Shown here: piece by piece, positions 1 to 64,000 of the stretch
How positions within the stretch are numbered: the first letter of the stretch is position 1
Layout: each line of letters opens with the position of its first letter
Origin: Isoptericola luteus
Lineage (GTDB): Bacteria; Actinomycetota; Actinomycetes; Actinomycetales; Cellulomonadaceae
NCBI RefSeq assembly: GCF_020297055.1
Contig: NZ_JAIXCQ010000009.1
Location: 124,001 to 188,000, forward strand
Length of the DNA stretch: 64,000 nt
Direction of reading: 5' to 3'
The notes under the pieces: model-generated
What the model was told of the DNA's origin: nothing
The model's input: the letters and a program-made list of their open reading frames with translations, nothing else
Databases searched by the model: none
Position numbers and translations under genes: made by a program

Positions 1-33
1 ACCGGGACCAGACCGCTCGATGGATCGTTGAGC

Positions 34-1044
34 TCAGCAGAAGCTGTTGCCGTGGAGGTCCTCGCAGACGAGGCGGGTGCGGGCCTCGGTGACCGTGGCC
101 GGGTCGGTGGTGCTGGTCGTGGTGATGGCGCCGTCGATGTCGGTCCAGGTGCTGGTTCCCTGGAGGCGGAACCGGCCCTGCCACGTGGTGGTCAGGGTCA
201 CGGCGATGTCGGTGCGGTAGACGTCGCCCTCGGCGTCGCGGTGCACGCCGGCGTCCGTGTCGGGGTCGCCGAGCCGGCTGTAGGTGTGGCCCACCCACGT
301 GGCATCGGGAAGAGGGTCGCCGTCACGCCAGGGGTGGCCCGGGTCGGTGGTGGTCAGGGTGCCGCCACCGGCGCCGTGCGGGTCGTCGAAGTCCCACGTG
401 AACTCGGCAGGGTCGGCGCGGATGACCACGGGCACGCCCAGCAGCACGGCCTCGAGCTCCTGCGGCTCCGCGGTCGTGTAGGCGGGGTAGTGCACGTTGA
501 CCAGCATGGGTTCGCCGCCCTGGACGATCGCGGGCGGAGCCGTGATCCTCATCGTCGCGAACTCACGCTGCGCCTCGGCGGTAATATCGGCAGGGGTGAT
601 GCACTCGTTGTCGGTGAGCTGTTCGGGCTCGGCGTACGTGCCGTCGGGGCGGACGCGCTGGACCCAGAGGGCGTTGAGCCAGACGCCGTCGCAGTCGGGC
701 GTGATCCCGACGTCGAGCATGCCCTCGTCGCACGCCCTCGGGGTCGCCACGATGGCGGAGATCGTGTCGATGTCGGACATCGCGCCGCACGCCCGCGCGT
801 CGACACGCAGGTACCGGTCCCGAGGCTCGTCGGAGCCTGAACTGTGGCCGTCGCCCGAGGAGGGCCGGGTGCCCTCTCGTCCCGCCTCTAGCGTGTCACC
901 CACTTCGCCGATCCGGCCCCATACCGAACTTTCTTCGTCCTCGACTATGGTCGTCGTCGATGGCCGGGGTTCTGGTTCTGGCTTGTCGTCCGCCGCAGCA
1001 GTCAAGCACAGCGTGCCCGCAAGGATGCTTCCCAGAAGGCGCAT
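34..1044 (-). CDS. exported protein with PKD-like domain
   Basis: This 336-residue protein has a hydrophobic N-terminus (MRLLGSILAGTLCLTAAA), which looks like a signal peptide. It then has a Pro/Glu/Ser/Thr-rich linker and a C-terminal half resembling a PKD-type beta-sandwich (WDFDDPHG near residue 220, then WVGHTYSRLG). The start at 1044 is chosen because only one base separates it from the TGA of the upstream gene (1046), which implies translational coupling. Paired Cys residues suggest disulphides outside the membrane. Function is unknown. It probably forms a two-gene unit with the DUF6318-like lipoprotein, a pairing I recall from other Micrococcales. Confidence 0.75.
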   Translation of the reverse strand: MRLLGSILAGTLCLTAAADDKPEPEPRPSTTTIVEDEESSVWGRIGEVGDTLEAGREGTRPSSGDGHSSGSDEPRDRYLRVDARACGAMSDIDTISAIVATPRACDEGMLDVGITPDCDGVWLNALWVQRVRPDGTYAEPEQLTDNECITPADITAEAQREFATMRITAPPAIVQGGEPMLVNVHYPAYTTAEPQELEAVLLGVPVVIRADPAEFTWDFDDPHGAGGGTLTTTDPGHPWRDGDPLPDATWVGHTYSRLGDPDTDAGVHRDAEGDVYRTDIAVTLTTTWQGRFRLQGTSTWTDIDGAITTTSTTDPATVTEARTRLVCEDLHGNSFC

Positions 1045-1045
1045 C

Positions 1046-1642
1046 TCACTCGTCCTCGAGGGCGCTGACGGCAACGATGACCCAGCTGTCGTTCTTCGAG
1101 GCGATCTCGACGCCCAGCTCGAGGGTTACTTGATCTTCTTGGTAGATGACCGAGCCGTCTGAGGCGCTGAGCGTGACCGCGCCTTGAGTGACCTCGATGT
1201 CCATCGGCCAGGTCCCCGTCGCCGCATCTTGTTCGTAGGTGTGGACGACCCGCGCGCTCGTCGGCCCGCTCGTCCATGTGTAGCCCTCGTCGGCGATTTC
1301 GTTTGCACGCTTCAGCCGGTTGGCACAGTGCTGACAGCTCTTGTGCGACATCGCTTCCCACTCGGTGGTGTCACCAGTCGACATCATGTAGTCGTCGAGT
1401 TCAAGGAAGTACACGGCGGCCGCCTCGGCACCGTCAGCCCCGTCGTCGTCCATCGCGTCCGGACGTTCCGGGGCCACGACCACCGCGGTGGCAGTGGGCG
1501 ACGCCGACGGCGATGCGTCGGGACTCGCGCTGTGGGAGGTGGGCTCGGGCGTCGGCGCCACGGGCGGGTCGTCGTCGCACCCGGAGACGAGCAGCACGGC
1601 GGCGAGGCTTGCGGCGGCGTATATGGCCCGGGATCGGGTCAT
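1046..1642 (-). CDS. DUF6318 family lipoprotein
   Basis: The start MTRSRAIYAAASLAAVLLVSG precedes a Cys-Asp-Asp-Asp stretch, so there is a lipobox (LVSGC) at about residues 17-21. A Pro/Ser/Thr-rich stalk follows to about residue 60. The globular part contains YFLELDDYMMSTGDT and a KSCQHCAN motif, as expected for DUF6318 actinobacterial lipoproteins. A longer GTG start at 1678 would push the signal peptide inward, so 1642 is preferred. It is co-oriented and coupled with the downstream exported protein. Surface location is inferred; the biochemical role is unknown. Confidence 0.8.
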   Translation of the reverse strand: MTRSRAIYAAASLAAVLLVSGCDDDPPVAPTPEPTSHSASPDASPSASPTATAVVVAPERPDAMDDDGADGAEAAAVYFLELDDYMMSTGDTTEWEAMSHKSCQHCANRLKRANEIADEGYTWTSGPTSARVVHTYEQDAATGTWPMDIEVTQGAVTLSASDGSVIYQEDQVTLELGVEIASKNDSWVIVAVSALEDE

Positions 1643-1735
1643 GACGAGGCTCCCTGTCGGCGGTGACGTCGCCGACACTGTAGAGCAAACCGTCAGATCG
1701 TTGCCCGGGCGTCTGTGGACAGCCCCACCCCTGCC

Positions 1736-1785
1736 GAGTTGTCAGGCCCAGGAGCACCGGAACGTGGACTTGGGCCTGACAAGTC
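1736..1785. repeat. palindromic repeat, copy A
   Basis: An inverted repeat with perfect 12-bp arms (TTGTCAGGCCCA at 1739-1750 and its complement at 1771-1782) and a 20-base loop. It lies between divergently transcribed genes, so it is not a simple terminator. Copy B begins 61 bases later and has nearly the same arms and loop. Confidence 0.8.
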
Positions 1786-1796
1786 GTTGGGGTGGC

Positions 1797-1846
1797 GAGT
1801 TGTCAGGCCCAGGAGCACGGGAACGTGCACGTGGACCTGACAACTC
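1797..1846. repeat. palindromic repeat, copy B
   Basis: An inverted repeat with 15-bp arms (GAGTTGTCAGGCCCA at 1797-1811 and complement at 1832-1846, one mismatch) and a 20-base loop nearly identical to copy A. Copies A and B form a tandem pair upstream of the gntR operator. A third related copy lies at about 8593-8640. Confidence 0.8.
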
Positions 1847-1877
1847 GCACGAAGGGGTTGCGCGCCGACGTGGGTCT

Positions 1878-1905
1878 GTGGTTCATTAGTCGAGTAATGA
1901 ACCAC
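1878..1905. promoter_or_regulatory. YtrA/GntR-type operator palindrome
   Basis: Perfect 11-bp inverted arms (GTGGTTCATTA at 1878-1888 and TAATGAACCAC at 1895-1905) flank a 6-base spacer, 32 bases before the gntR start. It is AT-rich against its surroundings. GntR regulators of the YtrA group typically repress their own operon through such a site, so autoregulation of the six-gene operon is inferred. Confidence 0.75.
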
Positions 1906-1937
1906 CGAAGCAAAGAACCAGCCCGAGGGAGGCCCGC

Positions 1938-2327
1938 GTGTTCGACGGACCCGAGCCGATCTACGTCCAGATCGCCCAGATGATCCGGTCGCAGGTGCTC
2001 GCCGGCGAGCTCGCCGAGGAGGAGCAGGTCATGTCCACCACCCAGTTCGCGACGACCTTCCGCATCAACCCGGCGACGGCGGCCAAGGCGTTCAGCGGCC
2101 TCGTCGAGGAGGGCGTGCTCTACAAGCGCCGCGGCCTGGGGATGTTCGTCGCCCCCGGCGCGCGCGAGCGCCTCCTCGGACAGCACCGCGACGCGTACTT
2201 CGCCGACGTGCTGGCTCCCGCACTCGCGCAGGCCGACGTCCTCGGCATCCCCACCGACGAGATCGTCGCCTACGTCCTCGGCAGCAACGGCCACCAGCCC
2301 CGCCCCACCACCACGGAGGAGTCATGA
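1938..2327 (+). CDS. GntR family transcriptional regulator, YtrA-like
   Basis: This 129-residue regulator has an N-terminal winged helix (residues about 8-75: IYVQIAQMIRSQVLAGEL, INPATAAKAFSGLVEEGVLYKRRGLGMFV). A short helical tail follows, with no large effector domain. That is the YtrA subclass layout, in which the regulator controls a linked ABC transporter. The GTG start at 1938 follows a GAGGGAGG ribosome site. Its TGA overlaps the ATG of the ATPase gene. The palindrome at 1878-1905 is its likely operator. Confidence 0.9.
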   Translation: MFDGPEPIYVQIAQMIRSQVLAGELAEEEQVMSTTQFATTFRINPATAAKAFSGLVEEGVLYKRRGLGMFVAPGARERLLGQHRDAYFADVLAPALAQADVLGIPTDEIVAYVLGSNGHQPRPTTTEES

Positions 2328-3316
2328 CACCCGCACCCTTCGGCGCCCGCCTGGACGACGTCGTCGTCCGGTTCGGCACGCAGCGCCGGATGACGGTCGC
2401 CGGCACCACGTACAAGGACGACGCCACGACGGCGCTCGACGGCGTGGACCTGACGATCCGCCCGGGCGTCATCACGGGCATCCTGGGCCGCAACGGCGCG
2501 GGCAAGTCCACGCTGCTGTCGCTGCTGGCGTCGTACACCCGGCCGACGTCGGGCACGATCCGGGTGGGCCCCGACGCGGCGGACGACCTGTGGGAGGACC
2601 CGTGGGAGAACCCGTGGGTGACGGCGAACGTCCAGCTCGTCCGCGAGAGCGGCGACCTGCAGGACGAGGAGAAGGTCTCCGAGTCGCTGAAGTACTACGC
2701 CGACATGCGCCCGTACTGGGACGCGGACCTCGCGGCGCGCCTCCTCGACCTGTTCGAGGTGAACCCCCGCAAGAAGCCGTCCGCGCTCTCGCGCGGCAAG
2801 CGCTCGGCCGTCGGCGCGATCATCGGCCTGGCCGCCCGGGCACCCCTGACCGTCCTCGACGAGGTGTACCTCGGCATGGACGCCCCCACGCGGTACGCGT
2901 TCTACGACGAGATCCTCGCCGACTACGCCGAGCACCCCCGCACCATCCTGCTGTCGAGCCATCTCGTGGAGGAGGTCGCGCGGCTCTTCGAGGACGTCGT
3001 GGTGCTGCACCGCGGCAAGGTGCTGCTGGCCGAGCCCGCGGAGCAGATCCAGGCGCGGGGGTTCAGCCTCACCGGGCCGGCGCGCGCCGTCGAGCAGATC
3101 GCGGCGGGACGCCGGGTGCTGCACCGTCAGCAGCTCGGCGCCACCGTGCAGGTGACCCTCGAGGGCGCGCCCGCCGACGGCGAGAGCGCCGCCGCCCGGG
3201 CCGCCGGCGTCGAGATCGGGTCCCTGCCGCTGCAGGACCTCTTCGTCCGCCTCACCCAGCCCGACCTCGACGCGCGAGGCGCCGTCGCGGCCGGCCAGGA
3301 CGGCGGTGCCCGATGA
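2324..3316 (+). CDS. ABC transporter ATP-binding protein with degenerate signature
   Basis: This 330-residue ATPase has Walker A GRNGAGKST at 55-63, Walker B LTVLDE at 175-180 and an H-loop region LLSSHLVEE. The signature is LSRGK (155-159) rather than LSGGQ, so hydrolysis at one site may be weak. An acidic/Trp-rich insert (DDLWEDPWENPW, about 87-98) follows the first beta region. It overlaps gntR and the next permease by 4 bases each (ATGA). It probably energises the two small permeases that follow. The substrate is unknown; YtrA-linked exporters often respond to cell-wall stress. Confidence 0.85.
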   Translation: MTPAPFGARLDDVVVRFGTQRRMTVAGTTYKDDATTALDGVDLTIRPGVITGILGRNGAGKSTLLSLLASYTRPTSGTIRVGPDAADDLWEDPWENPWVTANVQLVRESGDLQDEEKVSESLKYYADMRPYWDADLAARLLDLFEVNPRKKPSALSRGKRSAVGAIIGLAARAPLTVLDEVYLGMDAPTRYAFYDEILADYAEHPRTILLSSHLVEEVARLFEDVVVLHRGKVLLAEPAEQIQARGFSLTGPARAVEQIAAGRRVLHRQQLGATVQVTLEGAPADGESAAARAAGVEIGSLPLQDLFVRLTQPDLDARGAVAAGQDGGAR

Positions 3317-4083
3317 GCGCCGTCACCGTCACCCGCGACCAGCGGGATGCCTTCGCGGCCCAGGTGCACTCCTGCGCGGTGCGCAAGGTGTTCCGCACCG
3401 TCACGGAGGGGTGCGTCGTGCTCGGACTCGGGTTCTGGGCCGTGTTCGGCCTCGTCATGGTGGTCGTCCCGCTCGTCGTGCACCGTTCCGGAGGCGTCAT
3501 GGGCGGCGGCGTGTCCTACGGCGCGGAGTACAGCGCCCGCTGGTTTGCGTTCTCCCTGGGGATGATCCTGTTCCTCCTCGTCCTGGCCACGCACCTTGCC
3601 GCCGGGGGGACCCGGCGCGCCCTGTTCACCGGGGTTCTCGGGGCGTCGCTGGTGACCGGGCTCCTCTACGGGGTGCTGCACGCCCTCTTCCTGCTGGCGG
3701 AGCGAGGCCTGTTCGGCGCGCTCGGCTGGGAGTGGACGAGCCCCGACGCCACGGCCGTCACCGGAACCGGCTTCCTGGTGACCGTCGGGACCCAAGGCAT
3801 CGTCGCCGCGGCCTACATGCTCGTGGCCGTCGCCGTCGCGACGGGCTACCAGGCCTACGGCGTGTGGCGTGGCACCGTCCTCGTCGTGCCGGGGCTCGCC
3901 ATGCTGGGGCTGGTGGAGGCCGTCGTCGGGAGCGGCGGCGTGGCCGACGCCGTGACCGCGAACGCGCCCGACCTCGTCATCCCGACGTCGCTGCGCCTCG
4001 TGGGCGGCCTGGTCCTGCTGGCGCTCGCCGCGCTCTGGCTGCGGTGGCAGCTCCTGGGCCTCCGTCTGCGGCCCGCGAGGTGA
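3313..4083 (+). CDS. multi-pass membrane protein, ABC permease subunit 1
   Basis: A 256-residue polytopic protein with about six hydrophobic segments, beginning with GLGFWAVFGLVMVVVPLVV. Its ATG overlaps the ATPase stop. It shares an order of features with the next gene: an HLAAGGTRRALF motif after the second helix, and a Gly-Tyr...WRGT motif before the fifth. That marks them as tandem paralogues. The likely role is half of a membrane channel driven by the LSRGK ATPase. I recognise no named family, so substrate and direction are unknown. Confidence 0.7.
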   Translation: MSAVTVTRDQRDAFAAQVHSCAVRKVFRTVTEGCVVLGLGFWAVFGLVMVVVPLVVHRSGGVMGGGVSYGAEYSARWFAFSLGMILFLLVLATHLAAGGTRRALFTGVLGASLVTGLLYGVLHALFLLAERGLFGALGWEWTSPDATAVTGTGFLVTVGTQGIVAAAYMLVAVAVATGYQAYGVWRGTVLVVPGLAMLGLVEAVVGSGGVADAVTANAPDLVIPTSLRLVGGLVLLALAALWLRWQLLGLRLRPAR

Positions 4084-4088
4084 GCGCG

Positions 4089-4904
4089 ATGACGACACGC
4101 GACATGAGCGGCACCGACCGGCGCCGCGTCTCGCCCCAGACCCTGAACAGGCCCGCCGTGCGGGTCGCCCGACGCAAGTTCCTGCGCGCGTTGCTCGTCG
4201 CCGGGGCCTGGTTCTGGGCCCTGTGGGGACTGCTCGTGGCCGGGGTGCCCCTAGCCGTCGAGCGCTGGGGCGGGGACATGGAGGGCCTCAGCTACGACGC
4301 TGCCGGCGGCCCGGCCCGCTGGGTCGCGTTCACCGTGGGCGCCGTCGTCACGGCGGGCTGGCTCACGCTCCACCTCGCGGCGGGCGGGACCCGGCGCTCG
4401 TTCGTCGAGGGCGCGGCCCGCGCGGCCGTCGTCGCCGGCGGCGTGTTCGGGGTCCTGGCGGTGCTGCTCGCCGTCGCCGAGGAGCGGCTGTACACGTCGC
4501 TCGACCGGACCTGGCAGGGCACCGCCTCGGCGGTGCCGCTCGACACCCCTGCGGGGTTCATGGTCACGGCGGCGGGGGAGGCGCTCGTCGTCGTGACCTA
4601 CACGCTCGTGGGACTGGCCGTCGTCGGCGGCTACCGGCGGTTCGGCGCGTGGCGCGGAACGCTGTTCATCGCCCCGCTGCTCCTGCCGGCAGCGCTGGCC
4701 GACGTCGCGACGGCGACGGGCATGGCCGGCCTCCTGCGCCGGGGCGGGCCCGACGCCGGCCCGCTCGCCGCGGACCTCGGCCTGCCGCTCGGCGCCGCGG
4801 TCGTCGTCGTGGGCGGGCTCGCCGCCGCGGTGATCGCGGCCGTCGTCGCCGGCCGGGTGCTGCGCTCCGTCCCCGTGAGCCCCGAGCAGAGAGGACGCCC
4901 CTGA
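4089..4904 (+). CDS. multi-pass membrane protein, ABC permease subunit 2
   Basis: A 271-residue paralogue of the preceding gene, with HLAAGGTRRSF, GGYRRFGAWRGTLF and about six membrane segments. The ATG at 4089 has GAGGTGAG just upstream. An in-frame GTG at 4080 overlapping the previous stop is an alternative. Tandem divergent permeases suggest a heterodimeric channel. A 70-base gap separates it from the second ATPase, so the operon may be two modules under one promoter. Confidence 0.7.
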   Translation: MTTRDMSGTDRRRVSPQTLNRPAVRVARRKFLRALLVAGAWFWALWGLLVAGVPLAVERWGGDMEGLSYDAAGGPARWVAFTVGAVVTAGWLTLHLAAGGTRRSFVEGAARAAVVAGGVFGVLAVLLAVAEERLYTSLDRTWQGTASAVPLDTPAGFMVTAAGEALVVVTYTLVGLAVVGGYRRFGAWRGTLFIAPLLLPAALADVATATGMAGLLRRGGPDAGPLAADLGLPLGAAVVVVGGLAAAVIAAVVAGRVLRSVPVSPEQRGRP

Positions 4905-4974
4905 ACCGTGCCCGACCACGTGCCCGAACGACCGACCGACAACCATCCGAACGAACCGACGAAGGAGGCCTGAC

Positions 4975-5961
4975 ATGGCCGATCCCATCGTGGAGGTGCG
5001 GAACCTCCGCAAGACGTACGGCGCCAAGGTCGCCGTGGACGACGTGTCCTTCGCCGTCCAGCCAGGAGAGATCTTCGGCATCCTGGGCCCCAACGGGGCC
5101 GGCAAGACCACGACCGTCGAGACGCTCGCCGGGCTGCGGTCCGCCGACGGCGGCGCCGTCCGCGTGCTCGGCATCGACACCCTGCGCGACCCGGCCGCCG
5201 TCCGCGACCGGTTGGGCGTGCAGCTCCAGGAGTCCTCGCTGCACGACAAGATCACCGTGGCCGAGGCCCTGGGTCTCTTCGCGTCGTTCTACGACGACGC
5301 GGCCGACCCTCGCGAGCTCATGGAGCTGCTCGACCTCGCGGACCACGCCGACAAGCAGTTCGCCCGACTCTCCGGCGGGCAGAAGCAGCGGCTGTCCATC
5401 GCGCTGGCGCTCGTGGGCAACCCGCAGGTCGCCATCCTCGACGAGCTCACGACGGGCCTCGACCCGCAGGCGCGCCGCGCCACCTGGGAGCTCGTGGAGC
5501 GGGTGCGTGACACGGGCGTGACGATCCTGCTCGTCAGCCACTTCATGGAGGAGGCCGAGCGCCTGTGCGACCGGCTCGTCGTCATCGACGCCGGGCGGGT
5601 CGTGGCGGAGGGCAGCCCCGCCGAGCTGATCGACGGGCTCGAGGGCGGCCGCACCGTCGTCGTGCGGTTCGCGACCGACGACGCCGCCCGGGGCCGCACG
5701 CTCCTCGCGGACGTCGCCACCCGGCACCCCGACGTGGACAGGGTCGAGGTCTCCGACGGCGGGCTCGAGGTCGCCGTCACGGGCACCCCGCGCGTCCTGT
5801 TCGCCGTCGTCCCCGCCCTCGCGGAGGCCGACCTCGTGCCCGACGACGTGCGTACCGTCACGCGGACGCTCGAGGACGTGTTCCTCGCCGTCACCGGGCG
5901 CACCTACGACCCCCAGGCGGAGCGCGAGCCCGCCCTCGCTGGAGAAGGAGACCGGTCATGA
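4975..5961 (+). CDS. ABC transporter ATP-binding protein, DrrA-like
   Basis: This 328-residue ATPase has Walker A GPNGAGKT (38-45), signature LSGGQ (132-136) and Walker B VAILDE (152-157), followed by a substrate-specific C-terminal region. All catalytic motifs are canonical, unlike the first ATPase of the operon. The layout matches DrrA/CcmA-type exporter ATPases used for drugs or lipids. AAGGAGG lies 8 bases before the ATG. The TGA overlaps the ATG of the partner permease, so the two are co-translated. Substrate is unknown. Confidence 0.9.
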   Translation: MADPIVEVRNLRKTYGAKVAVDDVSFAVQPGEIFGILGPNGAGKTTTVETLAGLRSADGGAVRVLGIDTLRDPAAVRDRLGVQLQESSLHDKITVAEALGLFASFYDDAADPRELMELLDLADHADKQFARLSGGQKQRLSIALALVGNPQVAILDELTTGLDPQARRATWELVERVRDTGVTILLVSHFMEEAERLCDRLVVIDAGRVVAEGSPAELIDGLEGGRTVVVRFATDDAARGRTLLADVATRHPDVDRVEVSDGGLEVAVTGTPRVLFAVVPALAEADLVPDDVRTVTRTLEDVFLAVTGRTYDPQAEREPALAGEGDRS

Positions 5962-6776
5962 CCGCCCTCACGCCCACCGCACCGTCCCGGGCCCGCCAGG
6001 GCACTGCCGGCTGGCGCGGCTTCGGACCGCTGCTGCGGACCGAGACCCGCGTCTGGCTGCGGGACTTCGCGGCCCCGTTCTTCGGGATCGTGTTCCCGAC
6101 CCTCATCCTCGTCGGCGTCGGGTTCGCCATCCCGGGGATGCGCGACCCGATGGTCGAGGACGTCCCGCCGGGGTCCGTCTGGTACGGGCTCACGCCGATC
6201 GCCACGTACCTGCCGACGGTCATCGCGATGGCGGTCGGGACGGCATCGCTCACCGTCATGCCCGTGACCGTCGCGACGTACCGCGAGAAGGGCGTGCTGC
6301 GCCGGCTGTCCACGACGCCGATGCGGCCCCAGGGGATGGTCGCGAGCCACCTCGTCATCAACGCGGGCACCACCGTGGTGGGCGTGGCCCTCGCCCTGGT
6401 CGTCGCGCTCCTCGCGTTCGACGTCGCCACTCCCACGCAGGTCGGGGTCGTGCTCCTGGCCTTCGTGCTCGGCATGTGCGCGATGTTCGCGGTCGGCATG
6501 CTCGTGGCAGCGGTCGCGCCACGGGCCTCGGCGGCCAACGCGATCGCCATGTCCCTGTACTTCCCGATGCTGCTGCTCGCGGGCCTGTGGACACCGGGAC
6601 CGATCATGCCCGAGCTGCTGCGCCAGATCGGGCAGTTCACCCCGCTCGGCGCCGCCGGGCAGGCGATGACGACGGGCTGGTTCGAGTCCGGGTTCCCGCT
6701 GCTGCAGTGCGTCGTCATGGTGGTGTGGACCGCGGTGCTGCTGCCCCTCGCGATCCGGCTGTTCCGCTGGACGTGA
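5958..6776 (+). CDS. ABC-2 type permease, DrrB-like
   Basis: A 272-residue inner-membrane permease of the ABC-2 family with six predicted membrane segments. It has TYREKGVLRRLSTTPMRP after the second segment, a loop seen in DrrB/NodJ-like exporters. It starts inside the stop of the DrrA-like ATPase (ATGA) and pairs with it as an exporter of a hydrophobic compound. It is the last gene of the operon and is followed by a very long hairpin. Confidence 0.88.
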   Translation: MTALTPTAPSRARQGTAGWRGFGPLLRTETRVWLRDFAAPFFGIVFPTLILVGVGFAIPGMRDPMVEDVPPGSVWYGLTPIATYLPTVIAMAVGTASLTVMPVTVATYREKGVLRRLSTTPMRPQGMVASHLVINAGTTVVGVALALVVALLAFDVATPTQVGVVLLAFVLGMCAMFAVGMLVAAVAPRASAANAIAMSLYFPMLLLAGLWTPGPIMPELLRQIGQFTPLGAAGQAMTTGWFESGFPLLQCVVMVVWTAVLLPLAIRLFRWT

Positions 6777-6790
6777 CCCGCTCACCCTGA

Positions 6791-6854
6791 GCGCCGAGCA
6801 CGGGGTCGGGACCGACATGGCTCGCATGTCGATCCCGGCCCCGTGCTCGGCGCC
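6791..6854 (+). terminator. long hairpin after ABC operon
   Basis: Inverted repeat with about 29-bp arms (6791-6819 and 6825-6854), a 5-base loop, two mismatches and no clear T-run. It lies 14 bases after the permease stop and 12 bases before the BASS gene. Rho-independent termination, or a stem that stabilises the upstream mRNA, is likely. Confidence 0.7.
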
Positions 6855-6865
6855 GAGTCGGTAGG

Positions 6866-7834
6866 GTGCGGCGGGTGCGCACAGTGGCGGAGCTGGCAGG
6901 TCGGTGGTTCGCGGTCCTCGTGGTGCTGGGCGGTGTGGCGGGACTCCTCGCGCCCGACGCCCTGGCACCGATCGCCACACAGATCCCCCTCTTCCTCGGG
7001 ATCATCATGTTCGGCATGGGTCTCACGCTGCGGGGCGCGGACTTCGCGCTCGTGGCCCGGCGTCCCTGGGCGGTGCTCGTCGGCGTCGTCTGCCAGTTCA
7101 CGATCATGCCGCTGCTGGCCTGGGGGATCGGGCACCTGTGCGGGCTCGAGGGCGAGGCGCTGATCGGCATGATCCTCGTCGGCGCCGCACCCGGCGGGAC
7201 GGCGTCGAACGTCATCGTGTACCTCGCCAAGGGCGACACCGCGCTGTCGGTGACGCTCACCTCGGTCTCGACCGTGCTCGCGCCGCTGCTCACCCCGGCG
7301 CTGGTGCTCTGGCTCGCCGGGTCGTCCCTCGACGTCACCTACGGCTCGCTCGTGATGTCGATCGTGCAGGTCGTGCTCATCCCCGTGGTCGCGGGCCTGC
7401 TGGTGCGGACCTTCGCCGGCGGTCTCGTCGAGCGGTACATGCTGCCGTACCTGCCGCTGGTCTCCGTGCTGGGGATCGTCGTCGTGGTCGCCGGCATCGT
7501 CGCCGCGAACGCGGACGCCGTGCTCGGCACCGGACTGCTGGTGGCGCTCGCGGTGGTGCTGCACAACGGGCTCGGGCTGCTGCTCGGGTATGGCGCCGCG
7601 CGTGCGGCGGGCCTCGACGAGTCGGCGCGCCGGGCCGTGAGCGTCGAGGTCGGCATGCAGAACTCCGGCCTCGCGGCCAGCCTTGCCACCACGCACTTCA
7701 CGCCGGCGGCCGCGCTGCCCGCGGCGCTGTTCTCCGTGTGGCACAACGTGTCCGGGTCCGTGCTGGCATCGTTCTGGTCGCGCCGCCCCGTCGCGGTCAC
7801 GGCTGAGAGGGCGCCGGACGACGCGCATGCCTAG
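6866..7834 (+). CDS. bile acid:sodium symporter (BASS) family transporter
   Basis: A 322-residue membrane protein with nine to ten hydrophobic segments. It has family hallmarks: FGMGLTLRGADF near residue 50, VGAAPGGTASNVIVYLAKGD near 110, and GMQNSGLAASLA near 270. Bacterial BASS proteins import organic anions such as pantoate or keto acids with sodium; the substrate cannot be read here. The start is the GTG at 6866; GTG 6875 is also possible. It is monocistronic or runs into the amidotransferase 10 bases downstream. Confidence 0.85.
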   Translation: MRRVRTVAELAGRWFAVLVVLGGVAGLLAPDALAPIATQIPLFLGIIMFGMGLTLRGADFALVARRPWAVLVGVVCQFTIMPLLAWGIGHLCGLEGEALIGMILVGAAPGGTASNVIVYLAKGDTALSVTLTSVSTVLAPLLTPALVLWLAGSSLDVTYGSLVMSIVQVVLIPVVAGLLVRTFAGGLVERYMLPYLPLVSVLGIVVVVAGIVAANADAVLGTGLLVALAVVLHNGLGLLLGYGAARAAGLDESARRAVSVEVGMQNSGLAASLATTHFTPAAALPAALFSVWHNVSGSVLASFWSRRPVAVTAERAPDDAHA

Positions 7835-7843
7835 AGTGCAGCG

Positions 7844-8575
7844 GTGAAACCGTTCCTGTTCCTCGGTACCCGGGCGGAGGACGTCGCCGCCGACGGCGAG
7901 TACGACGCCGTGCGCCGGTACGCCGGTCTGTCCACCGAGGAGCTGCTCCGCGTGCGGCTGGAGCGGGACCCGATGCCCGTCCTCGACCTCGACGCCTGCT
8001 CCGGGATCGTCGTCGGCGGCGGGCCGTTCAACTCCTCGGACCCGCCCGCCGAGAAGTCGGACGTGCAGGTGCGGGTCGAGGGCGAGATGGCGGCACTCCT
8101 CGACGACGTCGTGGACCGCGACTTCCCGTTCCTCGGGGCGTGCTACGGCGTCGGGACGCTCGGGGTGCACCAGGGCGCCGTCGTCGACCGCACGTACTCC
8201 GAACCCGTCGGGCCCGCGGAGATCGAGCTGACGCCCGACGGGCTCGCCGACCCCCTGCTCGCCGGGATGCCGCCCCGCTTCACCGCCTACCTGGGCCACA
8301 AGGAAGCGGTGCGGGAGCTGCCGCCGTCGGCGACCCTGCTGGCCCGTTCCGCGGGCGCACCCGTGCAGATGTTCCGGGTGAGGCGGAACGTGTACGCGAC
8401 CCAGTTCCACCCGGAGCTCGACCTGGCGGGCATCGAGCAGCGGGTCGACGTCTACAAGTCGTACGGGTACTTCGCGCCCGACGAGGCGGCGGACGTCGTC
8501 GCGAACGCCCGCGCGCACCGCGTCACCTGGCCCATGCGCATCCTGCGCAACTTCGTCGAGCGCTACGCCCGCTGA
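7844..8575 (+). CDS. class I glutamine amidotransferase-like protein
   Basis: This 243-residue protein has a GATase triad: Cys100 in GACYGVG, and His189 and Glu191 in TQFHPELD. No synthetase domain is fused. It matches stand-alone GuaA-like glutamine amidotransferases of actinobacteria. It could supply ammonia to an unknown partner or hydrolyse a gamma-glutamyl compound. The gap to the BASS gene is 9 bases, so the two may be co-transcribed. GTG start. Confidence 0.8.
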   Translation: MKPFLFLGTRAEDVAADGEYDAVRRYAGLSTEELLRVRLERDPMPVLDLDACSGIVVGGGPFNSSDPPAEKSDVQVRVEGEMAALLDDVVDRDFPFLGACYGVGTLGVHQGAVVDRTYSEPVGPAEIELTPDGLADPLLAGMPPRFTAYLGHKEAVRELPPSATLLARSAGAPVQMFRVRRNVYATQFHPELDLAGIEQRVDVYKSYGYFAPDEAADVVANARAHRVTWPMRILRNFVERYAR

Positions 8576-8592
8576 CCCGCCCGTTCCCGCCC

Positions 8593-8642
8593 AGTTGTCA
8601 GGCTCACGTGCTCAACAACGTGCACGTGGCCCTGACAGCTCG
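8593..8642. repeat. palindromic repeat, copy C
   Basis: Inverted repeat with 18-bp arms (AGTTGTCAGGCTCACGTG from 8593, three mismatches to the opposite arm) related to copies A and B. It sits between two convergent genes, where it could also serve as a terminator. Confidence 0.65.
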
Positions 8643-8652
8643 AGGCGCGACG

Positions 8653-8694
8653 CGCCAGAGCCACGCCCCTGCGGACCGGGACGTGGCTCTGGCG
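8653..8694. terminator. perfect hairpin between convergent genes
   Basis: Perfect 13-bp inverted arms (CGCCAGAGCCACG at 8653-8665 and complement at 8682-8694) with a 16-base loop. It lies between the amidotransferase and the convergent M6 protease, so bidirectional termination is plausible. Its architecture resembles palindromic copy C next to it. Confidence 0.6.
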
Positions 8695-8710
8695 GCTCGC
8701 TGCCGACGGG

Positions 8711-11032
8711 TCAGCGGCGGTTGCGCGGGGTCGTGACGTCCACCGTCATCACGCCGTGCTTCTTGTCCAGCTTGGAGACCTTGATCTTCGTGCCGGACCC
8801 GGCCACGATCACCGATCCGCCCGGGTTGGTCTCGTCGTAGTAGGCGTACGGGTCGGAGTCGTTGAACACCCGCTCCGTCCTGTCGGCCCAGGTGCGCAGC
8901 GTGGTCATGCCGTCCTCCGTCTCACGGTGCAGGCGGAAGGAGTCGGACCGGCCGGTCGTGAACGTGGCGTCGTACGCCTGGATGCGGTTGCGGGCGACGA
9001 CGCCGTCCGACCACCGCATGGCGCGTGCGTCCGCGTCGACGGGCAGGGCACGCCCGCCGCCCGGGTGCTGCGACGTGTTGTTGTCCCCGTAGAAGCTGTT
9101 CGCGTACCAGACCAGCAGGCCGTCCTGGTACGGGAAGTGCTCCACGGTGTTCGGCTTGGACTCCGTCCAGCCGAAGTTGTACGGGCCGGTCCGCAGCGTC
9201 GTGTCGTACCCGGCGTACTGCCGGTTCTCGGCCACGTAGTAGTGGGAATACTCCACGTCGTAGGTGCCGTCGGCGGAGATGACGGTGAAGCCGTCGTTGG
9301 TCCAGCCGGCGACGCCGTCGGAGAAGTCCTCCGTCAGCGCGTCGCCCACGGCCACGTCGTCGACGGCGAGGCCCAGCTCGTTCACGCCGCCGTCGGACGC
9401 GTACCGGAACCGGACGGACGCCGTCTGGCCCTCGTAGGCGGACAGGTCCGCCGTGAGGTCGACCCAGGCGCCGTCCGTGGTGCCGGAGATGCCGCCGTTC
9501 GCGCCCTCGTCCGACTGGTTCGTGGGCAGCGGGGTCCACGACGCGCCACCGTCGGTGGACACCTCGACGAACGCGTAGTCGTAGTCGACCTCGATGTCGT
9601 AGTTGACCTTGGCGGTCAGCGACCCGCCCGCGGGCACCGTGAACGTCGGCGAGGCCAGCGAGTTGTTGACGTTGCTCGCGGAGCCGGAGTAGGCGAACTG
9701 GCCGTCGTGCGGCGTCACGCCCAGGTCGACCTGCTTGACGCCGTCGGGCAGGTTCACGACCACGGCCTGCGCCTTCTTCGTGGCGTGGAACGACGGGCCG
9801 AGCTTCACCCGGGCTCGTTCGCCGGGCTCGACCGTCTCGTAGTCCAGCCAGCCGAGGAACATCTTCTCGGTGGCGCCCATGTGGTTCGGCGTGGTGCCGA
9901 TGGTGTCCTTGCCGTGACCCAGCCAGGACCCGGAGCTCATGAGCGTCCAGAACCCGGTGCCGTTCTCGCCGCCGGCCGTGTCGTAGTAGTCCGGCAGGCC
10001 GAGGTCGTGGCCGAACTCGTGCGCGAACACCCCGAGGCCGCCGTTCTCCGGCTCGGTGGTGTAGTCGCGGATCCAGAGGTCGGAGTCGCCGATCTTGATG
10101 CCGCCGGCCTTCTCGTAGTCGGCGGGACCGTCGCCCTCGAGGTACCCGTTCGGGTTCACCGCCCAGCGGTGCGACCAGATCGCCCACTCCGGGGCGCCGG
10201 CCTCTTCGCCCTCGCCCGCGTGGATGGCCTGGAAGTGGTCGATGTAGCCGTCGGCCTCGTCGAAGACGCCGTCGGCGTCGAGGTCGTAGCGGTCCCAGAC
10301 GTCGAACGACTGGAGGTACTCGGTGATCTCGGCGTCGGTCTTGCCGGCGGCGAGCTGGTCGGCGTACCAGGCGTCGGCGGCGTCCTGGACGAACCGCGTC
10401 ATGTCGACGTTCGACTCCGTCTGGCCGTACGAGGCCTCGGCGTACGGGACGGTGACCCAGTCGGAGACGTCGCCCTGCAGGTCGAAGCGGCCCGACGACA
10501 TCTCGTCGTACACGCCCGCGAACGACTCGCCGTTCTGGTCGTCCAGGCCGGTGAAGAACATCTCCTCGAAGTGCTCCTGGGAGAAGTCCGACGTCCAGTA
10601 GGTGCTGTTGTCGCTCCGGGTGGGCTCGGGGATCTCGTTGTGGAGCGGCCCGGACGTCGGGGCGTCGGGGAACCGGTCGTCGGCCTGGTCGCCGAACTCG
10701 ATGAGGAAGCTCAGGAGCTGGGCCGTCTGCTCGGTCTCGTACTCGACCCACTGGCCCTTGCCGACCTTGACGGACTTCGAGGTCCGGTCGCCCTTGCCAC
10801 GGGTGACGACCTTCGCGTCACCGGTCGCGACGCGGTCGACGGCCTCCTGCTTGAGCGCCTGCCGCTTGTCGGCGAGGGTGTCGGGCCGGTCGTCGTTCTT
10901 GATGTGCGCGGGTGAGTCGTGAGTAGGTGGCTCGCCGGGAGCGGGTGCTGCGGCGGCGACACCGGGGACGACGACGGCTGCTGCCAGCAGAGCCGCCGCC
11001 GCGCCGAACGCGCTGGTGGTGCGTACTCTCAC
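8711..11032 (-). CDS. secreted M6 family metalloprotease, immune-inhibitor-A-like
   Basis: A 773-residue secreted protease. The signal peptide spans about residues 1-30 and ends near AAAAPAP. The zinc motif HEFGHDLGLPD is at 338-348, the HExxHxxGxxD arrangement of M6 (InhA) peptidases. The C-terminal half holds beta-rich MAM/lectin-like modules with acidic Asp/Gly sites that probably bind calcium. GTG at 11032 is chosen because GGAGG lies 5 bases upstream and the signal peptide follows directly; the longer frame adds 83 unlikely residues. It probably degrades extracellular protein. Confidence 0.92.
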   Translation of the reverse strand: MRVRTTSAFGAAAALLAAAVVVPGVAAAAPAPGEPPTHDSPAHIKNDDRPDTLADKRQALKQEAVDRVATGDAKVVTRGKGDRTSKSVKVGKGQWVEYETEQTAQLLSFLIEFGDQADDRFPDAPTSGPLHNEIPEPTRSDNSTYWTSDFSQEHFEEMFFTGLDDQNGESFAGVYDEMSSGRFDLQGDVSDWVTVPYAEASYGQTESNVDMTRFVQDAADAWYADQLAAGKTDAEITEYLQSFDVWDRYDLDADGVFDEADGYIDHFQAIHAGEGEEAGAPEWAIWSHRWAVNPNGYLEGDGPADYEKAGGIKIGDSDLWIRDYTTEPENGGLGVFAHEFGHDLGLPDYYDTAGGENGTGFWTLMSSGSWLGHGKDTIGTTPNHMGATEKMFLGWLDYETVEPGERARVKLGPSFHATKKAQAVVVNLPDGVKQVDLGVTPHDGQFAYSGSASNVNNSLASPTFTVPAGGSLTAKVNYDIEVDYDYAFVEVSTDGGASWTPLPTNQSDEGANGGISGTTDGAWVDLTADLSAYEGQTASVRFRYASDGGVNELGLAVDDVAVGDALTEDFSDGVAGWTNDGFTVISADGTYDVEYSHYYVAENRQYAGYDTTLRTGPYNFGWTESKPNTVEHFPYQDGLLVWYANSFYGDNNTSQHPGGGRALPVDADARAMRWSDGVVARNRIQAYDATFTTGRSDSFRLHRETEDGMTTLRTWADRTERVFNDSDPYAYYDETNPGGSVIVAGSGTKIKVSKLDKKHGVMTVDVTTPRNRR

Positions 11033-11166
11033 TTTTCCTCCAAGGTGTGCTGGAGCGCCGGCCGGAAGACGACCGGCGTGCCCATCCGCCAGGACGTCGC
11101 TGTCGGGGCGAGATGTGGCCAAGGACACACAACCAGAGATGGGTTCGACGCGCGCGACGAAAAGGC
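11033..11166 (-). other. 5' region of the M6 protease gene, no defined element
   Basis: These 134 bases contain the promoter and untranslated leader of the protease gene. A GC-rich hairpin lies near 11056-11085 (GCCGGCCGGAAGACGACCGGCGT core). I find no riboswitch consensus I can name. Confidence 0.35.
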
Positions 11167-11664
11167 TCAGCGCGTGAAGAACGGGCCGGCGCCCGGAGCG
11201 GCGCGCCACCCGAGCGCGTGGGCGAGCCGTTCGGCGGACGACGGCGTCAGGTCCGCTGGGACGTCGGCGGGGGCGAACCACGCGACCTCGAGCGACTCGT
11301 CGTCACCGACGTGGGCACGCGCCGCGGCCAGGGCGCTCACGGGGCGGCACAGGAAGCACAGGTCCAGGTACTGCGAGCGGTCGCCGTTCGGGTAGTCGAC
11401 CGGGTCGGTCACCGTCACGGACACCAGCGCGTCGACGACGACGTCGACGCCGGTCTCCTCGAGCACCTCGCGCACCAGGCCCGCCGCGGGCTCCTCGCCG
11501 GGCTCGAGGATGCCGGACGGCACGGCCCACCGGCCCGTGTCCGCGCGCCGACCGAGCAGCAGCCGGCCGTCGTCGTCGAGCACGACGCCCGACACCCCGG
11601 GCAGCCACAGCAGGTCGTGACCGACGTGCGCGCGGAGCGCGGCGACGAAATCGGGGACAGGCAT
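11167..11664 (-). CDS. NUDIX hydrolase
   Basis: A 165-residue pyrophosphohydrolase. The Nudix box occupies residues 51-73 (GILEPGEEPAAGLVREVLEE then TGV), matching GX5EX7REUXEEXGU completely. The fold is a single Nudix domain with no extra domain. Substrates of such enzymes include oxidised nucleotides, NADH and ADP-ribose; none can be assigned. It is in the same direction as the M6 protease but 134 bases upstream, so separate transcription is possible. Confidence 0.92.
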   Translation of the reverse strand: MPVPDFVAALRAHVGHDLLWLPGVSGVVLDDDGRLLLGRRADTGRWAVPSGILEPGEEPAAGLVREVLEETGVDVVVDALVSVTVTDPVDYPNGDRSQYLDLCFLCRPVSALAAARAHVGDDESLEVAWFAPADVPADLTPSSAERLAHALGWRAAPGAGPFFTR

Positions 11665-11710
11665 GCGGCGACCCTACCCACCGTCCCGAAGGCCCGGATG
11701 GTGGACAGAG

Positions 11711-11740
11711 TTGGACGACGGACCACCGACGACGTACCTT
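11711..11740 (+). promoter_or_regulatory. promoter of the DAHP synthase attenuator transcript
   Basis: TTGGAC (11711-11716) and TACCTT (11735-11740) are 18 bases apart, a fair -35/-10 pair. The expected transcription start falls at about 11747-11748, exactly on the GTG of the leader peptide. Confidence 0.55.
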
Positions 11741-11747
11741 CGACGAC

Positions 11748-11813
11748 GTGGACACCCGTTGGTATTGGCGCTTTACGCCGGCTCCGGTAGGAGCTCGGCG
11801 GGCTGACGCCTGA
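11748..11813 (+). CDS. aromatic-amino-acid leader peptide (attenuator)
   Basis: A 21-codon ORF, GTG to TGA, encoding (V/M)DTRWYWRFTPAPVGARRADA. Two Trp, one Tyr and one Phe lie within five codons, a pattern expected of a ribosome-mediated attenuator for aromatic biosynthesis. The -10 box ends 7 bases before the GTG and no ribosome site is present, so translation is probably leaderless. An 8-bp segment inside the ORF (11780-11787) can pair with 11827-11834. A terminator-like hairpin follows at 11841-11871. The target is the DAHP synthase 160 bases downstream. Confidence 0.7.
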   Translation: MDTRWYWRFTPAPVGARRADA

Positions 11814-11840
11814 CCGACGACCACCTCCGGAGCCAGCACA

Positions 11841-11871
11841 GGGCCTGGGACGCATCATGCGTCCGGGGCCC
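11841..11871 (+). terminator. attenuator hairpin upstream of DAHP synthase
   Basis: GGGCCTGGGACGCAT pairs with ATGCGTCCGGGGCCC (one mismatch, one G-U pair, one-base loop), followed by TTCG. It lies between the aromatic leader ORF and the structural gene, where premature termination would control expression. No long U-run, as is common in high-GC genomes. Confidence 0.6.
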
Positions 11872-11974
11872 TTCGTCGTCAGACGGGCCGCTCCGGTCGG
11901 GCATGGGCCACGGTGCGTCGACGATGCCGGACCCGCCACGACCGCCAGCACCCCGAACGCGACCAGGAGCCCCG

Positions 11975-13084
11975 ATGCGCACCACCACCAGCAGCGCCGC
12001 CGCCCATACTGAGCTGATGGCTGAGACCTCCGACCTGCGCGTCCGCGCGCTCGACCCGCTGCCCGCGCCGGGCGAGATGCGGGCCACGCTGCCGCTCGGG
12101 ACCCCCCGCAGCGACCTCGTCACCACCTCACGCCGCGAGGTGCGCGACGTGCTGCGGGGCGAGGACGACCGGCTCATCGCCATCGTCGGCCCCTGCTCCG
12201 TGCACGACCCGGAGGCCGCGCTCGAGTACGCCCACCGCCTGGCGCCGCTGGCGCGCGAGCTGTCGGACGACCTCGTCGTCGTCATGCGCGTCTACTTCGA
12301 GAAGCCGCGTACCACCGTGGGCTGGAAGGGCCTCATCAACGACCCGCACCTGGACGGCACGCACGACGTGCACCACGGGCTCCGGCTCTCGCGCGAGGTG
12401 CTGCTCGGCGTGTTGGACGCGGGGGTGCCGGCCGCCTGCGAGTTCCTCGAGCCCACCAGCCCGCAGTACATCGCCGACGCCGTGACCTGGGGGGCCATCG
12501 GCGCGCGCAACGCGGAGTCGCAGGTGCACCGGCAGCTCGCGTCCGGGCTGTCCATGCCGGTCGGGTTCAAGAACGCGACCGACGGGGACGTGCGTATCGC
12601 CGTCGACGGCTGCATCACCGCCGCCAGCGAGCACACGTTCTTCGGGGCGGACGCGGAGGGCCGGGCGGCCGCGGTCGAGACCACCGGCAACCCGGACTGC
12701 CACGTGATCCTGCGCGGCGGGCGCAGCGGCCCCAACTACGGCACCGACGACGTCGCGGACGCCCTGGCCGTGGCGCGCACCTCGGGCCTCGGTGGCGCCG
12801 TCGAGGCGGGGGTCGTCGTCGACGCGTCGCACGGCAACTCCGGCAAGGACCACGTGCGCCAGGCCGAGGTGGTGCGCGAGGTCGCAGCGCGCCTCGCCGC
12901 CGGTGAGCGGGGGATCTCCGGCCTGATGATGGAGAGCTTCCTCGTCGCCGGCGCGCAGAAGCCCGCGCCGCTGGAGAAGCTGACCTACGGGCAGTCCGTC
13001 ACCGACGCGTGCATGGACTGGGGCACCACGGCGGAGCTGCTCGGCACGCTGGCCGCCGCGGTGCGGGAACGCCGCTCGGTCTGA
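11975..13084 (+). CDS. aroG: 3-deoxy-7-phosphoheptulonate (DAHP) synthase, class I
   Basis: A 369-residue enzyme that condenses phosphoenolpyruvate with erythrose 4-phosphate, the first step of the shikimate pathway. It belongs to the AroFGH class: IVGPCSVHDP near residue 70, RVYFEKPRTTVGWKGLINDP near 105, GFKNATDGD near 190, HVILRGG near 245, DASHGNSGKDH near 285. The ATG at 11975 follows AGGAG; the 24-residue longer frame starts in the leader region and is rejected. Control by the upstream aromatic attenuator is inferred. Confidence 0.93.
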   Translation: MRTTTSSAAAHTELMAETSDLRVRALDPLPAPGEMRATLPLGTPRSDLVTTSRREVRDVLRGEDDRLIAIVGPCSVHDPEAALEYAHRLAPLARELSDDLVVVMRVYFEKPRTTVGWKGLINDPHLDGTHDVHHGLRLSREVLLGVLDAGVPAACEFLEPTSPQYIADAVTWGAIGARNAESQVHRQLASGLSMPVGFKNATDGDVRIAVDGCITAASEHTFFGADAEGRAAAVETTGNPDCHVILRGGRSGPNYGTDDVADALAVARTSGLGGAVEAGVVVDASHGNSGKDHVRQAEVVREVAARLAAGERGISGLMMESFLVAGAQKPAPLEKLTYGQSVTDACMDWGTTAELLGTLAAAVRERRSV

Positions 13085-13095
13085 GCCACGGGGCC

Positions 13096-14112
13096 TCAGC
13101 CCACGACGCGGAGGACGGCGTCGTGGGCGAGCGGCGCCGGTCGCCAGCCGGCGTCGGTCAGGAGACGTGCGATCGCCACGCCCACTCGCCCGTTCCAGGC
13201 GTCCGAGCCGGTGAACCTGCGAACGATCGTGCGGGGTGTGACGAGCCGATTCTGGCGGTCCCGGTCTGCAAAGACCGCACCGGGTGTCGAGTGCACGTCG
13301 CGACCGTCGATCTCCACGAGCAGGACGGTGTCGCCGGGTAGCACCCAGGCGAGGTCCACCCGCGCGAACACCCTGGCGTCACGTCCGGCGATCGCGAGCT
13401 GCAGGGTGTCCGGTGGGAACCCGAGATCGACGCACGACAGCCGTGCCCAGGTCTCCGCCGGCGACTCCGCGCGTGCGTCCGCGTCGCTCCACCAGCCGTG
13501 GGTCCTGGCGACTCCCGGACGGCGCGCTGCGGCGGCGTGGGCGGCGGTGAGCTCGGTCGGCGTGATGGCTTCCCTGTGGAGCGCGGAGTCCAGGAGCGCC
13601 ACAGCATGTCGGCGGCCCAGCTCGGGCACGGCCTGGACCAGGGCGTCCGGGACCGCGGCGACCCGGAGACCGGCGACGACGTCCCACCGGTCGAGCGCGA
13701 TCCGTCGGAGCCGGACCGGCGGACACGTCGCGCGAGGAGCGCCGGTGGGCACGGTGACCTCGGGTCGGATCCTCGCCGGCGCACCCTGGACCTCATGCAG
13801 CACCAGCGCGGCCAGCCCGGTGGCGATCGATCCCCGGTGGGCGAGGACGCCGAGGACGGCGGACCGTCGTCGTCCACGATCGAGCTCGTGGCGCGTCGTG
13901 GACACGGGGAGACCGACGTCGTACACGCCGCGGACGACGAGCCGCCACTCGTTGCGGCGGAGGGAGCCGGCGACCTGCGACCGGGTGACGCCCTGTTCTC
14001 GGCACTGGTCGGCCGAGACGAGGCCTTCCTGGAGCGAGGCCAGCCGGAGCAGGGAGTTCGGGACGGCAGGTGGGCGTCGGGGCACGGAAACAGTCCACCA
14101 GAGGCTCACCAT
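13096..14112 (-). CDS. AbiEi-type antitoxin-domain protein with Vsr/DUF559-like C-terminus
   Basis: A 338-residue protein. Residues about 20-75 form an AbiEi-like winged-helix module (LRLASLQEGLVSADQCREQG, RLVVRGVYDVG). The C-terminal 130 residues resemble the Vsr/DUF559 nuclease fold: ARAESPAETWARL, RVDLAWVLPGDTVLLVEIDG, HSTPGAVFADRDRQNRL. Database pipelines usually call this a type IV antitoxin, but no AbiEii toxin gene is adjacent, so that role is doubtful. It is convergent with DAHP synthase, 11 bases away. A GTG a few codons inside is an alternative start. Confidence 0.7.
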   Translation of the reverse strand: MVSLWWTVSVPRRPPAVPNSLLRLASLQEGLVSADQCREQGVTRSQVAGSLRRNEWRLVVRGVYDVGLPVSTTRHELDRGRRRSAVLGVLAHRGSIATGLAALVLHEVQGAPARIRPEVTVPTGAPRATCPPVRLRRIALDRWDVVAGLRVAAVPDALVQAVPELGRRHAVALLDSALHREAITPTELTAAHAAAARRPGVARTHGWWSDADARAESPAETWARLSCVDLGFPPDTLQLAIAGRDARVFARVDLAWVLPGDTVLLVEIDGRDVHSTPGAVFADRDRQNRLVTPRTIVRRFTGSDAWNGRVGVAIARLLTDAGWRPAPLAHDAVLRVVG

Positions 14113-14213
14113 CGTCCGATGTGGTCATCCACAGCCTGCCGACCGCGCACTTCCGTCCCTGGCCGTCGCCTTCCCGGGCTCTGAAGACGACGCGCAGGGA
14201 CGACCGGGCGCGG

Positions 14214-15587
14214 TCATGACCAGCCGTCGGCGCCCTGCGCCCAGGGTCCGATCTGGACCTCCGCGCCGTCGAGGACGTCGAGGGTCGTCGGCCCGGCCGA
14301 GGTCCCTGCGCCGGCCGGGATCTCGGGGACGAGCCGCACGGGGTCGGCACCCGGCACAGGGGTCACGTCGAGGGCGGTCGTGACGTCCGGGTCGTTCGCC
14401 GTCGACATCGCGTCCCACTCGAGCGTGGCCAGCAGGTTCTCGCCGGGCGGCACGACGACGCGCCCCGGCACCACGCCCGGCGCGGCGGCCACGAACCGCA
14501 CCCCGGCCTGCTCCTCGCCGTCGGCGTCGCGGAACACCACGTCCGGTACGCCGTCGACGGCACAGGGAGCGGCCGAGATGTTGCGGGCCTCGACACCGAG
14601 GTACCTGCTCCCGAGCGCCGCGTCGGGCGTGCCCAGGGTCAGCTCGAGGTCGGAGCCCGTGCAGTCGGGGGCGTCGGCGTCGGCGGGCCACTGCTCGACG
14701 TCGTCCGGCAGCGGCACGGAGTGCGGCACCGTGCGGGGCGGTTCGAGGCCGGCGACCCAGCCGGTCGTCTGCGAGCCGTCGTCCGCGACCAGGGTGTACC
14801 CGGTCGGCGTGACCACCGTCGACTCGGGGGCGTCGTCGAGCAGCGTTGCCAGGGCGCGGGCGTCGTCGGACCCGGTCGGCGAGGTCGTGGTGATGCGCAG
14901 CTCGCTGGGGCTGACCTGCTCCCAGGTGAACGCCACCCGCGTGACGCCCGGGTACGCGGCGACGTCGGCGACGAGCCCGGCCGTCGCCGCGCGCGGCACC
15001 AGGCCCGCGTCGTAGACGACGGCGTCGTCGCCGGTGCGCAGCCGGTTCGGGGGGCGGAACATGCCGCCCTCGTCGGCGTGCTCGACGACGGCGGCCGCCG
15101 GGGCGAGCCGGGCCGCGTCCGGCACGGTGACCGTGGAGTCGTCCACCGTCGACGCCCCGCTCGCTAACAGCGAGTACGCGAGGGCGACCGCGCCCTCGTC
15201 GGGTGACCGGAGGCGCATCGTCTCGTCGCCGGCCGACGTGGTCGGGCCCGTCGTGAACGTCAGCGCCAGCACCGTGGAGGACTCCAGCGACGCGGGCACC
15301 CGGGCCTCCGACGTCACGGCGCTCGCGGCCGACTGCGCGGCGGCGGGGGAGAGGGCGGGGTCGAGCCGTACCGTCCAGTCCACGAACGTGACCGGATCCT
15401 GCGACAACCCGGCCGACGTCGTGTCCTCGGTGTCGAGGCCCACCACCCCGGGGACCAGCTCCACCCGCGCGGCGACGTCCTGCAGCGGTCCGGGCAGCGG
15501 CTCCACCACCGAGCGCCACACGAGCGCGAGCACCATGCCGATCGTGGAGACGAGGAGCATCACGGCGACGGCACGGGTACGGGTCAC
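14214..15587 (-). CDS. membrane-anchored exported protein with DUF4232-like C-terminus
   Basis: A 457-residue protein. One N-terminal hydrophobic segment (AVAVMLLVSTIGMVLALVW, about 6-24) is an anchor or uncleaved signal. The middle is Ala/Thr-rich. The last 150 residues resemble DUF4232: CTGSDLELTLGTPDAALGSRY, then EARNISAAPCAVDGVPDV, with two Cys likely joined by a disulphide. Function is unknown; extracytoplasmic location is inferred. Neighbours in the same direction are separated by about 75-100 bases. Confidence 0.75.
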   Translation of the reverse strand: MTRTRAVAVMLLVSTIGMVLALVWRSVVEPLPGPLQDVAARVELVPGVVGLDTEDTTSAGLSQDPVTFVDWTVRLDPALSPAAAQSAASAVTSEARVPASLESSTVLALTFTTGPTTSAGDETMRLRSPDEGAVALAYSLLASGASTVDDSTVTVPDAARLAPAAAVVEHADEGGMFRPPNRLRTGDDAVVYDAGLVPRAATAGLVADVAAYPGVTRVAFTWEQVSPSELRITTTSPTGSDDARALATLLDDAPESTVVTPTGYTLVADDGSQTTGWVAGLEPPRTVPHSVPLPDDVEQWPADADAPDCTGSDLELTLGTPDAALGSRYLGVEARNISAAPCAVDGVPDVVFRDADGEEQAGVRFVAAAPGVVPGRVVVPPGENLLATLEWDAMSTANDPDVTTALDVTPVPGADPVRLVPEIPAGAGTSAGPTTLDVLDGAEVQIGPWAQGADGWS

Positions 15588-15661
15588 GGCGCCGATGGTG
15601 CCAGATTCTCAGGGGCGGCCGGTGCCGCTCCCGTGCAGGTGGTGCACAGGCACCGCCCCGG

Positions 15662-16912
15662 TCAGCCGGTGAACGCCTCCAGCTCGTCGCGCGGCACGAC
15701 CCGCCGAGAACGGATCAGCTCCTCGACGTCGTCCATCCGCTCCCACACGTTCATGGCCATGCCCGCGTGGACCGCGCCGTCGCGCAACCAGAACGCGACC
15801 AGCTCGCGATCTTCCGTCGATCCGCTGATCACCAGCTCGTAGCCGCCCGCACGCAGGTCGACGAACCCCTTGTACTCCATGCCGACGTCGAACTGGTCGC
15901 TGAAGAAGTACGGCAGGACGTCGTAGGGCGAGTCGTCGCCGAGCATCGCGCGGCCGGCGTGGGCGCCCGACTCCTGCGCCACCGCCCAGTGCTCCACCCG
16001 CAGCGGGCGGCCGTAGTGCGGCGACGGGATCGACGCGATGTCGCCCGCCGCGAAGACGTCCGGGTGCGAGGTGCGCAGGGAGCCGTCCACGACGACGCCG
16101 CCACCCTGCGCCGCGGGCCGCAGCTCCAGCCCCGCGGCCACGGCCAGCCCGATGTTCGGGGTCACGCCCACGCCGATCACGACGACGTCGGCCTCCAGGT
16201 GCCGGTCGCCGGTGAGGTCCACGCCGGTCACGCGGCCCTTCTCACCGGTGAGGGCGATGGCCTCGCCACGGTGGCGCCCCACGCCGCGCTCGGTGTGCAG
16301 CGCCCCGTACAGGGCACCGAGCTCCGGGCCGAGGACCGCCTCGAGCGGGTTCGCGGCGAGGCCCACGAGGCAGACGTCGAGCCCGAGCGTGCGCGCCGAC
16401 GCCGCGACCTCCGTACCGATCCAGCCGTCTCCCACGACCACGACCCGCTCCGCCCCCTCGAGGGACGCGTTGAGCAGGATCCCGGCGAGCAGATCCGCGT
16501 CGTCCACCGTGCGCAACGTGTGCACGCCAGCGAGCTCGTGGCCCGGCACCCCGAGCGAGCGGGGCGTCGAACCCGTGGCCAGCAGCAGCCGCGAGAACGG
16601 GAGCACCGTACCGTCCGTGAGGGTCGCCCGGCGCGCCGCCGGGTCCAGACCCACCACCATCGCCGACGTGCGGACCTCCACCCTCTGCTCCGAGTACCAG
16701 GACTCCTCGAGGGGGAACACCGCGTCCGGCTCGGCCTGGCCGCGCAGGTACTCCTTCGACAGCGGCGGGCGCTCGTACGGCTGGTGCCGCTCGGCGGTGA
16801 CGAGCACGACGTCGATGCCGGCGTCCTGCGCGCGGACGGCCTCCGCCGCGCGGGCGGCCGCAAGGCCTCCGCCGACGATGACGACCGGCTCGGTGGGTGA
16901 CTCGATGGACAC
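15662..16912 (-). CDS. FAD/NAD-dependent ferredoxin (rubredoxin) reductase-like oxidoreductase
   Basis: A 416-residue flavoprotein that moves electrons between NAD(P)H and a small iron-sulphur partner. The FAD-binding GGGLAAARAAEA is at about 13-24. The NAD-binding VVVVGDGWIGTEVAASA is near residue 155. The second FAD motif VFAAGDIASIP is near 280. A reductase C-terminal domain follows. The closest types are terpredoxin/putidaredoxin reductases, which act with P450s or dioxygenases, none of which is nearby. GTG 16912 is chosen for a GGAGG site 6 bases upstream; the longer frame adds 11 residues. Confidence 0.88.
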   Translation of the reverse strand: MSIESPTEPVVIVGGGLAAARAAEAVRAQDAGIDVVLVTAERHQPYERPPLSKEYLRGQAEPDAVFPLEESWYSEQRVEVRTSAMVVGLDPAARRATLTDGTVLPFSRLLLATGSTPRSLGVPGHELAGVHTLRTVDDADLLAGILLNASLEGAERVVVVGDGWIGTEVAASARTLGLDVCLVGLAANPLEAVLGPELGALYGALHTERGVGRHRGEAIALTGEKGRVTGVDLTGDRHLEADVVVIGVGVTPNIGLAVAAGLELRPAAQGGGVVVDGSLRTSHPDVFAAGDIASIPSPHYGRPLRVEHWAVAQESGAHAGRAMLGDDSPYDVLPYFFSDQFDVGMEYKGFVDLRAGGYELVISGSTEDRELVAFWLRDGAVHAGMAMNVWERMDDVEELIRSRRVVPRDELEAFTG

Positions 16913-17093
16913 GGAGCGCCTCCAGATGGCCGCGGCGAAGGTCACCGGGCCTCGACCAGTCTCACCCCCGCTGGTCGGGGCTGCAACGCACCGCCGGTCC
17001 GTGGACGGCGGAAGAACCTCCGCCCAGCATCGCTCGTGGTCAGAGAGCCTTCCGGTGGGATCGAGCCGGAGCGGGTCCGTACGTCGGACGCAG

Positions 17094-17111
17094 TTCGCTG
17101 CGCGCAGCGAA
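17094..17111. terminator. perfect palindrome downstream of fructosamine kinase gene
   Basis: An 18-bp perfect palindrome, TTCGCTGCGCGCAGCGAA, 18 bases past the stop of the minus-strand kinase gene. It may be a compact terminator hairpin. The rest of 16913-17128 shows no gene. Confidence 0.4.
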
Positions 17112-17128
17112 GCGCGCCGCGATCAGGG

Positions 17129-18007
17129 TCACTTGCGGAACGGGGCCAGCGTGGTGCGCACGATGTCTCCGGCACCCCAGTCGTCGTCGAACTGCGCAAG
17201 CACCGCCAGGTGCTGACGGAGCTGAAGGATCGGCATGCGGTCGCGCCAGCCGCGGTCGAGCGACGTCAGCTCCGCGTACAGGTCGAAGAAGCGCTGCGCC
17301 TCGGGCGGCGGTGCCGTCGTCCAGAGGTGGGCCAGGTCGACGTCGGCCCACGTGTACGAGACGGCCGGGTCGATCAGCGCAGGCCGCCCGTCGGGGGTGG
17401 CCAGGACGTTCTGGGCCCACAGGTCGCCGTGCGTCAGGCAGGCGCGCGCGTCGGGAAGCAGCTCCGGAAGTCTGGCGCACAACCGTTCCAGTGCGCTCCT
17501 GTCGGGGGCGTCGAGAGCGGCCCGTACGCGGGGTTCGTCGAGCCAACGCAGCAGTCGGCACCGGGCGAAGAACTCGAAACCGTCGTCTGCCCAGGTGTTG
17601 ATCTGCCGCCGGCGCCCCAACCAGTTGTCGCGGTGCCACCCGAACCGGGAGCTGACGGTGGTCGTGTGCAGGTGGGCCAGCGCGTGCGCGAGCTGCTCCC
17701 AGAGGGCCTCGGTGCTCGGCCGGGGACACAGCATCGACAGCACGAGCAGGTCTCGGTCGGCGTGAAGCACGTCAGGTGTCGTGACGCCGCCCAACGTGCG
17801 CAGAGCCACAAGACCCTCCGCCTCCGCCTCCAAGGCGCCGTCCAAAGTTTGCTCGGCGAACGTCTTGGCAAAGATCGACGTGCCGCCCGCGCGGCGCGCG
17901 AGACCCGCGACCGCCGCGAGTCCGCCTGTCGCGGGCTCGACCGCGACGACATCCGTGATCCCCGCCGCATGCAACCGCTCTGAGAGCAGCGTCGTCGGAT
18001 CGGACAT
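17129..18007 (-). CDS. fructosamine-3-kinase family protein
   Basis: A 292-residue kinase of the aminoglycoside-phosphotransferase fold. Lys48 in FAKTF is the probable ATP lysine. HGDLWAQN (193-200) is the catalytic-loop Asp motif and IDPA (212-215) the metal-binding Asp, as in fructosamine/ketosamine-3-kinases that help remove sugars from glycated proteins. ATG 18007 follows GGGAGG; longer frames include repetitive shadow sequence. It stands alone, oriented away from the tRNA-linked element. Confidence 0.88.
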   Translation of the reverse strand: MSDPTTLLSERLHAAGITDVVAVEPATGGLAAVAGLARRAGGTSIFAKTFAEQTLDGALEAEAEGLVALRTLGGVTTPDVLHADRDLLVLSMLCPRPSTEALWEQLAHALAHLHTTTVSSRFGWHRDNWLGRRRQINTWADDGFEFFARCRLLRWLDEPRVRAALDAPDRSALERLCARLPELLPDARACLTHGDLWAQNVLATPDGRPALIDPAVSYTWADVDLAHLWTTAPPPEAQRFFDLYAELTSLDRGWRDRMPILQLRQHLAVLAQFDDDWGAGDIVRTTLAPFRK

Positions 18008-18241
18008 CCGGCGCCTCCCTTGCCTCGACCCTCGCCCGTCGCCGCGCGACGCATCGGCATTCAAGCACGGTGATGTCGTCGTCGAGGAGAAGAAAAGCCG
18101 GACATCACGTGCCGCGCGCGAGCGCGGCGCCGCAGTCGTCCGTCGGTCGACCCATCTGTTCCTTGAGCCAGAGCAGGTGTGTCGTTCGCTGGCGTTTGCC
18201 GCTGGTCGCATCGACAATCCCCCAGTTGCCCCCCGGCGGGG

Positions 18242-18515
18242 TCACGGGCTCGTCGTGCTCGGACCCTGGTCCGACCCGTCGTCGGCGAGGTAGATCCCCA
18301 CACGGTCGGTGGTCCAGATTGGTACGCCGGTACCGAAGAAGTCGTTGTCCTCGGTCCACACCTGGCACTCCAACATGAGCGCGACAGCGAGGATGGGCCA
18401 GTCGTCCGGGTCGCGCATCTCGATCCGTGCCAGGGCCGGGCCCGCTTGGTGGCGTAGAACTCTTCCTCGACGCCGTGGACCAGCGGCTCGAGTGCGTCCA
18501 GGATGGCGAGCGCCG
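18242..18515 (-). pseudogene. truncated, frameshifted PIN-domain toxin remnant
   Basis: Minus strand. Near 18445-18515 one frame reads AAALAILDALEPLVHGVEEEFYATK, and a frame one base away continues as RIEMRDPDDWPILAVALMLE, CQVWTEDNDFFGTGVPIWTT and DRVGIYL to a stop at 18242. The second part is the C-terminal half of a VapC-like PIN ribonuclease. The N-terminus is missing: homology stops where the left att repeat begins (18516). So integration cut the gene, and a frameshift followed. No antitoxin gene remains. 18008-18241 holds no convincing gene; one frame encodes PPGGNWGIVDATSGKRQRTT, of unknown origin. Confidence 0.65.
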
Positions 18516-18592
18516 CAGCGTTTCCGCTGGCCAGAGGGCCTTCCTGTCGGTCGGGGTGACAGGATTGGAGCCTGCGACCTCTTCGTCCCGAA
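18516..18592. repeat. left attachment site (att) of tRNA-Pro element
   Basis: A 77-bp copy of the 3' half of tRNA-Pro and its downstream terminator region, matching 20073-20149 at 70 of 77 positions. It covers the tRNA from the anticodon loop to the 3' end. Two changes in the T-arm mark it as the displaced, now neutral half left after integration. Confidence 0.85.
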
Positions 18593-18678
18593 TGGAATCC
18601 GAGGCATCCTTGCGGTCGCTCGCGCGCGGGATCCTGCGGCTTCTCGTCCGCTGCTGTTCGCGGATCGTCGGATAGTTT

Positions 18679-18698
18679 GTGCAGCAGTTAGTACAGCA
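18679..18698 (+). repeat. putative integrase arm-type site, left copy
   Basis: GTGCAGCAGTTAGTACAGCA, an exact 20-bp match in the same orientation to 20006-20025. It lies 86 bases inside the left att core. A pair of direct repeats flanking the core after circularisation is what an integrase arm site should look like. Confidence 0.6.
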
Positions 18699-18732
18699 GC
18701 GCAGCGACCGTGGACGATCGCGGATGCGTGGG

Positions 18733-19155
18733 TCAGGCCAAGAGGTGATGGAAGCCGTCGGCCAGTCGGCGAACGTCCTCGCCGGCTCCGTGCTGTGTCG
18801 TCACTGCGAAGCTCCACGAGTGCTCCCGCTCGTATGGTGCATTCGTCAGATCCCAGCGCAAGTGCACGTGGCCGTCGTGCCGTGCGGAGATCCGCAGTTC
18901 GCTCTCCAAGGACTGCCAGACACGCTCGCCGGTCCAGCCGCGGAAGTCGTCGTACATGGCGTGGAAGAAGCCCACGAGGTCTCTGGAGCCTCCGAGAAGA
19001 ACCTCATGTTCGACGCTCACGCCGCCACCTGTTGCACGCATGACCATTCCGCCGACGTAGGGGTCATCTGGGCCGTAGGGGAAGGACCTCTTGAACTCCA
19101 GAGTCAGCCCGCTCGGGGTCGGAACTCGGAGCAATGGCCGGTCGTCATGCTGCAC
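18733..19155 (-). CDS. DUF6228-like hypothetical protein
   Basis: A 140-residue cytoplasmic protein. It contains LRVPTPSGLTLEFKRSFPYG, FFHAMYDDFRGWTGERVWQS and VHLRWDLTNAPYEREHSWSF, a pattern I associate with DUF6228, a family often found on mobile DNA. GTG 19155 is taken as start because upstream residues look like shadow sequence. The codon use is less GC-rich than surrounding genes. It is one of two genes inside the tRNA-Pro element; function is unknown. Confidence 0.65.
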   Translation of the reverse strand: MQHDDRPLLRVPTPSGLTLEFKRSFPYGPDDPYVGGMVMRATGGGVSVEHEVLLGGSRDLVGFFHAMYDDFRGWTGERVWQSLESELRISARHDGHVHLRWDLTNAPYEREHSWSFAVTTQHGAGEDVRRLADGFHHLLA

Positions 19156-19319
19156 GCCAACAACGTATCGGTGGCCAGCCTGGTGCCCGAAGGATTTCCG
19201 GCGGGGACACTCGGAGGCGCTGCGGCGACAGTGGAGCACAAGAGGCTGACGGAGGTCTGGGTCAAGGGTGGGCGTAGCCCATCGCGGAGCGACGCCGTAG
19301 GCGCCCTTGATGCTGGCCG

Positions 19320-20006
19320 TAGTCGGCCGAATGCTCAGAACACCAGGCCCTCGACGTCCTGACGTTGACGAAGGCTCACTGGATGTACGCGTACATCGTG
19401 GTCTCGATGCTGGTCGGGGTCCGCACGGAGGAAATGCGGGCGCTGACCTGGGATCGAGTCGACCTCGACGCTGAGCCGGCGACGGTCGCGGTCTGGCGTT
19501 CGGTGCGGAAGTCGGGGGACACCAAGACCAAGAAGTCCAGGCGCACCCTCGCGATGCCAGACCTCGCGGCCGACCTCCTCCGCCGTCGTCATCGGGAACA
19601 GGAGGCCGACCGCGTGAAGGCGGGAGCCGACTGGAAGGACACCGGACTCGTCTTCACGACCAAGGTCGGCACCGCGCTTGATCCGGCCAACGTGCGCCGG
19701 GGCTTCCGGGCCGCGCTGGGTTCCGTCCCGAGCGTCAACCCTGACGACTGGACTCCGCGCGAGCTTCGGCACTCGTTCGTCTCGCTCATGTCGGCGGGTG
19801 GTGCGGCGGTCGAGCAGATCGCTCACGTCGTCGGGCACTCGGACACGTCGACGACGGAACGCATCTACCGCCACGAGTTGCGCCCCGTGATCCAGACCGG
19901 CGCCACCTTCATGAACAAGTTCGCCGCCGTCGACGACGTCGGGCCGGACTGGCACATGGAACCGCTGTTCAGGCTGCCGGGGGAGGGGAGCCGAACCCAT
20001 GCGTAG
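19320..20006 (+). pseudogene. truncated tyrosine recombinase (integrase)
   Basis: The catalytic domain is complete: Arg in GVRTEEMRALTW, His-x-x-Arg in PRELRHSFVSLM, HVVGHSD, and the nucleophile Tyr in ERIYRHEL. The reading frame opens only after a TAG near 19320, with EHQALDVLTLTKAHWMYAY upstream of the first ATG. The SAM-like core-binding and arm-binding domains are missing, and a fragment in another frame (GRSRPNAQ) lies just before, suggesting frameshift and deletion. The stop is 102 bases from the tRNA-Pro 3' end, as expected for an integrase next to attR. The element is probably no longer mobile on its own. Confidence 0.8.
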
Positions 20007-20025
20007 TGCAGCAGTTAGTACAGCA
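20006..20025 (+). repeat. putative integrase arm-type site, right copy
   Basis: The exact 20-bp partner of 18679-18698. It begins on the last base of the integrase stop codon, 47 bases from the right att core. Confidence 0.6.
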
Positions 20026-20072
20026 CCGGGGGTTCTGGGGGCATCGGGGCAAAGCAAAAGGCCCCCTGCGCT

Positions 20073-20181
<109 letters not shown>

Positions 20182-20284
20182 AAGGACTGCTCCCACGCCC
20201 ATAGGCATCACCCTGAGGCCTGCCCTGCGTGCGGAAGCCTGCCTAGAATAGCCGACGATCCGGCCAGGACGAAAACGAGATCCG

Positions 20285-21124
20285 CTAGGCGGCGGTGAAG
20301 GTGAGCAACGTCGCCTCGGGTCGGCACGCGAACCGCACGGGCGCGTACGGGGACGTGCCCGCACCTGCGGAGACGTGCAGCCAGGTCGAGCCCGCGCCGT
20401 CCGCGTCGTCGGGTCGTGCGCCGGGCCAGCCGTGCAGTCCGCTGGCGCGTCGTCGGTCGATGTCGCAGTTCGTCACCAGCGCGCCGTAGCCGGGCACGCG
20501 CAGCTGACCGCCGTGGGTGTGACCGGCCAGGACCACGTCGGCCGCGTCGGCGTGCATCTGGTCGAGCACCCGCCGGTAGGGGGCGTGCGTGACGCCGAGG
20601 TGCAGCACCGCGTCGTCGGGCCGGCCGGCGGGGAACTCGTCGCGGTCCAGGTGCGGGTCGTCGACCCCCACGAGGGAGAACGGGCGGCCGTCGGCGACGA
20701 CGACGTCGCGCCGGTTGGTGAGGTCTTTCCAGCCGGCGTCGCGCATCGCCGCGGCGAGCTCTGCGGCCGGCAGCGACGGCGGGCGTCGCGGCGCCACCCG
20801 GGCGTCCGGCAGGAGGTACCGCGCGGGGTTCTTCGGCACGGGCTCGAAGTAGTCGTTGGACCCCAGGACGAACGCCCCGGGCACGTCCAGCAGCGGCTCC
20901 AGGGCGTGCAGGAGCGGCCCGAGGGAGTCACGGTGAGCCAGGTTGTCGCCCGTGTTCACGACGAGGTGCGGGTCGGTCGCGGCGATCGATCGCACCCAGT
21001 CGATCTTGAGCTGCTGCGACGGGGTCAGGTGCAGGTCCGAGACGTGCAGCACGCGCAGGTCGGGCTCGCCCGCCGGGAGCACGGGCACGGTGGCCCGGCG
21101 CAGCGTGAAGAGCTTGGTCTCCAC
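20285..21124 (-). CDS. metallophosphoesterase (YkuE-like)
   Basis: This calcineurin-like phosphoesterase has HVSDLHLTP, VNTGDNL, LGSNDYFE, VTHAPY and GHTHGGQL, the full set of metal ligands. The first GTG gives 279 residues, starting METKLFTLRRATVP. In frame upstream is a likely membrane segment (RRVLGGVAVVGLAGLAYAH), usual in this family, but with no ATG or GTG. A CTG at 21205 overlapping the upstream PBP stop would add it, giving about 306 residues. So the true start is uncertain and may be CTG. The role is probably envelope-linked phosphoester hydrolysis. Confidence 0.85.
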   Translation of the reverse strand: METKLFTLRRATVPVLPAGEPDLRVLHVSDLHLTPSQQLKIDWVRSIAATDPHLVVNTGDNLAHRDSLGPLLHALEPLLDVPGAFVLGSNDYFEPVPKNPARYLLPDARVAPRRPPSLPAAELAAAMRDAGWKDLTNRRDVVVADGRPFSLVGVDDPHLDRDEFPAGRPDDAVLHLGVTHAPYRRVLDQMHADAADVVLAGHTHGGQLRVPGYGALVTNCDIDRRRASGLHGWPGARPDDADGAGSTWLHVSAGAGTSPYAPVRFACRPEATLLTFTAA

Positions 21125-21201
21125 GTGGGCGTACGCGAGCCCGGCCAGTCCGACGACGGCGACCCCGCCGAGGACGCGTCGGGCGCGGGCCCCCGCGGGG
21201 G

Positions 21202-23577
21202 TCAGTTGTCCCGTCCCGTCTGGGCGAAGCTGTCCCAGGCGCTGGCAGCGTTCGCCGACGACGTGCCGGCCGGGCTGCCGTCGCTGCCTCCGCCGCCACC
21301 GGGCTTGTCGTCACGCCCCTTGTCGTCGTCGCCCTTGTCGTCGTTGCCCTTGTCGTTGCCCTTGTCGTCACCCGAGTCGTCGTCGGAGTCGTCCGGCGGC
21401 GGCGCCTTCGGCGGGGCGCCGATGAGCGACTGGTCGGGCGCACCGAAGTCCTTGACGGGAAGGTCCTGGATCGCCGTGTCCATGAACTTCTTCCACGCGG
21501 GCGCCGCGAGGGTCGAGCCGTACAGGACCCGGTGGAACTGGCCGTTGACCACGTTGCCGTTCGTGTGGTCCTCGTTGGGCTTGTCGGCGTTGCCCACCCA
21601 CACCGAGGTGGACAGGTTGGGGGTGAACCCGGTGAACCAGGTCTGCGCCGACGCGTTCGAGGTTCCCGTCTTGCCGGCCACCGGTCGGCCGTCGGCGAGC
21701 CCACCCAGGCGCCGCGCGGTACCGGTGCCCGAGAAGACCTTCTCCATGGCGAACACGACCGTGTTGGCGATGTTGGTCGGCAAGGCGTTCTTGTCGCAGC
21801 TCGTACCCGGGACCTCGAGCTCCTCGCCGTCCGGCCCGGTCACGGAGGTGATCGCGATGGGCTCGCAGTAGGTGCCGCCCGAGGCGAGCGTGGCGTACGC
21901 GGCTGCCTGGTACAGCGGTGTCGACTCCTGCGTCCCGAGCACCATCGGGGCCGCGATGTCGATGCTGTCCTCCTCCGGGGTGGTGACGACCGCACCGTCG
22001 TTGTCCGAGGACCGGGTGGGCCGGAAGCCCATGTCCCAGGCGGTGCTGCGAAGGCTGCAGAGGTTGAGCTCGAAGCCCATCGAGGCGTACGCGGTGTTGA
22101 CGGACTCGTACGTCGCCTGGAGCGCCGAGATGGACCCGTATGCGACGCCCTCCGCGTTGCCCGGCTCCCACACGTCGCCGCCCAGGGACCCGATGCACGG
22201 GGTGTTGAAGGTGCCGACCACGCGGCTGACCTTGTTGGCGGTCACGCGTTCGTTGAGGGTGTGACCCTCCTTGAGCCACTCGGCCAGGACGAAGGGCTTG
22301 AAGTTCGAGCCCACCTGGAACCCGCCCGACGCGCCGTGCAGCGGGTCGGCGGCGTAGTTGACCCGGGTCGTGAGCTTGTCGCTGCCGGCGGCAGGGGTGT
22401 ACGGGATGTTCTGCGCCATCGCCCGGATCTCGCCGGTGCCGGGCTCGACCGACGCGATGGCGGACTGCAGGCCGCTGGCGTCGCCGGGGGCGACCGCCTC
22501 CTTGACGACCTCGACGGCCTTCTTCTGCAGCTTCATGTCGAGGGTGGTGTGGATCTCCAGCCCGCCCTTGTACAGCAGGTCCTGCCGCTCGCCCTTCGTC
22601 TCGCCGAAGACGGGGTTGAGGACGATCTCCTTGGTGACGTAGTCGCAGAAGAACTCGGCCTTCTTCGCGGCGCTGCAGCCGACCTCGACGGGCGTGACGT
22701 CGAGACTCTCCTTGATCGTCAGCGCCTTGGCCTCGTCGTACTCCTGCGTGGTGATGTACCCCAGCGACCACATCTTGTGCAGCACGAGGTTCCGGCGCTC
22801 GAGGGCGTCGTCCGGGTTCGCCGTCGGGTCGAACCGGGCGGGGGACTTCGTGATGCCGGCGATCGTCGCGGCCTCGACGACGTTCAGGTCCTTGGCGTGC
22901 TTGGAGAAGTAGTACTGGGCGGCCGTCTCGACGCCGTAGATCTGGTTCTTCCCGAACTGGGCGACGTTCAGGTAGCCCTGGAGGATGTCCTCCTTGCTCA
23001 TCTTCTGCTCGAGGGAGATCGCCATCTTGGCCTCGCGCAGCTTGCGGTTGACCGTGTCTTCCTTGGCCTCGATGACGCCGAAGGGGTCGTCGTCCTGCAG
23101 CGCCTGCTCGATGAGCATGTTCTTCACGTACTGCTGGGTCAGGGTCGAGGCGCCCTGCGTCGCGTCGCCCGAGAGGTTGTTGGCCAGCGCGCGCGTCATG
23201 CCGCGCGTGTCGATGCCGCCGTGCTCCCAGAAGCGCTCGTCCTCGATGGCGATCACGGCGTTCTTCATCGGCTCGGAGACCTCGTCGAGCGAGACGACGA
23301 TGCGGTTCTGCGCGTAGAACGTGGCCAACAGCTTGCCGTTGCTCGCGTAGATGCGGGACTGCTGCGAGAGCGGTGACGGCTCGAGCTCGGCGGGGAGCTC
23401 GTCGTAGATCTCCACCGTGCTGTCGGCCGCGGCGTTGACCCCTGCGGCGAAGGGGATCACCAGGCCGGCCGTGAGGACACCGCCCGCCACTGCCGCGAGC
23501 ACGAACGCGAGGAGCAGCGCCACGAGCTGCGTCGCAGGCATCGTACGGGTGATGCGACGGGGGTCCTGATTGGCCAT
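21202..23577 (-). CDS. bifunctional penicillin-binding protein (PBP1A-type)
   Basis: A 791-residue class A PBP that polymerises and crosslinks peptidoglycan. A membrane anchor spans residues about 16-42. The GT51 domain has EDERFWEHGGID and GASTLTQQYVKN. The transpeptidase has SNFK (SxxK, Ser nucleophile), SVN (SxN) and KTGTS. The C-terminal tail is an Asp/Lys/Gly-rich disordered run (about 735-775) of GDDKGND-like repeats. ATG 23577 is chosen because the anchor follows; the longer frame adds 43 unlikely residues. It precedes the metallophosphoesterase with touching reading frames. Confidence 0.93.
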   Translation of the reverse strand: MANQDPRRITRTMPATQLVALLLAFVLAAVAGGVLTAGLVIPFAAGVNAAADSTVEIYDELPAELEPSPLSQQSRIYASNGKLLATFYAQNRIVVSLDEVSEPMKNAVIAIEDERFWEHGGIDTRGMTRALANNLSGDATQGASTLTQQYVKNMLIEQALQDDDPFGVIEAKEDTVNRKLREAKMAISLEQKMSKEDILQGYLNVAQFGKNQIYGVETAAQYYFSKHAKDLNVVEAATIAGITKSPARFDPTANPDDALERRNLVLHKMWSLGYITTQEYDEAKALTIKESLDVTPVEVGCSAAKKAEFFCDYVTKEIVLNPVFGETKGERQDLLYKGGLEIHTTLDMKLQKKAVEVVKEAVAPGDASGLQSAIASVEPGTGEIRAMAQNIPYTPAAGSDKLTTRVNYAADPLHGASGGFQVGSNFKPFVLAEWLKEGHTLNERVTANKVSRVVGTFNTPCIGSLGGDVWEPGNAEGVAYGSISALQATYESVNTAYASMGFELNLCSLRSTAWDMGFRPTRSSDNDGAVVTTPEEDSIDIAAPMVLGTQESTPLYQAAAYATLASGGTYCEPIAITSVTGPDGEELEVPGTSCDKNALPTNIANTVVFAMEKVFSGTGTARRLGGLADGRPVAGKTGTSNASAQTWFTGFTPNLSTSVWVGNADKPNEDHTNGNVVNGQFHRVLYGSTLAAPAWKKFMDTAIQDLPVKDFGAPDQSLIGAPPKAPPPDDSDDDSGDDKGNDKGNDDKGDDDKGRDDKPGGGGGSDGSPAGTSSANAASAWDSFAQTGRDN

Positions 23578-23770
23578 GGCTACCAGGGTAAGGGTTCGTC
23601 CCGGGGCGGAGCAGGCCGGTCGGCGCCACCGGGTGTGCAGGTCCTGTGGACTCCTCGTCACCACGCGGTGGGAACCGTCCGCCCCCGGGCCCACCGCTCG
23701 TGGCACTGCACCGGGGGCGCGACCGGGCCCCCGGTGCGTGCGGCGCGTCCCGGCTGGTTACGATCGCCGC

Positions 23771-23935
23771 ATGGCTACCACGTGGGAGTACGCGACCATC
23801 CCCCTGCTGATCCACAACACCAAGGCGATCCTCGACCAGTGGGGCGCCGACGGGTGGGAGCTCGTCCAGGTCGTTCCCGGCCCCGACAGCACCAACCTCG
23901 TCGCCTACCTGAAGCGACCGACGGGCGACCGGTGA
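23771..23935 (+). CDS. small DUF4177-like protein
   Basis: A 54-residue protein: MATTWEYATIPLLIHNTKAI, then DQWGADGWELVQVVPG and AYLKRP. The WEY...GWELV pattern is that of DUF4177. The longer frame from 23570 is rejected because its upstream part overlaps the PBP promoter region. It overlaps ridA by 4 bases (GTGA), so the two are translated together. Function is unknown. Confidence 0.85.
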   Translation: MATTWEYATIPLLIHNTKAILDQWGADGWELVQVVPGPDSTNLVAYLKRPTGDR

Positions 23936-24411
23936 CGGCCGCCACGGGCGCCGAGGCCCGGCTCGCCGAGCTCGGCATCACCCTGCCCGACGTCGCGGCC
24001 CCCGTGGCCGCGTACCAGCCGGCGGTGCGCTCCGGCCAGTACGTCTTCACGGCCGGCCAGCTGCCGTTCGTCGACGGCGCGCTGCCCGTCACGGGCAAGG
24101 TGGGCGAGGTCGTCACCGCGGAGACCGCCGCCGACCTGGCGCGCACCTGCGCCCTCAACGCACTGGCCGCGGTGCGCTCGCTCACCGGCTCGCTCGACGC
24201 CGTGGCGCGCGTCGTCAAGGTGACCGGCTTCGTCGCCTCCGACCCGTCGTTCACCGGGCAGCCCGGGGTGCTCAACGGCGCCTCGACCGTGCTCGGCGAG
24301 ATCTTCGGCGACGCCGGCGTGCACGCCCGCAGCGCCGTCGGCGTCGCCGTCCTGCCGCTGGACGCGCCGGTCGAGGTGGAGCTGATCGTCGAGCTCGCCC
24401 CGGGGAGCTAG
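23932..24411 (+). CDS. RidA family (YjgF-like) enamine/imine deaminase
   Basis: A 159-residue protein of the RidA fold, which hydrolyses reactive enamines and imines formed by PLP enzymes. It shows SGQYVFTAGQLPF, GKVGEVVTAETAADLAR, VVKVTGFVAS and ARSAVGVAVLPLDAPVEVEL. It has the length of the longer actinobacterial subgroup. Its GTG overlaps the DUF4177 stop. A 42-bp perfect palindrome follows. Confidence 0.88.
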   Translation: MTAATGAEARLAELGITLPDVAAPVAAYQPAVRSGQYVFTAGQLPFVDGALPVTGKVGEVVTAETAADLARTCALNALAAVRSLTGSLDAVARVVKVTGFVASDPSFTGQPGVLNGASTVLGEIFGDAGVHARSAVGVAVLPLDAPVEVELIVELAPGS

Positions 24412-24423
24412 CGAGGCGTCACG

Positions 24424-24465
24424 CACGAAGGGACGGACCGTAGCGCTACGGTCCGTCCCTTCGTG
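24424..24465. terminator. 42-bp perfect palindromic terminator
   Basis: A perfect inverted repeat with 20-bp arms and a 2-base centre (CACGAAGGGACGG... arms), between the convergent ridA and crp genes. It probably terminates transcription from both sides. Confidence 0.75.
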
Positions 24466-24492
24466 GTGTCTCGCGCTTGGCCGCGGTCGGCT

Positions 24493-25173
24493 TCAGCGGG
24501 CGCGGCGCTCCAGGCGGTCGAGGTCCAGCAGCACGACGGCGCGGCCCTCGCGACGCACCCAGCCGCGGGTGGCGAAGTCGGCCAGCGCCTTGTTCACCGT
24601 CTCGCGGGAGGCGCCGACGAGCTGCGCCAGCTCCTCCTGGGTGAGGTCGTGCGCGACGCGGATGCCGTCGTCGTTCGGCTCGCCGAAGCGGGTCGACAGG
24701 TCGAGCAGCGCCTTCGCCACCCGGCCCGGGACGTCGGAGAACACGAGGTCGGCGAGCGTCTCGTTGGTGCGGCGCAGGCGGCGGGCCAGCGCGCCCAGCA
24801 GCGTCGTCGCGACGCTCGGGTGCGCGCCGATCCAGGCCACGAGCGCGTGGTGGCGCAGCTCGTAGACGAGCGCGTCGGACACCGACGAGGCGGTGGCGGT
24901 GCGGGGGCCCGGGTCGAACAGGGAGAGCTCGCCGAACATCTCGCCGGGGCCGAGGATGGACAGGAGGTTCTCGCGTCCGTCGCTCGAACGGCGGCCCAGC
25001 TTGATCTTGCCCTGCGCGATGACGTACAGGCGGTCGCCCGGCTCTCCCTCACGGAAGAGGACGTCGCCCCGGCTCAGCTCGACGGGGACCATGGACTCGA
25101 AGAGCGCCTGCGTCTCCTCGCTTTCCATGTCCGCGAAGAGGGGGGCGGAGAGCACGACGGTGGTGTCGTCCAC
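24493..25173 (-). CDS. crp: Crp/Fnr family cAMP-receptor-like regulator (GlxR type)
   Basis: A 226-residue regulator. The cyclic-nucleotide domain has [20 protein letters not shown] and [19 protein letters not shown], where Glu and Arg-Thr bind cAMP. The C-terminal HTH reads [20 protein letters not shown]. Size and sequence match actinobacterial GlxR/Crp, a global carbon regulator. GTG 25173 is chosen for AGGA 5 bases upstream; GTG 25185 is 4 codons longer. It is divergent from nth. Confidence 0.92.
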
Positions 25174-25373
25174 AGGATTCCTCACGTGGTCGGGGGCGTC
25201 CGTCCCGATGGCGGGGCGGGTCGTCCAAGGATGTCAAGGGATTGTGTTCCAGTTCTCAGTCTGCCTCACCGCACCAAATCGCGTCGAAGATCCGGTACGG
25301 CACCCTCGCGCGCCGCCGGGTGCGGCGGGGGAGCGGCGGTGCCCCTGTCGGCGGCGCTCGCTACGCTGCCAGG

Positions 25374-26120
25374 GTGCCGACGACGCCGACCACAGCCTCC
25401 TCGAAGTCCGCCGCCGCGCCCACCGGGGAGTCCCGGCTCGCGCTCGTGCGCCGCGCGCGCCGCATCGACCGCGAGCTCGCGGCCGCCTACCCGGACGCGC
25501 GGGCGGAGCTCGACTTCACCACGCCGCTCGAGCTGCTGATCGCCACCGTCCTGTCCGCGCAGACCACGGACGTGCGGGTCAACGCGACCACCCCGGCCAT
25601 CTTCGCGCGGTACCCGGACGCGGCCGCGTACGCGGCCGCGGACCCCGCGGAGATGGAGGAGCTGTTCCGCCCGCTCGGCTTCTTCCGGGCCAAGACACGG
25701 TCCGTCATCGGCCTCGGTCAGGCGCTCGTCGAGCGGTTCGACGGCGAGGTGCCGGCGCGGCTCGAGGACCTCGTGACCCTGCCCGGTGTCGGCCGCAAGA
25801 CGGCGAACGTGGTGCTGGGCAACGCGTTCGGCATCCCGGGGATCACGGTCGACACGCACTTCGGCCGCCTGGCCCGCCGGTTCGGCTGGACCACCGAACA
25901 GGACCCGGTCAAGGTCGAGCACGAGGTCGGCGAGCTCGTGCCGAAGAAGGACTGGACGATGCTCAGCCACCACCTCGTGTGGCACGGCCGGCGGGTCTGC
26001 CACGCGCGCAAGCCCGCCTGCGGCGCCTGCCCGGTGGCCCGCTGGTGCCCGTCCTACGGCACGGGCGAGACCGACCCGGTGGCCGCGGCCAAGCTCGTGA
26101 AGCCGGGCCCGCGAGGCTAG
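25374..26120 (+). CDS. nth: endonuclease III
   Basis: A 248-residue DNA glycosylase/AP lyase that removes oxidised pyrimidines. The helix-hairpin-helix [14 protein letters not shown] carries the catalytic Lys, and [14 protein letters not shown] the catalytic Asp. The Fe-S cluster is [17 protein letters not shown] (C-x6-C-x2-C-x5-C). The GTG at 25374 is favoured because upstream residues look non-coding. The stop lies in a tandem repeat shared with the convergent hydrolase. Confidence 0.95.
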
Positions 26121-26163
26121 AGGCCCGCGAGGCTAGAGGCCCACGAGGCTAGAGGCCCCGGAG
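26109..26163. repeat. tandem 16-bp repeats containing stop codons
   Basis: Three near-perfect copies of GCGAGGCTAGAGGCCC followed by a partial fourth. The first copy contains the nth TAG. The partial fourth abuts the TAG that ends the minus-strand hydrolase. Each unit carries CTAG, a stop in both directions. Confidence 0.85.
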
Positions 26164-26164
26164 G

Positions 26165-27109
26165 CTAGGAGGCGTCCGTGGCGGTGCGGGGCAGCCAGTC
26201 GAGCAGCAGCGTGGAGACGTCGTCCGCGGCCTGCTCCGGCAGGAAGTGCCCGGCGCCGTCCACCGTCTCCAGGCGGAAGTCCCGTGCGAGCGCCCCGCCG
26301 TCCACCCCGGCGTACTCCGGGCGCAGGAAGGGGTCGGCGCTGCCGTGCACCTGGAGCACCGGCACGCCGATCGGCTGCCGGATCGCGGTCAGGTAGCGCC
26401 GTCCGTCGGGCCGGGGCGTGGAGCGCACCAGCCAGCGCAGCGACTCCATGACGGTGTGCGCGGCGAAGGGGATGCGCATCACCGTGCGGTACAGCTCGGC
26501 GTCGTCCGACGGGAACGCCCCGCCGCCCCCGGCGGCGAGCACCCGGGCCACGAGGTCGCCGTCGACGAGCCGTCGCTCGGGCAGCGTGGGGAGCTGGTAG
26601 AAGGTCAGGGCGCGGCGGGCCGGGCCGGTGAGGAGCCGGCTCCCCGAGACGTGCAGTCGCGCAGGGTGCGGCGACGCGAACGCGGCGACCCCGGCCGTGA
26701 CGGCCGGCTGGAGGCGCGCCATCGACCACGCGATCGTCCCGCCGCTGCCGTGCCCGACGACGACCGCCCGGTCGTGGCCCAGCGAGCGCACCACGCCCGC
26801 GACATCCCGGGTGCTGGTCGGCACGTCGTAGCCCGACGGCGGCTTGTCGGACGCGCCGACCCCCCGCAGGTCCATCGCGGCGACCCGGTACCCGGCGTCG
26901 GCGAGCGCCGTGACCTGGTGCCGCCAGGCCCACCAGAACTGCGGGTACCCGTGCAGGAGCAGGACCAGCGGCCGGCCGCCGACCGTGGGCCGCTCCGGGC
27001 CGGCCAGGGCCACGTGGAAGCGCGCGCCGTTCGCGGGCACGAGCTCGTGCCGCCAGGGCCCGTCCACGAGGGCGCTGGAGAAGTCGCTGGAGTCCGACAT
27101 CGCGGTCAT
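26165..27109 (-). CDS. alpha/beta hydrolase
   Basis: A 314-residue hydrolase. It has an oxyanion motif HGYPQFWWAW, a nucleophile elbow GHGSGG (Ser), HGSADPF (acid) and GAGHFLPEQ (His). The HGxP motif is shared with epoxide hydrolases, but the nucleophile is Ser rather than Asp, so an esterase-like activity is more likely. Start ATG 27109; the second Met at 27100 is possible. Convergent with nth. Confidence 0.85.
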   Translation of the reverse strand: MTAMSDSSDFSSALVDGPWRHELVPANGARFHVALAGPERPTVGGRPLVLLLHGYPQFWWAWRHQVTALADAGYRVAAMDLRGVGASDKPPSGYDVPTSTRDVAGVVRSLGHDRAVVVGHGSGGTIAWSMARLQPAVTAGVAAFASPHPARLHVSGSRLLTGPARRALTFYQLPTLPERRLVDGDLVARVLAAGGGGAFPSDDAELYRTVMRIPFAAHTVMESLRWLVRSTPRPDGRRYLTAIRQPIGVPVLQVHGSADPFLRPEYAGVDGGALARDFRLETVDGAGHFLPEQAADDVSTLLLDWLPRTATDAS

Positions 27110-27151
27110 CCGGTCGAACCTACCTGCTCGACGGCCGAGTTCACGGAACGG

Positions 27152-27934
27152 CTAGCGGGACGTGGTCGTGCGGGCGTCCGCGGTGCCCCTGGACGTCTGC
27201 ACGACGGGCGGTGGCTCTCCGGCCGTGTCGTGGCCGGCGCCCTCCTCGCCCGCGCGGGGCTCCTTGGGCGGGTCGAACCGGTACCCGACGTTGCGGACGG
27301 TGCCGATGAGCTGCTCGTGCTCGGGGCCGAGCTTGGCGCGCAGCCGCCGCACGTGGACGTCCACGGTGCGGGTGCCGCCGTAGTAGTCGTAGCCCCAGAC
27401 CTCCTGGAGCAGCTGGGCGCGGGTGAAGACGCGGCCCGGGTGCTGCACCAGGTACTTGAGCAGCTCGAACTCCTTGTACGTGAGGTCGATGGGACGCCCG
27501 CGGAGCCGGGCCGTGTACCCGCCGGCGTCGATCGTCAGCTCGCCCGCGGCGATCTCCTCCGGGCCGTCGTCGGCGACCCCGTGCGCGGAGCGCTCGATGA
27601 CGAGCCGCAGCCGTGCCTCGACCTCGGCCGGGGACGCCGTGACGAGCAGGAGGTCGTCCGCGCCCCACTCGTGGGTGACGACGGTGAGGCCGCCCTCGGT
27701 GAGCACCAGCACGAGCGGGACGGTCAGGCCGGTCGCGTGCAGCAGCCGGCAGGTGGTGCGGGCGGCGACGAGGTCACGGCGGGCGTCGAGCAGCACGACG
27801 TCGGAGTCCGGGGCGTCGACCAGGGCGGACGGCTCCATCGGCAGCACGCGGACCTTGTGGCTGAGCAGGCCGAGCGCGGGCAGCACCTCGACGGAGCCAC
27901 CGGTTCCGGGCGTGAGGATCAACAGCTCGGCCAT
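27152..27934 (-). CDS. glnR: GlnR, OmpR-type nitrogen regulator
   Basis: A 260-residue regulator of nitrogen assimilation. The N-terminal half matches GlnR ([42 protein letters not shown]), with a lone Asp in place of the usual phosphorylation pocket. The C-terminal winged helix reads [20 protein letters not shown], then [20 protein letters not shown], nearly as in Streptomyces GlnR. ATG 27934 follows a GGGAGG site; the longer frame is rejected. A Pro/Thr-rich tail extends beyond the family's usual end. No glnA or amtB is nearby. Confidence 0.93.
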
Positions 27935-28161
27935 CGCCCCTCCTCCCGATCGACGGGGCGTCCGCCCGGCGGGCGAACCATCCGGTGCGTTGTCAAAGTA
28001 CCTTGCGCCGTACCGTCCCTGCCCGAAGTCTGCCCCGAACGGTGTTACCAACGTGTGAATCGCTCGTTGCCGTCTCGTGTGGCGGACATCCCTCAGGCAT
28101 CGGGGGTGTTGCGCCCTGGCTCGGCTCGGAGTGCGACGAAGTCTCTGGGACACTCGACGAC

Positions 28162-28911
28162 GTGCCCGTGCCGACCCGTGTGACCACCCGAGCCGTCGCG
28201 ACGTCTGCGCTGTCCGCCGCCGTGGCGGTTGCCGCCTACTTCGGGACCGAGCCGCTGACTGCCGTCGCCGGCGCCCTCGTGATCCTGCTGGCCCTCGGTT
28301 GGGCCCCGCTGCTGCGGCTGCCCGCCCGCGGCGGCACGACCGTCGTCGTGGCCATCGCCGGGCTCGGCGGGGTCGCCGTGGCGTACGCGACGCGCGGCGA
28401 GCCCGTGCTTCGCCACCTGCCGGTGGTCATCGCGATGGCGCTCGTGCTGGCGTTCGTCGCGGAGATGCTGCGCCGGGGCGGGCGGGCGCGTCTCGTCGAG
28501 TCGGTGAGCGGCACCGTCACCGGCGTGGTGGTCGCGGTGGCGAGCGCCGGGTGGGTGGCCGCGGGGCGTACGGAGGCGGGGGCCGACCTGGTCGTGACCA
28601 GCGCCGTCGGGCTCGCCGTCGCGTCGGCCGTCGCAGCGCTGCCGGTGGCTCGCGGCTGGGCCGGCTCCCTGGTGGGCGTGGTGCTCGGTGGCGCCGCCGC
28701 GGCGGGCGCCGCGACGGTCGTGCCGTCGGTGGACCTCGTCACCGGTGCGGTCGCCGGTGTGGTGACCGGCCTGGTCGCGGCGGTCCTGCGGCTGCTGTTC
28801 GAGCGGCAGCCTGCGCTCGCCGGGCGGCTCCCGACGCTCTCGGCGATCGCCGTCCCGGTCGCGGTGAGCGGCATCCTGGTCTTCGCCGTCGGGCGGCTCG
28901 TCCTGGCCTGA
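28162..28911 (+). CDS. polytopic membrane protein divergent from glnR
   Basis: A 249-residue Ala/Val/Gly-rich protein with about eight hydrophobic segments in pairs and almost no soluble domain. GTG 28162 is the likely start; GTG 28168 is possible. I recognise no family. It is divergent from glnR with a 227-base shared upstream region (27935-28161), in which no clear operator was found, and 9 bases from the convergent YceI gene. It might be an integral membrane transporter-like protein; no function is assigned. Confidence 0.7.
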
Positions 28912-28919
28912 TCCGAGGG

Positions 28920-29576
28920 TCAGACCTCGCGGATGGCCTCCCCGGCCAGCTCGATGCGCACGGTCTTGGCCACGAGCACGCCACCGGCCTCGAGCGCGAC
29001 GTTCCACAGCAGCCCGAACTTCTCGCGCTCGAAGTCCGCCGTCGCGTTGAACCCGAAGATGTCCCGCCCGTAGGGGTCGCGGCCCGCCCCGCCGAACTCG
29101 GCGTCGAGCGCGATCGGGTGCGTGATGCCGCGGATCGTCAGCTCGCCGTGGAGCACGAACTTGGCGGACGTCGTCGCCGCCTGCTGGCTGAACCCGGCGG
29201 ACCGCCCGGGGCCGTGGCCCTTGAGCCGGGCCCACGAGAAGATCGGGTCCACCTCGGTGCGCCACTCGATCCCGGTGCTGCGGAAGTCGATCGTCGGGTG
29301 GTTCTCGACGTCCAGGAAGTCCGGGCTGCTCAGGTGGGCGTCGCGGTCGGGGTGGTGGGTGGTGATCGACGCGGTCTCGAGCGTCGCGGTGACCCAGGAG
29401 GTCAGCGGGTCCTCGCCGACGTGGATGGTGGCGCTCCCGGAGCTGAACTCGCCCCGCACGGGGCTGACCATCATGTGCATCGCCAGGAATCCGAGCCGCT
29501 TGTGCGCCTCGTCGAGGGTGTAGGTGCCTGCGGCCGGGATGACGAGGTCGTTCCAGGTCCGGGTGGGCGAAGTCAT
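28920..29576 (-). CDS. YceI family protein
   Basis: A 218-residue lipocalin-like beta-barrel protein thought to bind isoprenoids. It has GTYTLDEAHKRLGFLAMHMM at the N-terminus, the central HLSSPDFLDVENHPTIDFRS, then HGELTIRGITHPIALDAEFG and GFNATADFEREKFGL, the order of YceI proteins. It lacks a signal peptide, so it is probably cytoplasmic, as in many actinobacteria. ATG 29576 is used; an upstream frame adds 22 unlikely residues. Confidence 0.9.
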   Translation of the reverse strand: MTSPTRTWNDLVIPAAGTYTLDEAHKRLGFLAMHMMVSPVRGEFSSGSATIHVGEDPLTSWVTATLETASITTHHPDRDAHLSSPDFLDVENHPTIDFRSTGIEWRTEVDPIFSWARLKGHGPGRSAGFSQQAATTSAKFVLHGELTIRGITHPIALDAEFGGAGRDPYGRDIFGFNATADFEREKFGLLWNVALEAGGVLVAKTVRIELAGEAIREV

Positions 29577-29740
29577 GGCGGGCCTCCGGGTCGTGGGGGG
29601 ATGTCCACGGGTGCCGTGGGCGCCATCTAGTTCAACATTCAACCTGCGACGCCCGGCAACAGAACCGCCGTGTCGTCCGTCACGGGGAATTCACCCCGAG
29701 CCCCGGTGCCCCTGGGTCCCGGACGGACCGCACCCAGGGG

Positions 29741-30127
29741 TCAGTACACGACGGCCTGGGCCTGCGGGCGCAGGATCTCCTCGGTGAACACGGCCGCACC
29801 CGCGATCCGCACGCCCGGCAGGACGTCGTCGGCGGTGATCTGACGCCGGGCCGCGCACTGCGTGCACAGGGTCACCGTCCCGCCGGCCAGCACGGCGTCG
29901 AGCAGGTCAGGTACGGGGGCGGCGTGGTCCAGGGCGAGCTCGGCCGCGCGGCCCGGCACCGCGAACCAGGCGGCCTCGCCCGTCAGCCACAGGCTCACCT
30001 CGACGCCCGCCGCCGCGGCGGACGCGGCGACCGTGAGGGCCTGGTTGGCGGCCTCCGGCCGGTCCAGCCCGGAGGTGGTCTTGATCACGAGCGAGCGCGA
30101 GGCGTGGCCGGCGGCAGAGGAGGTCAT
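29741..30127 (-). CDS. DsrE-like sulphur-relay-fold protein
   Basis: A 128-residue protein with a DsrE-type alpha/beta core: SLVIKTTSGLDRPEAANQAL, AGVEVSLWLTGEAAWF, and LCTQCAARRQIT with two Cys that could carry sulphur. It is divergent from a conserved cluster of a small membrane peptide, a nitrobindin-like protein and YgfZ, a neighbourhood I recall from many actinobacteria. A role in sulphur or redox handling is inferred. Confidence 0.75.
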   Translation of the reverse strand: MTSSAAGHASRSLVIKTTSGLDRPEAANQALTVAASAAAAGVEVSLWLTGEAAWFAVPGRAAELALDHAAPVPDLLDAVLAGGTVTLCTQCAARRQITADDVLPGVRIAGAAVFTEEILRPQAQAVVY

Positions 30128-30172
30128 GTCGATCGACCCTACCGATCGCGGCCGGCTGGGTAGGATCGGCGC

Positions 30173-30286
30173 ATGTCTATCGAAGCCCTCGAGGCAGTGT
30201 TCACCGGCCTGCTCGTCGTCGTGTCGATCACGATCGTCTGGTTCGCCGGGTACGTCGTCTACAAGCTCTTCCAGGGTCAGCGCTGA
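30173..30286 (+). CDS. 37-residue single-span membrane peptide
   Basis: The small ORF encodes MSIEALEAVFTGLLVVVSIT followed by IVWFAGYVVYKLFQGQR. It is one membrane span with a short basic C-terminus, so probably N-out/C-in. Its TGA overlaps the ATG of the nitrobindin-like gene (TGATG), strong evidence that it is translated and coupled. Function is unknown. Confidence 0.75.
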   Translation: MSIEALEAVFTGLLVVVSITIVWFAGYVVYKLFQGQR

Positions 30287-30852
30287 TGGCCTTCGCCTTT
30301 CCGGAGGGCCTCGCGCCCGAGGTGTACCCCCTCGCCTGGCTCGTGGGCCGCTGGCGAGGCGAAGGCGTCATCGAGTACCCCGGCATCACCCAGACGCCGT
30401 TCGTCCACGACCTGGAGTTCGACCACGACGGCGGCCCCTACCTGCGCGTCACCTCGACGCTGCGGGTGAGCTCCGCCGCCGCGGCGGACGGCGAGGCCGA
30501 GGACGGCCCCGATACCGGCGAGCCCGACACGGTGTGGTCGACCGAGACCGGCTTCTGGCGCGTGTCCAGCGAGCGTCCCGAAGGCCTCGAGGCGGACCGC
30601 CACGCGCTCGAGGTGCTGCTGACCGACGCCTCCGGACGTCTCTCGCTGTTCCTCGGCGTGGCGGGCAACGGTCGTGTCGACCTGGCCACGGACTTCGTGG
30701 CGCGCACCTCCACCGCCGCCGAGGTCACCGCCGCCAAGCGCCTGTACGGCCTGGTCGAGGGCCAGCTCATGTGGGTCGAGGAGCTCGCGGCGTTCGGGCA
30801 CCCGCTCGGGTCGTACGCCTCCGCGAAGCTGGACCGGGTCACCGACGGCTGA
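30286..30852 (+). CDS. nitrobindin-like heme-binding (FABP/DUF1794) protein
   Basis: A 188-residue beta-barrel. The N-terminal LAWLVGRWRGEGVIEYPG holds the Gly-x-Trp-x-Gly motif of nitrobindins. RVTSTLRV, ETGFWRVSSE and VEEL come next in family order. Such proteins bind ferric heme and isomerise peroxynitrite. An Ala/Asp insert near residues 64-78 is unusual. The start overlaps the stop of the small membrane peptide. Confidence 0.85.
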   Translation: MAFAFPEGLAPEVYPLAWLVGRWRGEGVIEYPGITQTPFVHDLEFDHDGGPYLRVTSTLRVSSAAAADGEAEDGPDTGEPDTVWSTETGFWRVSSERPEGLEADRHALEVLLTDASGRLSLFLGVAGNGRVDLATDFVARTSTAAEVTAAKRLYGLVEGQLMWVEELAAFGHPLGSYASAKLDRVTDG

Positions 30853-30943
30853 GCCCGCCGGCCCGACCTCCCGCACCGACGACCGGCCCACCGGCCCACC
30901 GGCCACCGACAACGCAGACACCGACGCCCGAGGGGGAGACCTG

Positions 30944-32095
30944 ATGGACAGCCCGCTGCTCGCACGGCACGGAGCCGTGGCCGCCACCGGCGCGGACGCC
31001 GGGGTCGCCTGGCACTACGGGGACCCGGTGGGTGAGCAGCGCGCGCTGACGCGCGGCGGCGCCGTCGTCGACCAGTCCCACCTGGGCGTCGTCCGCGTCG
31101 CCGGGCCGGACCGGCTCTCCTGGCTGCACTCGATCACGTCCCAGGACCTGCAGGCGCTGGCGCCGCGCACGTCCACCGAGCTGTTCGTGCTGTCGCCGCA
31201 GGGCCACGTCGAGCACGCGGCGGGCGTCGTCGACGACGGCGAGGCCACCTGGCTGATCACCGAGACCGACCACGCCGCGCCGCTCGCCGCCTGGCTCGAC
31301 CGCATGAAGTTCATGATGCGGGTCGAGATCGAGGACGTCTCAGCGCAGTACGCCGCGCTCGGCGAGCCCGTCGCGGCCGAGGGCGCCGACGGCGAGCCCG
31401 TGACGTGGTGGGACAGCTGGCCGCGCGTCGCCGCAGGCGGCACGCGGTACGGCCCGCCGGAGACGGAGCACCCGGGGGCCGACCGGCCCTGGCGGCTCGT
31501 GCTGGTGCCGCGCGAGGGCCTCGCGGAGGCCGTCGCCGAGCGTGAGGCGGCCGGCTGGCGGCTCGCCGGCACCTGGGCGGCCGAGGCGCTCCGTGTCGAG
31601 GCCTGGCGACCCCGGCTCGCGCACGAGGTCGACCACCGCAGCGTCCCGCACGAGCTCGACTGGCTCCGCACCGCCGTCCACCTGCACAAGGGCTGCTACC
31701 GGGGCCAGGAGACCATCGCACGGGTGCACAACCTGGGCCGCCCGCCGCGGCGGCTCGTCATGCTGCACCTGGACGGCTCCCAGCACGTCGTCCCCGAGGC
31801 CGGTGCCGAGGTGCGGCTCGGCGGGGCCGACGGCAAGGCCGTCGGGTCGGTGACCACCGTCGCGCGGCACCACGAGCTGGGGCCGGTGGCGCTCGCCGTC
31901 GTCAAGCGGTCCGTGCCGGAGGACGCCGAGCTCACCGTGGTCGGCGACGTGAGCGGGCAGCCGCTCGCCGTGGCCGCCGCCCAGGAGGTCGTGATGCCCG
32001 GTGACGGTGTCTCGGCCGACCGTCCCGAGGCCCACGGGCCCCTCGCGCGGGGCCTGACGCCGCGCGGGCCGCAAGCCCCGCAGAGCCTGCTGTGA
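30944..32095 (+). CDS. ygfZ: YgfZ/GcvT family folate-binding protein
   Basis: A 383-residue protein of the aminomethyltransferase fold that helps assemble or repair Fe-S clusters, using folate. The YgfZ signature KGCYRGQETIARVHN is near residue 245. An aminomethyltransferase-like N-terminus (VVDQSHLGVVRVAGPDRLSW) is present, so it is YgfZ rather than a GcvT of the glycine-cleavage system. ATG 30944 follows GGGGGAG. It forms part of the conserved cluster with the DsrE- and nitrobindin-like genes. Confidence 0.9.
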   Translation: MDSPLLARHGAVAATGADAGVAWHYGDPVGEQRALTRGGAVVDQSHLGVVRVAGPDRLSWLHSITSQDLQALAPRTSTELFVLSPQGHVEHAAGVVDDGEATWLITETDHAAPLAAWLDRMKFMMRVEIEDVSAQYAALGEPVAAEGADGEPVTWWDSWPRVAAGGTRYGPPETEHPGADRPWRLVLVPREGLAEAVAEREAAGWRLAGTWAAEALRVEAWRPRLAHEVDHRSVPHELDWLRTAVHLHKGCYRGQETIARVHNLGRPPRRLVMLHLDGSQHVVPEAGAEVRLGGADGKAVGSVTTVARHHELGPVALAVVKRSVPEDAELTVVGDVSGQPLAVAAAQEVVMPGDGVSADRPEAHGPLARGLTPRGPQAPQSLL

Positions 32096-32105
32096 CCGGG
32101 CGCCC

Positions 32106-33290
32106 GTGAGCGACGAGCCGTCGGCCCGTCCCGCGGGCGAGCTCGCCCGCGCGGCGCTGCGCACCATGCGGCGCCGCGTCCGCCTGCGCCAGGGCTGGCG
32201 GCGGGTGCACGCCTCCTTCTGGCCGGTCGTCCAGGCGTCGCTGGCGGCCGGGGTCGCGTACGGCATCGCGATCCTGCTGCTGGGGCACCCGCAGCCGTTC
32301 TTCGCGGCCGTCGCCGCCTGGGTGTGCCTGGGGTTCAGCTTCGACCGCGACCTGCGTCGCGTCGCCGAGGTCGCCGTGGGCGTCGCGCTCGGCGTCGGGC
32401 TCGGCGACCTCCTGGTGCACCTGATCGGGTCGGGCTGGTGGCAGCTGTCCGTCGTCATGGCGGTCTCCGCGCTGCTCGCGAGGTTCGTCGACCGCGGGGC
32501 GCTGCTCGCCACCCAGGCGGGGGTCCAGGCGATCGTCGTGGTGGGCCTGCCCGTCGCCGTCACCCAGGGCGGGGTCTGGGGCCGGTGGACCGACGCCCTG
32601 ACCGGTGGCGCCGTCGCGCTCCTGGTGGCGCTGCTCACCCCCGGGGACCCGCGGCGCCGGCTGCGCAAGCTCGCCGGGGACGCGACGGACGAGCTGGCGT
32701 CCGTGCTCGAGCTGGTCGCCCGCGGGCTGCGCGACGCCGACGTGGACGACATCGCGGGCGCCCTCGTGCGCGGCCGCGGAGCCGAGACGGCGCTCACCGA
32801 CTGGCGGGAGCTCGCCCGCAAGTCGCGCGAGATCGCCCGGGTGAGCGTGAACCGGGTGCACCGCGAGGAGCTCACGAGGCTCGCGTCCCAGGCCGTGCTG
32901 GTCGACCGGGCGATGCGCGGAGTGCGCGTGCTCGCCCGCCGGTCGCCCGCGGCGCTGCGCTCGCTCGGGCTGCTGGACGACGACGGCGCCCCCACCGGTG
33001 AGCTGCCCGCCGTCGGTACCGAGCCGGCGCACCATCCCGTCGCCGACCTGGTGGACCGGTACGCGGTCGGCGTCCGGCTGCTGGCCAGCGCGCTCGGCGC
33101 CGGCATCGACCCCGCGCGGGCGCGGGAGACGCTCTCCGCCCTCGCGGCCGACGTCGACCCGCGCGTGATCGGCGAGGGGTACTGGCAGGTGCAGTCCCTC
33201 GTGCTCCTGCTGCGCTCGCCCGTCGTCGACACCCTCGAGGCAGCAGGGATGACGCCGGAGCAGGCCCGCGCGGCCCTCCCGGAGATGTAG
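32106..33290 (+). CDS. FUSC-like / aromatic-acid-exporter-like membrane protein
   Basis: A 394-residue protein with about six N-terminal membrane segments (residues about 38-180, starting ASFWPVVQASLAAGVAYGIA) and a long soluble helical C-terminus. It has GHPQPFFAAVAAWVCLGFSFDR, typical of FUSC/ArAE half-transporters, then a cytoplasmic domain with RRRLRKLAGDATDELA. It could export aromatic or lipid compounds. It starts 10 bases after ygfZ and is probably cotranscribed. Confidence 0.78.
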   Translation: MSDEPSARPAGELARAALRTMRRRVRLRQGWRRVHASFWPVVQASLAAGVAYGIAILLLGHPQPFFAAVAAWVCLGFSFDRDLRRVAEVAVGVALGVGLGDLLVHLIGSGWWQLSVVMAVSALLARFVDRGALLATQAGVQAIVVVGLPVAVTQGGVWGRWTDALTGGAVALLVALLTPGDPRRRLRKLAGDATDELASVLELVARGLRDADVDDIAGALVRGRGAETALTDWRELARKSREIARVSVNRVHREELTRLASQAVLVDRAMRGVRVLARRSPAALRSLGLLDDDGAPTGELPAVGTEPAHHPVADLVDRYAVGVRLLASALGAGIDPARARETLSALAADVDPRVIGEGYWQVQSLVLLLRSPVVDTLEAAGMTPEQARAALPEM

Positions 33291-33376
33291 CCGCCCCTCA
33301 CCCTGGCTCGGCGGAGCAGATGCAGCCGCGTCGGGAGGCGTTGTCGTCTAGTAGTTGATGAGATACAGTACTTGGT

Positions 33377-33754
33377 GTGATGCAGCGCGATGAGAGCTCG
33401 ACGGCGGGAGACGCGTTCTCCGCCGATCTGCTGCGTGGCCACACCGACACGATCGTGCTCGCGACGTTGCGTCGCGGGGACCGCTACGGCTTCGAGATCT
33501 ACAAGGCGATCCGCGACGCGACCGGCGGCGCGCACGAGATCAAGGAGGCCACGCTCTACGCGACGTACCGCCGCCTGACCAAGGACGGGCTGGTCGAGGC
33601 CTACTGGGGCGACGAGTCCCAGGGCGGACGCCGCAAGTACTACCGGCTCACGGACGCAGGTCGGGCGGTCTTCGCTCGCAACGTCGCGGCGTGGGTCGCC
33701 ACCCGGGACGTGATCGACGCCCTTCTGCGCACAGACAAGGACACCGCGAGATGA
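33377..33754 (+). CDS. PadR family transcriptional regulator
   Basis: A 125-residue winged-helix regulator. It has LLRGHTDTIVLATLRRGDRY, GFEIYKAIRDATGGAHEIKE, ATLYATYRRLTKDGLVEAYW and GGRRKYYRLTDAGRAVF, all PadR hallmarks. GTG 33377 or ATG 33380 may start it. A TACAGT box 16 bases upstream and no ribosome site suggest a leaderless mRNA. Its stop overlaps the partner membrane gene (ATGA), so the two form one unit that probably represses itself. Confidence 0.9.
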   Translation: MMQRDESSTAGDAFSADLLRGHTDTIVLATLRRGDRYGFEIYKAIRDATGGAHEIKEATLYATYRRLTKDGLVEAYWGDESQGGRRKYYRLTDAGRAVFARNVAAWVATRDVIDALLRTDKDTAR

Positions 33755-34710
33755 CCACCGTCCACCGCTTGCTCGACGACGCCTTCGCCGGCGTCGACCT
33801 CACCCCTGAGGTCCAGGACCTCAAGGAGGAGATCCGCGCGAACCTCGAGGCCCGCGCTGCCGAGATCGAGGCGTCCGGGGTGTCGCCGTCCGACGCCGCG
33901 CACCAGGCATTCGACGAGCTCGGTGATGTGAGCGCGCTCGTGGCGGAGGCCGCCGGGGCGCCGTCGTCGACCGACGCCACGGCCACGCCCGGAGGCCGGC
34001 CGGCCGCGGCAGCCCGGTACGCGTCCACGGCGCAGGCCATGCTCGCGAACAGGGTGCGACCGAAGCCCGGCTTCGTGGTGGGCGTGGTGCTCGGCGCGCT
34101 GGTCGTCGTCGCGGCGCTCGCCCTCGCGGGACTTGGCGCGGCGAGGATCCTCACGCTGCCGGCGATCGTCGTCGTCGCCCTGCTGGTGACGGCTGCCAGC
34201 GCGGCCGGCTTCATCGTCGGGTTCTCCCTCTCGCAGGAGACGACGACGAACCACCCGGTGCCCTCCCCGCGTGCGGGCGGCTACTACCTGGCGACGGGGC
34301 TCTCCGTGCTCGGCCTGCTGCTGGCCCTGTTCACCCTCCTGGAGGCGTTCCCCTCGTGGATGTACCTCGTCGCCGGCGTCTTCGTCGTCCCCGGCGTGGT
34401 CCTGTTCGTCGGTCTCGGCGTCACGCAGACGAACCGCAAGAAGGCCTGGTTCCGGGAGGTCTCCCGGGAGCACGGGGTGGTCGGCGACCGCTTCGACCGT
34501 GACCCGGAGGCCGCAGCCCGGTTCGGGATCTTCACCGCGGTGATCTGGGTGTCGGCGTTCGTCGCGTGCGTGGTGGTCGGGACCACCGCGGGCTGGGCCT
34601 GGTCGTGGCTCGCGCTGGTCGCCGGCTGGATCGTCTTCATGCTGCTGCTCGCCCGGATGCTGTTCGGGGAGAAGCCGAGGACGACGGCCGCGCCCGACGA
34701 CAAGGGCTGA
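33751..34710 (+). CDS. PadR-linked membrane protein with permease prefix domain
   Basis: A 319-residue protein. The first 75 residues are a helical prefix (TPEVQDLKEEIRANLEARAA, VSPSDAAHQAFDELGDVS), which usually accompanies PadR operons (permease prefix domain 1/DUF1700-like). About six membrane segments follow. It overlaps padR by 4 bases. In this arrangement the membrane protein and PadR respond together to envelope or drug stress; no substrate can be assigned. Confidence 0.8.
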   Translation: MTTVHRLLDDAFAGVDLTPEVQDLKEEIRANLEARAAEIEASGVSPSDAAHQAFDELGDVSALVAEAAGAPSSTDATATPGGRPAAAARYASTAQAMLANRVRPKPGFVVGVVLGALVVVAALALAGLGAARILTLPAIVVVALLVTAASAAGFIVGFSLSQETTTNHPVPSPRAGGYYLATGLSVLGLLLALFTLLEAFPSWMYLVAGVFVVPGVVLFVGLGVTQTNRKKAWFREVSREHGVVGDRFDRDPEAAARFGIFTAVIWVSAFVACVVVGTTAGWAWSWLALVAGWIVFMLLLARMLFGEKPRTTAAPDDKG

Positions 34711-34757
34711 CGAGGGCTGACAGGGGCTGGCAGGGGCTGACAGGGCTCGCCGACGAC
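34711..34757. repeat. short GGGCTGACAG-type repeats
   Basis: Four degenerate copies of GGGCTGACAG or GGGCTGGCAG run directly after the stop of the PadR partner gene. Replication slippage is likely. The rest of 34758-34857 contains the promoter of the antitoxin gene and no other gene. Confidence 0.6.
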
Positions 34758-34857
34758 GCGCACCGCGTCCGTCGTCGAGCACGCGCTCCGGCAAAGGACG
34801 GCGGGGGCGAGACGGGGGGCAGACGGCGATGGGGGAGGGGCGGTACGGTCTGGCGTC

Positions 34858-35148
34858 ATGGAGGTCGCCGTCAGCGCGCTGCGCGCCGAGCTGAAGTCGT
34901 GGATCGAGCGGGCGCGCGCGGGCGAGGAGGTGGTCATCACCGATCGGGGCGTCCCCGTCGCGCGCCTCACCGGCGTCCAGACGGCGGACCTGGTCTCCGG
35001 CCTGGTGCGTGACGGCCTGCTGACGCCGGCCACGACGGAGCGACCGTCCCAGTCCGTACCCGACGGCGTCCCCACGGCGGCCGCCGCCCGCGCGGGCGCC
35101 AGGTCGCCGTCGCTCATGTCCGACCTGGTGCGACGCATCCGCCGCTGA
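34858..35148 (+). CDS. Phd/YefM-like type II antitoxin
   Basis: A 96-residue protein. The first 45 residues are a Phd/YefM DNA-binding module (AVSALRAELKSWIERARAGE, EVVITDRGVPVARL); the rest is a disordered, Ser/Arg-rich tail that should bind the toxin. It precedes a PIN toxin gene in the same direction, but with 127 bases between, not overlapping as usual. Autoregulation is expected. Confidence 0.82.
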   Translation: MEVAVSALRAELKSWIERARAGEEVVITDRGVPVARLTGVQTADLVSGLVRDGLLTPATTERPSQSVPDGVPTAAAARAGARSPSLMSDLVRRIRR

Positions 35149-35211
35149 CGGTCGCGTCCTCCGCCCGCCGAGGACGGCGCCAGACGGCGCAGGACGGTAC
35201 GACGCGGCACA

Positions 35212-35233
35212 GAGCGGCACAGAGCGGCACAGC
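35212..35233. repeat. tandem GGCACAGAGC repeats between antitoxin and toxin
   Basis: Three degenerate copies of CGGCACAGAG in the 127-base gap between the antitoxin and the PIN gene. They probably arose by slippage and may explain the unusually long gap. Confidence 0.6.
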
Positions 35234-35275
35234 ACGACCACCGGACGACCCACCGGAACCGACGGACGGAGCACG

Positions 35276-35701
35276 ATGGCCCTCGTCTACCTCGACGCCA
35301 GCGCCCTGGTGAAGCTGTGTGTGCCGGAGCAGGGCTCCGAACTCGCCGCGGCCCTGTGGAACCGCGCGGACCTGGTCGTTACGTCACGCGTCTCGGACAC
35401 GGAGGTCCGGGCGGCGCTCGCCGCGGGGGAGCGGGCGGGCGTGATCGACCCGCTGACTCGCCGCCGCGGGGTCGGACGCTGGGACGAGCTGTGGCCCGCG
35501 ATCGCGATCCTCGAGGTGTCGCCGCAGGTCTCCGCCGATGCGGCGGACCTCATCGCGACCTGCCCGGTGCCTCTGCGCGGCGCGGACGCGCTGCACGTGG
35601 CGAGCGCCCTCGCGCTCGCGCACGACGACACCGTCGTCGCGGCGTGGGACGCGGGCGTCGCGGGCGGCGCGCGCTCCCGCGGGCTGCGCGTCCTCCCGTA
35701 G
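35276..35701 (+). CDS. VapC-like PIN-domain ribonuclease toxin
   Basis: A 141-residue PIN nuclease. The acidic catalytic residues sit in VYLDASALVKL (first Asp), ATRVSDTEVRAAL-type Glu (SDTEVRAAL), RGADALHVASAL (Asp) and VVAAWDAG (last Asp). RNase action on tRNA or mRNA is known for the family. It is 127 bases from the Phd-like antitoxin gene. A different, broken PIN remnant lies at 18242-18515. Confidence 0.88.
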   Translation: MALVYLDASALVKLCVPEQGSELAAALWNRADLVVTSRVSDTEVRAALAAGERAGVIDPLTRRRGVGRWDELWPAIAILEVSPQVSADAADLIATCPVPLRGADALHVASALALAHDDTVVAAWDAGVAGGARSRGLRVLP

Positions 35702-35711
35702 GCTCGCCCTC

Positions 35712-36041
35712 GTGCTCGGATCCCTGCAGCTCCTTGTCCTCGCCGTCCTCGCCGTCGTGGTGTTCGTCGTGCAGCTCGTGGCCCTCGTCGACGCCGCGCG
35801 CCGCCCCGCGTCCGCGTACGTCGCCGAGGGCAAGCTCGCCAAGAAGATCTGGCTGATCATCCTGGGTGTCGCGGCCCTGATCGGGTTCCTCGGCCTGCCG
35901 CCGACGTACCTGACGTCCGGCTCGTTCTTCAACGTCATCGCGACGGCGCCGGCGATCATCTACTGGGTCGACGTCCGGCCGCGCATCGCCCCGTACGGCA
36001 CGGGCAAGGGCCGTCCCCAGGGGCCGACGGGTGGGTGGTGA
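35712..36041 (+). CDS. DUF2516 family membrane protein
   Basis: A 109-residue protein with two or three hydrophobic segments (QLLVLAVLAVVVFVVQLVAL, then WLIILGVAALIGFLGLPPTY and FNVIATAPAIIYWVDVRPRI). The pattern DARRPASAY...KIWLIIL...YWVDVRP is DUF2516. GTG 35712. It runs into the asparaginase gene with almost no gap. Function is unknown. Confidence 0.85.
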   Translation: MLGSLQLLVLAVLAVVVFVVQLVALVDAARRPASAYVAEGKLAKKIWLIILGVAALIGFLGLPPTYLTSGSFFNVIATAPAIIYWVDVRPRIAPYGTGKGRPQGPTGGW

Positions 36042-36042
36042 C

Positions 36043-37173
36043 GTGACGCCGGAGGCGACGCCGCAGCCGGGCACGCTCGCTTCCGAGGCCGAGACCGACG
36101 TCGCGCGCGGTGCGGTGCCGCTCGCCGAGGTGGTGCGCGGCGACCTCGTGGAGTCCGTGCACCTGGGCCACCTCGTGGTGCTCGACGCCGCGGGCGAGGT
36201 CCGCCTGGCCCTCGGCGACCCGGCGACGACGATCTGGCCGCGCTCGACGGTCAAGCCGCTGCAGGCCGTGGCCATGCTGCGCGCGGGGCTCGACCTGCCG
36301 GACCGCCTGCTCGCGCTCGGAGCCGCCAGCCACAGCGGTGCGCCCGAGCACCTCGCGGGCGTGCGAGAGATCCTCGCCCGTGCGGGGCTCGACGTCTCGG
36401 ACCTGCGCAACACCCCGGACCTGCCGTACGACGCGGACGAGGCCGTGGCCTGGCAGCTCGCCGGGCACGGCCCGGAGCGACTGAGCCAGAACTGCTCGGG
36501 CAAGCACGCCGCCATGCTCGCCACGTGCGTCGCCGCCGGGTGGGACACCGCGTCGTACCTGGACCGCGACCACCCGCTGCAGCGCGCCGTGCGGGACGCC
36601 GTCCTGGAGCTCACCGGGGACGGCCCGGCCGGGCTGCACGTCACGGTGGACGGCTGCGGGGCGCCGCTGTTCTCGACGTCGGTCCTGGGGCTCGCGCGCT
36701 CGTTCGGCGCGCTCGCGGCGGCGGGCGCGGACGCCGAGGGCGACCCGGCGGACGCCGCCGGGCGGGTGGCCAGGGCGATGGCGGCGCATCCGGAGATGGT
36801 CGCCGGGCGTGGCCGTGAGGACACGCTGGTCATGACGGCGGTGCCCGGCGTGATCGCGAAGATCGGCGCGGACGGCGTGTGCGCGGCCGGCCTGCCCGAC
36901 GGCTCCGCGGTCGCGTTCAAGGTGCTGGACGGCGCTCCCCGGCCTCGGCCGGCGGTGCTCGCCGCGGCGCTGGCGCTGGCCGGCGCCGCCCACGTCCCGG
37001 GCGCGGACGCCGCGGCGCTCGCCGCGGTGGGCCAGACGCCGGTGCTGGGCGGCGGCCTCCAGGTGGGCAGCGTGCGGGCGGCGTTCCGGGCGGGCCCGGG
37101 CGGCACCGACGGCCAGGCGGGCACGGGTGCCTCAGGGCTCCCGCGCGATCCGTCCGGCGAGGGCGACCGGTGA
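36043..37173 (+). CDS. asparaginase, Rhizobium etli-type (AnsA-like)
   Basis: A 376-residue enzyme of the family of plant-type-unrelated rhizobial L-asparaginases. It has [46 protein letters not shown] with the catalytic Ser-Lys pair, [18 protein letters not shown] and [15 protein letters not shown] 36043 is used; GTG 36031 is in frame and overlaps DUF2516 by 11 bases. It overlaps dtd by 4 bases. It probably degrades asparagine to aspartate and ammonia. Confidence 0.88.
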
Positions 37174-37595
37174 AGGCGGTCCTGCAGCGTGTGACGCGCG
37201 CGAGGGTCACGGTCGACGGCGAGGTCGTGGGAGCCATCGACCGGCCGGGCGTGCTCGCCCTCGTGGGGGCGACCCACGCGGACGGCGCGGCCGAGGTCGC
37301 CACCATCGCGCGCAAGATCGCCGAGCTGCGGATCCTGCGCGACGAGCGCTCCGTGCTCGACGCCGGCGCGCCGGTGCTCGTGGTCAGCCAGTTCACCCTC
37401 TACGGGGACGCGCGCAAGGGCCGGCGGCCCACCTGGAACGCGGCGGCACCCCGGCCGGTCGCGGAGCCCCTGGTCGACGCCGTCGTCGCGGACCTTCGCG
37501 GCCGGGGGCTCGAGGTCGCCACCGGCAGGTTCGGTGCCGACATGGCGGTCGAGCTGGTCAACGACGGGCCCGTGACTATTCTGTTGGAGGCCTGA
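37170..37595 (+). CDS. dtd: D-aminoacyl-tRNA deacylase
   Basis: A 141-residue enzyme that removes D-amino acids from tRNAs. It has the SQFTLYGD motif and the Gly-Pro motif in [10 protein letters not shown]. It begins [20 protein letters not shown]. Its GTG overlaps the asparaginase stop, so translation is coupled. Length is normal for Dtd1. Confidence 0.95.
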
Positions 37596-37693
37596 CAAAT
37601 CGCTGACCTGTGGGTTCGCGATCCGTCGACGACGACGGCGGCAGACCTGAGCGCCCGGGACGCCCGAGCCCGGCGCGAGACAGGAGGGCGACG

Positions 37694-39679
37694 ATGACCT
37701 CGTTCCGCGACAGCTTCACCCCGTCCGCCGACCGGACGCTGGCCGCGGCCGTCGCGCCGCAGGTGGTGTGTCACGTCGCCGGACGCGTCGGCGCCGACCG
37801 CGAGGCGCTCGCCCAGACGCTGGCCGTGCTGACCCGGGCGCAGCTCGCGGGCGTGTCGATGCTGCCCGACCCGCTGCCCCCGACGCCGGCCGTGCGGGCC
37901 GCCGTCAGCGCCCAGGTGGCCGCGCTCGACGACGAGGGCCGGCGCATCCTGCTCGCCGCCGCCGTGCTGGTGCTGGACCGGGTGGACGTGCTGCTCGGCG
38001 CCACCGGTGCCGCGGTGGACCGGCTGCTCGCCTCGCCGCTCGTGGACCGCCTCGAGCTCGCGGACGGGCGGTTCCGCTGCGTGGACCCGCGCGTGCGCGC
38101 CGTCGTGCACGAGGACGCGGATCTCGCCGGGCGGACGGCGGTCCATGCCGCGCTCGCCGCGGAGCTCGTGCGGTCGGGCGAGGAGCGGGGCGCTCGCTGG
38201 CACACCGCGCTGGCCACCCTGGCCGGGGACCCGGCCCTGTGCGGAGGGCTGGTCGACGACGCCCGCGCGATGCTGAGGCGCGGCGCCGCCGTCACGGCGC
38301 ACGCGATCGCCCGCGAGGCGGCGAGCCACGGCGCGGGAGAGGACCGTGCCGAGGCCTTCCTCGTCGCCGGGCAGGCGGCGTTGTTCTCCGGGCACCTGGC
38401 GGACGCCGACCACTGGCTGGAGCGGGTGGCGAGCACCGGCGTCGAGGCGGTCCGCGCCGACGCCGAGCGCGCCGAGGACGCCGTTCGTGCGCTGGTCGGG
38501 TGCGGTGGGCCGACGGCCGGCTCGAGCGCCCGGTCGGCCGTCGGCGCGACCGCCGGCCCGACCGCTGGAACGCCCGGTCCAGGGGAGGACCGCCCGGGCT
38601 CGACGCGGGGCGCCGGCCAGAGTGGTGTCAGAGGCCCTGGGCCCCGCAGCAACCGGCCCGAGGACGCGGCTCGCCGTGATGGCGCGGAGAGCGACGACGC
38701 GCCGGCCGGGGGCGGCGACGCCGACGCGCCGGGGATGCGGCTCGCCCGGCTCGTCGTGCCCGTGGCCCGGGCCGCGGTCTCGGACGTGGACCGGTCGGCG
38801 CTGGTCGCCGTCGTGGACGCGCTCGCGCGGCTCGAGACGCACCCCCGGGACGCGGACGCCGTCCTGGCACGAGCGGTCGTGACCACGGCCCCGGCGCGCG
38901 ACGAGGAGGCGTGGACGACGTCGCGCGACGCGCTCTCGCCGCTGGCGGAGGCACACCTGCGGGTCGTGCAGGCGTTGGTGCTGCTGCGCTCGGGTGCCGC
39001 GGAGCAGGCGCGGCGGGTGCTCGACGATGCCGCGGACCGGCTGCCCGTGGCGCCGGTCGTCGGTGGGCTGGCGGCGGCGATCGCGCGGTCCTGCGGCGGG
39101 GTGCAGGGCGGTCTGGCGGTGATCCTGGAGTCGGTGGGCCCGGCGGTGCACCCCGCCGCCGCGGCCGCCTGCGCGGCAGGCTGCCGGCCGGGCGGCGCTG
39201 CCCGCTCGTCCCGGGACGACCGGGCCGAACGGCGCGACCGTGCCGATCGAGACGACCCTGCCGACCGCGACCGCAACGACCGTGCCGACCGTGCCGACCG
39301 TGCCGACCGTGCCGACCGGACCAGCCGTGCCGGTCACCTCGACCGCGGCGAGAAGAGCGACACCGGGCTCGACGGCGAGGAACCGACGACGGCACCCGGC
39401 CCGCCGTCGGGCGTCCTGGTGAGCTGCGCCGTCCAGGCGACGGGGACGAACGGCGCGGCCGCCGTCGTCGACGTGTGGTCGAGGTGGGCGGACCTGCTGA
39501 CGGCGCGTGAGCTCGACGTCGCCCGGCTCGTCGCCCAGGGGCTGGCCAACAAGCAGGTGGCGGGGCGGCTCTCCGTGTCCGTGCGGACCGTCGAGGTCCA
39601 CCTGGGCCGGGTGTACCGCAAGCTCGGGGTGGGCTCGCGCGCGGAGCTCACCGTCCTGGCGCTGCGCGGCGCGGCCTGA
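37694..39679 (+). CDS. LuxR family transcriptional regulator with low-complexity linker
   Basis: A 661-residue protein. The C-terminal 62 residues are a LuxR HTH (LTARELDVARLVAQGLANKQ, VAGRLSVSVRTVEVHLGRVY, RKLGVGSRAEL). The rest is Ala/Arg/Asp-rich helical sequence resembling MalT/LAL-type TPR regions, without a recognisable ATPase core. Residues about 515-545 are RAD/RDD repeats encoded by tandem CCGTGCCGA units. ATG 37694 follows CAGGAGGG. Target unknown; the chitinase is the next gene downstream. Confidence 0.85.
   Translation: MTSFRDSFTPSADRTLAAAVAPQVVCHVAGRVGADREALAQTLAVLTRAQLAGVSMLPDPLPPTPAVRAAVSAQVAALDDEGRRILLAAAVLVLDRVDVLLGATGAAVDRLLASPLVDRLELADGRFRCVDPRVRAVVHEDADLAGRTAVHAALAAELVRSGEERGARWHTALATLAGDPALCGGLVDDARAMLRRGAAVTAHAIAREAASHGAGEDRAEAFLVAGQAALFSGHLADADHWLERVASTGVEAVRADAERAEDAVRALVGCGGPTAGSSARSAVGATAGPTAGTPGPGEDRPGSTRGAGQSGVRGPGPRSNRPEDAARRDGAESDDAPAGGGDADAPGMRLARLVVPVARAAVSDVDRSALVAVVDALARLETHPRDADAVLARAVVTTAPARDEEAWTTSRDALSPLAEAHLRVVQALVLLRSGAAEQARRVLDDAADRLPVAPVVGGLAAAIARSCGGVQGGLAVILESVGPAVHPAAAAACAAGCRPGGAARSSRDDRAERRDRADRDDPADRDRNDRADRADRADRADRTSRAGHLDRGEKSDTGLDGEEPTTAPGPPSGVLVSCAVQATGTNGAAAVVDVWSRWADLLTARELDVARLVAQGLANKQVAGRLSVSVRTVEVHLGRVYRKLGVGSRAELTVLALRGAA
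39274..39320 (+). repeat. 9-bp tandem repeat coding RAD units
   Basis: Four near-perfect copies of GTGCCGACC inside the luxR-like gene, preserving frame and encoding (RAD)n. Copy number probably varies between strains. Confidence 0.8.
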
Positions 39680-39780
39680 CGCCACCCGGCTGACGGCGTC
39701 CGGCCCGGCGGAGTACGGGGAAACACCTACGCCCGCACCGCGCCGCGCGGCGGATCCTGTGGACATTGCGGATGCCATAA

Positions 39781-39795
39781 AAGGAAGGCTTCCTT
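39781..39795. promoter_or_regulatory. palindrome upstream of chitinase gene
   Basis: AAGGAAG-G-CTTCCTT, a perfect 7-bp inverted repeat 122 bases before the chitinase ATG, in an AT-rich patch (ATAAAAGGAAGGCTTCCTTA). Similar palindromes bind ROK/NagC-type repressors in other actinobacteria; that link is an inference. Confidence 0.5.
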
Positions 39796-39916
39796 ACTTT
39801 TGGCCATAGAGCGTTCACCGTCGAACGACCCGCCCTGGGCGGCCGGCGGTCGCGCCCTGATCCCCGTGGGGCCCGCCCCCACGGACCCATCCGCGCAAGG
39901 TCAGGGAGGAAGTTCG

Positions 39917-41596
39917 ATGGACCAGCACACCCAGTCCGCACGCCGGCCCCGGCGACGACGGCTCGTCGCGGGGCTCGCCGCGCTCGCCGTCGCCGTCACG
40001 GGAGCCGTCGGAGCGGTCGCGGCCACGCAGAGCGCGTCGGCGGCCGAGGCGACCAACCCCGGGGACAGCTCGATCAACGGCTACCGCAACGTCGGCTACT
40101 TCACGCAGTGGGGCGTGTACGGGCGGGGCTTCCAGGTCAAGGACCTGGTGGACTCGGGCGCCGCCGAGCAGCTCACCCACATCAACTACGCGTTCGGCAA
40201 CATCCACCACCAGACGCTCACCTGCTTCGAGGCCAACAAGGCGCAGGGCAGCGGGCCGAACGGCTCCGACGGGGCCGGTGACGCGTGGGCCGACTACGGC
40301 ATGTCCTACACGGCGGCCACGAGCGTCGCCGGCGTCGCCGACACGTGGGACCAGCCGATGGCGGGGTCGTTCAACCAGCTCAAGCAGCTCAAGGACGCCT
40401 ACCCGCACCTCAAGGTCATGCTGTCCCTCGGCGGCTGGACCTGGTCCAAGAACTTCTCCCGGGCCGCCGCCACCGACGCGTCGCGCCAGGCGTTCGTCAG
40501 CTCCTGCATCGACCTGTACATCAAGGGGAACCTGCCCGTCATCGACGGGCGCGGCGGCGCGGGAGCGGCGGCCGGGGTGTTCGACGGCTTCGACATCGAC
40601 TGGGAGTGGCCCGGGTCGCTCAACGGCGCCGAGGGCAACCACGTCGACCAGGCGAACGACGCGCGCAACTTCAAGCTCCTCCTCGCCGAGTTCCGTGAGC
40701 AGCTCGACGCCTACGGTGCCACGACGGGCGAGGACTACCTGCTGTCGGCGTTCCTGCCGGCGAACCCGGACGACATCGCGGCGGGCGGCTGGAACGACCC
40801 GGCGATCTTCGACTCCCTGGACTACGGCAACGTCCAGGGCTACGACCTGCACGGTGCCTGGGACGCCACGCTCACCGGCCACCAGATCAACCTCTACGAC
40901 GACCCGGCCGACCCCCGCCCGGCGGCCCGCCAGTTCAGCGTCGACAAGGCCGTCCAGGAGTACGTGGGCGCGGGGATCGACCCGGCACAGCTCGGCCTCG
41001 GCATGGCGATGTACGGCCGCGGCTGGACGGGTGCCACCCAGGCGGCGCCGTGGGGTCCCGCCACCGGCGCGGCGCCCGCCACGTACGAGGCGGGCATCGA
41101 GGACTACGACGTCCTGAAGTCCGTCGGGACCGGCACCTACGACGCGGCCGTCGGCGCCGCCTGGCGCTACGACGGCACCAGGTGGTGGAGCCTCGACACC
41201 CCGCAGACGGTGACGCAGAAGTCCGCGTACATCCGGTCCCAGGGGCTCGGCGGGGCGATGTGGTGGGACCTGTCCGGTGACGAGCCGGGCGAGCTGCTCG
41301 ACGCCGTGGAGGCCGGCCTCTTCACGGGGACTCCCGGCCCGGTCGACCCGGGCGAGCCCACCCCCGACCCGACCGACCCGACGCCGGACCCGACCGACCC
41401 GACGCCGGACCCGACCGAGCCGACGCCGGACCCGGGTGACTGCGCGGTCGCGGCCTGGGACGCGGGCGCGGTGTACACCGGCGGCAACGTCGTCTCGCAC
41501 GAGGGCCACGAGTGGCGCGCGAAGTGGTGGACGACGGGCGAGGAGCCCGGCACCACCGGCGAGTGGGGCGTCTGGGCGGACGAAGGCGCCTGCTGA
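39917..41596 (+). CDS. secreted chitinase, GH18 with CBM5/12
   Basis: A 559-residue endochitinase. The signal peptide covers residues 1-42, with basic RRPRRRR start. The GH18 barrel has LSLGGWT (169-175) and catalytic DGFDIDWEW (223-231), Glu230 being the proton donor. A Pro/Asp/Thr linker (PTPDPTD repeats, 472-507) joins a 52-residue chitin-binding CBM5/12 (AWDAGAVYTGGNVVSHEGHE, WWTTGEEPG). ATG 39917 follows GGGAGGA. It should hydrolyse chitin to oligosaccharides outside the cell. Confidence 0.95.
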   Translation: MDQHTQSARRPRRRRLVAGLAALAVAVTGAVGAVAATQSASAAEATNPGDSSINGYRNVGYFTQWGVYGRGFQVKDLVDSGAAEQLTHINYAFGNIHHQTLTCFEANKAQGSGPNGSDGAGDAWADYGMSYTAATSVAGVADTWDQPMAGSFNQLKQLKDAYPHLKVMLSLGGWTWSKNFSRAAATDASRQAFVSSCIDLYIKGNLPVIDGRGGAGAAAGVFDGFDIDWEWPGSLNGAEGNHVDQANDARNFKLLLAEFREQLDAYGATTGEDYLLSAFLPANPDDIAAGGWNDPAIFDSLDYGNVQGYDLHGAWDATLTGHQINLYDDPADPRPAARQFSVDKAVQEYVGAGIDPAQLGLGMAMYGRGWTGATQAAPWGPATGAAPATYEAGIEDYDVLKSVGTGTYDAAVGAAWRYDGTRWWSLDTPQTVTQKSAYIRSQGLGGAMWWDLSGDEPGELLDAVEAGLFTGTPGPVDPGEPTPDPTDPTPDPTDPTPDPTEPTPDPGDCAVAAWDAGAVYTGGNVVSHEGHEWRAKWWTTGEEPGTTGEWGVWADEGAC

Positions 41597-41602
41597 CCGC
41601 AC

Positions 41603-41644
41603 GGCCGAGCCCGCCGGGACCTGGTGGTCCCGGCGGGCTCGGCC
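41603..41644. terminator. bidirectional terminator after chitinase
   Basis: A perfect 19-bp stem (GGCCGAGCCCGCCGGGACC) with a TGGT loop, between the convergent chitinase and LPXTG genes. Confidence 0.85.
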
Positions 41645-41665
41645 GGAGGGTTGCTCGGTGAGCCG

Positions 41666-42379
41666 TCAGCCGGTGGTGCGTCGACGGCGCACGAGGACCG
41701 TGATGCCCGCGCCGACGGCGACCAGGCCGGCCGCGACGGCGGCGAGCAGCCCCACCTCGGCCCCGGTCTGCGGCAGGAACCCGGAGCTTGTCGGCTGGGC
41801 GGCGGGGACGGCGCCGGGTGCCGGCTCGCTCCCGGGCGCCGGGGCGCCGGGGGTCGACGGTGTCTCGCCGGGCGGGTTGGTCGCGCAGCTCGGGGACGAC
41901 GGCGGGTAGGCCGCGGTGGCCGTGAGCTCGGGGTTGACCTCGAACTTCACGTCGACCTGGGGGCGCACCCAGTCGAACTCGTCACCCTCGACCCACTCGC
42001 CGTCCACGAGGCTCCAGCCCGGCCAGTCGAGGGGGCTGCCGTCGGCGCCGACCACGGCCCCGGGCCACAGGACGCGGCCCGACAGCGGCTGGTCGGTCAG
42101 GACGACGTCGTCGCCGGACGGGTTGATCCAGGTGATCGTCGCGGTGCTGCTGTCGGTGCCGGTGGCCGTCAGCCGGTACAGCAGGTACGGCACGTCGCCG
42201 TCACAGATCGGCTGGAACATCTCCGCCGTCAGCGACGGCTCCTCCGGCTCCGGGTAGCCCGTGACACTGGGGCTCGGTGACGCGTCGGCGGTGGCTGCGG
42301 AGGCACCCGCGACACCCATGGCCAGGCCGAGCCCGAGCGCCGTCACGGCGCGGGGCAGGGTGCGTACGGCGGTAGCCAT
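41666..42379 (-). CDS. LPXTG-type cell-wall-anchored protein
   Basis: A 237-residue surface protein with a signal peptide (about 1-32), a beta-rich region of about 125 residues, a Pro/Ala/Gly spacer and a sorting signal: LPQTGAE (202-208), hydrophobic span, RRRR tail. Sortase should fix it to peptidoglycan. The exposed domain (YLLYRLTATGTDSSTATITW, INPSGDDVVLTD) is unfamiliar. Convergent with the chitinase; a role in substrate attachment is possible, not shown. Confidence 0.85.
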   Translation of the reverse strand: MATAVRTLPRAVTALGLGLAMGVAGASAATADASPSPSVTGYPEPEEPSLTAEMFQPICDGDVPYLLYRLTATGTDSSTATITWINPSGDDVVLTDQPLSGRVLWPGAVVGADGSPLDWPGWSLVDGEWVEGDEFDWVRPQVDVKFEVNPELTATAAYPPSSPSCATNPPGETPSTPGAPAPGSEPAPGAVPAAQPTSSGFLPQTGAEVGLLAAVAAGLVAVGAGITVLVRRRRTTG

Positions 42380-42549
42380 CGTGATCTCCTCGGGTCTGCG
42401 GTGCGAGCAGCGGTGGTACGTCCCCCTGCGCGTTCACGCTAGCGGCGCGGTAGGCGAGCAGCCCCCGTCTCACCCGGGTGAAAGGACTGGTGGGCGCGGG
42501 TTTCACCCGCGCCCCGAGCACCCGTCCCGGCGCCGTCCCGGCGCGGTCG

Positions 42550-44472
42550 TCAGCCGCAGGTGGGGACCTCGAGGTCGTGCAGGCCGGGCATCGTGGCGGT
42601 GGGGGTCGTCCACACCTCGAGGTGTCCGGACGGCGTGGACCCGGCGCTCGACGTGCCGGCGGCGGGGACCGCCAGGCGCAGGGTGGTCTCCTCGCCCGGC
42701 GCCAGCACGACGGTGGCAGAGACCGTCGCGCGGTCGTGGGTGGTGCGCGTCTCGCCGCCGAAGGGTGCACCGTCACGCTCCAGGCGCGCCACGTCCGCGC
42801 CCCGGGCGCCGGCCACGGTCACACCGAGCCGGATCGTGCCGGGCTCCGACTTCTTGCCGGGCAGGCCCGCGACGTACCAGGGCAGAGAAGTGGCGGCGTC
42901 GGCCGGAGCGTTCGAGGCGAGCCGCAGCTCGAGGGTGTCGACGCGGCCGTCGGCGGTGCACTCGGACCCCACCTGGCTCAGCGACGCGTCGAGGTAGGCC
43001 GACATCTTGCCCGCGACGTGGTCCGTGAGGAAGACGCCCACGGCGTCCGCGGCGCGCGGGGTGGAGGCGAACGCCCCGGCGAGCTGGGTCCCGTCGAACT
43101 CGGCCTGCTCGGTCTCGTCCGCGGACCAGACCCGCAGCCGGTGCTCGTCCGCGGCGTGCTCGAAGCCCGCGAGGATCGCCGCGGGCGTGGCCTCGGACGA
43201 CGTGACGCTCGCCAGGACGGTGGCCGCCACGTCGGCGTAGAACACGTCCGCCGTCGCGGGGTCGAGCACGTCGTAGGTGCGACGCAGCAGGATGTCGACG
43301 GCGTTCTCGGCGCTCACCTCGACGGCGTCACGGCCCAGCTCCTCCGCGACCTGGGGCGAGACCGGCACCGTGACGGGCCCCGTCCCGGCAAGCAGGTACG
43401 ACACCGCGACCGGGTCGGTGGCGACGACGCCGTCCACCCGCTCGCCCTGCGACCGCTCCCACATCTCGGCCGCGAGTCGGGCGGACGTCGGGAAGTCGGG
43501 GGTCGCGGTGACGTCCTGGACGAAGGTGCCGAGGCGGGCGGTGTACGCCGCGTCGTCGTCCGGGTGCAGGGGCAGCACCGGCGCGTCGAACGGACCGACG
43601 GCGGCGGTCGAGACCTGCCGGACCACCTCGATCGCGCCCGCGTCGGTGCGCAGGAGCACGAGCGAGCCGGGGATGCCGCCGCCGGCGCGGAGCTCCGCCG
43701 GGTTGAGGCTGAGGAGCAGGTAGGTGCGGGGGCCGTCCGCCCCGAGCATGGTCGGCAGGAGGGTCGTGGCACGGTCCGCCGTCGCGACGACGCCGGCGAG
43801 GTCGGTCACGCGGTCGCGCAGCGTCGAGACGGGCTCCGCCAGCTCGGGCAGGAGGGCGTCGGGATCGATGCCTTCCAGGCGGGCCAGGGCGTCGGTGACG
43901 GTGTCGTGCGCGACCGCCATCCGCGGCGCCGCGTCCTGCAGGGGCGTCAGGTCGAAGGCCCCGTCGTCGGTGCGCTCCAGGCCCGACACGGCGTCGGCGA
44001 CGGAGGCGAGCGGGGGCAGCACGTCGTCCGTGACCTGGTCCAGCACCACCGCGACGTCGGTGGCCGCCGCGGCGGACGGCCCCACGCCGGGGACCCGCGC
44101 CGCCAGCCACCACAGCGGGCCGTCGGTCGCGGCGCGGGCCGTCGCCGTCTGCCGGGCGAGCTCCGTGAGCGCAGGCGAGGCGGCGAGGTCGACGGCAGGC
44201 GCGGCGTCGTCGGCGACCGCCCCGGGGTCGACGGCGGCCCGCAGCTCCTGCTCGACGGCGGGGACCTGGGTCGCGGCGCGTGACAGCGCGTCCCGGGCCA
44301 CCATGGCGTCGCGCACGAGGAGCACCGCGGCCACGAGCACCGCGACGATCACGGCGCACAGCACGAGGACGACCCAGCGCCCCACGTGACGACGGCGCGC
44401 CGCGGGGACGGGGGCGTCCGCCGTCGGGTCCCCGCCTGCGCGGGTCCTCTCGGGGTCTGTGTCGACGCTCAT
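42550..44472 (-). CDS. DUF4012 domain membrane protein
   Basis: A 640-residue protein with one N-terminal membrane span (about 32-53) and a large extracellular region. NPAELRAGGGIPGSLVLLRT, DPDALLPELAEPVSTLR and DPVAVSYLLAGTGPVTVP match DUF4012, often beside polysaccharide or wall genes. ATG 44472 is used; the longer frame adds 70 unlikely residues. It is divergent from the sigma-factor gene. Biochemistry is unknown. Confidence 0.85.
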   Translation of the reverse strand: MSVDTDPERTRAGGDPTADAPVPAARRRHVGRWVVLVLCAVIVAVLVAAVLLVRDAMVARDALSRAATQVPAVEQELRAAVDPGAVADDAAPAVDLAASPALTELARQTATARAATDGPLWWLAARVPGVGPSAAAATDVAVVLDQVTDDVLPPLASVADAVSGLERTDDGAFDLTPLQDAAPRMAVAHDTVTDALARLEGIDPDALLPELAEPVSTLRDRVTDLAGVVATADRATTLLPTMLGADGPRTYLLLSLNPAELRAGGGIPGSLVLLRTDAGAIEVVRQVSTAAVGPFDAPVLPLHPDDDAAYTARLGTFVQDVTATPDFPTSARLAAEMWERSQGERVDGVVATDPVAVSYLLAGTGPVTVPVSPQVAEELGRDAVEVSAENAVDILLRRTYDVLDPATADVFYADVAATVLASVTSSEATPAAILAGFEHAADEHRLRVWSADETEQAEFDGTQLAGAFASTPRAADAVGVFLTDHVAGKMSAYLDASLSQVGSECTADGRVDTLELRLASNAPADAATSLPWYVAGLPGKKSEPGTIRLGVTVAGARGADVARLERDGAPFGGETRTTHDRATVSATVVLAPGEETTLRLAVPAAGTSSAGSTPSGHLEVWTTPTATMPGLHDLEVPTCG

Positions 44473-44741
44473 TCCCGCACCGTAGGTGCTGCCGGGCGCC
44501 GTGACGGGATGAATGTGCGGGTGATCTCTGGGCTGGTGTCCGCCGTGCCGACGTCGGCCGACGTCGGCCGACGGCAGACGGGGTGCGCCGGGGCGAGGAT
44601 CGGGGTGTCGAGCACGAGGCCGGGCGGATGCGGGGCCGGCCTCGATCCGGTGCCCCGCCGGTGCAAGGTGGAAGCCGCCCACGACACATGCGGTACGAAC
44701 GGGCTGGCACCCAGCCCGAGCTCAGGACCGCAGGAGGCCCG

Positions 44742-45296
44742 GTGAGCCCACAGGACCCGATCGGCCGCGACGACGCGGCACGCGACGGGCACACGGCCGA
44801 CGGCGCGTGGTTCGACGCGCTGTTCGCCGCGCACGCAACGGCGGTGCACCGCTACCTGGTGCGACGGCTGCCGGCGGGCGCCGTGGACGCCGAGGACCTC
44901 GCCGCCGACGTCCTCGCCACCGCGTGGCGCCGTCGGGCGGACGTGCCGCGCGGTGCCGAGCTGCCGTGGCTGTACCGGACGGCGGGCTTCGTGCTGGCGA
45001 ACCACCGGCGCAAGGCCCGGGCGACGCCGGTCGCCGTCGTGCCCGACGTGCCCGACGACGTCGACCCGGCGGCGCTCGCCGTCGACGACGACCAGGTGCG
45101 CGCCGTCCTCGGCCGGCTCTCGGCGCGGGACCGCCGGATCCTGCTCCTCGTCGCGTGGGACGGCCTCGCCCCGGACGACCTGGCGCAGGTGCTCGGGGTG
45201 TCGCGTGGTGGAGCGGACGCCGCGCTCTCGCGCGCGCGGGCGCGGCTGCGCTCCGCCTGGGACGGGCAGGACGGCGCGCAAGCCGACGCGGGGTGA
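44742..45296 (+). CDS. RNA polymerase ECF sigma factor
   Basis: A 184-residue sigma factor. Region 2 has FDALFAAHATAVHRYLVRRL, AVDAEDLAADVLATAWRR and PWLYRTAGFVLANHRRK. Region 4 has LSARDRRILLLVAWDGLAPD, LAQVLGVSRGGADAALSRAR. GTG 44742 follows CAGGAGG. It is followed by a membrane protein gene that probably encodes its partner. An extracytoplasmic-stress role is inferred. Confidence 0.88.
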   Translation: MSPQDPIGRDDAARDGHTADGAWFDALFAAHATAVHRYLVRRLPAGAVDAEDLAADVLATAWRRRADVPRGAELPWLYRTAGFVLANHRRKARATPVAVVPDVPDDVDPAALAVDDDQVRAVLGRLSARDRRILLLVAWDGLAPDDLAQVLGVSRGGADAALSRARARLRSAWDGQDGAQADAG

Positions 45297-45426
45297 GCAC
45301 ACAGGCTTGGTAGGGGCGGTCAGCACGTGGGTGACCGCCAGCAGCAGCGAACGAGCGGCCGCCGGCGGACAGCCGGGTCCGGCAGTCGGAACGAGCAGCC
45401 AGCAACGGGTTGTCGGGGAGGTCGAG

Positions 45427-46938
45427 ATGAACGAGGACGAGCGCACGGGGCGGGATCGCGCGGGGGACGACGACGAGGCGTTCGCCCGCCTCGAGGCGGC
45501 CGACCCGGCGGCCGGGACGACACCGCGCGAGGGCGTGCTGCGGGCGAAGGTCGACGCGCTACGCGCCGAGGACGGGGCCGGTCTCGGGGCCGGTCTCGGG
45601 GCCGGTCACGGCGTCGGGGCCGCGGCCGGCGACGGCGGGGCTGGCGGTAGGTCCGAGCCCGGACGCGACGGTGTGCCCGACGGCGTCCTCGACGGGGCGG
45701 CGCCGGCCGGGACGAAGCCCGGGCGAGTGCACGCCGTGCGGCGGCAGCGGCTGCCGTGGCTGGCGGCGGCGTGCGTCGCCGGGGTCGTCGCCGTGGGCGG
45801 CGGGGGCTACCTGCTGGGCTCGGGGACCCAGGCGCCGGGGGCGGCGGACGCGGCGGGCCACGCCGAGGCGGCCGTCGTGCTCGGTGGTGGCGCCCGCGGC
45901 GGGGAGGACAGCGGCGGCGCCGGCCCCGCGACGGAGCAGGAGGGTGCCGCGGACTCGGCGTCGTCCACCGCCGGCGACTCCACGATGCCGAGCTGGTACT
46001 CGTCGGGACGCGCGCTGTTCCGCGCCGACGGGTTGTCGGGGGAGCGGGGGAGCGCCGCCGCCTACGGGTTCGACGCGTCCCGGGCCGCCACCCGCGAGGG
46101 CGTGGCGCGCGTCGCCGAGGCGCTCGGGGCGGAGGGCGAGCCCCGGTGGGACTACGGGTCGTGGGCGGTCGGCTCGCCGGACGGCAGCGGCCCGAGCGTC
46201 TGGGTGTCCGTCGACGGCACGGCGACGTTCGGCTACAACGACCCGGCCGCGGACCCGTGGCGCTGCGAGCAGGTCGAGACCAGCTCTGGCGAGGATCCGC
46301 GCGAGGGGTCGGACTCGCTGGCGGAGGGCGAGGCGTGCACGCCGTCCGGCAAGGCCGTCTCCGAGGACGCCGCGACGTCCGCGCTGCGCGACGTCATGGA
46401 GCGCCTCGGGACGGACCCGGGCGGGTTCGAGATCGTCGTCGAGGAGCAGGCGCCCGACGACCCAGCCCGCTGGGTGACCGCCCACCAGGTGATCGACGGC
46501 AAGCGCACCGGCGCCCAGTGGAGCGCCACGGTGGCGCCGAAGGGCGTCGCGTGGCTGGACGGCTTCCTGGCGGAGACGGTCGACCTCGGCGACTACCCGG
46601 TCGTCAGCCCCGCCGAGGCGGTCGAGCGGCTGGGCGACCCGCGGTACTCCGGCTCGGCGTGGCCGTCGCGGTTCGCCGACGACGGGGCGTCCCTCGAGCC
46701 CTGGGCCGAGCCGACCGCCCCCACCACGCCCCCCGCGCCGCCGCAGGTGGGCGACCCGGTGCGGTGGCCCGTGTCGGACGTCGAGATCGTGACTGCCCGG
46801 CTCGGTCTCGCCCTGCAGCACGAGGAGGGCGGCACGACGACGGTCGCGCCGGCCTACGAGCTCTCCGACGCCGACGGCACCGTGTGGTCCGTGCTCGCGG
46901 TGGCGGACGAGGCCGTGGACTACTCCGCCGCGCGTTAG
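45427..46938 (+). CDS. membrane protein linked to ECF sigma factor, anti-sigma-like
   Basis: A 503-residue protein with a short acidic cytoplasmic segment (about 1-108), one membrane span (109-131) and a large extracytoplasmic domain. The N-terminus (DEAFARLEAADPAAGTTPRE) resembles sequences of sigma-linked membrane proteins, but I see no zinc-binding anti-sigma motif. Position after the sigma gene suggests anti-sigma or sensor function. Residues about 50-70 are tandem Gly/Ala repeats from GCCGGTCTCGGG units. ATG 45427 follows GGGAGG. Confidence 0.75.
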   Translation: MNEDERTGRDRAGDDDEAFARLEAADPAAGTTPREGVLRAKVDALRAEDGAGLGAGLGAGHGVGAAAGDGGAGGRSEPGRDGVPDGVLDGAAPAGTKPGRVHAVRRQRLPWLAAACVAGVVAVGGGGYLLGSGTQAPGAADAAGHAEAAVVLGGGARGGEDSGGAGPATEQEGAADSASSTAGDSTMPSWYSSGRALFRADGLSGERGSAAAYGFDASRAATREGVARVAEALGAEGEPRWDYGSWAVGSPDGSGPSVWVSVDGTATFGYNDPAADPWRCEQVETSSGEDPREGSDSLAEGEACTPSGKAVSEDAATSALRDVMERLGTDPGGFEIVVEEQAPDDPARWVTAHQVIDGKRTGAQWSATVAPKGVAWLDGFLAETVDLGDYPVVSPAEAVERLGDPRYSGSAWPSRFADDGASLEPWAEPTAPTTPPAPPQVGDPVRWPVSDVEIVTARLGLALQHEEGGTTTVAPAYELSDADGTVWSVLAVADEAVDYSAAR

Positions 46939-46985
46939 GGGTTACGGTCGTGATGACCTGTCCCGCAGCATGAAGGAGAGCTTCG

Positions 46986-47429
46986 ATGCCCACTCGTACC
47001 GCACGCACTGCCTGGAACGGCTCCCTGCAGGAGGGCTCGGGCCAGATCGCGCTCACGTCCTCCGGCGCGGGCACGTTCGACGTCTCGTTCCCCCGTCGTG
47101 CCGCGGACGACGCCGAGGGCGTCACCAGCCCGGAGGAGCTCGTCGCGGCAGCGCACTCGTCGTGCTTCGCGATGGCGTTCTCGCTCGAGGTCGCGAACGC
47201 CGGCGGGACGCCCGGCTCGACCGACGTGAGCGCCGACGTGACGCTGAGCCCCGCCGCGGGCGGCGGGTTCGAGATCTCGAAGATCGCGCTGACCGTCGTC
47301 GGCGCGGCCGCCGGCATCGACGCTGACGGCTACCGGGCCGCCGCCGAGGCCGCCAAGGCCGCCTGCCCCGTCTCGAAGGCGCTCGCCGGCGTCGCGGAGA
47401 TCACGCTGGACGTGACCTTCGAGGGCTGA
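46986..47429 (+). CDS. osmC: OsmC family peroxiredoxin
   Basis: A 147-residue hydroperoxide reductase. Cys60 (AAHSSCFAMAFS) and Cys127 (KAACPVSKAL) are the catalytic pair. PEELVAAAHSSC is the usual motif. The protein probably protects against organic peroxides. It is 47 bases after the anti-sigma-like gene, with its own ribosome site, and ends before a perfect hairpin. Confidence 0.93.
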   Translation: MPTRTARTAWNGSLQEGSGQIALTSSGAGTFDVSFPRRAADDAEGVTSPEELVAAAHSSCFAMAFSLEVANAGGTPGSTDVSADVTLSPAAGGGFEISKIALTVVGAAAGIDADGYRAAAEAAKAACPVSKALAGVAEITLDVTFEG

Positions 47430-47450
47430 CTCACCCGTTCCCGAGCACGA

Positions 47451-47486
47451 CGCGGGGCCGCCGTCCGACCGGACGGCGGCCCCGCG
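47451..47486. terminator. bidirectional terminator after osmC
   Basis: Perfect 16-bp arms (CGCGGGGCCGCCGTCC and complement) with a 4-base loop, between convergent osmC and epimerase genes. Confidence 0.8.
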
Positions 47487-47504
47487 TGGCGCGCGGAGCG
47501 GGCG

Positions 47505-48569
47505 CTAGCCGGCCAGGAGGGGCGGGGACCCGGCCCCCGTCCCGGCGAGGACGCCCTCGACGGTCTCGCGCAGCACGTCGGCGGGGTCGTGGGTGGGCCG
47601 CCAGCGCAGCAGCTCGCGGGCTCGGGAGGCGTCGAGCACCACGTCGGCGCGGGCCATGTCGAACCAGCCGACGTCGATGGGGACCAGGCGCAACCGGGAC
47701 GCCACCGACAGCCCGGTGCGCACCAGCTCCGGCCGCACCGGCACGGAACGACCGCCGGACAGCGCGCGGGCGAGGCCGTCGCCGTCGAGCCAGCCGTCCG
47801 GGGCGAGGTTGAAGGCGCCCGGGTGCCGGCCGACGATCGCCGTGCGGTACGCCTGGGCCGCGTCGTCCGTGTGCAGCACCTGGAGCCGCAGCCCGTCGAT
47901 CGCGGGCGTCACGGGCAGCAGCACGCCGTCCGGCGCCCTCTTGGCCAGCTGCCGCAGCCCCCAGGTCCCGAGCGGGCCCAGGAAGTAGCGGGCGAGCTCG
48001 GCCCCGGCGTCGCGCTGGAACATCAGCGACGGGCGCATGCGGGTGACGACGAGGCGAGGGTGCGTCTGCTCCAGGCTGTCGAGGAGCCGCTCGACGGCGG
48101 ACTTCTGGGTCGAGTACGTGGAGGTCGGCACGCCGTCGGTGGGCCACGACTCGTCCACCGGTGCGCCGTCCGCGGGCCCGGGCGAGTAGACGCCCGACGT
48201 CGACCCGAAGACCAGGTGCGGCACGTGGTTGCGCACCACGGCCTCGGCCACGGCGCGCGTGCCGCGCACGTTGAGCCGCCGCTCGGCGTCCGGGTCGCGC
48301 GTCCGCGGCGCGGCCCAGGCGAGGTGCACGACGGCGTCGGCGCCCGCGACCGCGGTGTCGAGGGCGGGCTCGACGACGGTGGAGGGTGACGTGAGGTCGA
48401 CGCGGACCCACTCGGCCGTGTCGTGGGGGAAGGTCACGGTGCTCGACCCGTCGGCCCGGGGAACGCGCCGGGCCACCCCGACGACCGAGGTGACCGCCGG
48501 CTCGTGCGCGAGGGCACGGAGCACGGCCGTCCCGACGTTTCCGCTGGCACCCACCACGACGACTCGCAC
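47505..48569 (-). CDS. NAD-dependent epimerase/dehydratase-like protein
   Basis: A 354-residue extended short-chain dehydrogenase. The nucleotide-binding VVVVGASGNVGTAV opens the protein. DAVVHLAWAAPRTRDPDAER and STSGVYSPGP, then STYSTQKSAVERLL (Tyr-x3-Lys-like), follow. The reaction cannot be named. GTG 48569 is used; the longer frame contains Pro-rich shadow sequence. It is divergent from the FAD/Fe-S gene. Confidence 0.82.
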   Translation of the reverse strand: MRVVVVGASGNVGTAVLRALAHEPAVTSVVGVARRVPRADGSSTVTFPHDTAEWVRVDLTSPSTVVEPALDTAVAGADAVVHLAWAAPRTRDPDAERRLNVRGTRAVAEAVVRNHVPHLVFGSTSGVYSPGPADGAPVDESWPTDGVPTSTYSTQKSAVERLLDSLEQTHPRLVVTRMRPSLMFQRDAGAELARYFLGPLGTWGLRQLAKRAPDGVLLPVTPAIDGLRLQVLHTDDAAQAYRTAIVGRHPGAFNLAPDGWLDGDGLARALSGGRSVPVRPELVRTGLSVASRLRLVPIDVGWFDMARADVVLDASRARELLRWRPTHDPADVLRETVEGVLAGTGAGSPPLLAG

Positions 48570-48792
48570 GATCCCGACGCTAACCAACTCGACGTCACCG
48601 CGCGCGGTGACCGTCGCGCCGACCGGCGTGATGACCGGGGCGGGACCAGGGGCGGGACCCGGGGCGGAGGTCGAGACTCCGAAGGCCCCGCACCACCAGG
48701 TGACCGGGGGCGGCGGCGCGCTGCCGGCCGGGGAGGGGCCGCGCCCGGGACGGTCCGGCGGGCCCCGGCCCACTGATGCGACAATCGCCCAC

Positions 48793-51700
48793 GTGCCGGC
48801 TGAGATCGACGAGAACCGCAACGTCCCCTCCGCGGGCCCCGCCACGCCGGAGCAGGAGGCCCTCCGGCGTCAGGAGGTCCTGGCCGAGGCGGACCGGGCC
48901 GCCGCGCAGGCGCGCCAGGCCGTGGTGACCGCGCTGCGGACCGTCGTCGCGGGCGAGGTGGACGCGAGCGCGCGCCGTCGGGCCGAGTACTCGACCGACG
49001 CGTCCAACTACCGCGTGCTGCCCGACGCCGTGGCCTTCCCTCGCAGCACCGCCGACGCGGTGCGCGCGCTCGAGGTGCTGCGCGAGCTCAAGATCCCCGT
49101 GACGTCCCGCGGCGGAGGCACCTCCGTGGCGGGCAACGCCGTCGGCACGGGCGTCGTGCTCGACTTCTCGCGGCACCTGACCGAGGTGATCGAGGTCGAC
49201 GCCGAGGCCGGGACGGCGACCGTGGAGCCCGGCACCGTGATGTCCAGCCTGCAGCGCGCCGCCGCCGGCGCCGGGCTGCGCTTCGGCCCCGACCCGTCCA
49301 CCCAGAACCGCGCGACGCTCGGCGGCATGATCGGCAACAACGCGTGCGGGCCGCACGCCGTCGCCTACGGCCGCACCGCGGACAACGTGGTGGCCCTCGA
49401 CGTCGTCGACGGGCGCGGGCGACGCTTCACCGCGGGGCGCGGCGACCCGACGTTCGCCGACGTGCCCGGGCTGGCGGAGCTGGTCCGGGAGAACCTCGCG
49501 CTCATCCGCACCCAGTTCGGCCGGTTCGGCCGCCAGGTGTCCGGGTACTCGCTGGAGCACCTGCTCCCGGAGAACGGGTCCGACCTCGCGAAGGCGCTCG
49601 TGGGCACGGAGGGCACGTGCGTGACGGTGCTCGGCGCCACCGTGCGCATGGTCCCGGTGCCGAGCGCGCCCACGCTCGTCGTCCTCGGCTACGCCGACAT
49701 GCCCTCGGCGGCCGACGACGTCCCCGCGCTGCTCTGGCACCAGCCGCTCGCCATCGAGGGTCTCGACGCGCGGCTGGTCGACGTCGTGCGCCGGGCCAAG
49801 GGCGAGGCCGCCGTGCCCGCGCTGCCCGAAGGCGCCGGCTGGCTCATGATCGAGGTCGGCGGCGCGTCCCAGGACGAGGCGACCGAGCGGGCGCAGGCGG
49901 TCGTGGACGCGTCGTCCGCGCTGTCGTCGCTGGTGCTGCCCGCGGGGCCGGACGCCACCAAGATGTGGCAGATCCGCGCCGACGGTGCGGGGCTCGCGGG
50001 CCGCACCCCCGCCGGGGAGCAGGCCTGGCCCGGCTGGGAGGACTCCGCCGTCCCGCCCGAGAAGCTCGGCATGTACCTGCGCGACCTCGACGACCTCATG
50101 GCGCGCTACGGCGTGGACGGGCTGCCCTACGGGCACTTCGGAGATGGGTGCGTGCACCTGCGGATCGACATCCCGATGGAGACGTCGGGGTCGGTGCTGC
50201 GCACCTTCATGATGGACGCGGCGCGGCTCGTGGCCTCCCACGGCGGGTCGCTGTCCGGAGAGCACGGCGACGGCCGCGCGCGCTCCGAGCTGCTGCCGCT
50301 CATGTACTCGCCCGAGGCGATCCGGCTCATGGAGCGCTTCAAGGCGTTGTTCGACCCCCACGACCTGCTCAACCCGGGGATCGTCGTGCGCCCGGCGGCG
50401 GTGGACGCGGACCTGCGCCGCCCCGCCGCGCGGCCCGTGCTCTCGACGCTGCCGGTGGGTGACCGGGGCCTGGTCGGCGAGGGGCCGCTGCGCGGCGTCG
50501 CCAAGAAGACCGGGCACGCGGGCTTCGCGTTCGCGCACGACCACCACGACCTCACGACGGCGGTGCACCGGTGCGTGGGCGTGGGCAAGTGCCGCGCCGA
50601 CAACCAGGCGTCGGGCGGGTTCATGTGCCCGAGCTACCAGGCGACGAAGGACGAGAAGGACGTCACCCGCGGGCGCGCCCGCGTGCTGCAGGAGGCCCTG
50701 AACGGCACCCTCGTCGGCGGCCTGACGGCGCCCGAGGTGCACGAGTCCCTGGACCTGTGCCTGAGCTGCAAGGCCTGCTCGTCGGACTGCCCGGCGGGCG
50801 TCGACATGGCGCAGTACAAGTCCGAGGTGCTGCACCGCACCTACAAGGGGAAGCTCCGCCCGGTGGACCACTACGCGCTCGGCTGGCTGCCGCGCTGGGC
50901 CCGGCTCGCGGGCGGCATGCCGCGGTTCGTCAACAAGGTGCTGGGCGTGCCGTGGATCGCGAAGGCCGTGCTCTGGGCGGGTGGCATGGACACGCGGCGC
51001 CAGGTGCCGCGGTTCGCCGAGATCCCGTTCCGCACCTGGTGGCGCCGCGGGCACGCGACGCACGGCGTGCCCGGCCTCGCCGTCGGGGGCCGTCCCGGGC
51101 GACCGATGACGCAGGACCGCCCGAAGGTCGTGCTGTGGGCCGACTCCTTCAGCGACGCCCTGGCGCCGTCCGTGCCCCAGGCGGCGGTGAAGGTGCTCGC
51201 GGCGGCGGGGTACGACGTCGTCGTGCCGAGCCAGCAGGCGTGCTGCGGGCTCACCTGGATCTCCACGGGTCAGCTCGACGGCGCCCGGCGGCGGCTGTCG
51301 TCGCTGCTGTCCGTGCTGGGCCCGTACGCGGTGAACGGCATCCCGATCCTCGGGCTGGAGCCGTCCTGCACGGCGGTGCTGCGCTCCGACCTCCTCGACC
51401 TGTTCCCCGACGACCCGCGCGCCGCAGCCGTGGCCGGGGCCACGAAGACGCTCGCCGAGCTCCTCACCTCGCCCGAGACGGCGCCCGCGGCCGGGACCGG
51501 CTGGTCGATCCCCGACCTGTCGGACCTCACCGCCGTCGTGCAGCCGCACTGCCACCAGCACGCGGTGATGGGCTTCTCCGCCGACGAGGCGCTGCTGCGC
51601 GCCGCCGGGGCCGAGATCAAGGTGCTCGCCGGGTGCTGCGGGCTCGCGGGCAACTTCGGCATGCAGAAGGGCCACTACGACGTGTCCGTCGCCGTGGCCG

Positions 51701-51843
51701 AGAACGCGCTGCTGCCCGCCCTGCGGGAGGCCGAGCCGGGCACCCAGTACGTCGCCGACGGCTTCTCCTGCCGCACCCAGGCCGTGCAGCTCGAGGGCAC
51801 CCAGGGCAAGGCGCTCGTGGAGGTCATCGCCGAACGTCTCTGA
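48793..51843 (+). CDS. D-lactate dehydrogenase-like FAD/Fe-S fusion protein
   Basis: A 1016-residue oxidoreductase. The first half is a FAD_binding_4/FAD-oxidase_C D-lactate dehydrogenase (TSRGGGTSVAGNAVGTG, ENGSDLAKALVGTEGT, YGHFGDGCVHLRI, LSGEHGDGRAR). The second half has Fe-S motifs CVGVGKC and CLSCKACSSDCP, then two CCG modules (ACCGLTW, GCCGLAGNFGM). It resembles GlcD/GlpC or Dld joined in one polypeptide. It probably oxidises a D-2-hydroxyacid and feeds electrons to the respiratory chain. GTG 48793. Confidence 0.9.
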   Translation: MPAEIDENRNVPSAGPATPEQEALRRQEVLAEADRAAAQARQAVVTALRTVVAGEVDASARRRAEYSTDASNYRVLPDAVAFPRSTADAVRALEVLRELKIPVTSRGGGTSVAGNAVGTGVVLDFSRHLTEVIEVDAEAGTATVEPGTVMSSLQRAAAGAGLRFGPDPSTQNRATLGGMIGNNACGPHAVAYGRTADNVVALDVVDGRGRRFTAGRGDPTFADVPGLAELVRENLALIRTQFGRFGRQVSGYSLEHLLPENGSDLAKALVGTEGTCVTVLGATVRMVPVPSAPTLVVLGYADMPSAADDVPALLWHQPLAIEGLDARLVDVVRRAKGEAAVPALPEGAGWLMIEVGGASQDEATERAQAVVDASSALSSLVLPAGPDATKMWQIRADGAGLAGRTPAGEQAWPGWEDSAVPPEKLGMYLRDLDDLMARYGVDGLPYGHFGDGCVHLRIDIPMETSGSVLRTFMMDAARLVASHGGSLSGEHGDGRARSELLPLMYSPEAIRLMERFKALFDPHDLLNPGIVVRPAAVDADLRRPAARPVLSTLPVGDRGLVGEGPLRGVAKKTGHAGFAFAHDHHDLTTAVHRCVGVGKCRADNQASGGFMCPSYQATKDEKDVTRGRARVLQEALNGTLVGGLTAPEVHESLDLCLSCKACSSDCPAGVDMAQYKSEVLHRTYKGKLRPVDHYALGWLPRWARLAGGMPRFVNKVLGVPWIAKAVLWAGGMDTRRQVPRFAEIPFRTWWRRGHATHGVPGLAVGGRPGRPMTQDRPKVVLWADSFSDALAPSVPQAAVKVLAAAGYDVVVPSQQACCGLTWISTGQLDGARRRLSSLLSVLGPYAVNGIPILGLEPSCTAVLRSDLLDLFPDDPRAAAVAGATKTLAELLTSPETAPAAGTGWSIPDLSDLTAVVQPHCHQHAVMGFSADEALLRAAGAEIKVLAGCCGLAGNFGMQKGHYDVSVAVAENALLPALREAEPGTQYVADGFSCRTQAVQLEGTQGKALVEVIAERL

Positions 51844-51898
51844 CGCCGTGTCCGGCGTCCGGGCAGGGCGCCGGGCCCAGGCCGGGCAGGATGGGTGC

Positions 51899-52504
51899 GT
51901 GGAGTTCCAGGACGTGGTGCGCAGACGGCGGATGGTGCGGCGGTTCACGGACGAGCCCGTGCCGCCGGAGACGGTGGACCGGCTGGTGCGCAACGCGGTG
52001 CGTGCGCCCAGCGCGGGGTTCTCGCAGGGCTGGTCGTTCCTCGTCCTGGCGGAGCAGGAGGACCGCGAGCGGTTCTGGTCGGCGGCGACGCCCGTCACGT
52101 CCGAGCGCGACATGTCCGCCTGGCTCGCGGGCATGCGCACCGCCCCGGTGCTGGTCGTGGCGCTGTGCTCGAAGGACGCCTACGTCGGCAGGTACGCCGA
52201 GGCGGACAAGGGCTGGACCGACCGTGACGAGGCGCGCTGGCCGGTGCCGTACTGGCACGTCGACGCGGGCATGGCGTCGCTGCTCATGCTCCAGACGGCG
52301 GTCGACGAGGGCCTCGGTGCCTGCTTCTTCGGCGTCGGGGCGGGCGAGACCCCGGCGTTCCGGGAGGCGTTCGGCATCCCCGACGCCTGGGTCCCGACCG
52401 GCGTGGTCGCGGTGGGTCACCCGGCCGACGGCGGTGCGAAGGGCTCCCCGACGCGCCGGCGCCGCAAGCCGCTGGAGGACGTCGTGCACCGCGGCCGGTG
52501 GTGA
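51899..52504 (+). CDS. nitroreductase family protein
   Basis: A 201-residue FMN oxidoreductase. It has RRRMVRRFTDEPVPPETVDR, NAVRAPSAGFSQGWSFLV and GLGACFFGVG, a standard nitroreductase order. A basic RRRRKP tail is present. It follows the FAD/Fe-S gene after 55 bases. GTG 51899 at start, chosen over longer frame. The substrate is unknown. Confidence 0.85.
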   Translation: MEFQDVVRRRRMVRRFTDEPVPPETVDRLVRNAVRAPSAGFSQGWSFLVLAEQEDRERFWSAATPVTSERDMSAWLAGMRTAPVLVVALCSKDAYVGRYAEADKGWTDRDEARWPVPYWHVDAGMASLLMLQTAVDEGLGACFFGVGAGETPAFREAFGIPDAWVPTGVVAVGHPADGGAKGSPTRRRRKPLEDVVHRGRW

Positions 52505-52567
52505 CCCGGGGCTGACAGGGGGCACCTCGGCGATCGCCTGACCCTCACTTCTGCGATGCGCTGGGTA

Positions 52568-54040
52568 TCACCGCTTCGATGCCTCGGCTGTCGTCGTCGC
52601 GCGCACGGCGGCGGCGAGCGCGGCCACGGCCTCGTCGACGCGGGCGTCGGCGAGGTTGCCGTAGCCGACGACGAGCGCCTCGCCGGAGCGGTCCGGCGAC
52701 GACGCGCGCGGCCCGGCGCTCACGCGGTAGCGGCGCAGGTCGGTCACGGCGACGTCGCGCGCGGCGGCCGCCCGGACGACGGCTGCGGCCGGGACGCCGT
52801 CGGGCAGGGCGACGACCACGTGCAGCCCCGCAGCCAGCCCGCTGACCTCGTGCCCGGGCAGCGCGGCGCCGAGCGCCTCGAGCAGTGCGGCCCGTCGCCG
52901 GCGGAAGCGTCCCCGCGCGGCCCGCAGGTGGCGTTCGTAGGCGCCGTCGGTGAGGAAACGGCCGAGCGCGAGCTGGTCGACCGTCGACGGCGCCGCGCCG
53001 CCCGCGTCCTCGCCGAGGCGGTCGAGCCACTGCGGGGGCGCCAGCAGCCAGCCCAGCGCGAACGCGGGGGAGACCGTCTTGCTCAGCGACCCGAGCAGGG
53101 CCACGCGGCCCGGGTCGTGACCCTGCAGGGCCGCGACGGGCCGCCGGTCGTACCGGAACTCGGCGTCGTAGTCGTCCTCGATCACCAGCCCGTCGACGTC
53201 GCGGGCCCACGACACGAGGGCGTCGCGGCGCGCCGGTGCCAGCGCCACCCCGGTCGGGAACTGGTGGGCGGGCGTGACGAGGGCCGCGCGGGCGCCGGTG
53301 CGCGCGGCCGCCGCCACGAGCGCGTCCGTCACGACCCCGCCGTCGTCGACCGGGACGGGGACGGGGAGGAGCCCGGCCGCCCGGGCGACGTCGCGCAGCC
53401 GGCCCCAGCTCGGGTCCTCGACGAGCAGCGCCGTGTGCCCCGCGGCGCGGAGCGCGCGGGCGAGCCGGGTCATGCCGTCGCCGGCACCGTGCGTCACGAC
53501 GACGTCGTCGGCGCCGGCGCAGGTGGAGCGCGCCCGGGCCAGGTAGGCGGCGACGGCGGCGCGGGCGGCGGGATGGCCCGCCGGGTCGGGCGAGCCGAGG
53601 TCGGTGTCGGGCGCGTCGGTGAGCGCGTCGCGCACCGCCCGGAGCCAGGCGGACCGGGGCACCTGGCGCAGGTCGGGTACGCCGGGACGCAGGTCGCGGC
53701 GCGCGGGGGCGGCGGGGCTCGGGCGGCCGGACGGCGCGTGGTGCTTCGGCACGGCGTGCGCGGCGGCGCCAGGCGCGACCCGGGTCGCGGACCCGACACG
53801 GGCCTCGCAGAACCCCTCCGCGACGAGCTGGCCGTAGACCTCCGTCACCACCCAGCGTGAGACGCCCAGGGTCTGGGCGAGCACGCGGCTGGGCGGCAGC
53901 GCAGCGCCCCCGGGGACGCGCCCGTCGTGCACGGCGTCGCGCACCGCGCGCTCGAGCCGGGACACCAGGGGCGCGTCGTCGTCGCCGAGATCGAGAACGG
54001 TGTCCCACGCGAGGCGCTGATTGGTCTGGGACATCACCAC
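52568..54040 (-). CDS. MocR/PdxR-like regulator (GntR HTH plus aminotransferase fold)
   Basis: A 490-residue fusion. The GntR helix (LERAVRDAVHDGRVPGGAAL, LAQTLGVSRWVVTEVYGQLV) is at about 27-85. The aminotransferase-like domain has IEDDYDAEFRYDRRPVAALQ and SLSKTVSPAFALGW, where Lys binds PLP. PdxR-type regulators control PLP synthesis; here the divergent gene is an aldo/keto reductase, which could be a pyridoxal reductase. Repeats in 54041-54133 (TTGGACGGTACA, CGGACCGATCC) may be its sites. Confidence 0.9.
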   Translation of the reverse strand: MVMSQTNQRLAWDTVLDLGDDDAPLVSRLERAVRDAVHDGRVPGGAALPPSRVLAQTLGVSRWVVTEVYGQLVAEGFCEARVGSATRVAPGAAAHAVPKHHAPSGRPSPAAPARRDLRPGVPDLRQVPRSAWLRAVRDALTDAPDTDLGSPDPAGHPAARAAVAAYLARARSTCAGADDVVVTHGAGDGMTRLARALRAAGHTALLVEDPSWGRLRDVARAAGLLPVPVPVDDGGVVTDALVAAAARTGARAALVTPAHQFPTGVALAPARRDALVSWARDVDGLVIEDDYDAEFRYDRRPVAALQGHDPGRVALLGSLSKTVSPAFALGWLLAPPQWLDRLGEDAGGAAPSTVDQLALGRFLTDGAYERHLRAARGRFRRRRAALLEALGAALPGHEVSGLAAGLHVVVALPDGVPAAAVVRAAAARDVAVTDLRRYRVSAGPRASSPDRSGEALVVGYGNLADARVDEAVAALAAAVRATTTAEASKR

Positions 54041-54133
54041 AGGATTGGACGGTACACCCGGACCGATCCGCTCGTAGCGTCGAAGACGTCAGCCGGCGGA
54101 GACCACCGTCGGCACGTACCCGGAGGGAACCCC

Positions 54134-55114
54134 ATGCGCTACCGCACCATCGGCGACGGCACCACGTCCTTCGAGGTCAGCACGCTGTGCCTCGGCACCA
54201 TGTACTTCGGCACCCGCACCGACGAGGCCACGTCCCGCGCCATCCTCGACCGCTTCGTCGAGGCCGGCGGCACGTTCCTCGACACCGCGAACAACTACAA
54301 CGGCTGGGGCGGCGGCCACGGGCGCGACAGCGAGGACGTCATCGGCCGCTGGCTCGCAGACCGCGGCAACCGCGACTCGCTGCGGATCGCCACCAAGGCC
54401 GGCGCGGCCAAGAAGGACCCGAACCTGCCGCTGCAGCACGTACCCCCCACGAACTACCAGGGCCTCGGCGCCGAGACCCTCGCCACCGAGGCGCGGGAGA
54501 GCCTGCGCCACCTCGGCGTCGACCACCTGGACGCCTACTACGGCCACGTGGACGACAACGACACCCCCCTCGCCGAGACGGTCGGGGCGTTCGGCAAGCT
54601 CCAGGCCGTGGGGCTGGTCGGCGTCACCGGCATCTCCAACGTCGCGCTGCACCGCGTCGTCGAGGCGCGCGAGGAGGCCCGTCGCCAGGGCGTCGCGCCC
54701 TACGGGCTGGTGCAGCAGCAGCTCACGTACCCGTACCCGCGCCCCGACGTCGGTCGCCACAACTGGGCGTCGTACGAGCTGCTCGACTACGCCCGCGCGT
54801 CGTCCGAGGCCGGCAGCCCGCTCGCCGTCGTGGCCTACTCGCCGCTCATGCAGGGCGCGCTGGTGCGTGACGACAAGCCCCTGTGGGACGGGTTCGACCA
54901 CCCGACCACCCACGAGCGGCTGCGCGTGCTGCGCGAGGTCGCGGCCGAGATCGGCGCCACCCCGCACCAGGTGGTGCTCGCCTGGCTGCTCGGCGGCGAC
55001 GTGCCGGTGGTCCCGATCATCGGGCCCAGCAGCGTCGCGCAGCTCGACGAGCTGCTCGGCGGCGCGGAGCTGGACCTCGACCCGGAGCTCCGGGCCCGGC
55101 TCGACGCCGTGTGA
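54134..55114 (+). CDS. aldo/keto reductase
   Basis: A 326-residue NADPH-dependent reductase. It has GGTFLDTANNYNGWG with catalytic Asp and Tyr, TKAGAAKK with catalytic Lys, and DAYYGHVDDNDTPLAET with His. The C-terminal NADPH site is VVPIIGPSSVAQLDELL. ATG 54134 follows GGAGG. Divergent from a PdxR-like regulator, so control by it and a role with pyridoxal are plausible but unproved. Confidence 0.9.
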   Translation: MRYRTIGDGTTSFEVSTLCLGTMYFGTRTDEATSRAILDRFVEAGGTFLDTANNYNGWGGGHGRDSEDVIGRWLADRGNRDSLRIATKAGAAKKDPNLPLQHVPPTNYQGLGAETLATEARESLRHLGVDHLDAYYGHVDDNDTPLAETVGAFGKLQAVGLVGVTGISNVALHRVVEAREEARRQGVAPYGLVQQQLTYPYPRPDVGRHNWASYELLDYARASSEAGSPLAVVAYSPLMQGALVRDDKPLWDGFDHPTTHERLRVLREVAAEIGATPHQVVLAWLLGGDVPVVPIIGPSSVAQLDELLGGAELDLDPELRARLDAV

Positions 55115-55135
55115 GGCGCGGCCGACCGGGCAGGC

Positions 55136-55978
55136 TCAGGCGGGCGCCCGACCGGTCACGCCGTCGAGCCAGGACCGGGCGGCGGGGGGCAGCTCGCCCC
55201 AGTCGTCGATGGTGTCGAGGTCGGCGGCGGTACCGGGCCGCCGCACGACGACGCCCGGCAGGCCCACCCGGGCAGCCTCCGCGAGGTGGGCGGCGCGGGA
55301 ACCGGTGCCGAACCGGAACCGGAACGGCGACACCGCCGGCACGAGCAGCAGGTTCGTGCCGGACCCGTGCCGGTCGGTGGCCACGACGACGGGTGTCAGG
55401 TCGGCAGTCCGTGATCGGGTCGGCGGTCCGGGCTGCCGCTCTGATCCCGGACCGCCGCGCCGATCGGGTGGCGACGCGGCGGCGAGCACGGCGGCGACGT
55501 CGTCGGGCGACAGCAGGGGGAGGTCGGCGTGCGCGACGAGCACCCGTGCGGCGCCGAGCGCGACGGCCCGCTCCCGCCCGACGTCGACCGCGCCGTCGAG
55601 CCCGGGGCGCTCGCGCGGCTGGGCGACCACCGCGACGGGGCCGATCAGGTCGGCAGTTCGTGATCGGGTCGGCAGTCCGGACTGCCGCTCTGATCCCGTA
55701 CTGCCGACCTGATCGCCGTCGAGCCCGAGGGCCTCGGTGGTGAAGGGCACGTCGGCGGTGACGACGACGACGCGGTCGACGCCGGGAGCGGCGCCGAGCA
55801 CCCCGACCACGTGCCGGGCGAGCGCGGCGACCAGCCGGCGCCGCGCGGGCGGGGCGAGCGCCGTCGCGAGCCGGGACTTGCCAGAGACGCCGTCGCGCAG
55901 GGGCACGACGGCGACGGTGCCACCCACGGCAGCACCTCGCGCGCGGCCGGCCACGTGGGGGGCCGCCTCGCCGGTCAC
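55136..55978 (-). CDS. fbiD: PEP/2-phospholactate guanylyltransferase (FbiD/CofC) with two palindromic insertions
   Basis: A 280-residue enzyme of F420 biosynthesis that activates phosphoenolpyruvate or 2-phospholactate with GTP. It has VAVVPLRDGVSGKSRLATAL, HADLPLLSPDDV and GSGTNLLLVPA. Two insertions (GSERQxGxPTRSRTADL) come from the repeats at 55394-55465 and 55643-55714. FbiD proteins I know are about 200-230 residues, so this one is longer. GTG 55978 overlaps the fbiA stop (GTGA), so the start is sure. A cofactor-donor role for the downstream fbiA product is known of the family. Confidence 0.9.
   Translation of the reverse strand: MTGEAAPHVAGRARGAAVGGTVAVVPLRDGVSGKSRLATALAPPARRRLVAALARHVVGVLGAAPGVDRVVVVTADVPFTTEALGLDGDQVGSTGSERQSGLPTRSRTADLIGPVAVVAQPRERPGLDGAVDVGRERAVALGAARVLVAHADLPLLSPDDVAAVLAAASPPDRRGGPGSERQPGPPTRSRTADLTPVVVATDRHGSGTNLLLVPAVSPFRFRFGTGSRAAHLAEAARVGLPGVVVRRPGTAADLDTIDDWGELPPAARSWLDGVTGRAPA
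55394..55465. repeat. in-frame palindromic repeat in fbiD, copy 1
   Basis: 72 bp, 24 codons, similar to copy 2 with about 9 mismatches. It reads in frame within fbiD and replaces nothing obvious. The inner palindrome is degraded compared with copy 2. Confidence 0.85.
55643..55714. repeat. in-frame palindromic repeat in fbiD, copy 2
   Basis: 72 bp with perfect 15-bp outer arms (GATCAGGTCGGCAGT at 55643-55657 and complement at 55700-55714). A 16-bp perfect inner palindrome (GGCAGTCCGGACTGCC at 55671-55686) lies inside. Reads in frame as 24 codons. It has a nested-hairpin form. Confidence 0.9.
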
Positions 55979-56937
55979 GCGGCCGGGCCGACGGCGCCGA
56001 GCAGCTCCCGAGCGAGGCGCTCGCGCCCGGCGGGCCCACCCATGATCGTGTCGGTGACCAGCACCTCGAGGCCCAGGTCGCCCACGGGCCCGGCCAGGTG
56101 GGCGTCGGCCTCGTCGATGCACATCACGTCGACCAGCCCCGTGTACAGGCGTGCGACGCCGAGCGCGGAGACCTCGTGCCCCAGTGACTCCAGGATCTGC
56201 GCGGCGGGCCCCTTGACGGCCTGGCCGCCGACGATGGGGCTCACCGCCACGCGCCGCGCCGACGTCGTCCGCACGGCGTCGCGCACGCCCGGCACGGCGA
56301 GCACGGGGTCGACGGACAGGAACGGGTTCGACGGCGCCACCACGAGCACGTCCGCGGCGCGGACCGCGTCGAGCACCCCGGGCGCGGGGCGCGCGGCCTC
56401 GGCCCCGTCGAAGGTGAGCCCGAGCACGGCGTCGGCGTGCCGCCGCCGGACGAAGTACTCCTGGAACGCGACGCGCCCGGACGGCGTGTCGACGAGCGTG
56501 CGCAGCCGGTCGTCCGTCACGGGCACGACGCCGGCCCGCACGCCGAGCGCGGCCGCGAGGTGCGCGGTCACGACGCTCAGCGGCTCGCCGGCAGCCAGCC
56601 GGGCGGTGCGCACCACGTGGGTGGCCAGGTCGCGGTCGCCGAGCGTGAACCACGTGTCCTCGCCGAGCCGGGCGAGCTGGTCGAGCATCGCGTAGGTCTC
56701 GTCCTGGAGGCCCCAGCCGCGCGCCTCGTCGTTCAGCCCGGCGAGCGTGTACATGACGGTGTCGAGATCCGGCGAGACCAGCAGGCCGTGGCGCTCGGTG
56801 TCGTCGCCGACGTTGACGACGACCCGCAGGTGCTCGGCGCCGCCGTCCGGCAGCGCGAGGGCGAGGCCGTGCGCGAGGCGTGCGCCGCCGACGCCGCCGG
56901 CGAGCAGGGTGACGCGAGGTGCCGAGGGGATGCTCAC
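55975..56937 (-). CDS. fbiA: 2-phospho-L-lactate transferase (FbiA/CofD)
   Basis: A 320-residue enzyme that joins the guanylated phospholactate/PEP unit to Fo to form F420-0 or its dehydro form. The N-terminal [51 protein letters not shown] and [17 protein letters not shown] match CofD. GTG start. It is overlapped by fbiD. No cofE/fbiB is in the window. Confidence 0.95.
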
Positions 56938-57011
56938 CCGACGAGCCTATGCCGCCCGGGGTCACCCAGGACGTCGACCACCGCGACGCTCGGCGGGTGC
57001 AGGATGGGCGC

Positions 57012-57323
57012 ATGGCCGTCTTCGCTTTCTCCGTCGCCCCGCTCGGTGCCGGCGAGTCCGTCGCGGACTCCGTCGCCGAGGCCGTCCGCATCGTGCGCGC
57101 CTCGGGCCTGCCGAACCGCACCACGTCGATGTTCACCGAGATCGAGGGGGAGTGGGACGAGGTGATGCCCGTGGTGCAGCGTGCCACCGAGGCGGTGGCC
57201 GCCGGTGGCCACCGCGTCTCGCTCGTGCTCAAGGCGGACATCCGGCCGGGATACACGGGTCAGCTCGACGCGAAGGTGGAGCGGGTCGAGGAACGGCTCG
57301 CCGAGACGGGCGACCGCGACTGA
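57012..57323 (+). CDS. MTH1187/DUF77 thiamine-binding-like protein
   Basis: A 103-residue protein of the ferredoxin-like MTH1187/YkoF fold ([40 protein letters not shown]). Proteins of this family bind thiamine or HMP. ATG 57012. Divergent from fbiA across 74 bases. It stands alone, with a 200-base gap (57324-57523) before the RAMA protein that holds only a promoter-like region. Confidence 0.85.
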
Positions 57324-57523
57324 CGCCGCCTCGGCGTCGGGTCGCCGACGCCCCGGCGAGACGCCGCCGCCGGCCCGGAACGCGGCGTTTGCCCATTCCG
57401 TGAAGACCTTCTGTGCGGTAATGACCGAAAAGCCGGACGTGACGAGCCACACGGTGATCTGACCTAGGCTTGGCGCCGGGGTCCGACCGCGGGGGTCGTG
57501 ATCCGAAGCCAGGAGTTGTGTGC

Positions 57524-59479
57524 ATGCCACTGTTCGAGGTCGACGCCCAGCGACCGCTCCTCGTCCAGGCCGGCCAGCAGCAGGCGGGCCGTGAACCTGG
57601 TGTCGGGACCACCGCCCACCGCGTCGTCGAGAGCCACATCGACGGGCTGCTCGGCGAGCAGATCTTCCCGGTCGCCCCCGGCAACGGCCCGGGCGAGCCG
57701 CACCTGATGGCGCTCGATGCGACCGGGTCGCCCGTGGTCGTCGAGCTGGTCGCCGACCTCGACGAGGCGGCGCTCACCCGTGCGCTCGACCACGCCGGCG
57801 CCGCCGGCCGGCTGACCCGCGCCGACCTCGCCTCCCGGTACCACGGCGGCACGTCGGCGTTCCACCGCGACGTGGCCGCGTTCTACGACAGCGTCCCGAT
57901 CACCCGGTCGCAGCCGGGCCGCAGCAGCGCCCGCCTCATCATCATCTGCCAGGAGGCGAGCGAGGAGATCCTCAACGCCGTCGACTTCCTGCGCCAGCCG
58001 ACGATGCCGGTCGAGGTGCTGAAGATGGGCGTCGTGCACAGCGCCGACGGCCGCCGCTTCGTCGACGTCTCGCCCCTGGTGATCCACCCCGCCTCCGAGC
58101 CGACCGCGCCCCGGCTCTCCGGCTCCCACGAGATGCCCACGCTCGACCGCCGGAACCCCGGGGTGTCGGGGCCGGCCACGAGCGCGACACCCGTGGTGGG
58201 GCACGACCCCGAGGTCTTCGCCGAGGGCGTCGCCGTCGGGCTCGCGCTCACGGGCAAGCAGCCGGCCGGCACCCAGGCGTCCGAACGCCCGGCGTCGCGT
58301 GCCGAGCCTGCACCCTCGCGCGCCGACCGCCGCCGGGCGGCCGCCTCGTGGGCCGGTGACGACCGCGAAGGGTTCGGCGACACGCGCGAGCAGCCGCCGC
58401 TCCCGCGCGGGTCCGGCCTGCCCCTGCCCTCGACGCCCCCGCCGCCCCCGCCCCCGGCCGAGCCGGAGGCCCCGTTCCCCGTGGCGCGCCCGTCCGAGGC
58501 GCTGCCGACGTCGCTCCCCGGCGGCTCGTCAGCGTCGCGCCGAACCGCTCCCGTGCGACGGCGGTCCCGTGCGGACCGGTTCGCGGGGTCGGACGTCGAC
58601 GCGCCCGAGGAGACCCCCCGGAGCTATGGGGGCTTCGACGAGCCGACGCCGGAGCGGACGTACGGCGACGACCACGGGCTGGGAGACGCCTTCGCCGCGG
58701 TCGCCGCGCCCGCCTTCGACCTGCCCGCCCCCTCGCCGTGGGACGCCCCGCGCCAGGAGCCGCCGATCCCTGAGCCCCGCTGGTCGGGTGCCGACGACGA
58801 CCTGCCGCGCCTCCAGGTGCCGCCGCTGGAGCCCCCGCGGCTCAGTGGCGTCCCGCCGCTGGACACGGACGACCCGTACGGGAGCGGTTCGGGGTACTCG
58901 AGCGGGTCCTCGTACCCGACCGGGTCGTCGTACGGCGACTCGGCGTACTCGGGTGGGTCGTCCTACCCGGGCTCCGCGTACTCGGGCGGCTCGTCGTACG
59001 GGACGCCGGACCAGCAGTACGGGACGCCGGACCAGCAGTACGGCGCGTCGGAGCACCAGCCGTACGCAGCTCCGGAGCTCCAGCAGTACGCGGCGCCGGA
59101 CCACCACCACGACCCGCTGGGCGGCCCGCTCGACCCCGCGCCCTGGGCGCCGCCGGAGGAGCACGCCCCCCGCGCCGGCACGTTCGCCCCGGCGTTCGCG
59201 GGCATCGACGCCTCGAGCGACCCGGACCTCGTCGCCCTCGCGCAGCAGCTCGGCCGGTCGACGGGGCTCACCTGGTCGCGCCCGCGGCGGCGCCAGCACT
59301 TCGAGGCGATCCTGCACGCGGACGGCACCATCGAGCTCCCCGACGGCAGCCTGTACCGCAACCCGGACCACGCGGCGTCGTCCGCGTCGGGCTCGCCCAC
59401 CGCGGACGGCTGGAGCGTCTGGAAGCTCGCGGACGGCTCCGGGTCGTTGATCGACGCCTTCCGCCGCTACTTCGCCTGA
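57524..59479 (+). CDS. NucS-like N-terminus plus RAMA domain protein
   Basis: A 651-residue protein. The N-terminal 190 residues resemble a NucS/DUF91 PD-(D/E)XK-like module: SHIDGLLGEQIFPVAP, ALDATGSPVVVELVADLDEA, RALDHAGAAGRL, with ELV where nucleases usually have E-x-K. The middle is disordered, Pro-rich, then YGS/GTPDQQ repeats (about 450-530). The last 75 residues (GLTWSRPRRRQHFEAI, DGTIELPDGSLYRNPDHAA, GWSVWKLADGS) match RAMA, predicted to read modified DNA. ATG 57524 follows AGGAG. Role unknown. Confidence 0.72.
   Translation: MPLFEVDAQRPLLVQAGQQQAGREPGVGTTAHRVVESHIDGLLGEQIFPVAPGNGPGEPHLMALDATGSPVVVELVADLDEAALTRALDHAGAAGRLTRADLASRYHGGTSAFHRDVAAFYDSVPITRSQPGRSSARLIIICQEASEEILNAVDFLRQPTMPVEVLKMGVVHSADGRRFVDVSPLVIHPASEPTAPRLSGSHEMPTLDRRNPGVSGPATSATPVVGHDPEVFAEGVAVGLALTGKQPAGTQASERPASRAEPAPSRADRRRAAASWAGDDREGFGDTREQPPLPRGSGLPLPSTPPPPPPPAEPEAPFPVARPSEALPTSLPGGSSASRRTAPVRRRSRADRFAGSDVDAPEETPRSYGGFDEPTPERTYGDDHGLGDAFAAVAAPAFDLPAPSPWDAPRQEPPIPEPRWSGADDDLPRLQVPPLEPPRLSGVPPLDTDDPYGSGSGYSSGSSYPTGSSYGDSAYSGGSSYPGSAYSGGSSYGTPDQQYGTPDQQYGASEHQPYAAPELQQYAAPDHHHDPLGGPLDPAPWAPPEEHAPRAGTFAPAFAGIDASSDPDLVALAQQLGRSTGLTWSRPRRRQHFEAILHADGTIELPDGSLYRNPDHAASSASGSPTADGWSVWKLADGSGSLIDAFRRYFA
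58876..59100 (+). repeat. Tyr/Gly/Ser and GTPDQQYG codon repeats
   Basis: Degenerate tandem units in frame inside the RAMA gene, such as two copies of GGACGCCGGACCAGCAGTAC in a row and several SGSSY or YSGGSSY-type units. They encode a flexible linker. Slippage is likely. Confidence 0.75.
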
Positions 59480-59525
59480 GCGTCGCGCCGGCGCCTGAGT
59501 GGCGGGTTGTCGGCCGGGCGTCGGG

Positions 59526-60485
59526 TCAGGGCAGCACGACGATCTTGCCGTGCTGCTCGCCGGCCTCGAGGCGCGCCAGTCCCTCGGCCACGCGGTCGAG
59601 CGGCACCTGCGCGTCCACGACCGGCCGCACACCGGTGCGCGCGCAGAAGCGCACGAGCGCGGCAAGGTCCTCGCGGGAGCCCATCGTCACGCCCTGCACC
59701 CGGATCTCGGTGAAGAAGATCCGGGTGAGCTCCGCCGGCGAGGCATCGCCCGAGGTTGCGCCGCACACGACGATCGTGCCGCCCGGCCGCACGGACCGCA
59801 CGGAGTGCGCCCACGTGGCCTGTCCGACGGACTCGAGCACGGCGTCCACCTTGGCCGGCAGCCGCTCTCCGGGCGCGACGGCGTGCGCGGCCCCGAGCTC
59901 GAGCGCACGGGCCCGCTTGGCCTCCGAGCGGGACGTCACCGTCACCTCGATCCCCGCAGCGGCACCGAGCACGGTGGCCGCGGACGCGACCCCGCCCCCG
60001 GCTCCCTGGACCAGCACCCGACCCCCGGGAGCAAGGTCCGCGGCGCCGAAGAGCATCCGGTACGCCGTGAGCCACGCCGTCGGCAGGCAGGCCGCCTCCG
60101 CGAAGGAGATCTCGTCGGGCAGGGGCACCAGGTTCGCCGTCGGCACGGACACCTGCTCGGCGAGCGTGCCCGGGTGACGCTCGGACAGCAGCGAGCGGGG
60201 CTCCCGCGGGCCGACGCCGTGACCGTCAGCGCCGATCACCGCGTGCACGACGACGCGGGACCCGTCCGGCGCCACGCCCGCGGCGTCCGTGCCGAGCGTC
60301 ATGGGGAGCTGGTCCTCACGGAGCCCGACGCCGCGCAGCGACCACAGGTCGTGGTGGTTGAGGCTCGCGGCGCGCACGTCGACGGTCGTCCAGTGCTCGC
60401 GGACCTCCGGCGCGGGCCGGTCGGTGACCTTGAGGCCACGCAGGGGGGTGTCGGGCGAGAACCGGGCGACGGTGGCGGCAAGCAT
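59526..60485 (-). CDS. zinc-independent alcohol dehydrogenase/quinone-reductase-like enzyme
   Basis: A 319-residue MDR-family oxidoreductase. It has ASLNHHDLWSLRGVGL, GTDAAGVAPDGSRVVVHA, LPTAWLTAYRMLF and a Rossmann motif GGRVLVQGAGGGVASAA, similar to QorA enzymes. No zinc-binding Cys cluster is visible. ATG 60485 is preferred; longer frame is rejected. It is convergent with the RAMA gene. Substrate unknown. Confidence 0.85.
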   Translation of the reverse strand: MLAATVARFSPDTPLRGLKVTDRPAPEVREHWTTVDVRAASLNHHDLWSLRGVGLREDQLPMTLGTDAAGVAPDGSRVVVHAVIGADGHGVGPREPRSLLSERHPGTLAEQVSVPTANLVPLPDEISFAEAACLPTAWLTAYRMLFGAADLAPGGRVLVQGAGGGVASAATVLGAAAGIEVTVTSRSEAKRARALELGAAHAVAPGERLPAKVDAVLESVGQATWAHSVRSVRPGGTIVVCGATSGDASPAELTRIFFTEIRVQGVTMGSREDLAALVRFCARTGVRPVVDAQVPLDRVAEGLARLEAGEQHGKIVVLP

Positions 60486-60541
60486 GCGCACCAACCTACT
60501 GGGTGGGTCCCGGCTCGTCGTCGGGCGATAGGTTGTGCGGC

Positions 60542-61579
60542 ATGTCACCGCTGGACCACGAGCCCGCCGCACCGACCGCCGGCTCAGCCTCTGCCCGGCC
60601 CACCGGTCCGTCGGCCGGTCAGTCTGCCACCGCTCCCGGCGCGCCGTCCGCGATCGAGACGGAGCTCACGGGCGCACGGCGCGCCGTCGTCGAGCACCGG
60701 CAGCAGACCGCGCGCCGTGACGTGGCGCTCGCCGCGCTGCGGGAGGCCGAGGCCGCACACGCGACGGCCCGGGCGGCCCTCGACGACGAGACGGCCGACG
60801 TCGCGCGACTGGAGTCGCTGAGCCTGGCGCGCGTCTGGACCGCGCTGCGGGGCACCCGGGACCAGCGGCTCGACGCCGAGCGCGCCGAGCAGCAGGCGGC
60901 GCAGTACGTCGCGGCCACGGCTCAGGCCCGTGTGGCGACGGCGACGCGCGAGCTCGCCGTCGTCGACGAGGCGATCCGGGCACTGGGCGACGTCGAGACC
61001 CGATGGGCCGCCGCGCTCGCGGCGAAGGAGGCCTGGGTGCACGGCACGGGTGGCCGGCCGGCGGCCGAGCTGGCCGACCTGGCAGAGCGCGCCGGCGCGC
61101 TGCGGGCCCAGCAGGTGGAGATCGCGGAGGCGCAGACGGCGGCGCTGCGGGCCCAGGCCGCTCTCGACGCCGCGGCCGGGCACCTGCGCAGCGCCGACGG
61201 GTGGTCCACCTACGACACGTTCTTCGACGGCGGCATGCTGGCGAGCATGGTCAAGCACGACAAGCTGGACCGGGCGGCCGAGCTCCTGCGGCAGGCGGAC
61301 GCCGCCCTGCAGCACCTGAGCGTGGAGCTCGGCGACCTGGGCGAGCGGGGGGTGGGTGGCGTCGGCATCGACGGGCTGACCCGCACGCTCGACGTCTGGT
61401 TCGACAACATCTTCACCGACTGGTCGGTGCGGAACCGCATCGCCGAGGCGATCGACCGCGTGCGGGCAGCGACGACGGCCGTGCAGTCGGTGCGCGGGCG
61501 TCTCGACGCGCGCGAGGGCGACGCCGCCGTCGCGCTGCGGGGCCTCGCGGCGCGGCGCGAGGCCGTGCTCCTCGCCTAG
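60542..61579 (+). CDS. coiled-coil hypothetical protein
   Basis: A 345-residue Ala/Arg/Glu-rich protein with long helices (about residues 45-210), as in RRAVVEHRQQTARRDVALAA and ARRDVALAALREAEAAH. The middle contains SADGWSTYDTFFDGGMLASM, then FDNIFTDWSVRNRIAEAIDR, which looks conserved. No known domain. ATG 60542 gives a compact start; the longer frame is rejected. It is divergent from the oxidoreductase. It could be a structural or scaffold protein. Confidence 0.72.
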   Translation: MSPLDHEPAAPTAGSASARPTGPSAGQSATAPGAPSAIETELTGARRAVVEHRQQTARRDVALAALREAEAAHATARAALDDETADVARLESLSLARVWTALRGTRDQRLDAERAEQQAAQYVAATAQARVATATRELAVVDEAIRALGDVETRWAAALAAKEAWVHGTGGRPAAELADLAERAGALRAQQVEIAEAQTAALRAQAALDAAAGHLRSADGWSTYDTFFDGGMLASMVKHDKLDRAAELLRQADAALQHLSVELGDLGERGVGGVGIDGLTRTLDVWFDNIFTDWSVRNRIAEAIDRVRAATTAVQSVRGRLDAREGDAAVALRGLAARREAVLLA

Positions 61580-61627
61580 CCCGGGTCGCGAACGGTCGGT
61601 GTCGGCGGCGCGTGGCAGATTCGGGGC

Positions 61628-61993
61628 ATGCCTGATCGACCGGACGTCCCGCACGAGCTCGTCGAACGCCTGAGGTCCCTTCTGGACTTCCCCGAGTGCA
61701 TCGAGGAGTCCGCATGGACCGGCACGCGCTGGCGCGTGCGCCACTCGACGGTGGCGCACGTCTTCGGCGGCGAGGACCAGCGGTTCCGCGTCACGTTTCG
61801 GGCCGAGCCGGGGGAGGTGGCCGCGTTCGCGCACCTCGGCGCGCCGTACTTCAAGACCGACTGGGGCGAGAACGTCGTCGGGCTCCTGCTCGACGACGAG
61901 ACGGACTGGGGCGAGCTGGCCGAGCTGCTGACCGACTCCTACTGCATCCAGGCGCCGCAGCAGCTCGCCGTGGCCGTCGACCGGCCGGCGTGA
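61628..61993 (+). CDS. YjbR/MmcQ-like protein
   Basis: A 121-residue protein. ECIEESAWTGTRWRVRHSTV, AHVFGGEDQRFRVTFRAEPG and YFKTDWGENVVGLLLDDETD, DWGELAELLTDSYCIQAPQQ follow the YjbR/DUF661 pattern. It is a small cytoplasmic alpha/beta protein with suspected DNA-binding-like fold. It is 48 bases after the coiled-coil gene. Confidence 0.82.
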   Translation: MPDRPDVPHELVERLRSLLDFPECIEESAWTGTRWRVRHSTVAHVFGGEDQRFRVTFRAEPGEVAAFAHLGAPYFKTDWGENVVGLLLDDETDWGELAELLTDSYCIQAPQQLAVAVDRPA

Positions 61994-61997
61994 CGCG

Positions 61998-62417
61998 CTA
62001 CGCCGTCCCCACGTTGAACATCCAGGTGATGCCGAACCGGTCGGTGACCTGCCCGTAGTGGTCGCCCCAGGGCGCGAGGCCGAACGGCATGACGTCGGTG
62101 CCGCCGTCGGCGAGCTTCTCGTAGGCGGCGGTCACGTAGGCGAGGTCGTCGGGCCCGCCGGTCAGGGCCACGGTGATGCCGCTGGTGGGCGCCACGTACT
62201 GCATCATCGACCCCGTGTCCGCGGCCATGAGCGTCAGGCCGCCGGGCGTCTCGAGCTGGCCGTGCATGACGAGGCCCTGCTCCGCGGGGTCGGCGCCCAT
62301 CTCCGGCAGGTCGCCGTAGGTGGAGACGTCCAGCTCGCCGCCGAGCACGGACTGGTAGAACTCGAGCGCCTCGCGGGCCGAGTCCTTGAAGCTGAGATAC
62401 GGGTTCATTCGGACCAT
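61998..62417 (-). CDS. VOC family (PhnB-like) protein
   Basis: A 139-residue glyoxalase/VOC-fold protein with MNPYLSFKDSAREALEFYQS, HGQLETPGGLTLMAADTGSM and MPFGLAPWGDHYGQVTDRFG, IT(W)MFNV. It resembles PhnB/DUF3307-like 3-demethylubiquinone-like proteins. ATG 62417; convergent with the YjbR-like gene, 4 bases away. The gap 62418-62544 holds no gene. Confidence 0.85.
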   Translation of the reverse strand: MVRMNPYLSFKDSAREALEFYQSVLGGELDVSTYGDLPEMGADPAEQGLVMHGQLETPGGLTLMAADTGSMMQYVAPTSGITVALTGGPDDLAYVTAAYEKLADGGTDVMPFGLAPWGDHYGQVTDRFGITWMFNVGTA

Positions 62418-62544
62418 GACGGACGCTCCTCGAGGTCGTCGCACGCCGTGCGGTTGCGGTCGCCGGGTGGCGGCCGACCACCACGCTAGGCGCATGGTCC
62501 GACAGCCGCCCTCGGAGCGTGCTGCGCGGCACCGGCTGGTCCTG

Positions 62545-64000
<1,456 letters not shown>

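Follow-up and report, generated by a model that had tools for sequence, protein, structure and literature searches.

Two related palindromes lie inside the reading frame of fbiD (cofC) in Isoptericola luteus (genome G000), which raises the question of how such DNA came to be part of an enzyme gene and whether it belongs to a wider family. The gene occupies 55136..55927 on the minus strand of the window, the whole 64-kb stretch of DNA that was analysed, and its start codon is uncertain. Its product is assigned to the 2-phospho-L-lactate or phosphoenolpyruvate guanylyltransferase family by TIGR03552 (E 6e-33; 114 bits against a cut-off of 105), Pfam CofC (E 1e-11), and alignment with 25 relatives.

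The inserts in fbiD

An earlier note on this DNA described two 72-bp palindromic units in the fbiD frame, and both are found there on the minus strand, each adding 24 codons in frame. The site-1 copy (55643..55714; covariance model 77.5 bits) encodes residues 72-95, DQVGSTGSERQSGLPTRSRTADLI, while the more decayed site-2 copy (55394..55465; 52 bits) encodes residues 155-178, DRRGGPGSERQPGPPTRSRTADLT; the two are 83% identical over 86 nt. The outer arms of the site-1 copy are perfect over 15 bp, as had been reported, but its inner palindrome, previously given as 16 bp, is perfect over 18 bp (55670..55687; CGGCAGTCCGGACTGCCG) and consists of two cores head to head, as seen in the sequence and by pattern search. 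In the frame used by fbiD, codons 7 and 17 are both TGA in the consensus of the I. luteus copies (copy L006), but GGA and CGA in the site-1 copy.

With arms of 36 bp, the site-1 copy is self-complementary without gaps at 31 of 36 positions and is the best centre in the window, while the site-2 copy (24 of 36) ranks fifth, below three unrelated palindromes that reach 25-26. The remaining high-scoring centres inspected in the window (23 to 26 of 36) are unrelated in sequence, and several are intergenic. Near 1760, 8673, 24444, and 41623 there are long intergenic palindromes of unrelated sequence that resemble ordinary terminator hairpins, and all but one of these have convergent genes on either side. 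The pattern GATCGGGTCGGCAGTCCGGACTGCCG, with up to three mismatches, has three matches in the window, where 100 shuffles give an expectation of zero.

Protein matches to FbiD of I. luteus were found in 26 of the 58 genomes searched. The flanking enzyme motifs, said in the earlier note to continue as normal, run on as they do in the 25 other aligned sequences (26 with I. luteus, one of them partial), and the comparison with relatives proposed there shows that in many of them each site is occupied by no more than a short loop and the inserts are absent. By alignment, site 1 holds a related peptide in G007, G008, G012, and G017 and a less clear one in G016 and G009, while site 2 holds one in G013. 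The covariance model identifies full-length copies in fbiD of I. luteus (the two above), G013 (76 bits), G017 (75), G008 (74), G007 (74), and G012 (48), with no match at the G009 fbiD locus; the G016 locus was outside that search. Site 1 of G009 fbiD has a different repeat unit, GTCGGTGCCTCCG. Chance similarity or an assembly artefact might in principle create such inserts, but six genomes from separate assemblies carry related ones and the window pattern is not expected in shuffled sequence; the independent assemblies effectively refute an artefact, and this explanation is hardly credible.

The site-1 copy of I. luteus stops a few residues before the end of the copy in the G008 group, so the two may be separate insertions; one insertion plus a small indel may also account for the difference between I. 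luteus and the G007/G008 group. G011 is close to G007 and its fbiD lacks the insert, yet it keeps letters resembling both insert ends. In a weak alignment to 7p97, the sole related solved structure found, site 2 falls between neighbouring residues, with the preceding segment scoring 3.8 bits. Structure prediction of FbiD from the single sequence gave a mean pLDDT of 37.

A dispersed family and its surroundings

The earlier note had also proposed looking for other copies in the same genome, and 16 places were found in I. luteus: two in fbiD and 14 intergenic, counting one split copy once. In that copy (L021 1399-1546; C12:91168-91315), the split is at the centre, where some tens of bases intervene, with GCGGCAG(G/T)TCGA on either side. 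Antribacter gilvus has at least 40 places; 38 of 40 listed places were examined together with one more found locally, the two omitted being at contig ends. A covariance model built on 51 copies, partly from the very genomes searched and with rough E-values, matches 101 of the 200 genomes of the GTDB family Cellulomonadaceae, in 14 of 25 genera, with no more than 24 matches counted per genome. Within Isoptericola (GTDB sense) it matches 17 of 18 genomes, the one without a match being G009. The exact 18-base core occurs in 45 stretches of the species collection, 29 of which are from Isoptericola (9), Krasilnikoviella (1), Antribacter (12), Promicromonospora (1), Myceligenerans (2), a Promicromonosporaceae MAG (3), and Cellulomonas terrae (1); at E 1e-3 the longer profile recovers 28 of these 29. 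Unrelated organisms account for the remaining 16 stretches, which resemble chance matches, two of them matching the profile weakly. Phage carriage of the exact core, the only form searched there, is rejected or weakened, since none of the viral contigs contains it. A known Rfam family is likewise rejected or weakened for the element, as no model exceeded its gathering score at seven loci; the three sub-threshold matches were to microRNA precursor models only. The fbiD inserts are thus members of a dispersed palindromic family of 72-84 bp in Promicromonosporaceae and their neighbours (GTDB Cellulomonadaceae).

Surroundings were examined for 102 copies, with gene contexts from a home-made codon-score gene caller rather than annotation: 9 are in genes, 87 are intergenic, and 6 are at contig edges. 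There is no sign of a link between the element and F420 genes. In I. luteus the 14 intergenic copies lie between divergent (8), convergent (2), or co-directional (4) genes. The 39 copies of A. gilvus are convergent (14), co-directional (14), divergent (4), at contig edges (4), or in genes (3). Another 47 copies, from 26 genomes, were chosen as high-scoring matches rather than at random, leaving out one L270 copy and one at the L268 end; they comprise 21 convergent, 16 co-directional, and 4 divergent placements, 2 at edges, and 4 in genes. At one convergent gene pair (L098, L113, and the L108 locus), the terminal TGATC of the element provides stop codons in some species.

These placements bear on the proposal that the hairpins are selected, immobile functional elements, such as terminators, RNA-stability hairpins, or binding sites, and that copies in genes are by-products. 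Many copies lie directly behind stop codons, in the convergent and co-directional positions that predominate in A. gilvus and in the further genomes, and at one intergenic place between convergent genes six species have a copy (G007, G008, G017, G016, G013, and G005); there G011 has no model match and G001, G006, and G015 have nothing similar. In I. luteus, however, more than half of the intergenic copies separate divergent genes, and a terminator within a working gene is hard to explain. Although paired change between the arms is strong, as described below, mismatches in the copies within genes do not favour pairing in RNA, and identical copies occur at unrelated places. Selected immobile hairpins are an unlikely explanation for the family.

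Several copies are old and vertically kept, while others look young. Two 80-bp copies at intergenic places in G011 (C1 and C7) are identical and the copy in tilS is one mismatch away, which suggests that they spread recently; diverged relatives of these copies occur elsewhere in G011 and in G016. Movement of the element is inferred from the identical copies. For 61 of 79 copies the nearest neighbour belongs to the same species, compared with 14 when labels are shuffled, but 49 of the 61 are from I. luteus and Antribacter, and the counts are 2 of 9 for G013 and 0 of 4 for G007. The copies of G007 and G008 at two orthologous places are 12 differences apart, while G007 copies differ from others in their own genome by 19-24; in G017, by contrast, copies resemble their own kind more (15-19 differences, compared with 20-27). 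The indications of concerted evolution are therefore mixed. Over 88 copies there is no clear target-site duplication, although a few short offsets beat their own 60 shuffles among 1352 combinations. In the one good comparison, at L264, alignments of G007 and G011 overlap by 10 nt, which could be a target duplication, but about 14 further bases differ. Three places compared in G011 gave no clean empty site, being blurred by other differences.

The mover could be a RAYT (REP-associated tyrosine transposase), which would make the element one of the REP type. As is reported for REPs (PMC3733652), it is a small palindrome that lies mostly by gene ends and at times in frame in genes. The RAYT family PF01797, however, was found in 0 of 18 genomes of the genus, while 5 of 14 control genomes were positive, and the element lacks a GTAG or CGTC tag: over 88 copies there is no common end tag, the ends reading GATC, CGCGTG, or others. 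A REP moved by RAYT is thus rejected or at least weakened within the genus, and is very improbable as an account of the element.

Other repeats occur as well. Four Antribacter contig ends (L128, L152, L213, and L218) have palindrome copies cut at one same point by a sequence starting with TGTGATGTCTCAGGACATC; this resembles an insertion-sequence end, IS481-like, of a kind that would target the palindrome. Orthologous places in sister species have other units, including GAGGTAGGCGA in G016 (L339) and CGCTACCTCGCC in G001 (L235), and there may be several such palindromic or repeat families in these species.

Palindrome upkeep and inserts in other enzymes

An ungapped alignment of the 51 copies spans 72 columns. 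Each arm contains the core CGGCAGTTCG twice as direct copies, 19 bp apart with nine bases between cores, so that one strand could form a single hairpin of about 34 bp. The linkers vary by lineage, being similar to TGATCAG in I. luteus and to GCATGAT in Antribacter, and TCAGG(T/A)G(G/A)T in each of the eight genomes examined of genus g7; they remain self-complementary across lineages despite these differences. Four Antribacter loci (L222, L224, L225, and L226) carry copies of a second subfamily, in which the palindromic ends (GCGCACATCAC...GATGTGCGC) are longer and the linker is TCGTCGGAT, close to the Isoptericola G017 type.

Across the 34 pairs, 90% of cells are paired and 27 pairs have changes on both sides. 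Double-change cells number 267, where shuffles give 93.5 and slid partners 39-69; centres were picked for palindromy, which biases the test toward pairing, and the slid-partner controls offset this bias in part. The same is seen in coding sequence. In the copies within a PxpB-PxpC fusion from 11 species there are 55 double-change cells, compared with 24 in shuffles (maximum 34 in 500 shuffles; kinship ignored). The copies of G007 and G011 in this fusion are near-perfect palindromes that differ from each other in linker letters and amino acids, while in several other species the palindrome has decayed (18 to 25 of 30). Pairing in RNA as the reason for the palindrome is weakened by the 23 copies in genes: read in the mRNA sense, they have 27 G-T and 50 A-C mismatches, so RNA pairing is not favoured, although this is weak evidence because the copies share ancestry. 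The palindrome would then be kept at the level of DNA rather than RNA, and a DNA-binding protein, hairpin-templated repair, or conversion between copies may be the route.

Beyond fbiD, in-frame copies are present in six genes of related species, and in-gene inserts lie mostly between annotated domains. The Antribacter GH20 hexosaminidase has its insert after residue 101, following a Pfam GH20b match that ends at 95 (profile position 84 of 124) and preceding the catalytic domain, which begins at 178. In Antribacter CydC (TIGR02868, E 9e-158) the insert follows residue 311, after a membrane-domain match that is sub-threshold and ends at 272, and before the ATPase, which begins at 366. HypF of G220 has the insert between residues 395 and 431, and the PxpB-PxpC fusion of G011 and G013 has it between the two carboxyltransferase domains. 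The Antribacter penicillin amidase has the insert within the span of its single Pfam match. The PxpB-PxpC fusion is present in 17 of 18 genomes of the genus and the peptide in 13 of those 17, the exceptions being G002, G009, G012, and G017. In TilS of G011 the insert lies between residues 203 and 308; the coding score is low (2.5) immediately downstream, and the Pfam TilS domain nonetheless follows. TilS is usually essential, so its insert is at least probably tolerated, and host proteins in general would appear to tolerate the inserts. The linker of tilS in G009 has another repeat unit, GGTACGACCTCGCGACCG, the G009 loci with such units, here and at fbiD site 1, being L318 and L124.

The added peptide might itself be selected as a useful linker and copied between genes as a protein module. 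Seven of nine in-gene sites (fbiD site 1 counted twice) share one frame, which reads GSxxxxRQxxLPxRxRTAD, but two sites use another. Outside genes, too, frame 0 is the one most often open (66% of 164 strands, compared with 38% and 52% for the other frames), so the bias within genes is weak. The majority of copies are not in genes at all, and in the PxpB-PxpC fusion of G007 and G011 the DNA palindrome is kept while the amino acids change. Selection for the peptide is accordingly a highly doubtful origin for the inserts.

Relation to known repeats

Several known repeats resemble the element in part. Rickettsia palindromic elements (RPEs) are described as dispersed palindromic repeats, intergenic and in frame in conserved protein genes, with an unknown mobiliser (Ogata et al. 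2000, 2002; PMC2229807, PMC10969869). The same accounts give lengths of 105-150 bp and several families in an intracellular alphaproteobacterium (PMC2229807, PMC10969869). As far as these descriptions go, the present element is likewise dispersed, intergenic and in frame, and encodes peptides in otherwise normal enzymes. It is set apart, by description alone, in being 72-84 bp, having two cores per arm, and occurring in GC-rich actinobacteria, and a smaller share of it is in genes (9 of the 102 examined). The earlier note had proposed an RPE-like palindromic element spreading through genes of an actinobacterium, and this is supported: the refuting conditions that it set, where checked, turned out in its favour, with other copies present in the genome and a short loop in FbiD of many relatives, and in-frame copies lie in six more genes. 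It is qualified by the intergenic majority of the copies examined, and movement itself is suggested by the identical copies.

REPs with GTAG or CGTC tags are described as small palindromes of 20-40 bp, mostly between convergent or co-directional genes, that at times provide stop codons and at times lie in genes, in linkers or loops; the CGTC class is said to be without RAYT, which goes with the GTAG class, and the phyla named there as bearing REPs do not include Actinobacteria (PMC3733652). The element resembles them, so described, as a small palindrome common in convergent and co-directional spacers that gives stop codons in some species, and differs in its greater length, its untagged ends, and the lack of RAYT in the 18 genomes of the genus. 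MITEs are short, have an inverted-repeat structure without coding for their own transposase, and include some in-frame gene fusions (PMC10969869, PMC2229807). On that description, the element shares inverted repeats at its ends, shortness, the absence of transposase coding, and in-frame fusions; unlike a MITE, it is nearly all inverted repeat with hardly any interior, and shows no clear target duplication.

A literature search at the level of result listings, covering few subscription papers, found no coding palindromes in actinobacteria of this group. Judging by their titles, reports by Ogata (2005) on Wolbachia and by Suyama (2005) on Methanocaldococcus jannaschii concern palindromic repeats that code for protein. 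The element is taken to be a new family, while in-frame palindromes as such are already described for Rickettsia and, in the form of REPs within genes, for other bacteria (PMC2229807, PMC10969869, PMC3733652).

The two fbiD inserts are quite probably copies of a non-autonomous mobile palindromic repeat of this family, similar in its workings to RPEs, which spreads mostly between genes, at times enters them, and remains in loops or linkers; the term non-autonomous palindromic element would label it by its behaviour. New copies would derive from existing ones and persist where harm is slight, mostly intergenic and occasionally in genes. The 72-bp core is a multiple of three, which makes it easier for an insertion to stay in frame, and copies in genes would persist where a loop or linker takes up the 24 or so added residues. 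Many copies then retain the palindrome through paired changes, coding sequence included. A further reading, more doubtful and offered tentatively, is that several enzymes have taken in the mobile palindrome as a lasting component and that its coding hairpin is kept by a DNA-level process, which may be hairpin-templated correction, conversion between copies, or the element's own machinery; the linkers of TilS, PxpB-PxpC, and FbiD would then follow the rules of the DNA palindrome over those of the protein.

Domain models and annotation can be misled by inserts of this type. Rickettsia, which is intracellular and has a reduced genome, is the best-known source of protein-coding palindromes. A family in many species of GC-rich actinobacteria offers another, independent setting for the passage of repeat DNA into protein, and its orthologous copies with paired coding changes allow a direct test of the influence that a DNA hairpin may have on the linker of a protein.
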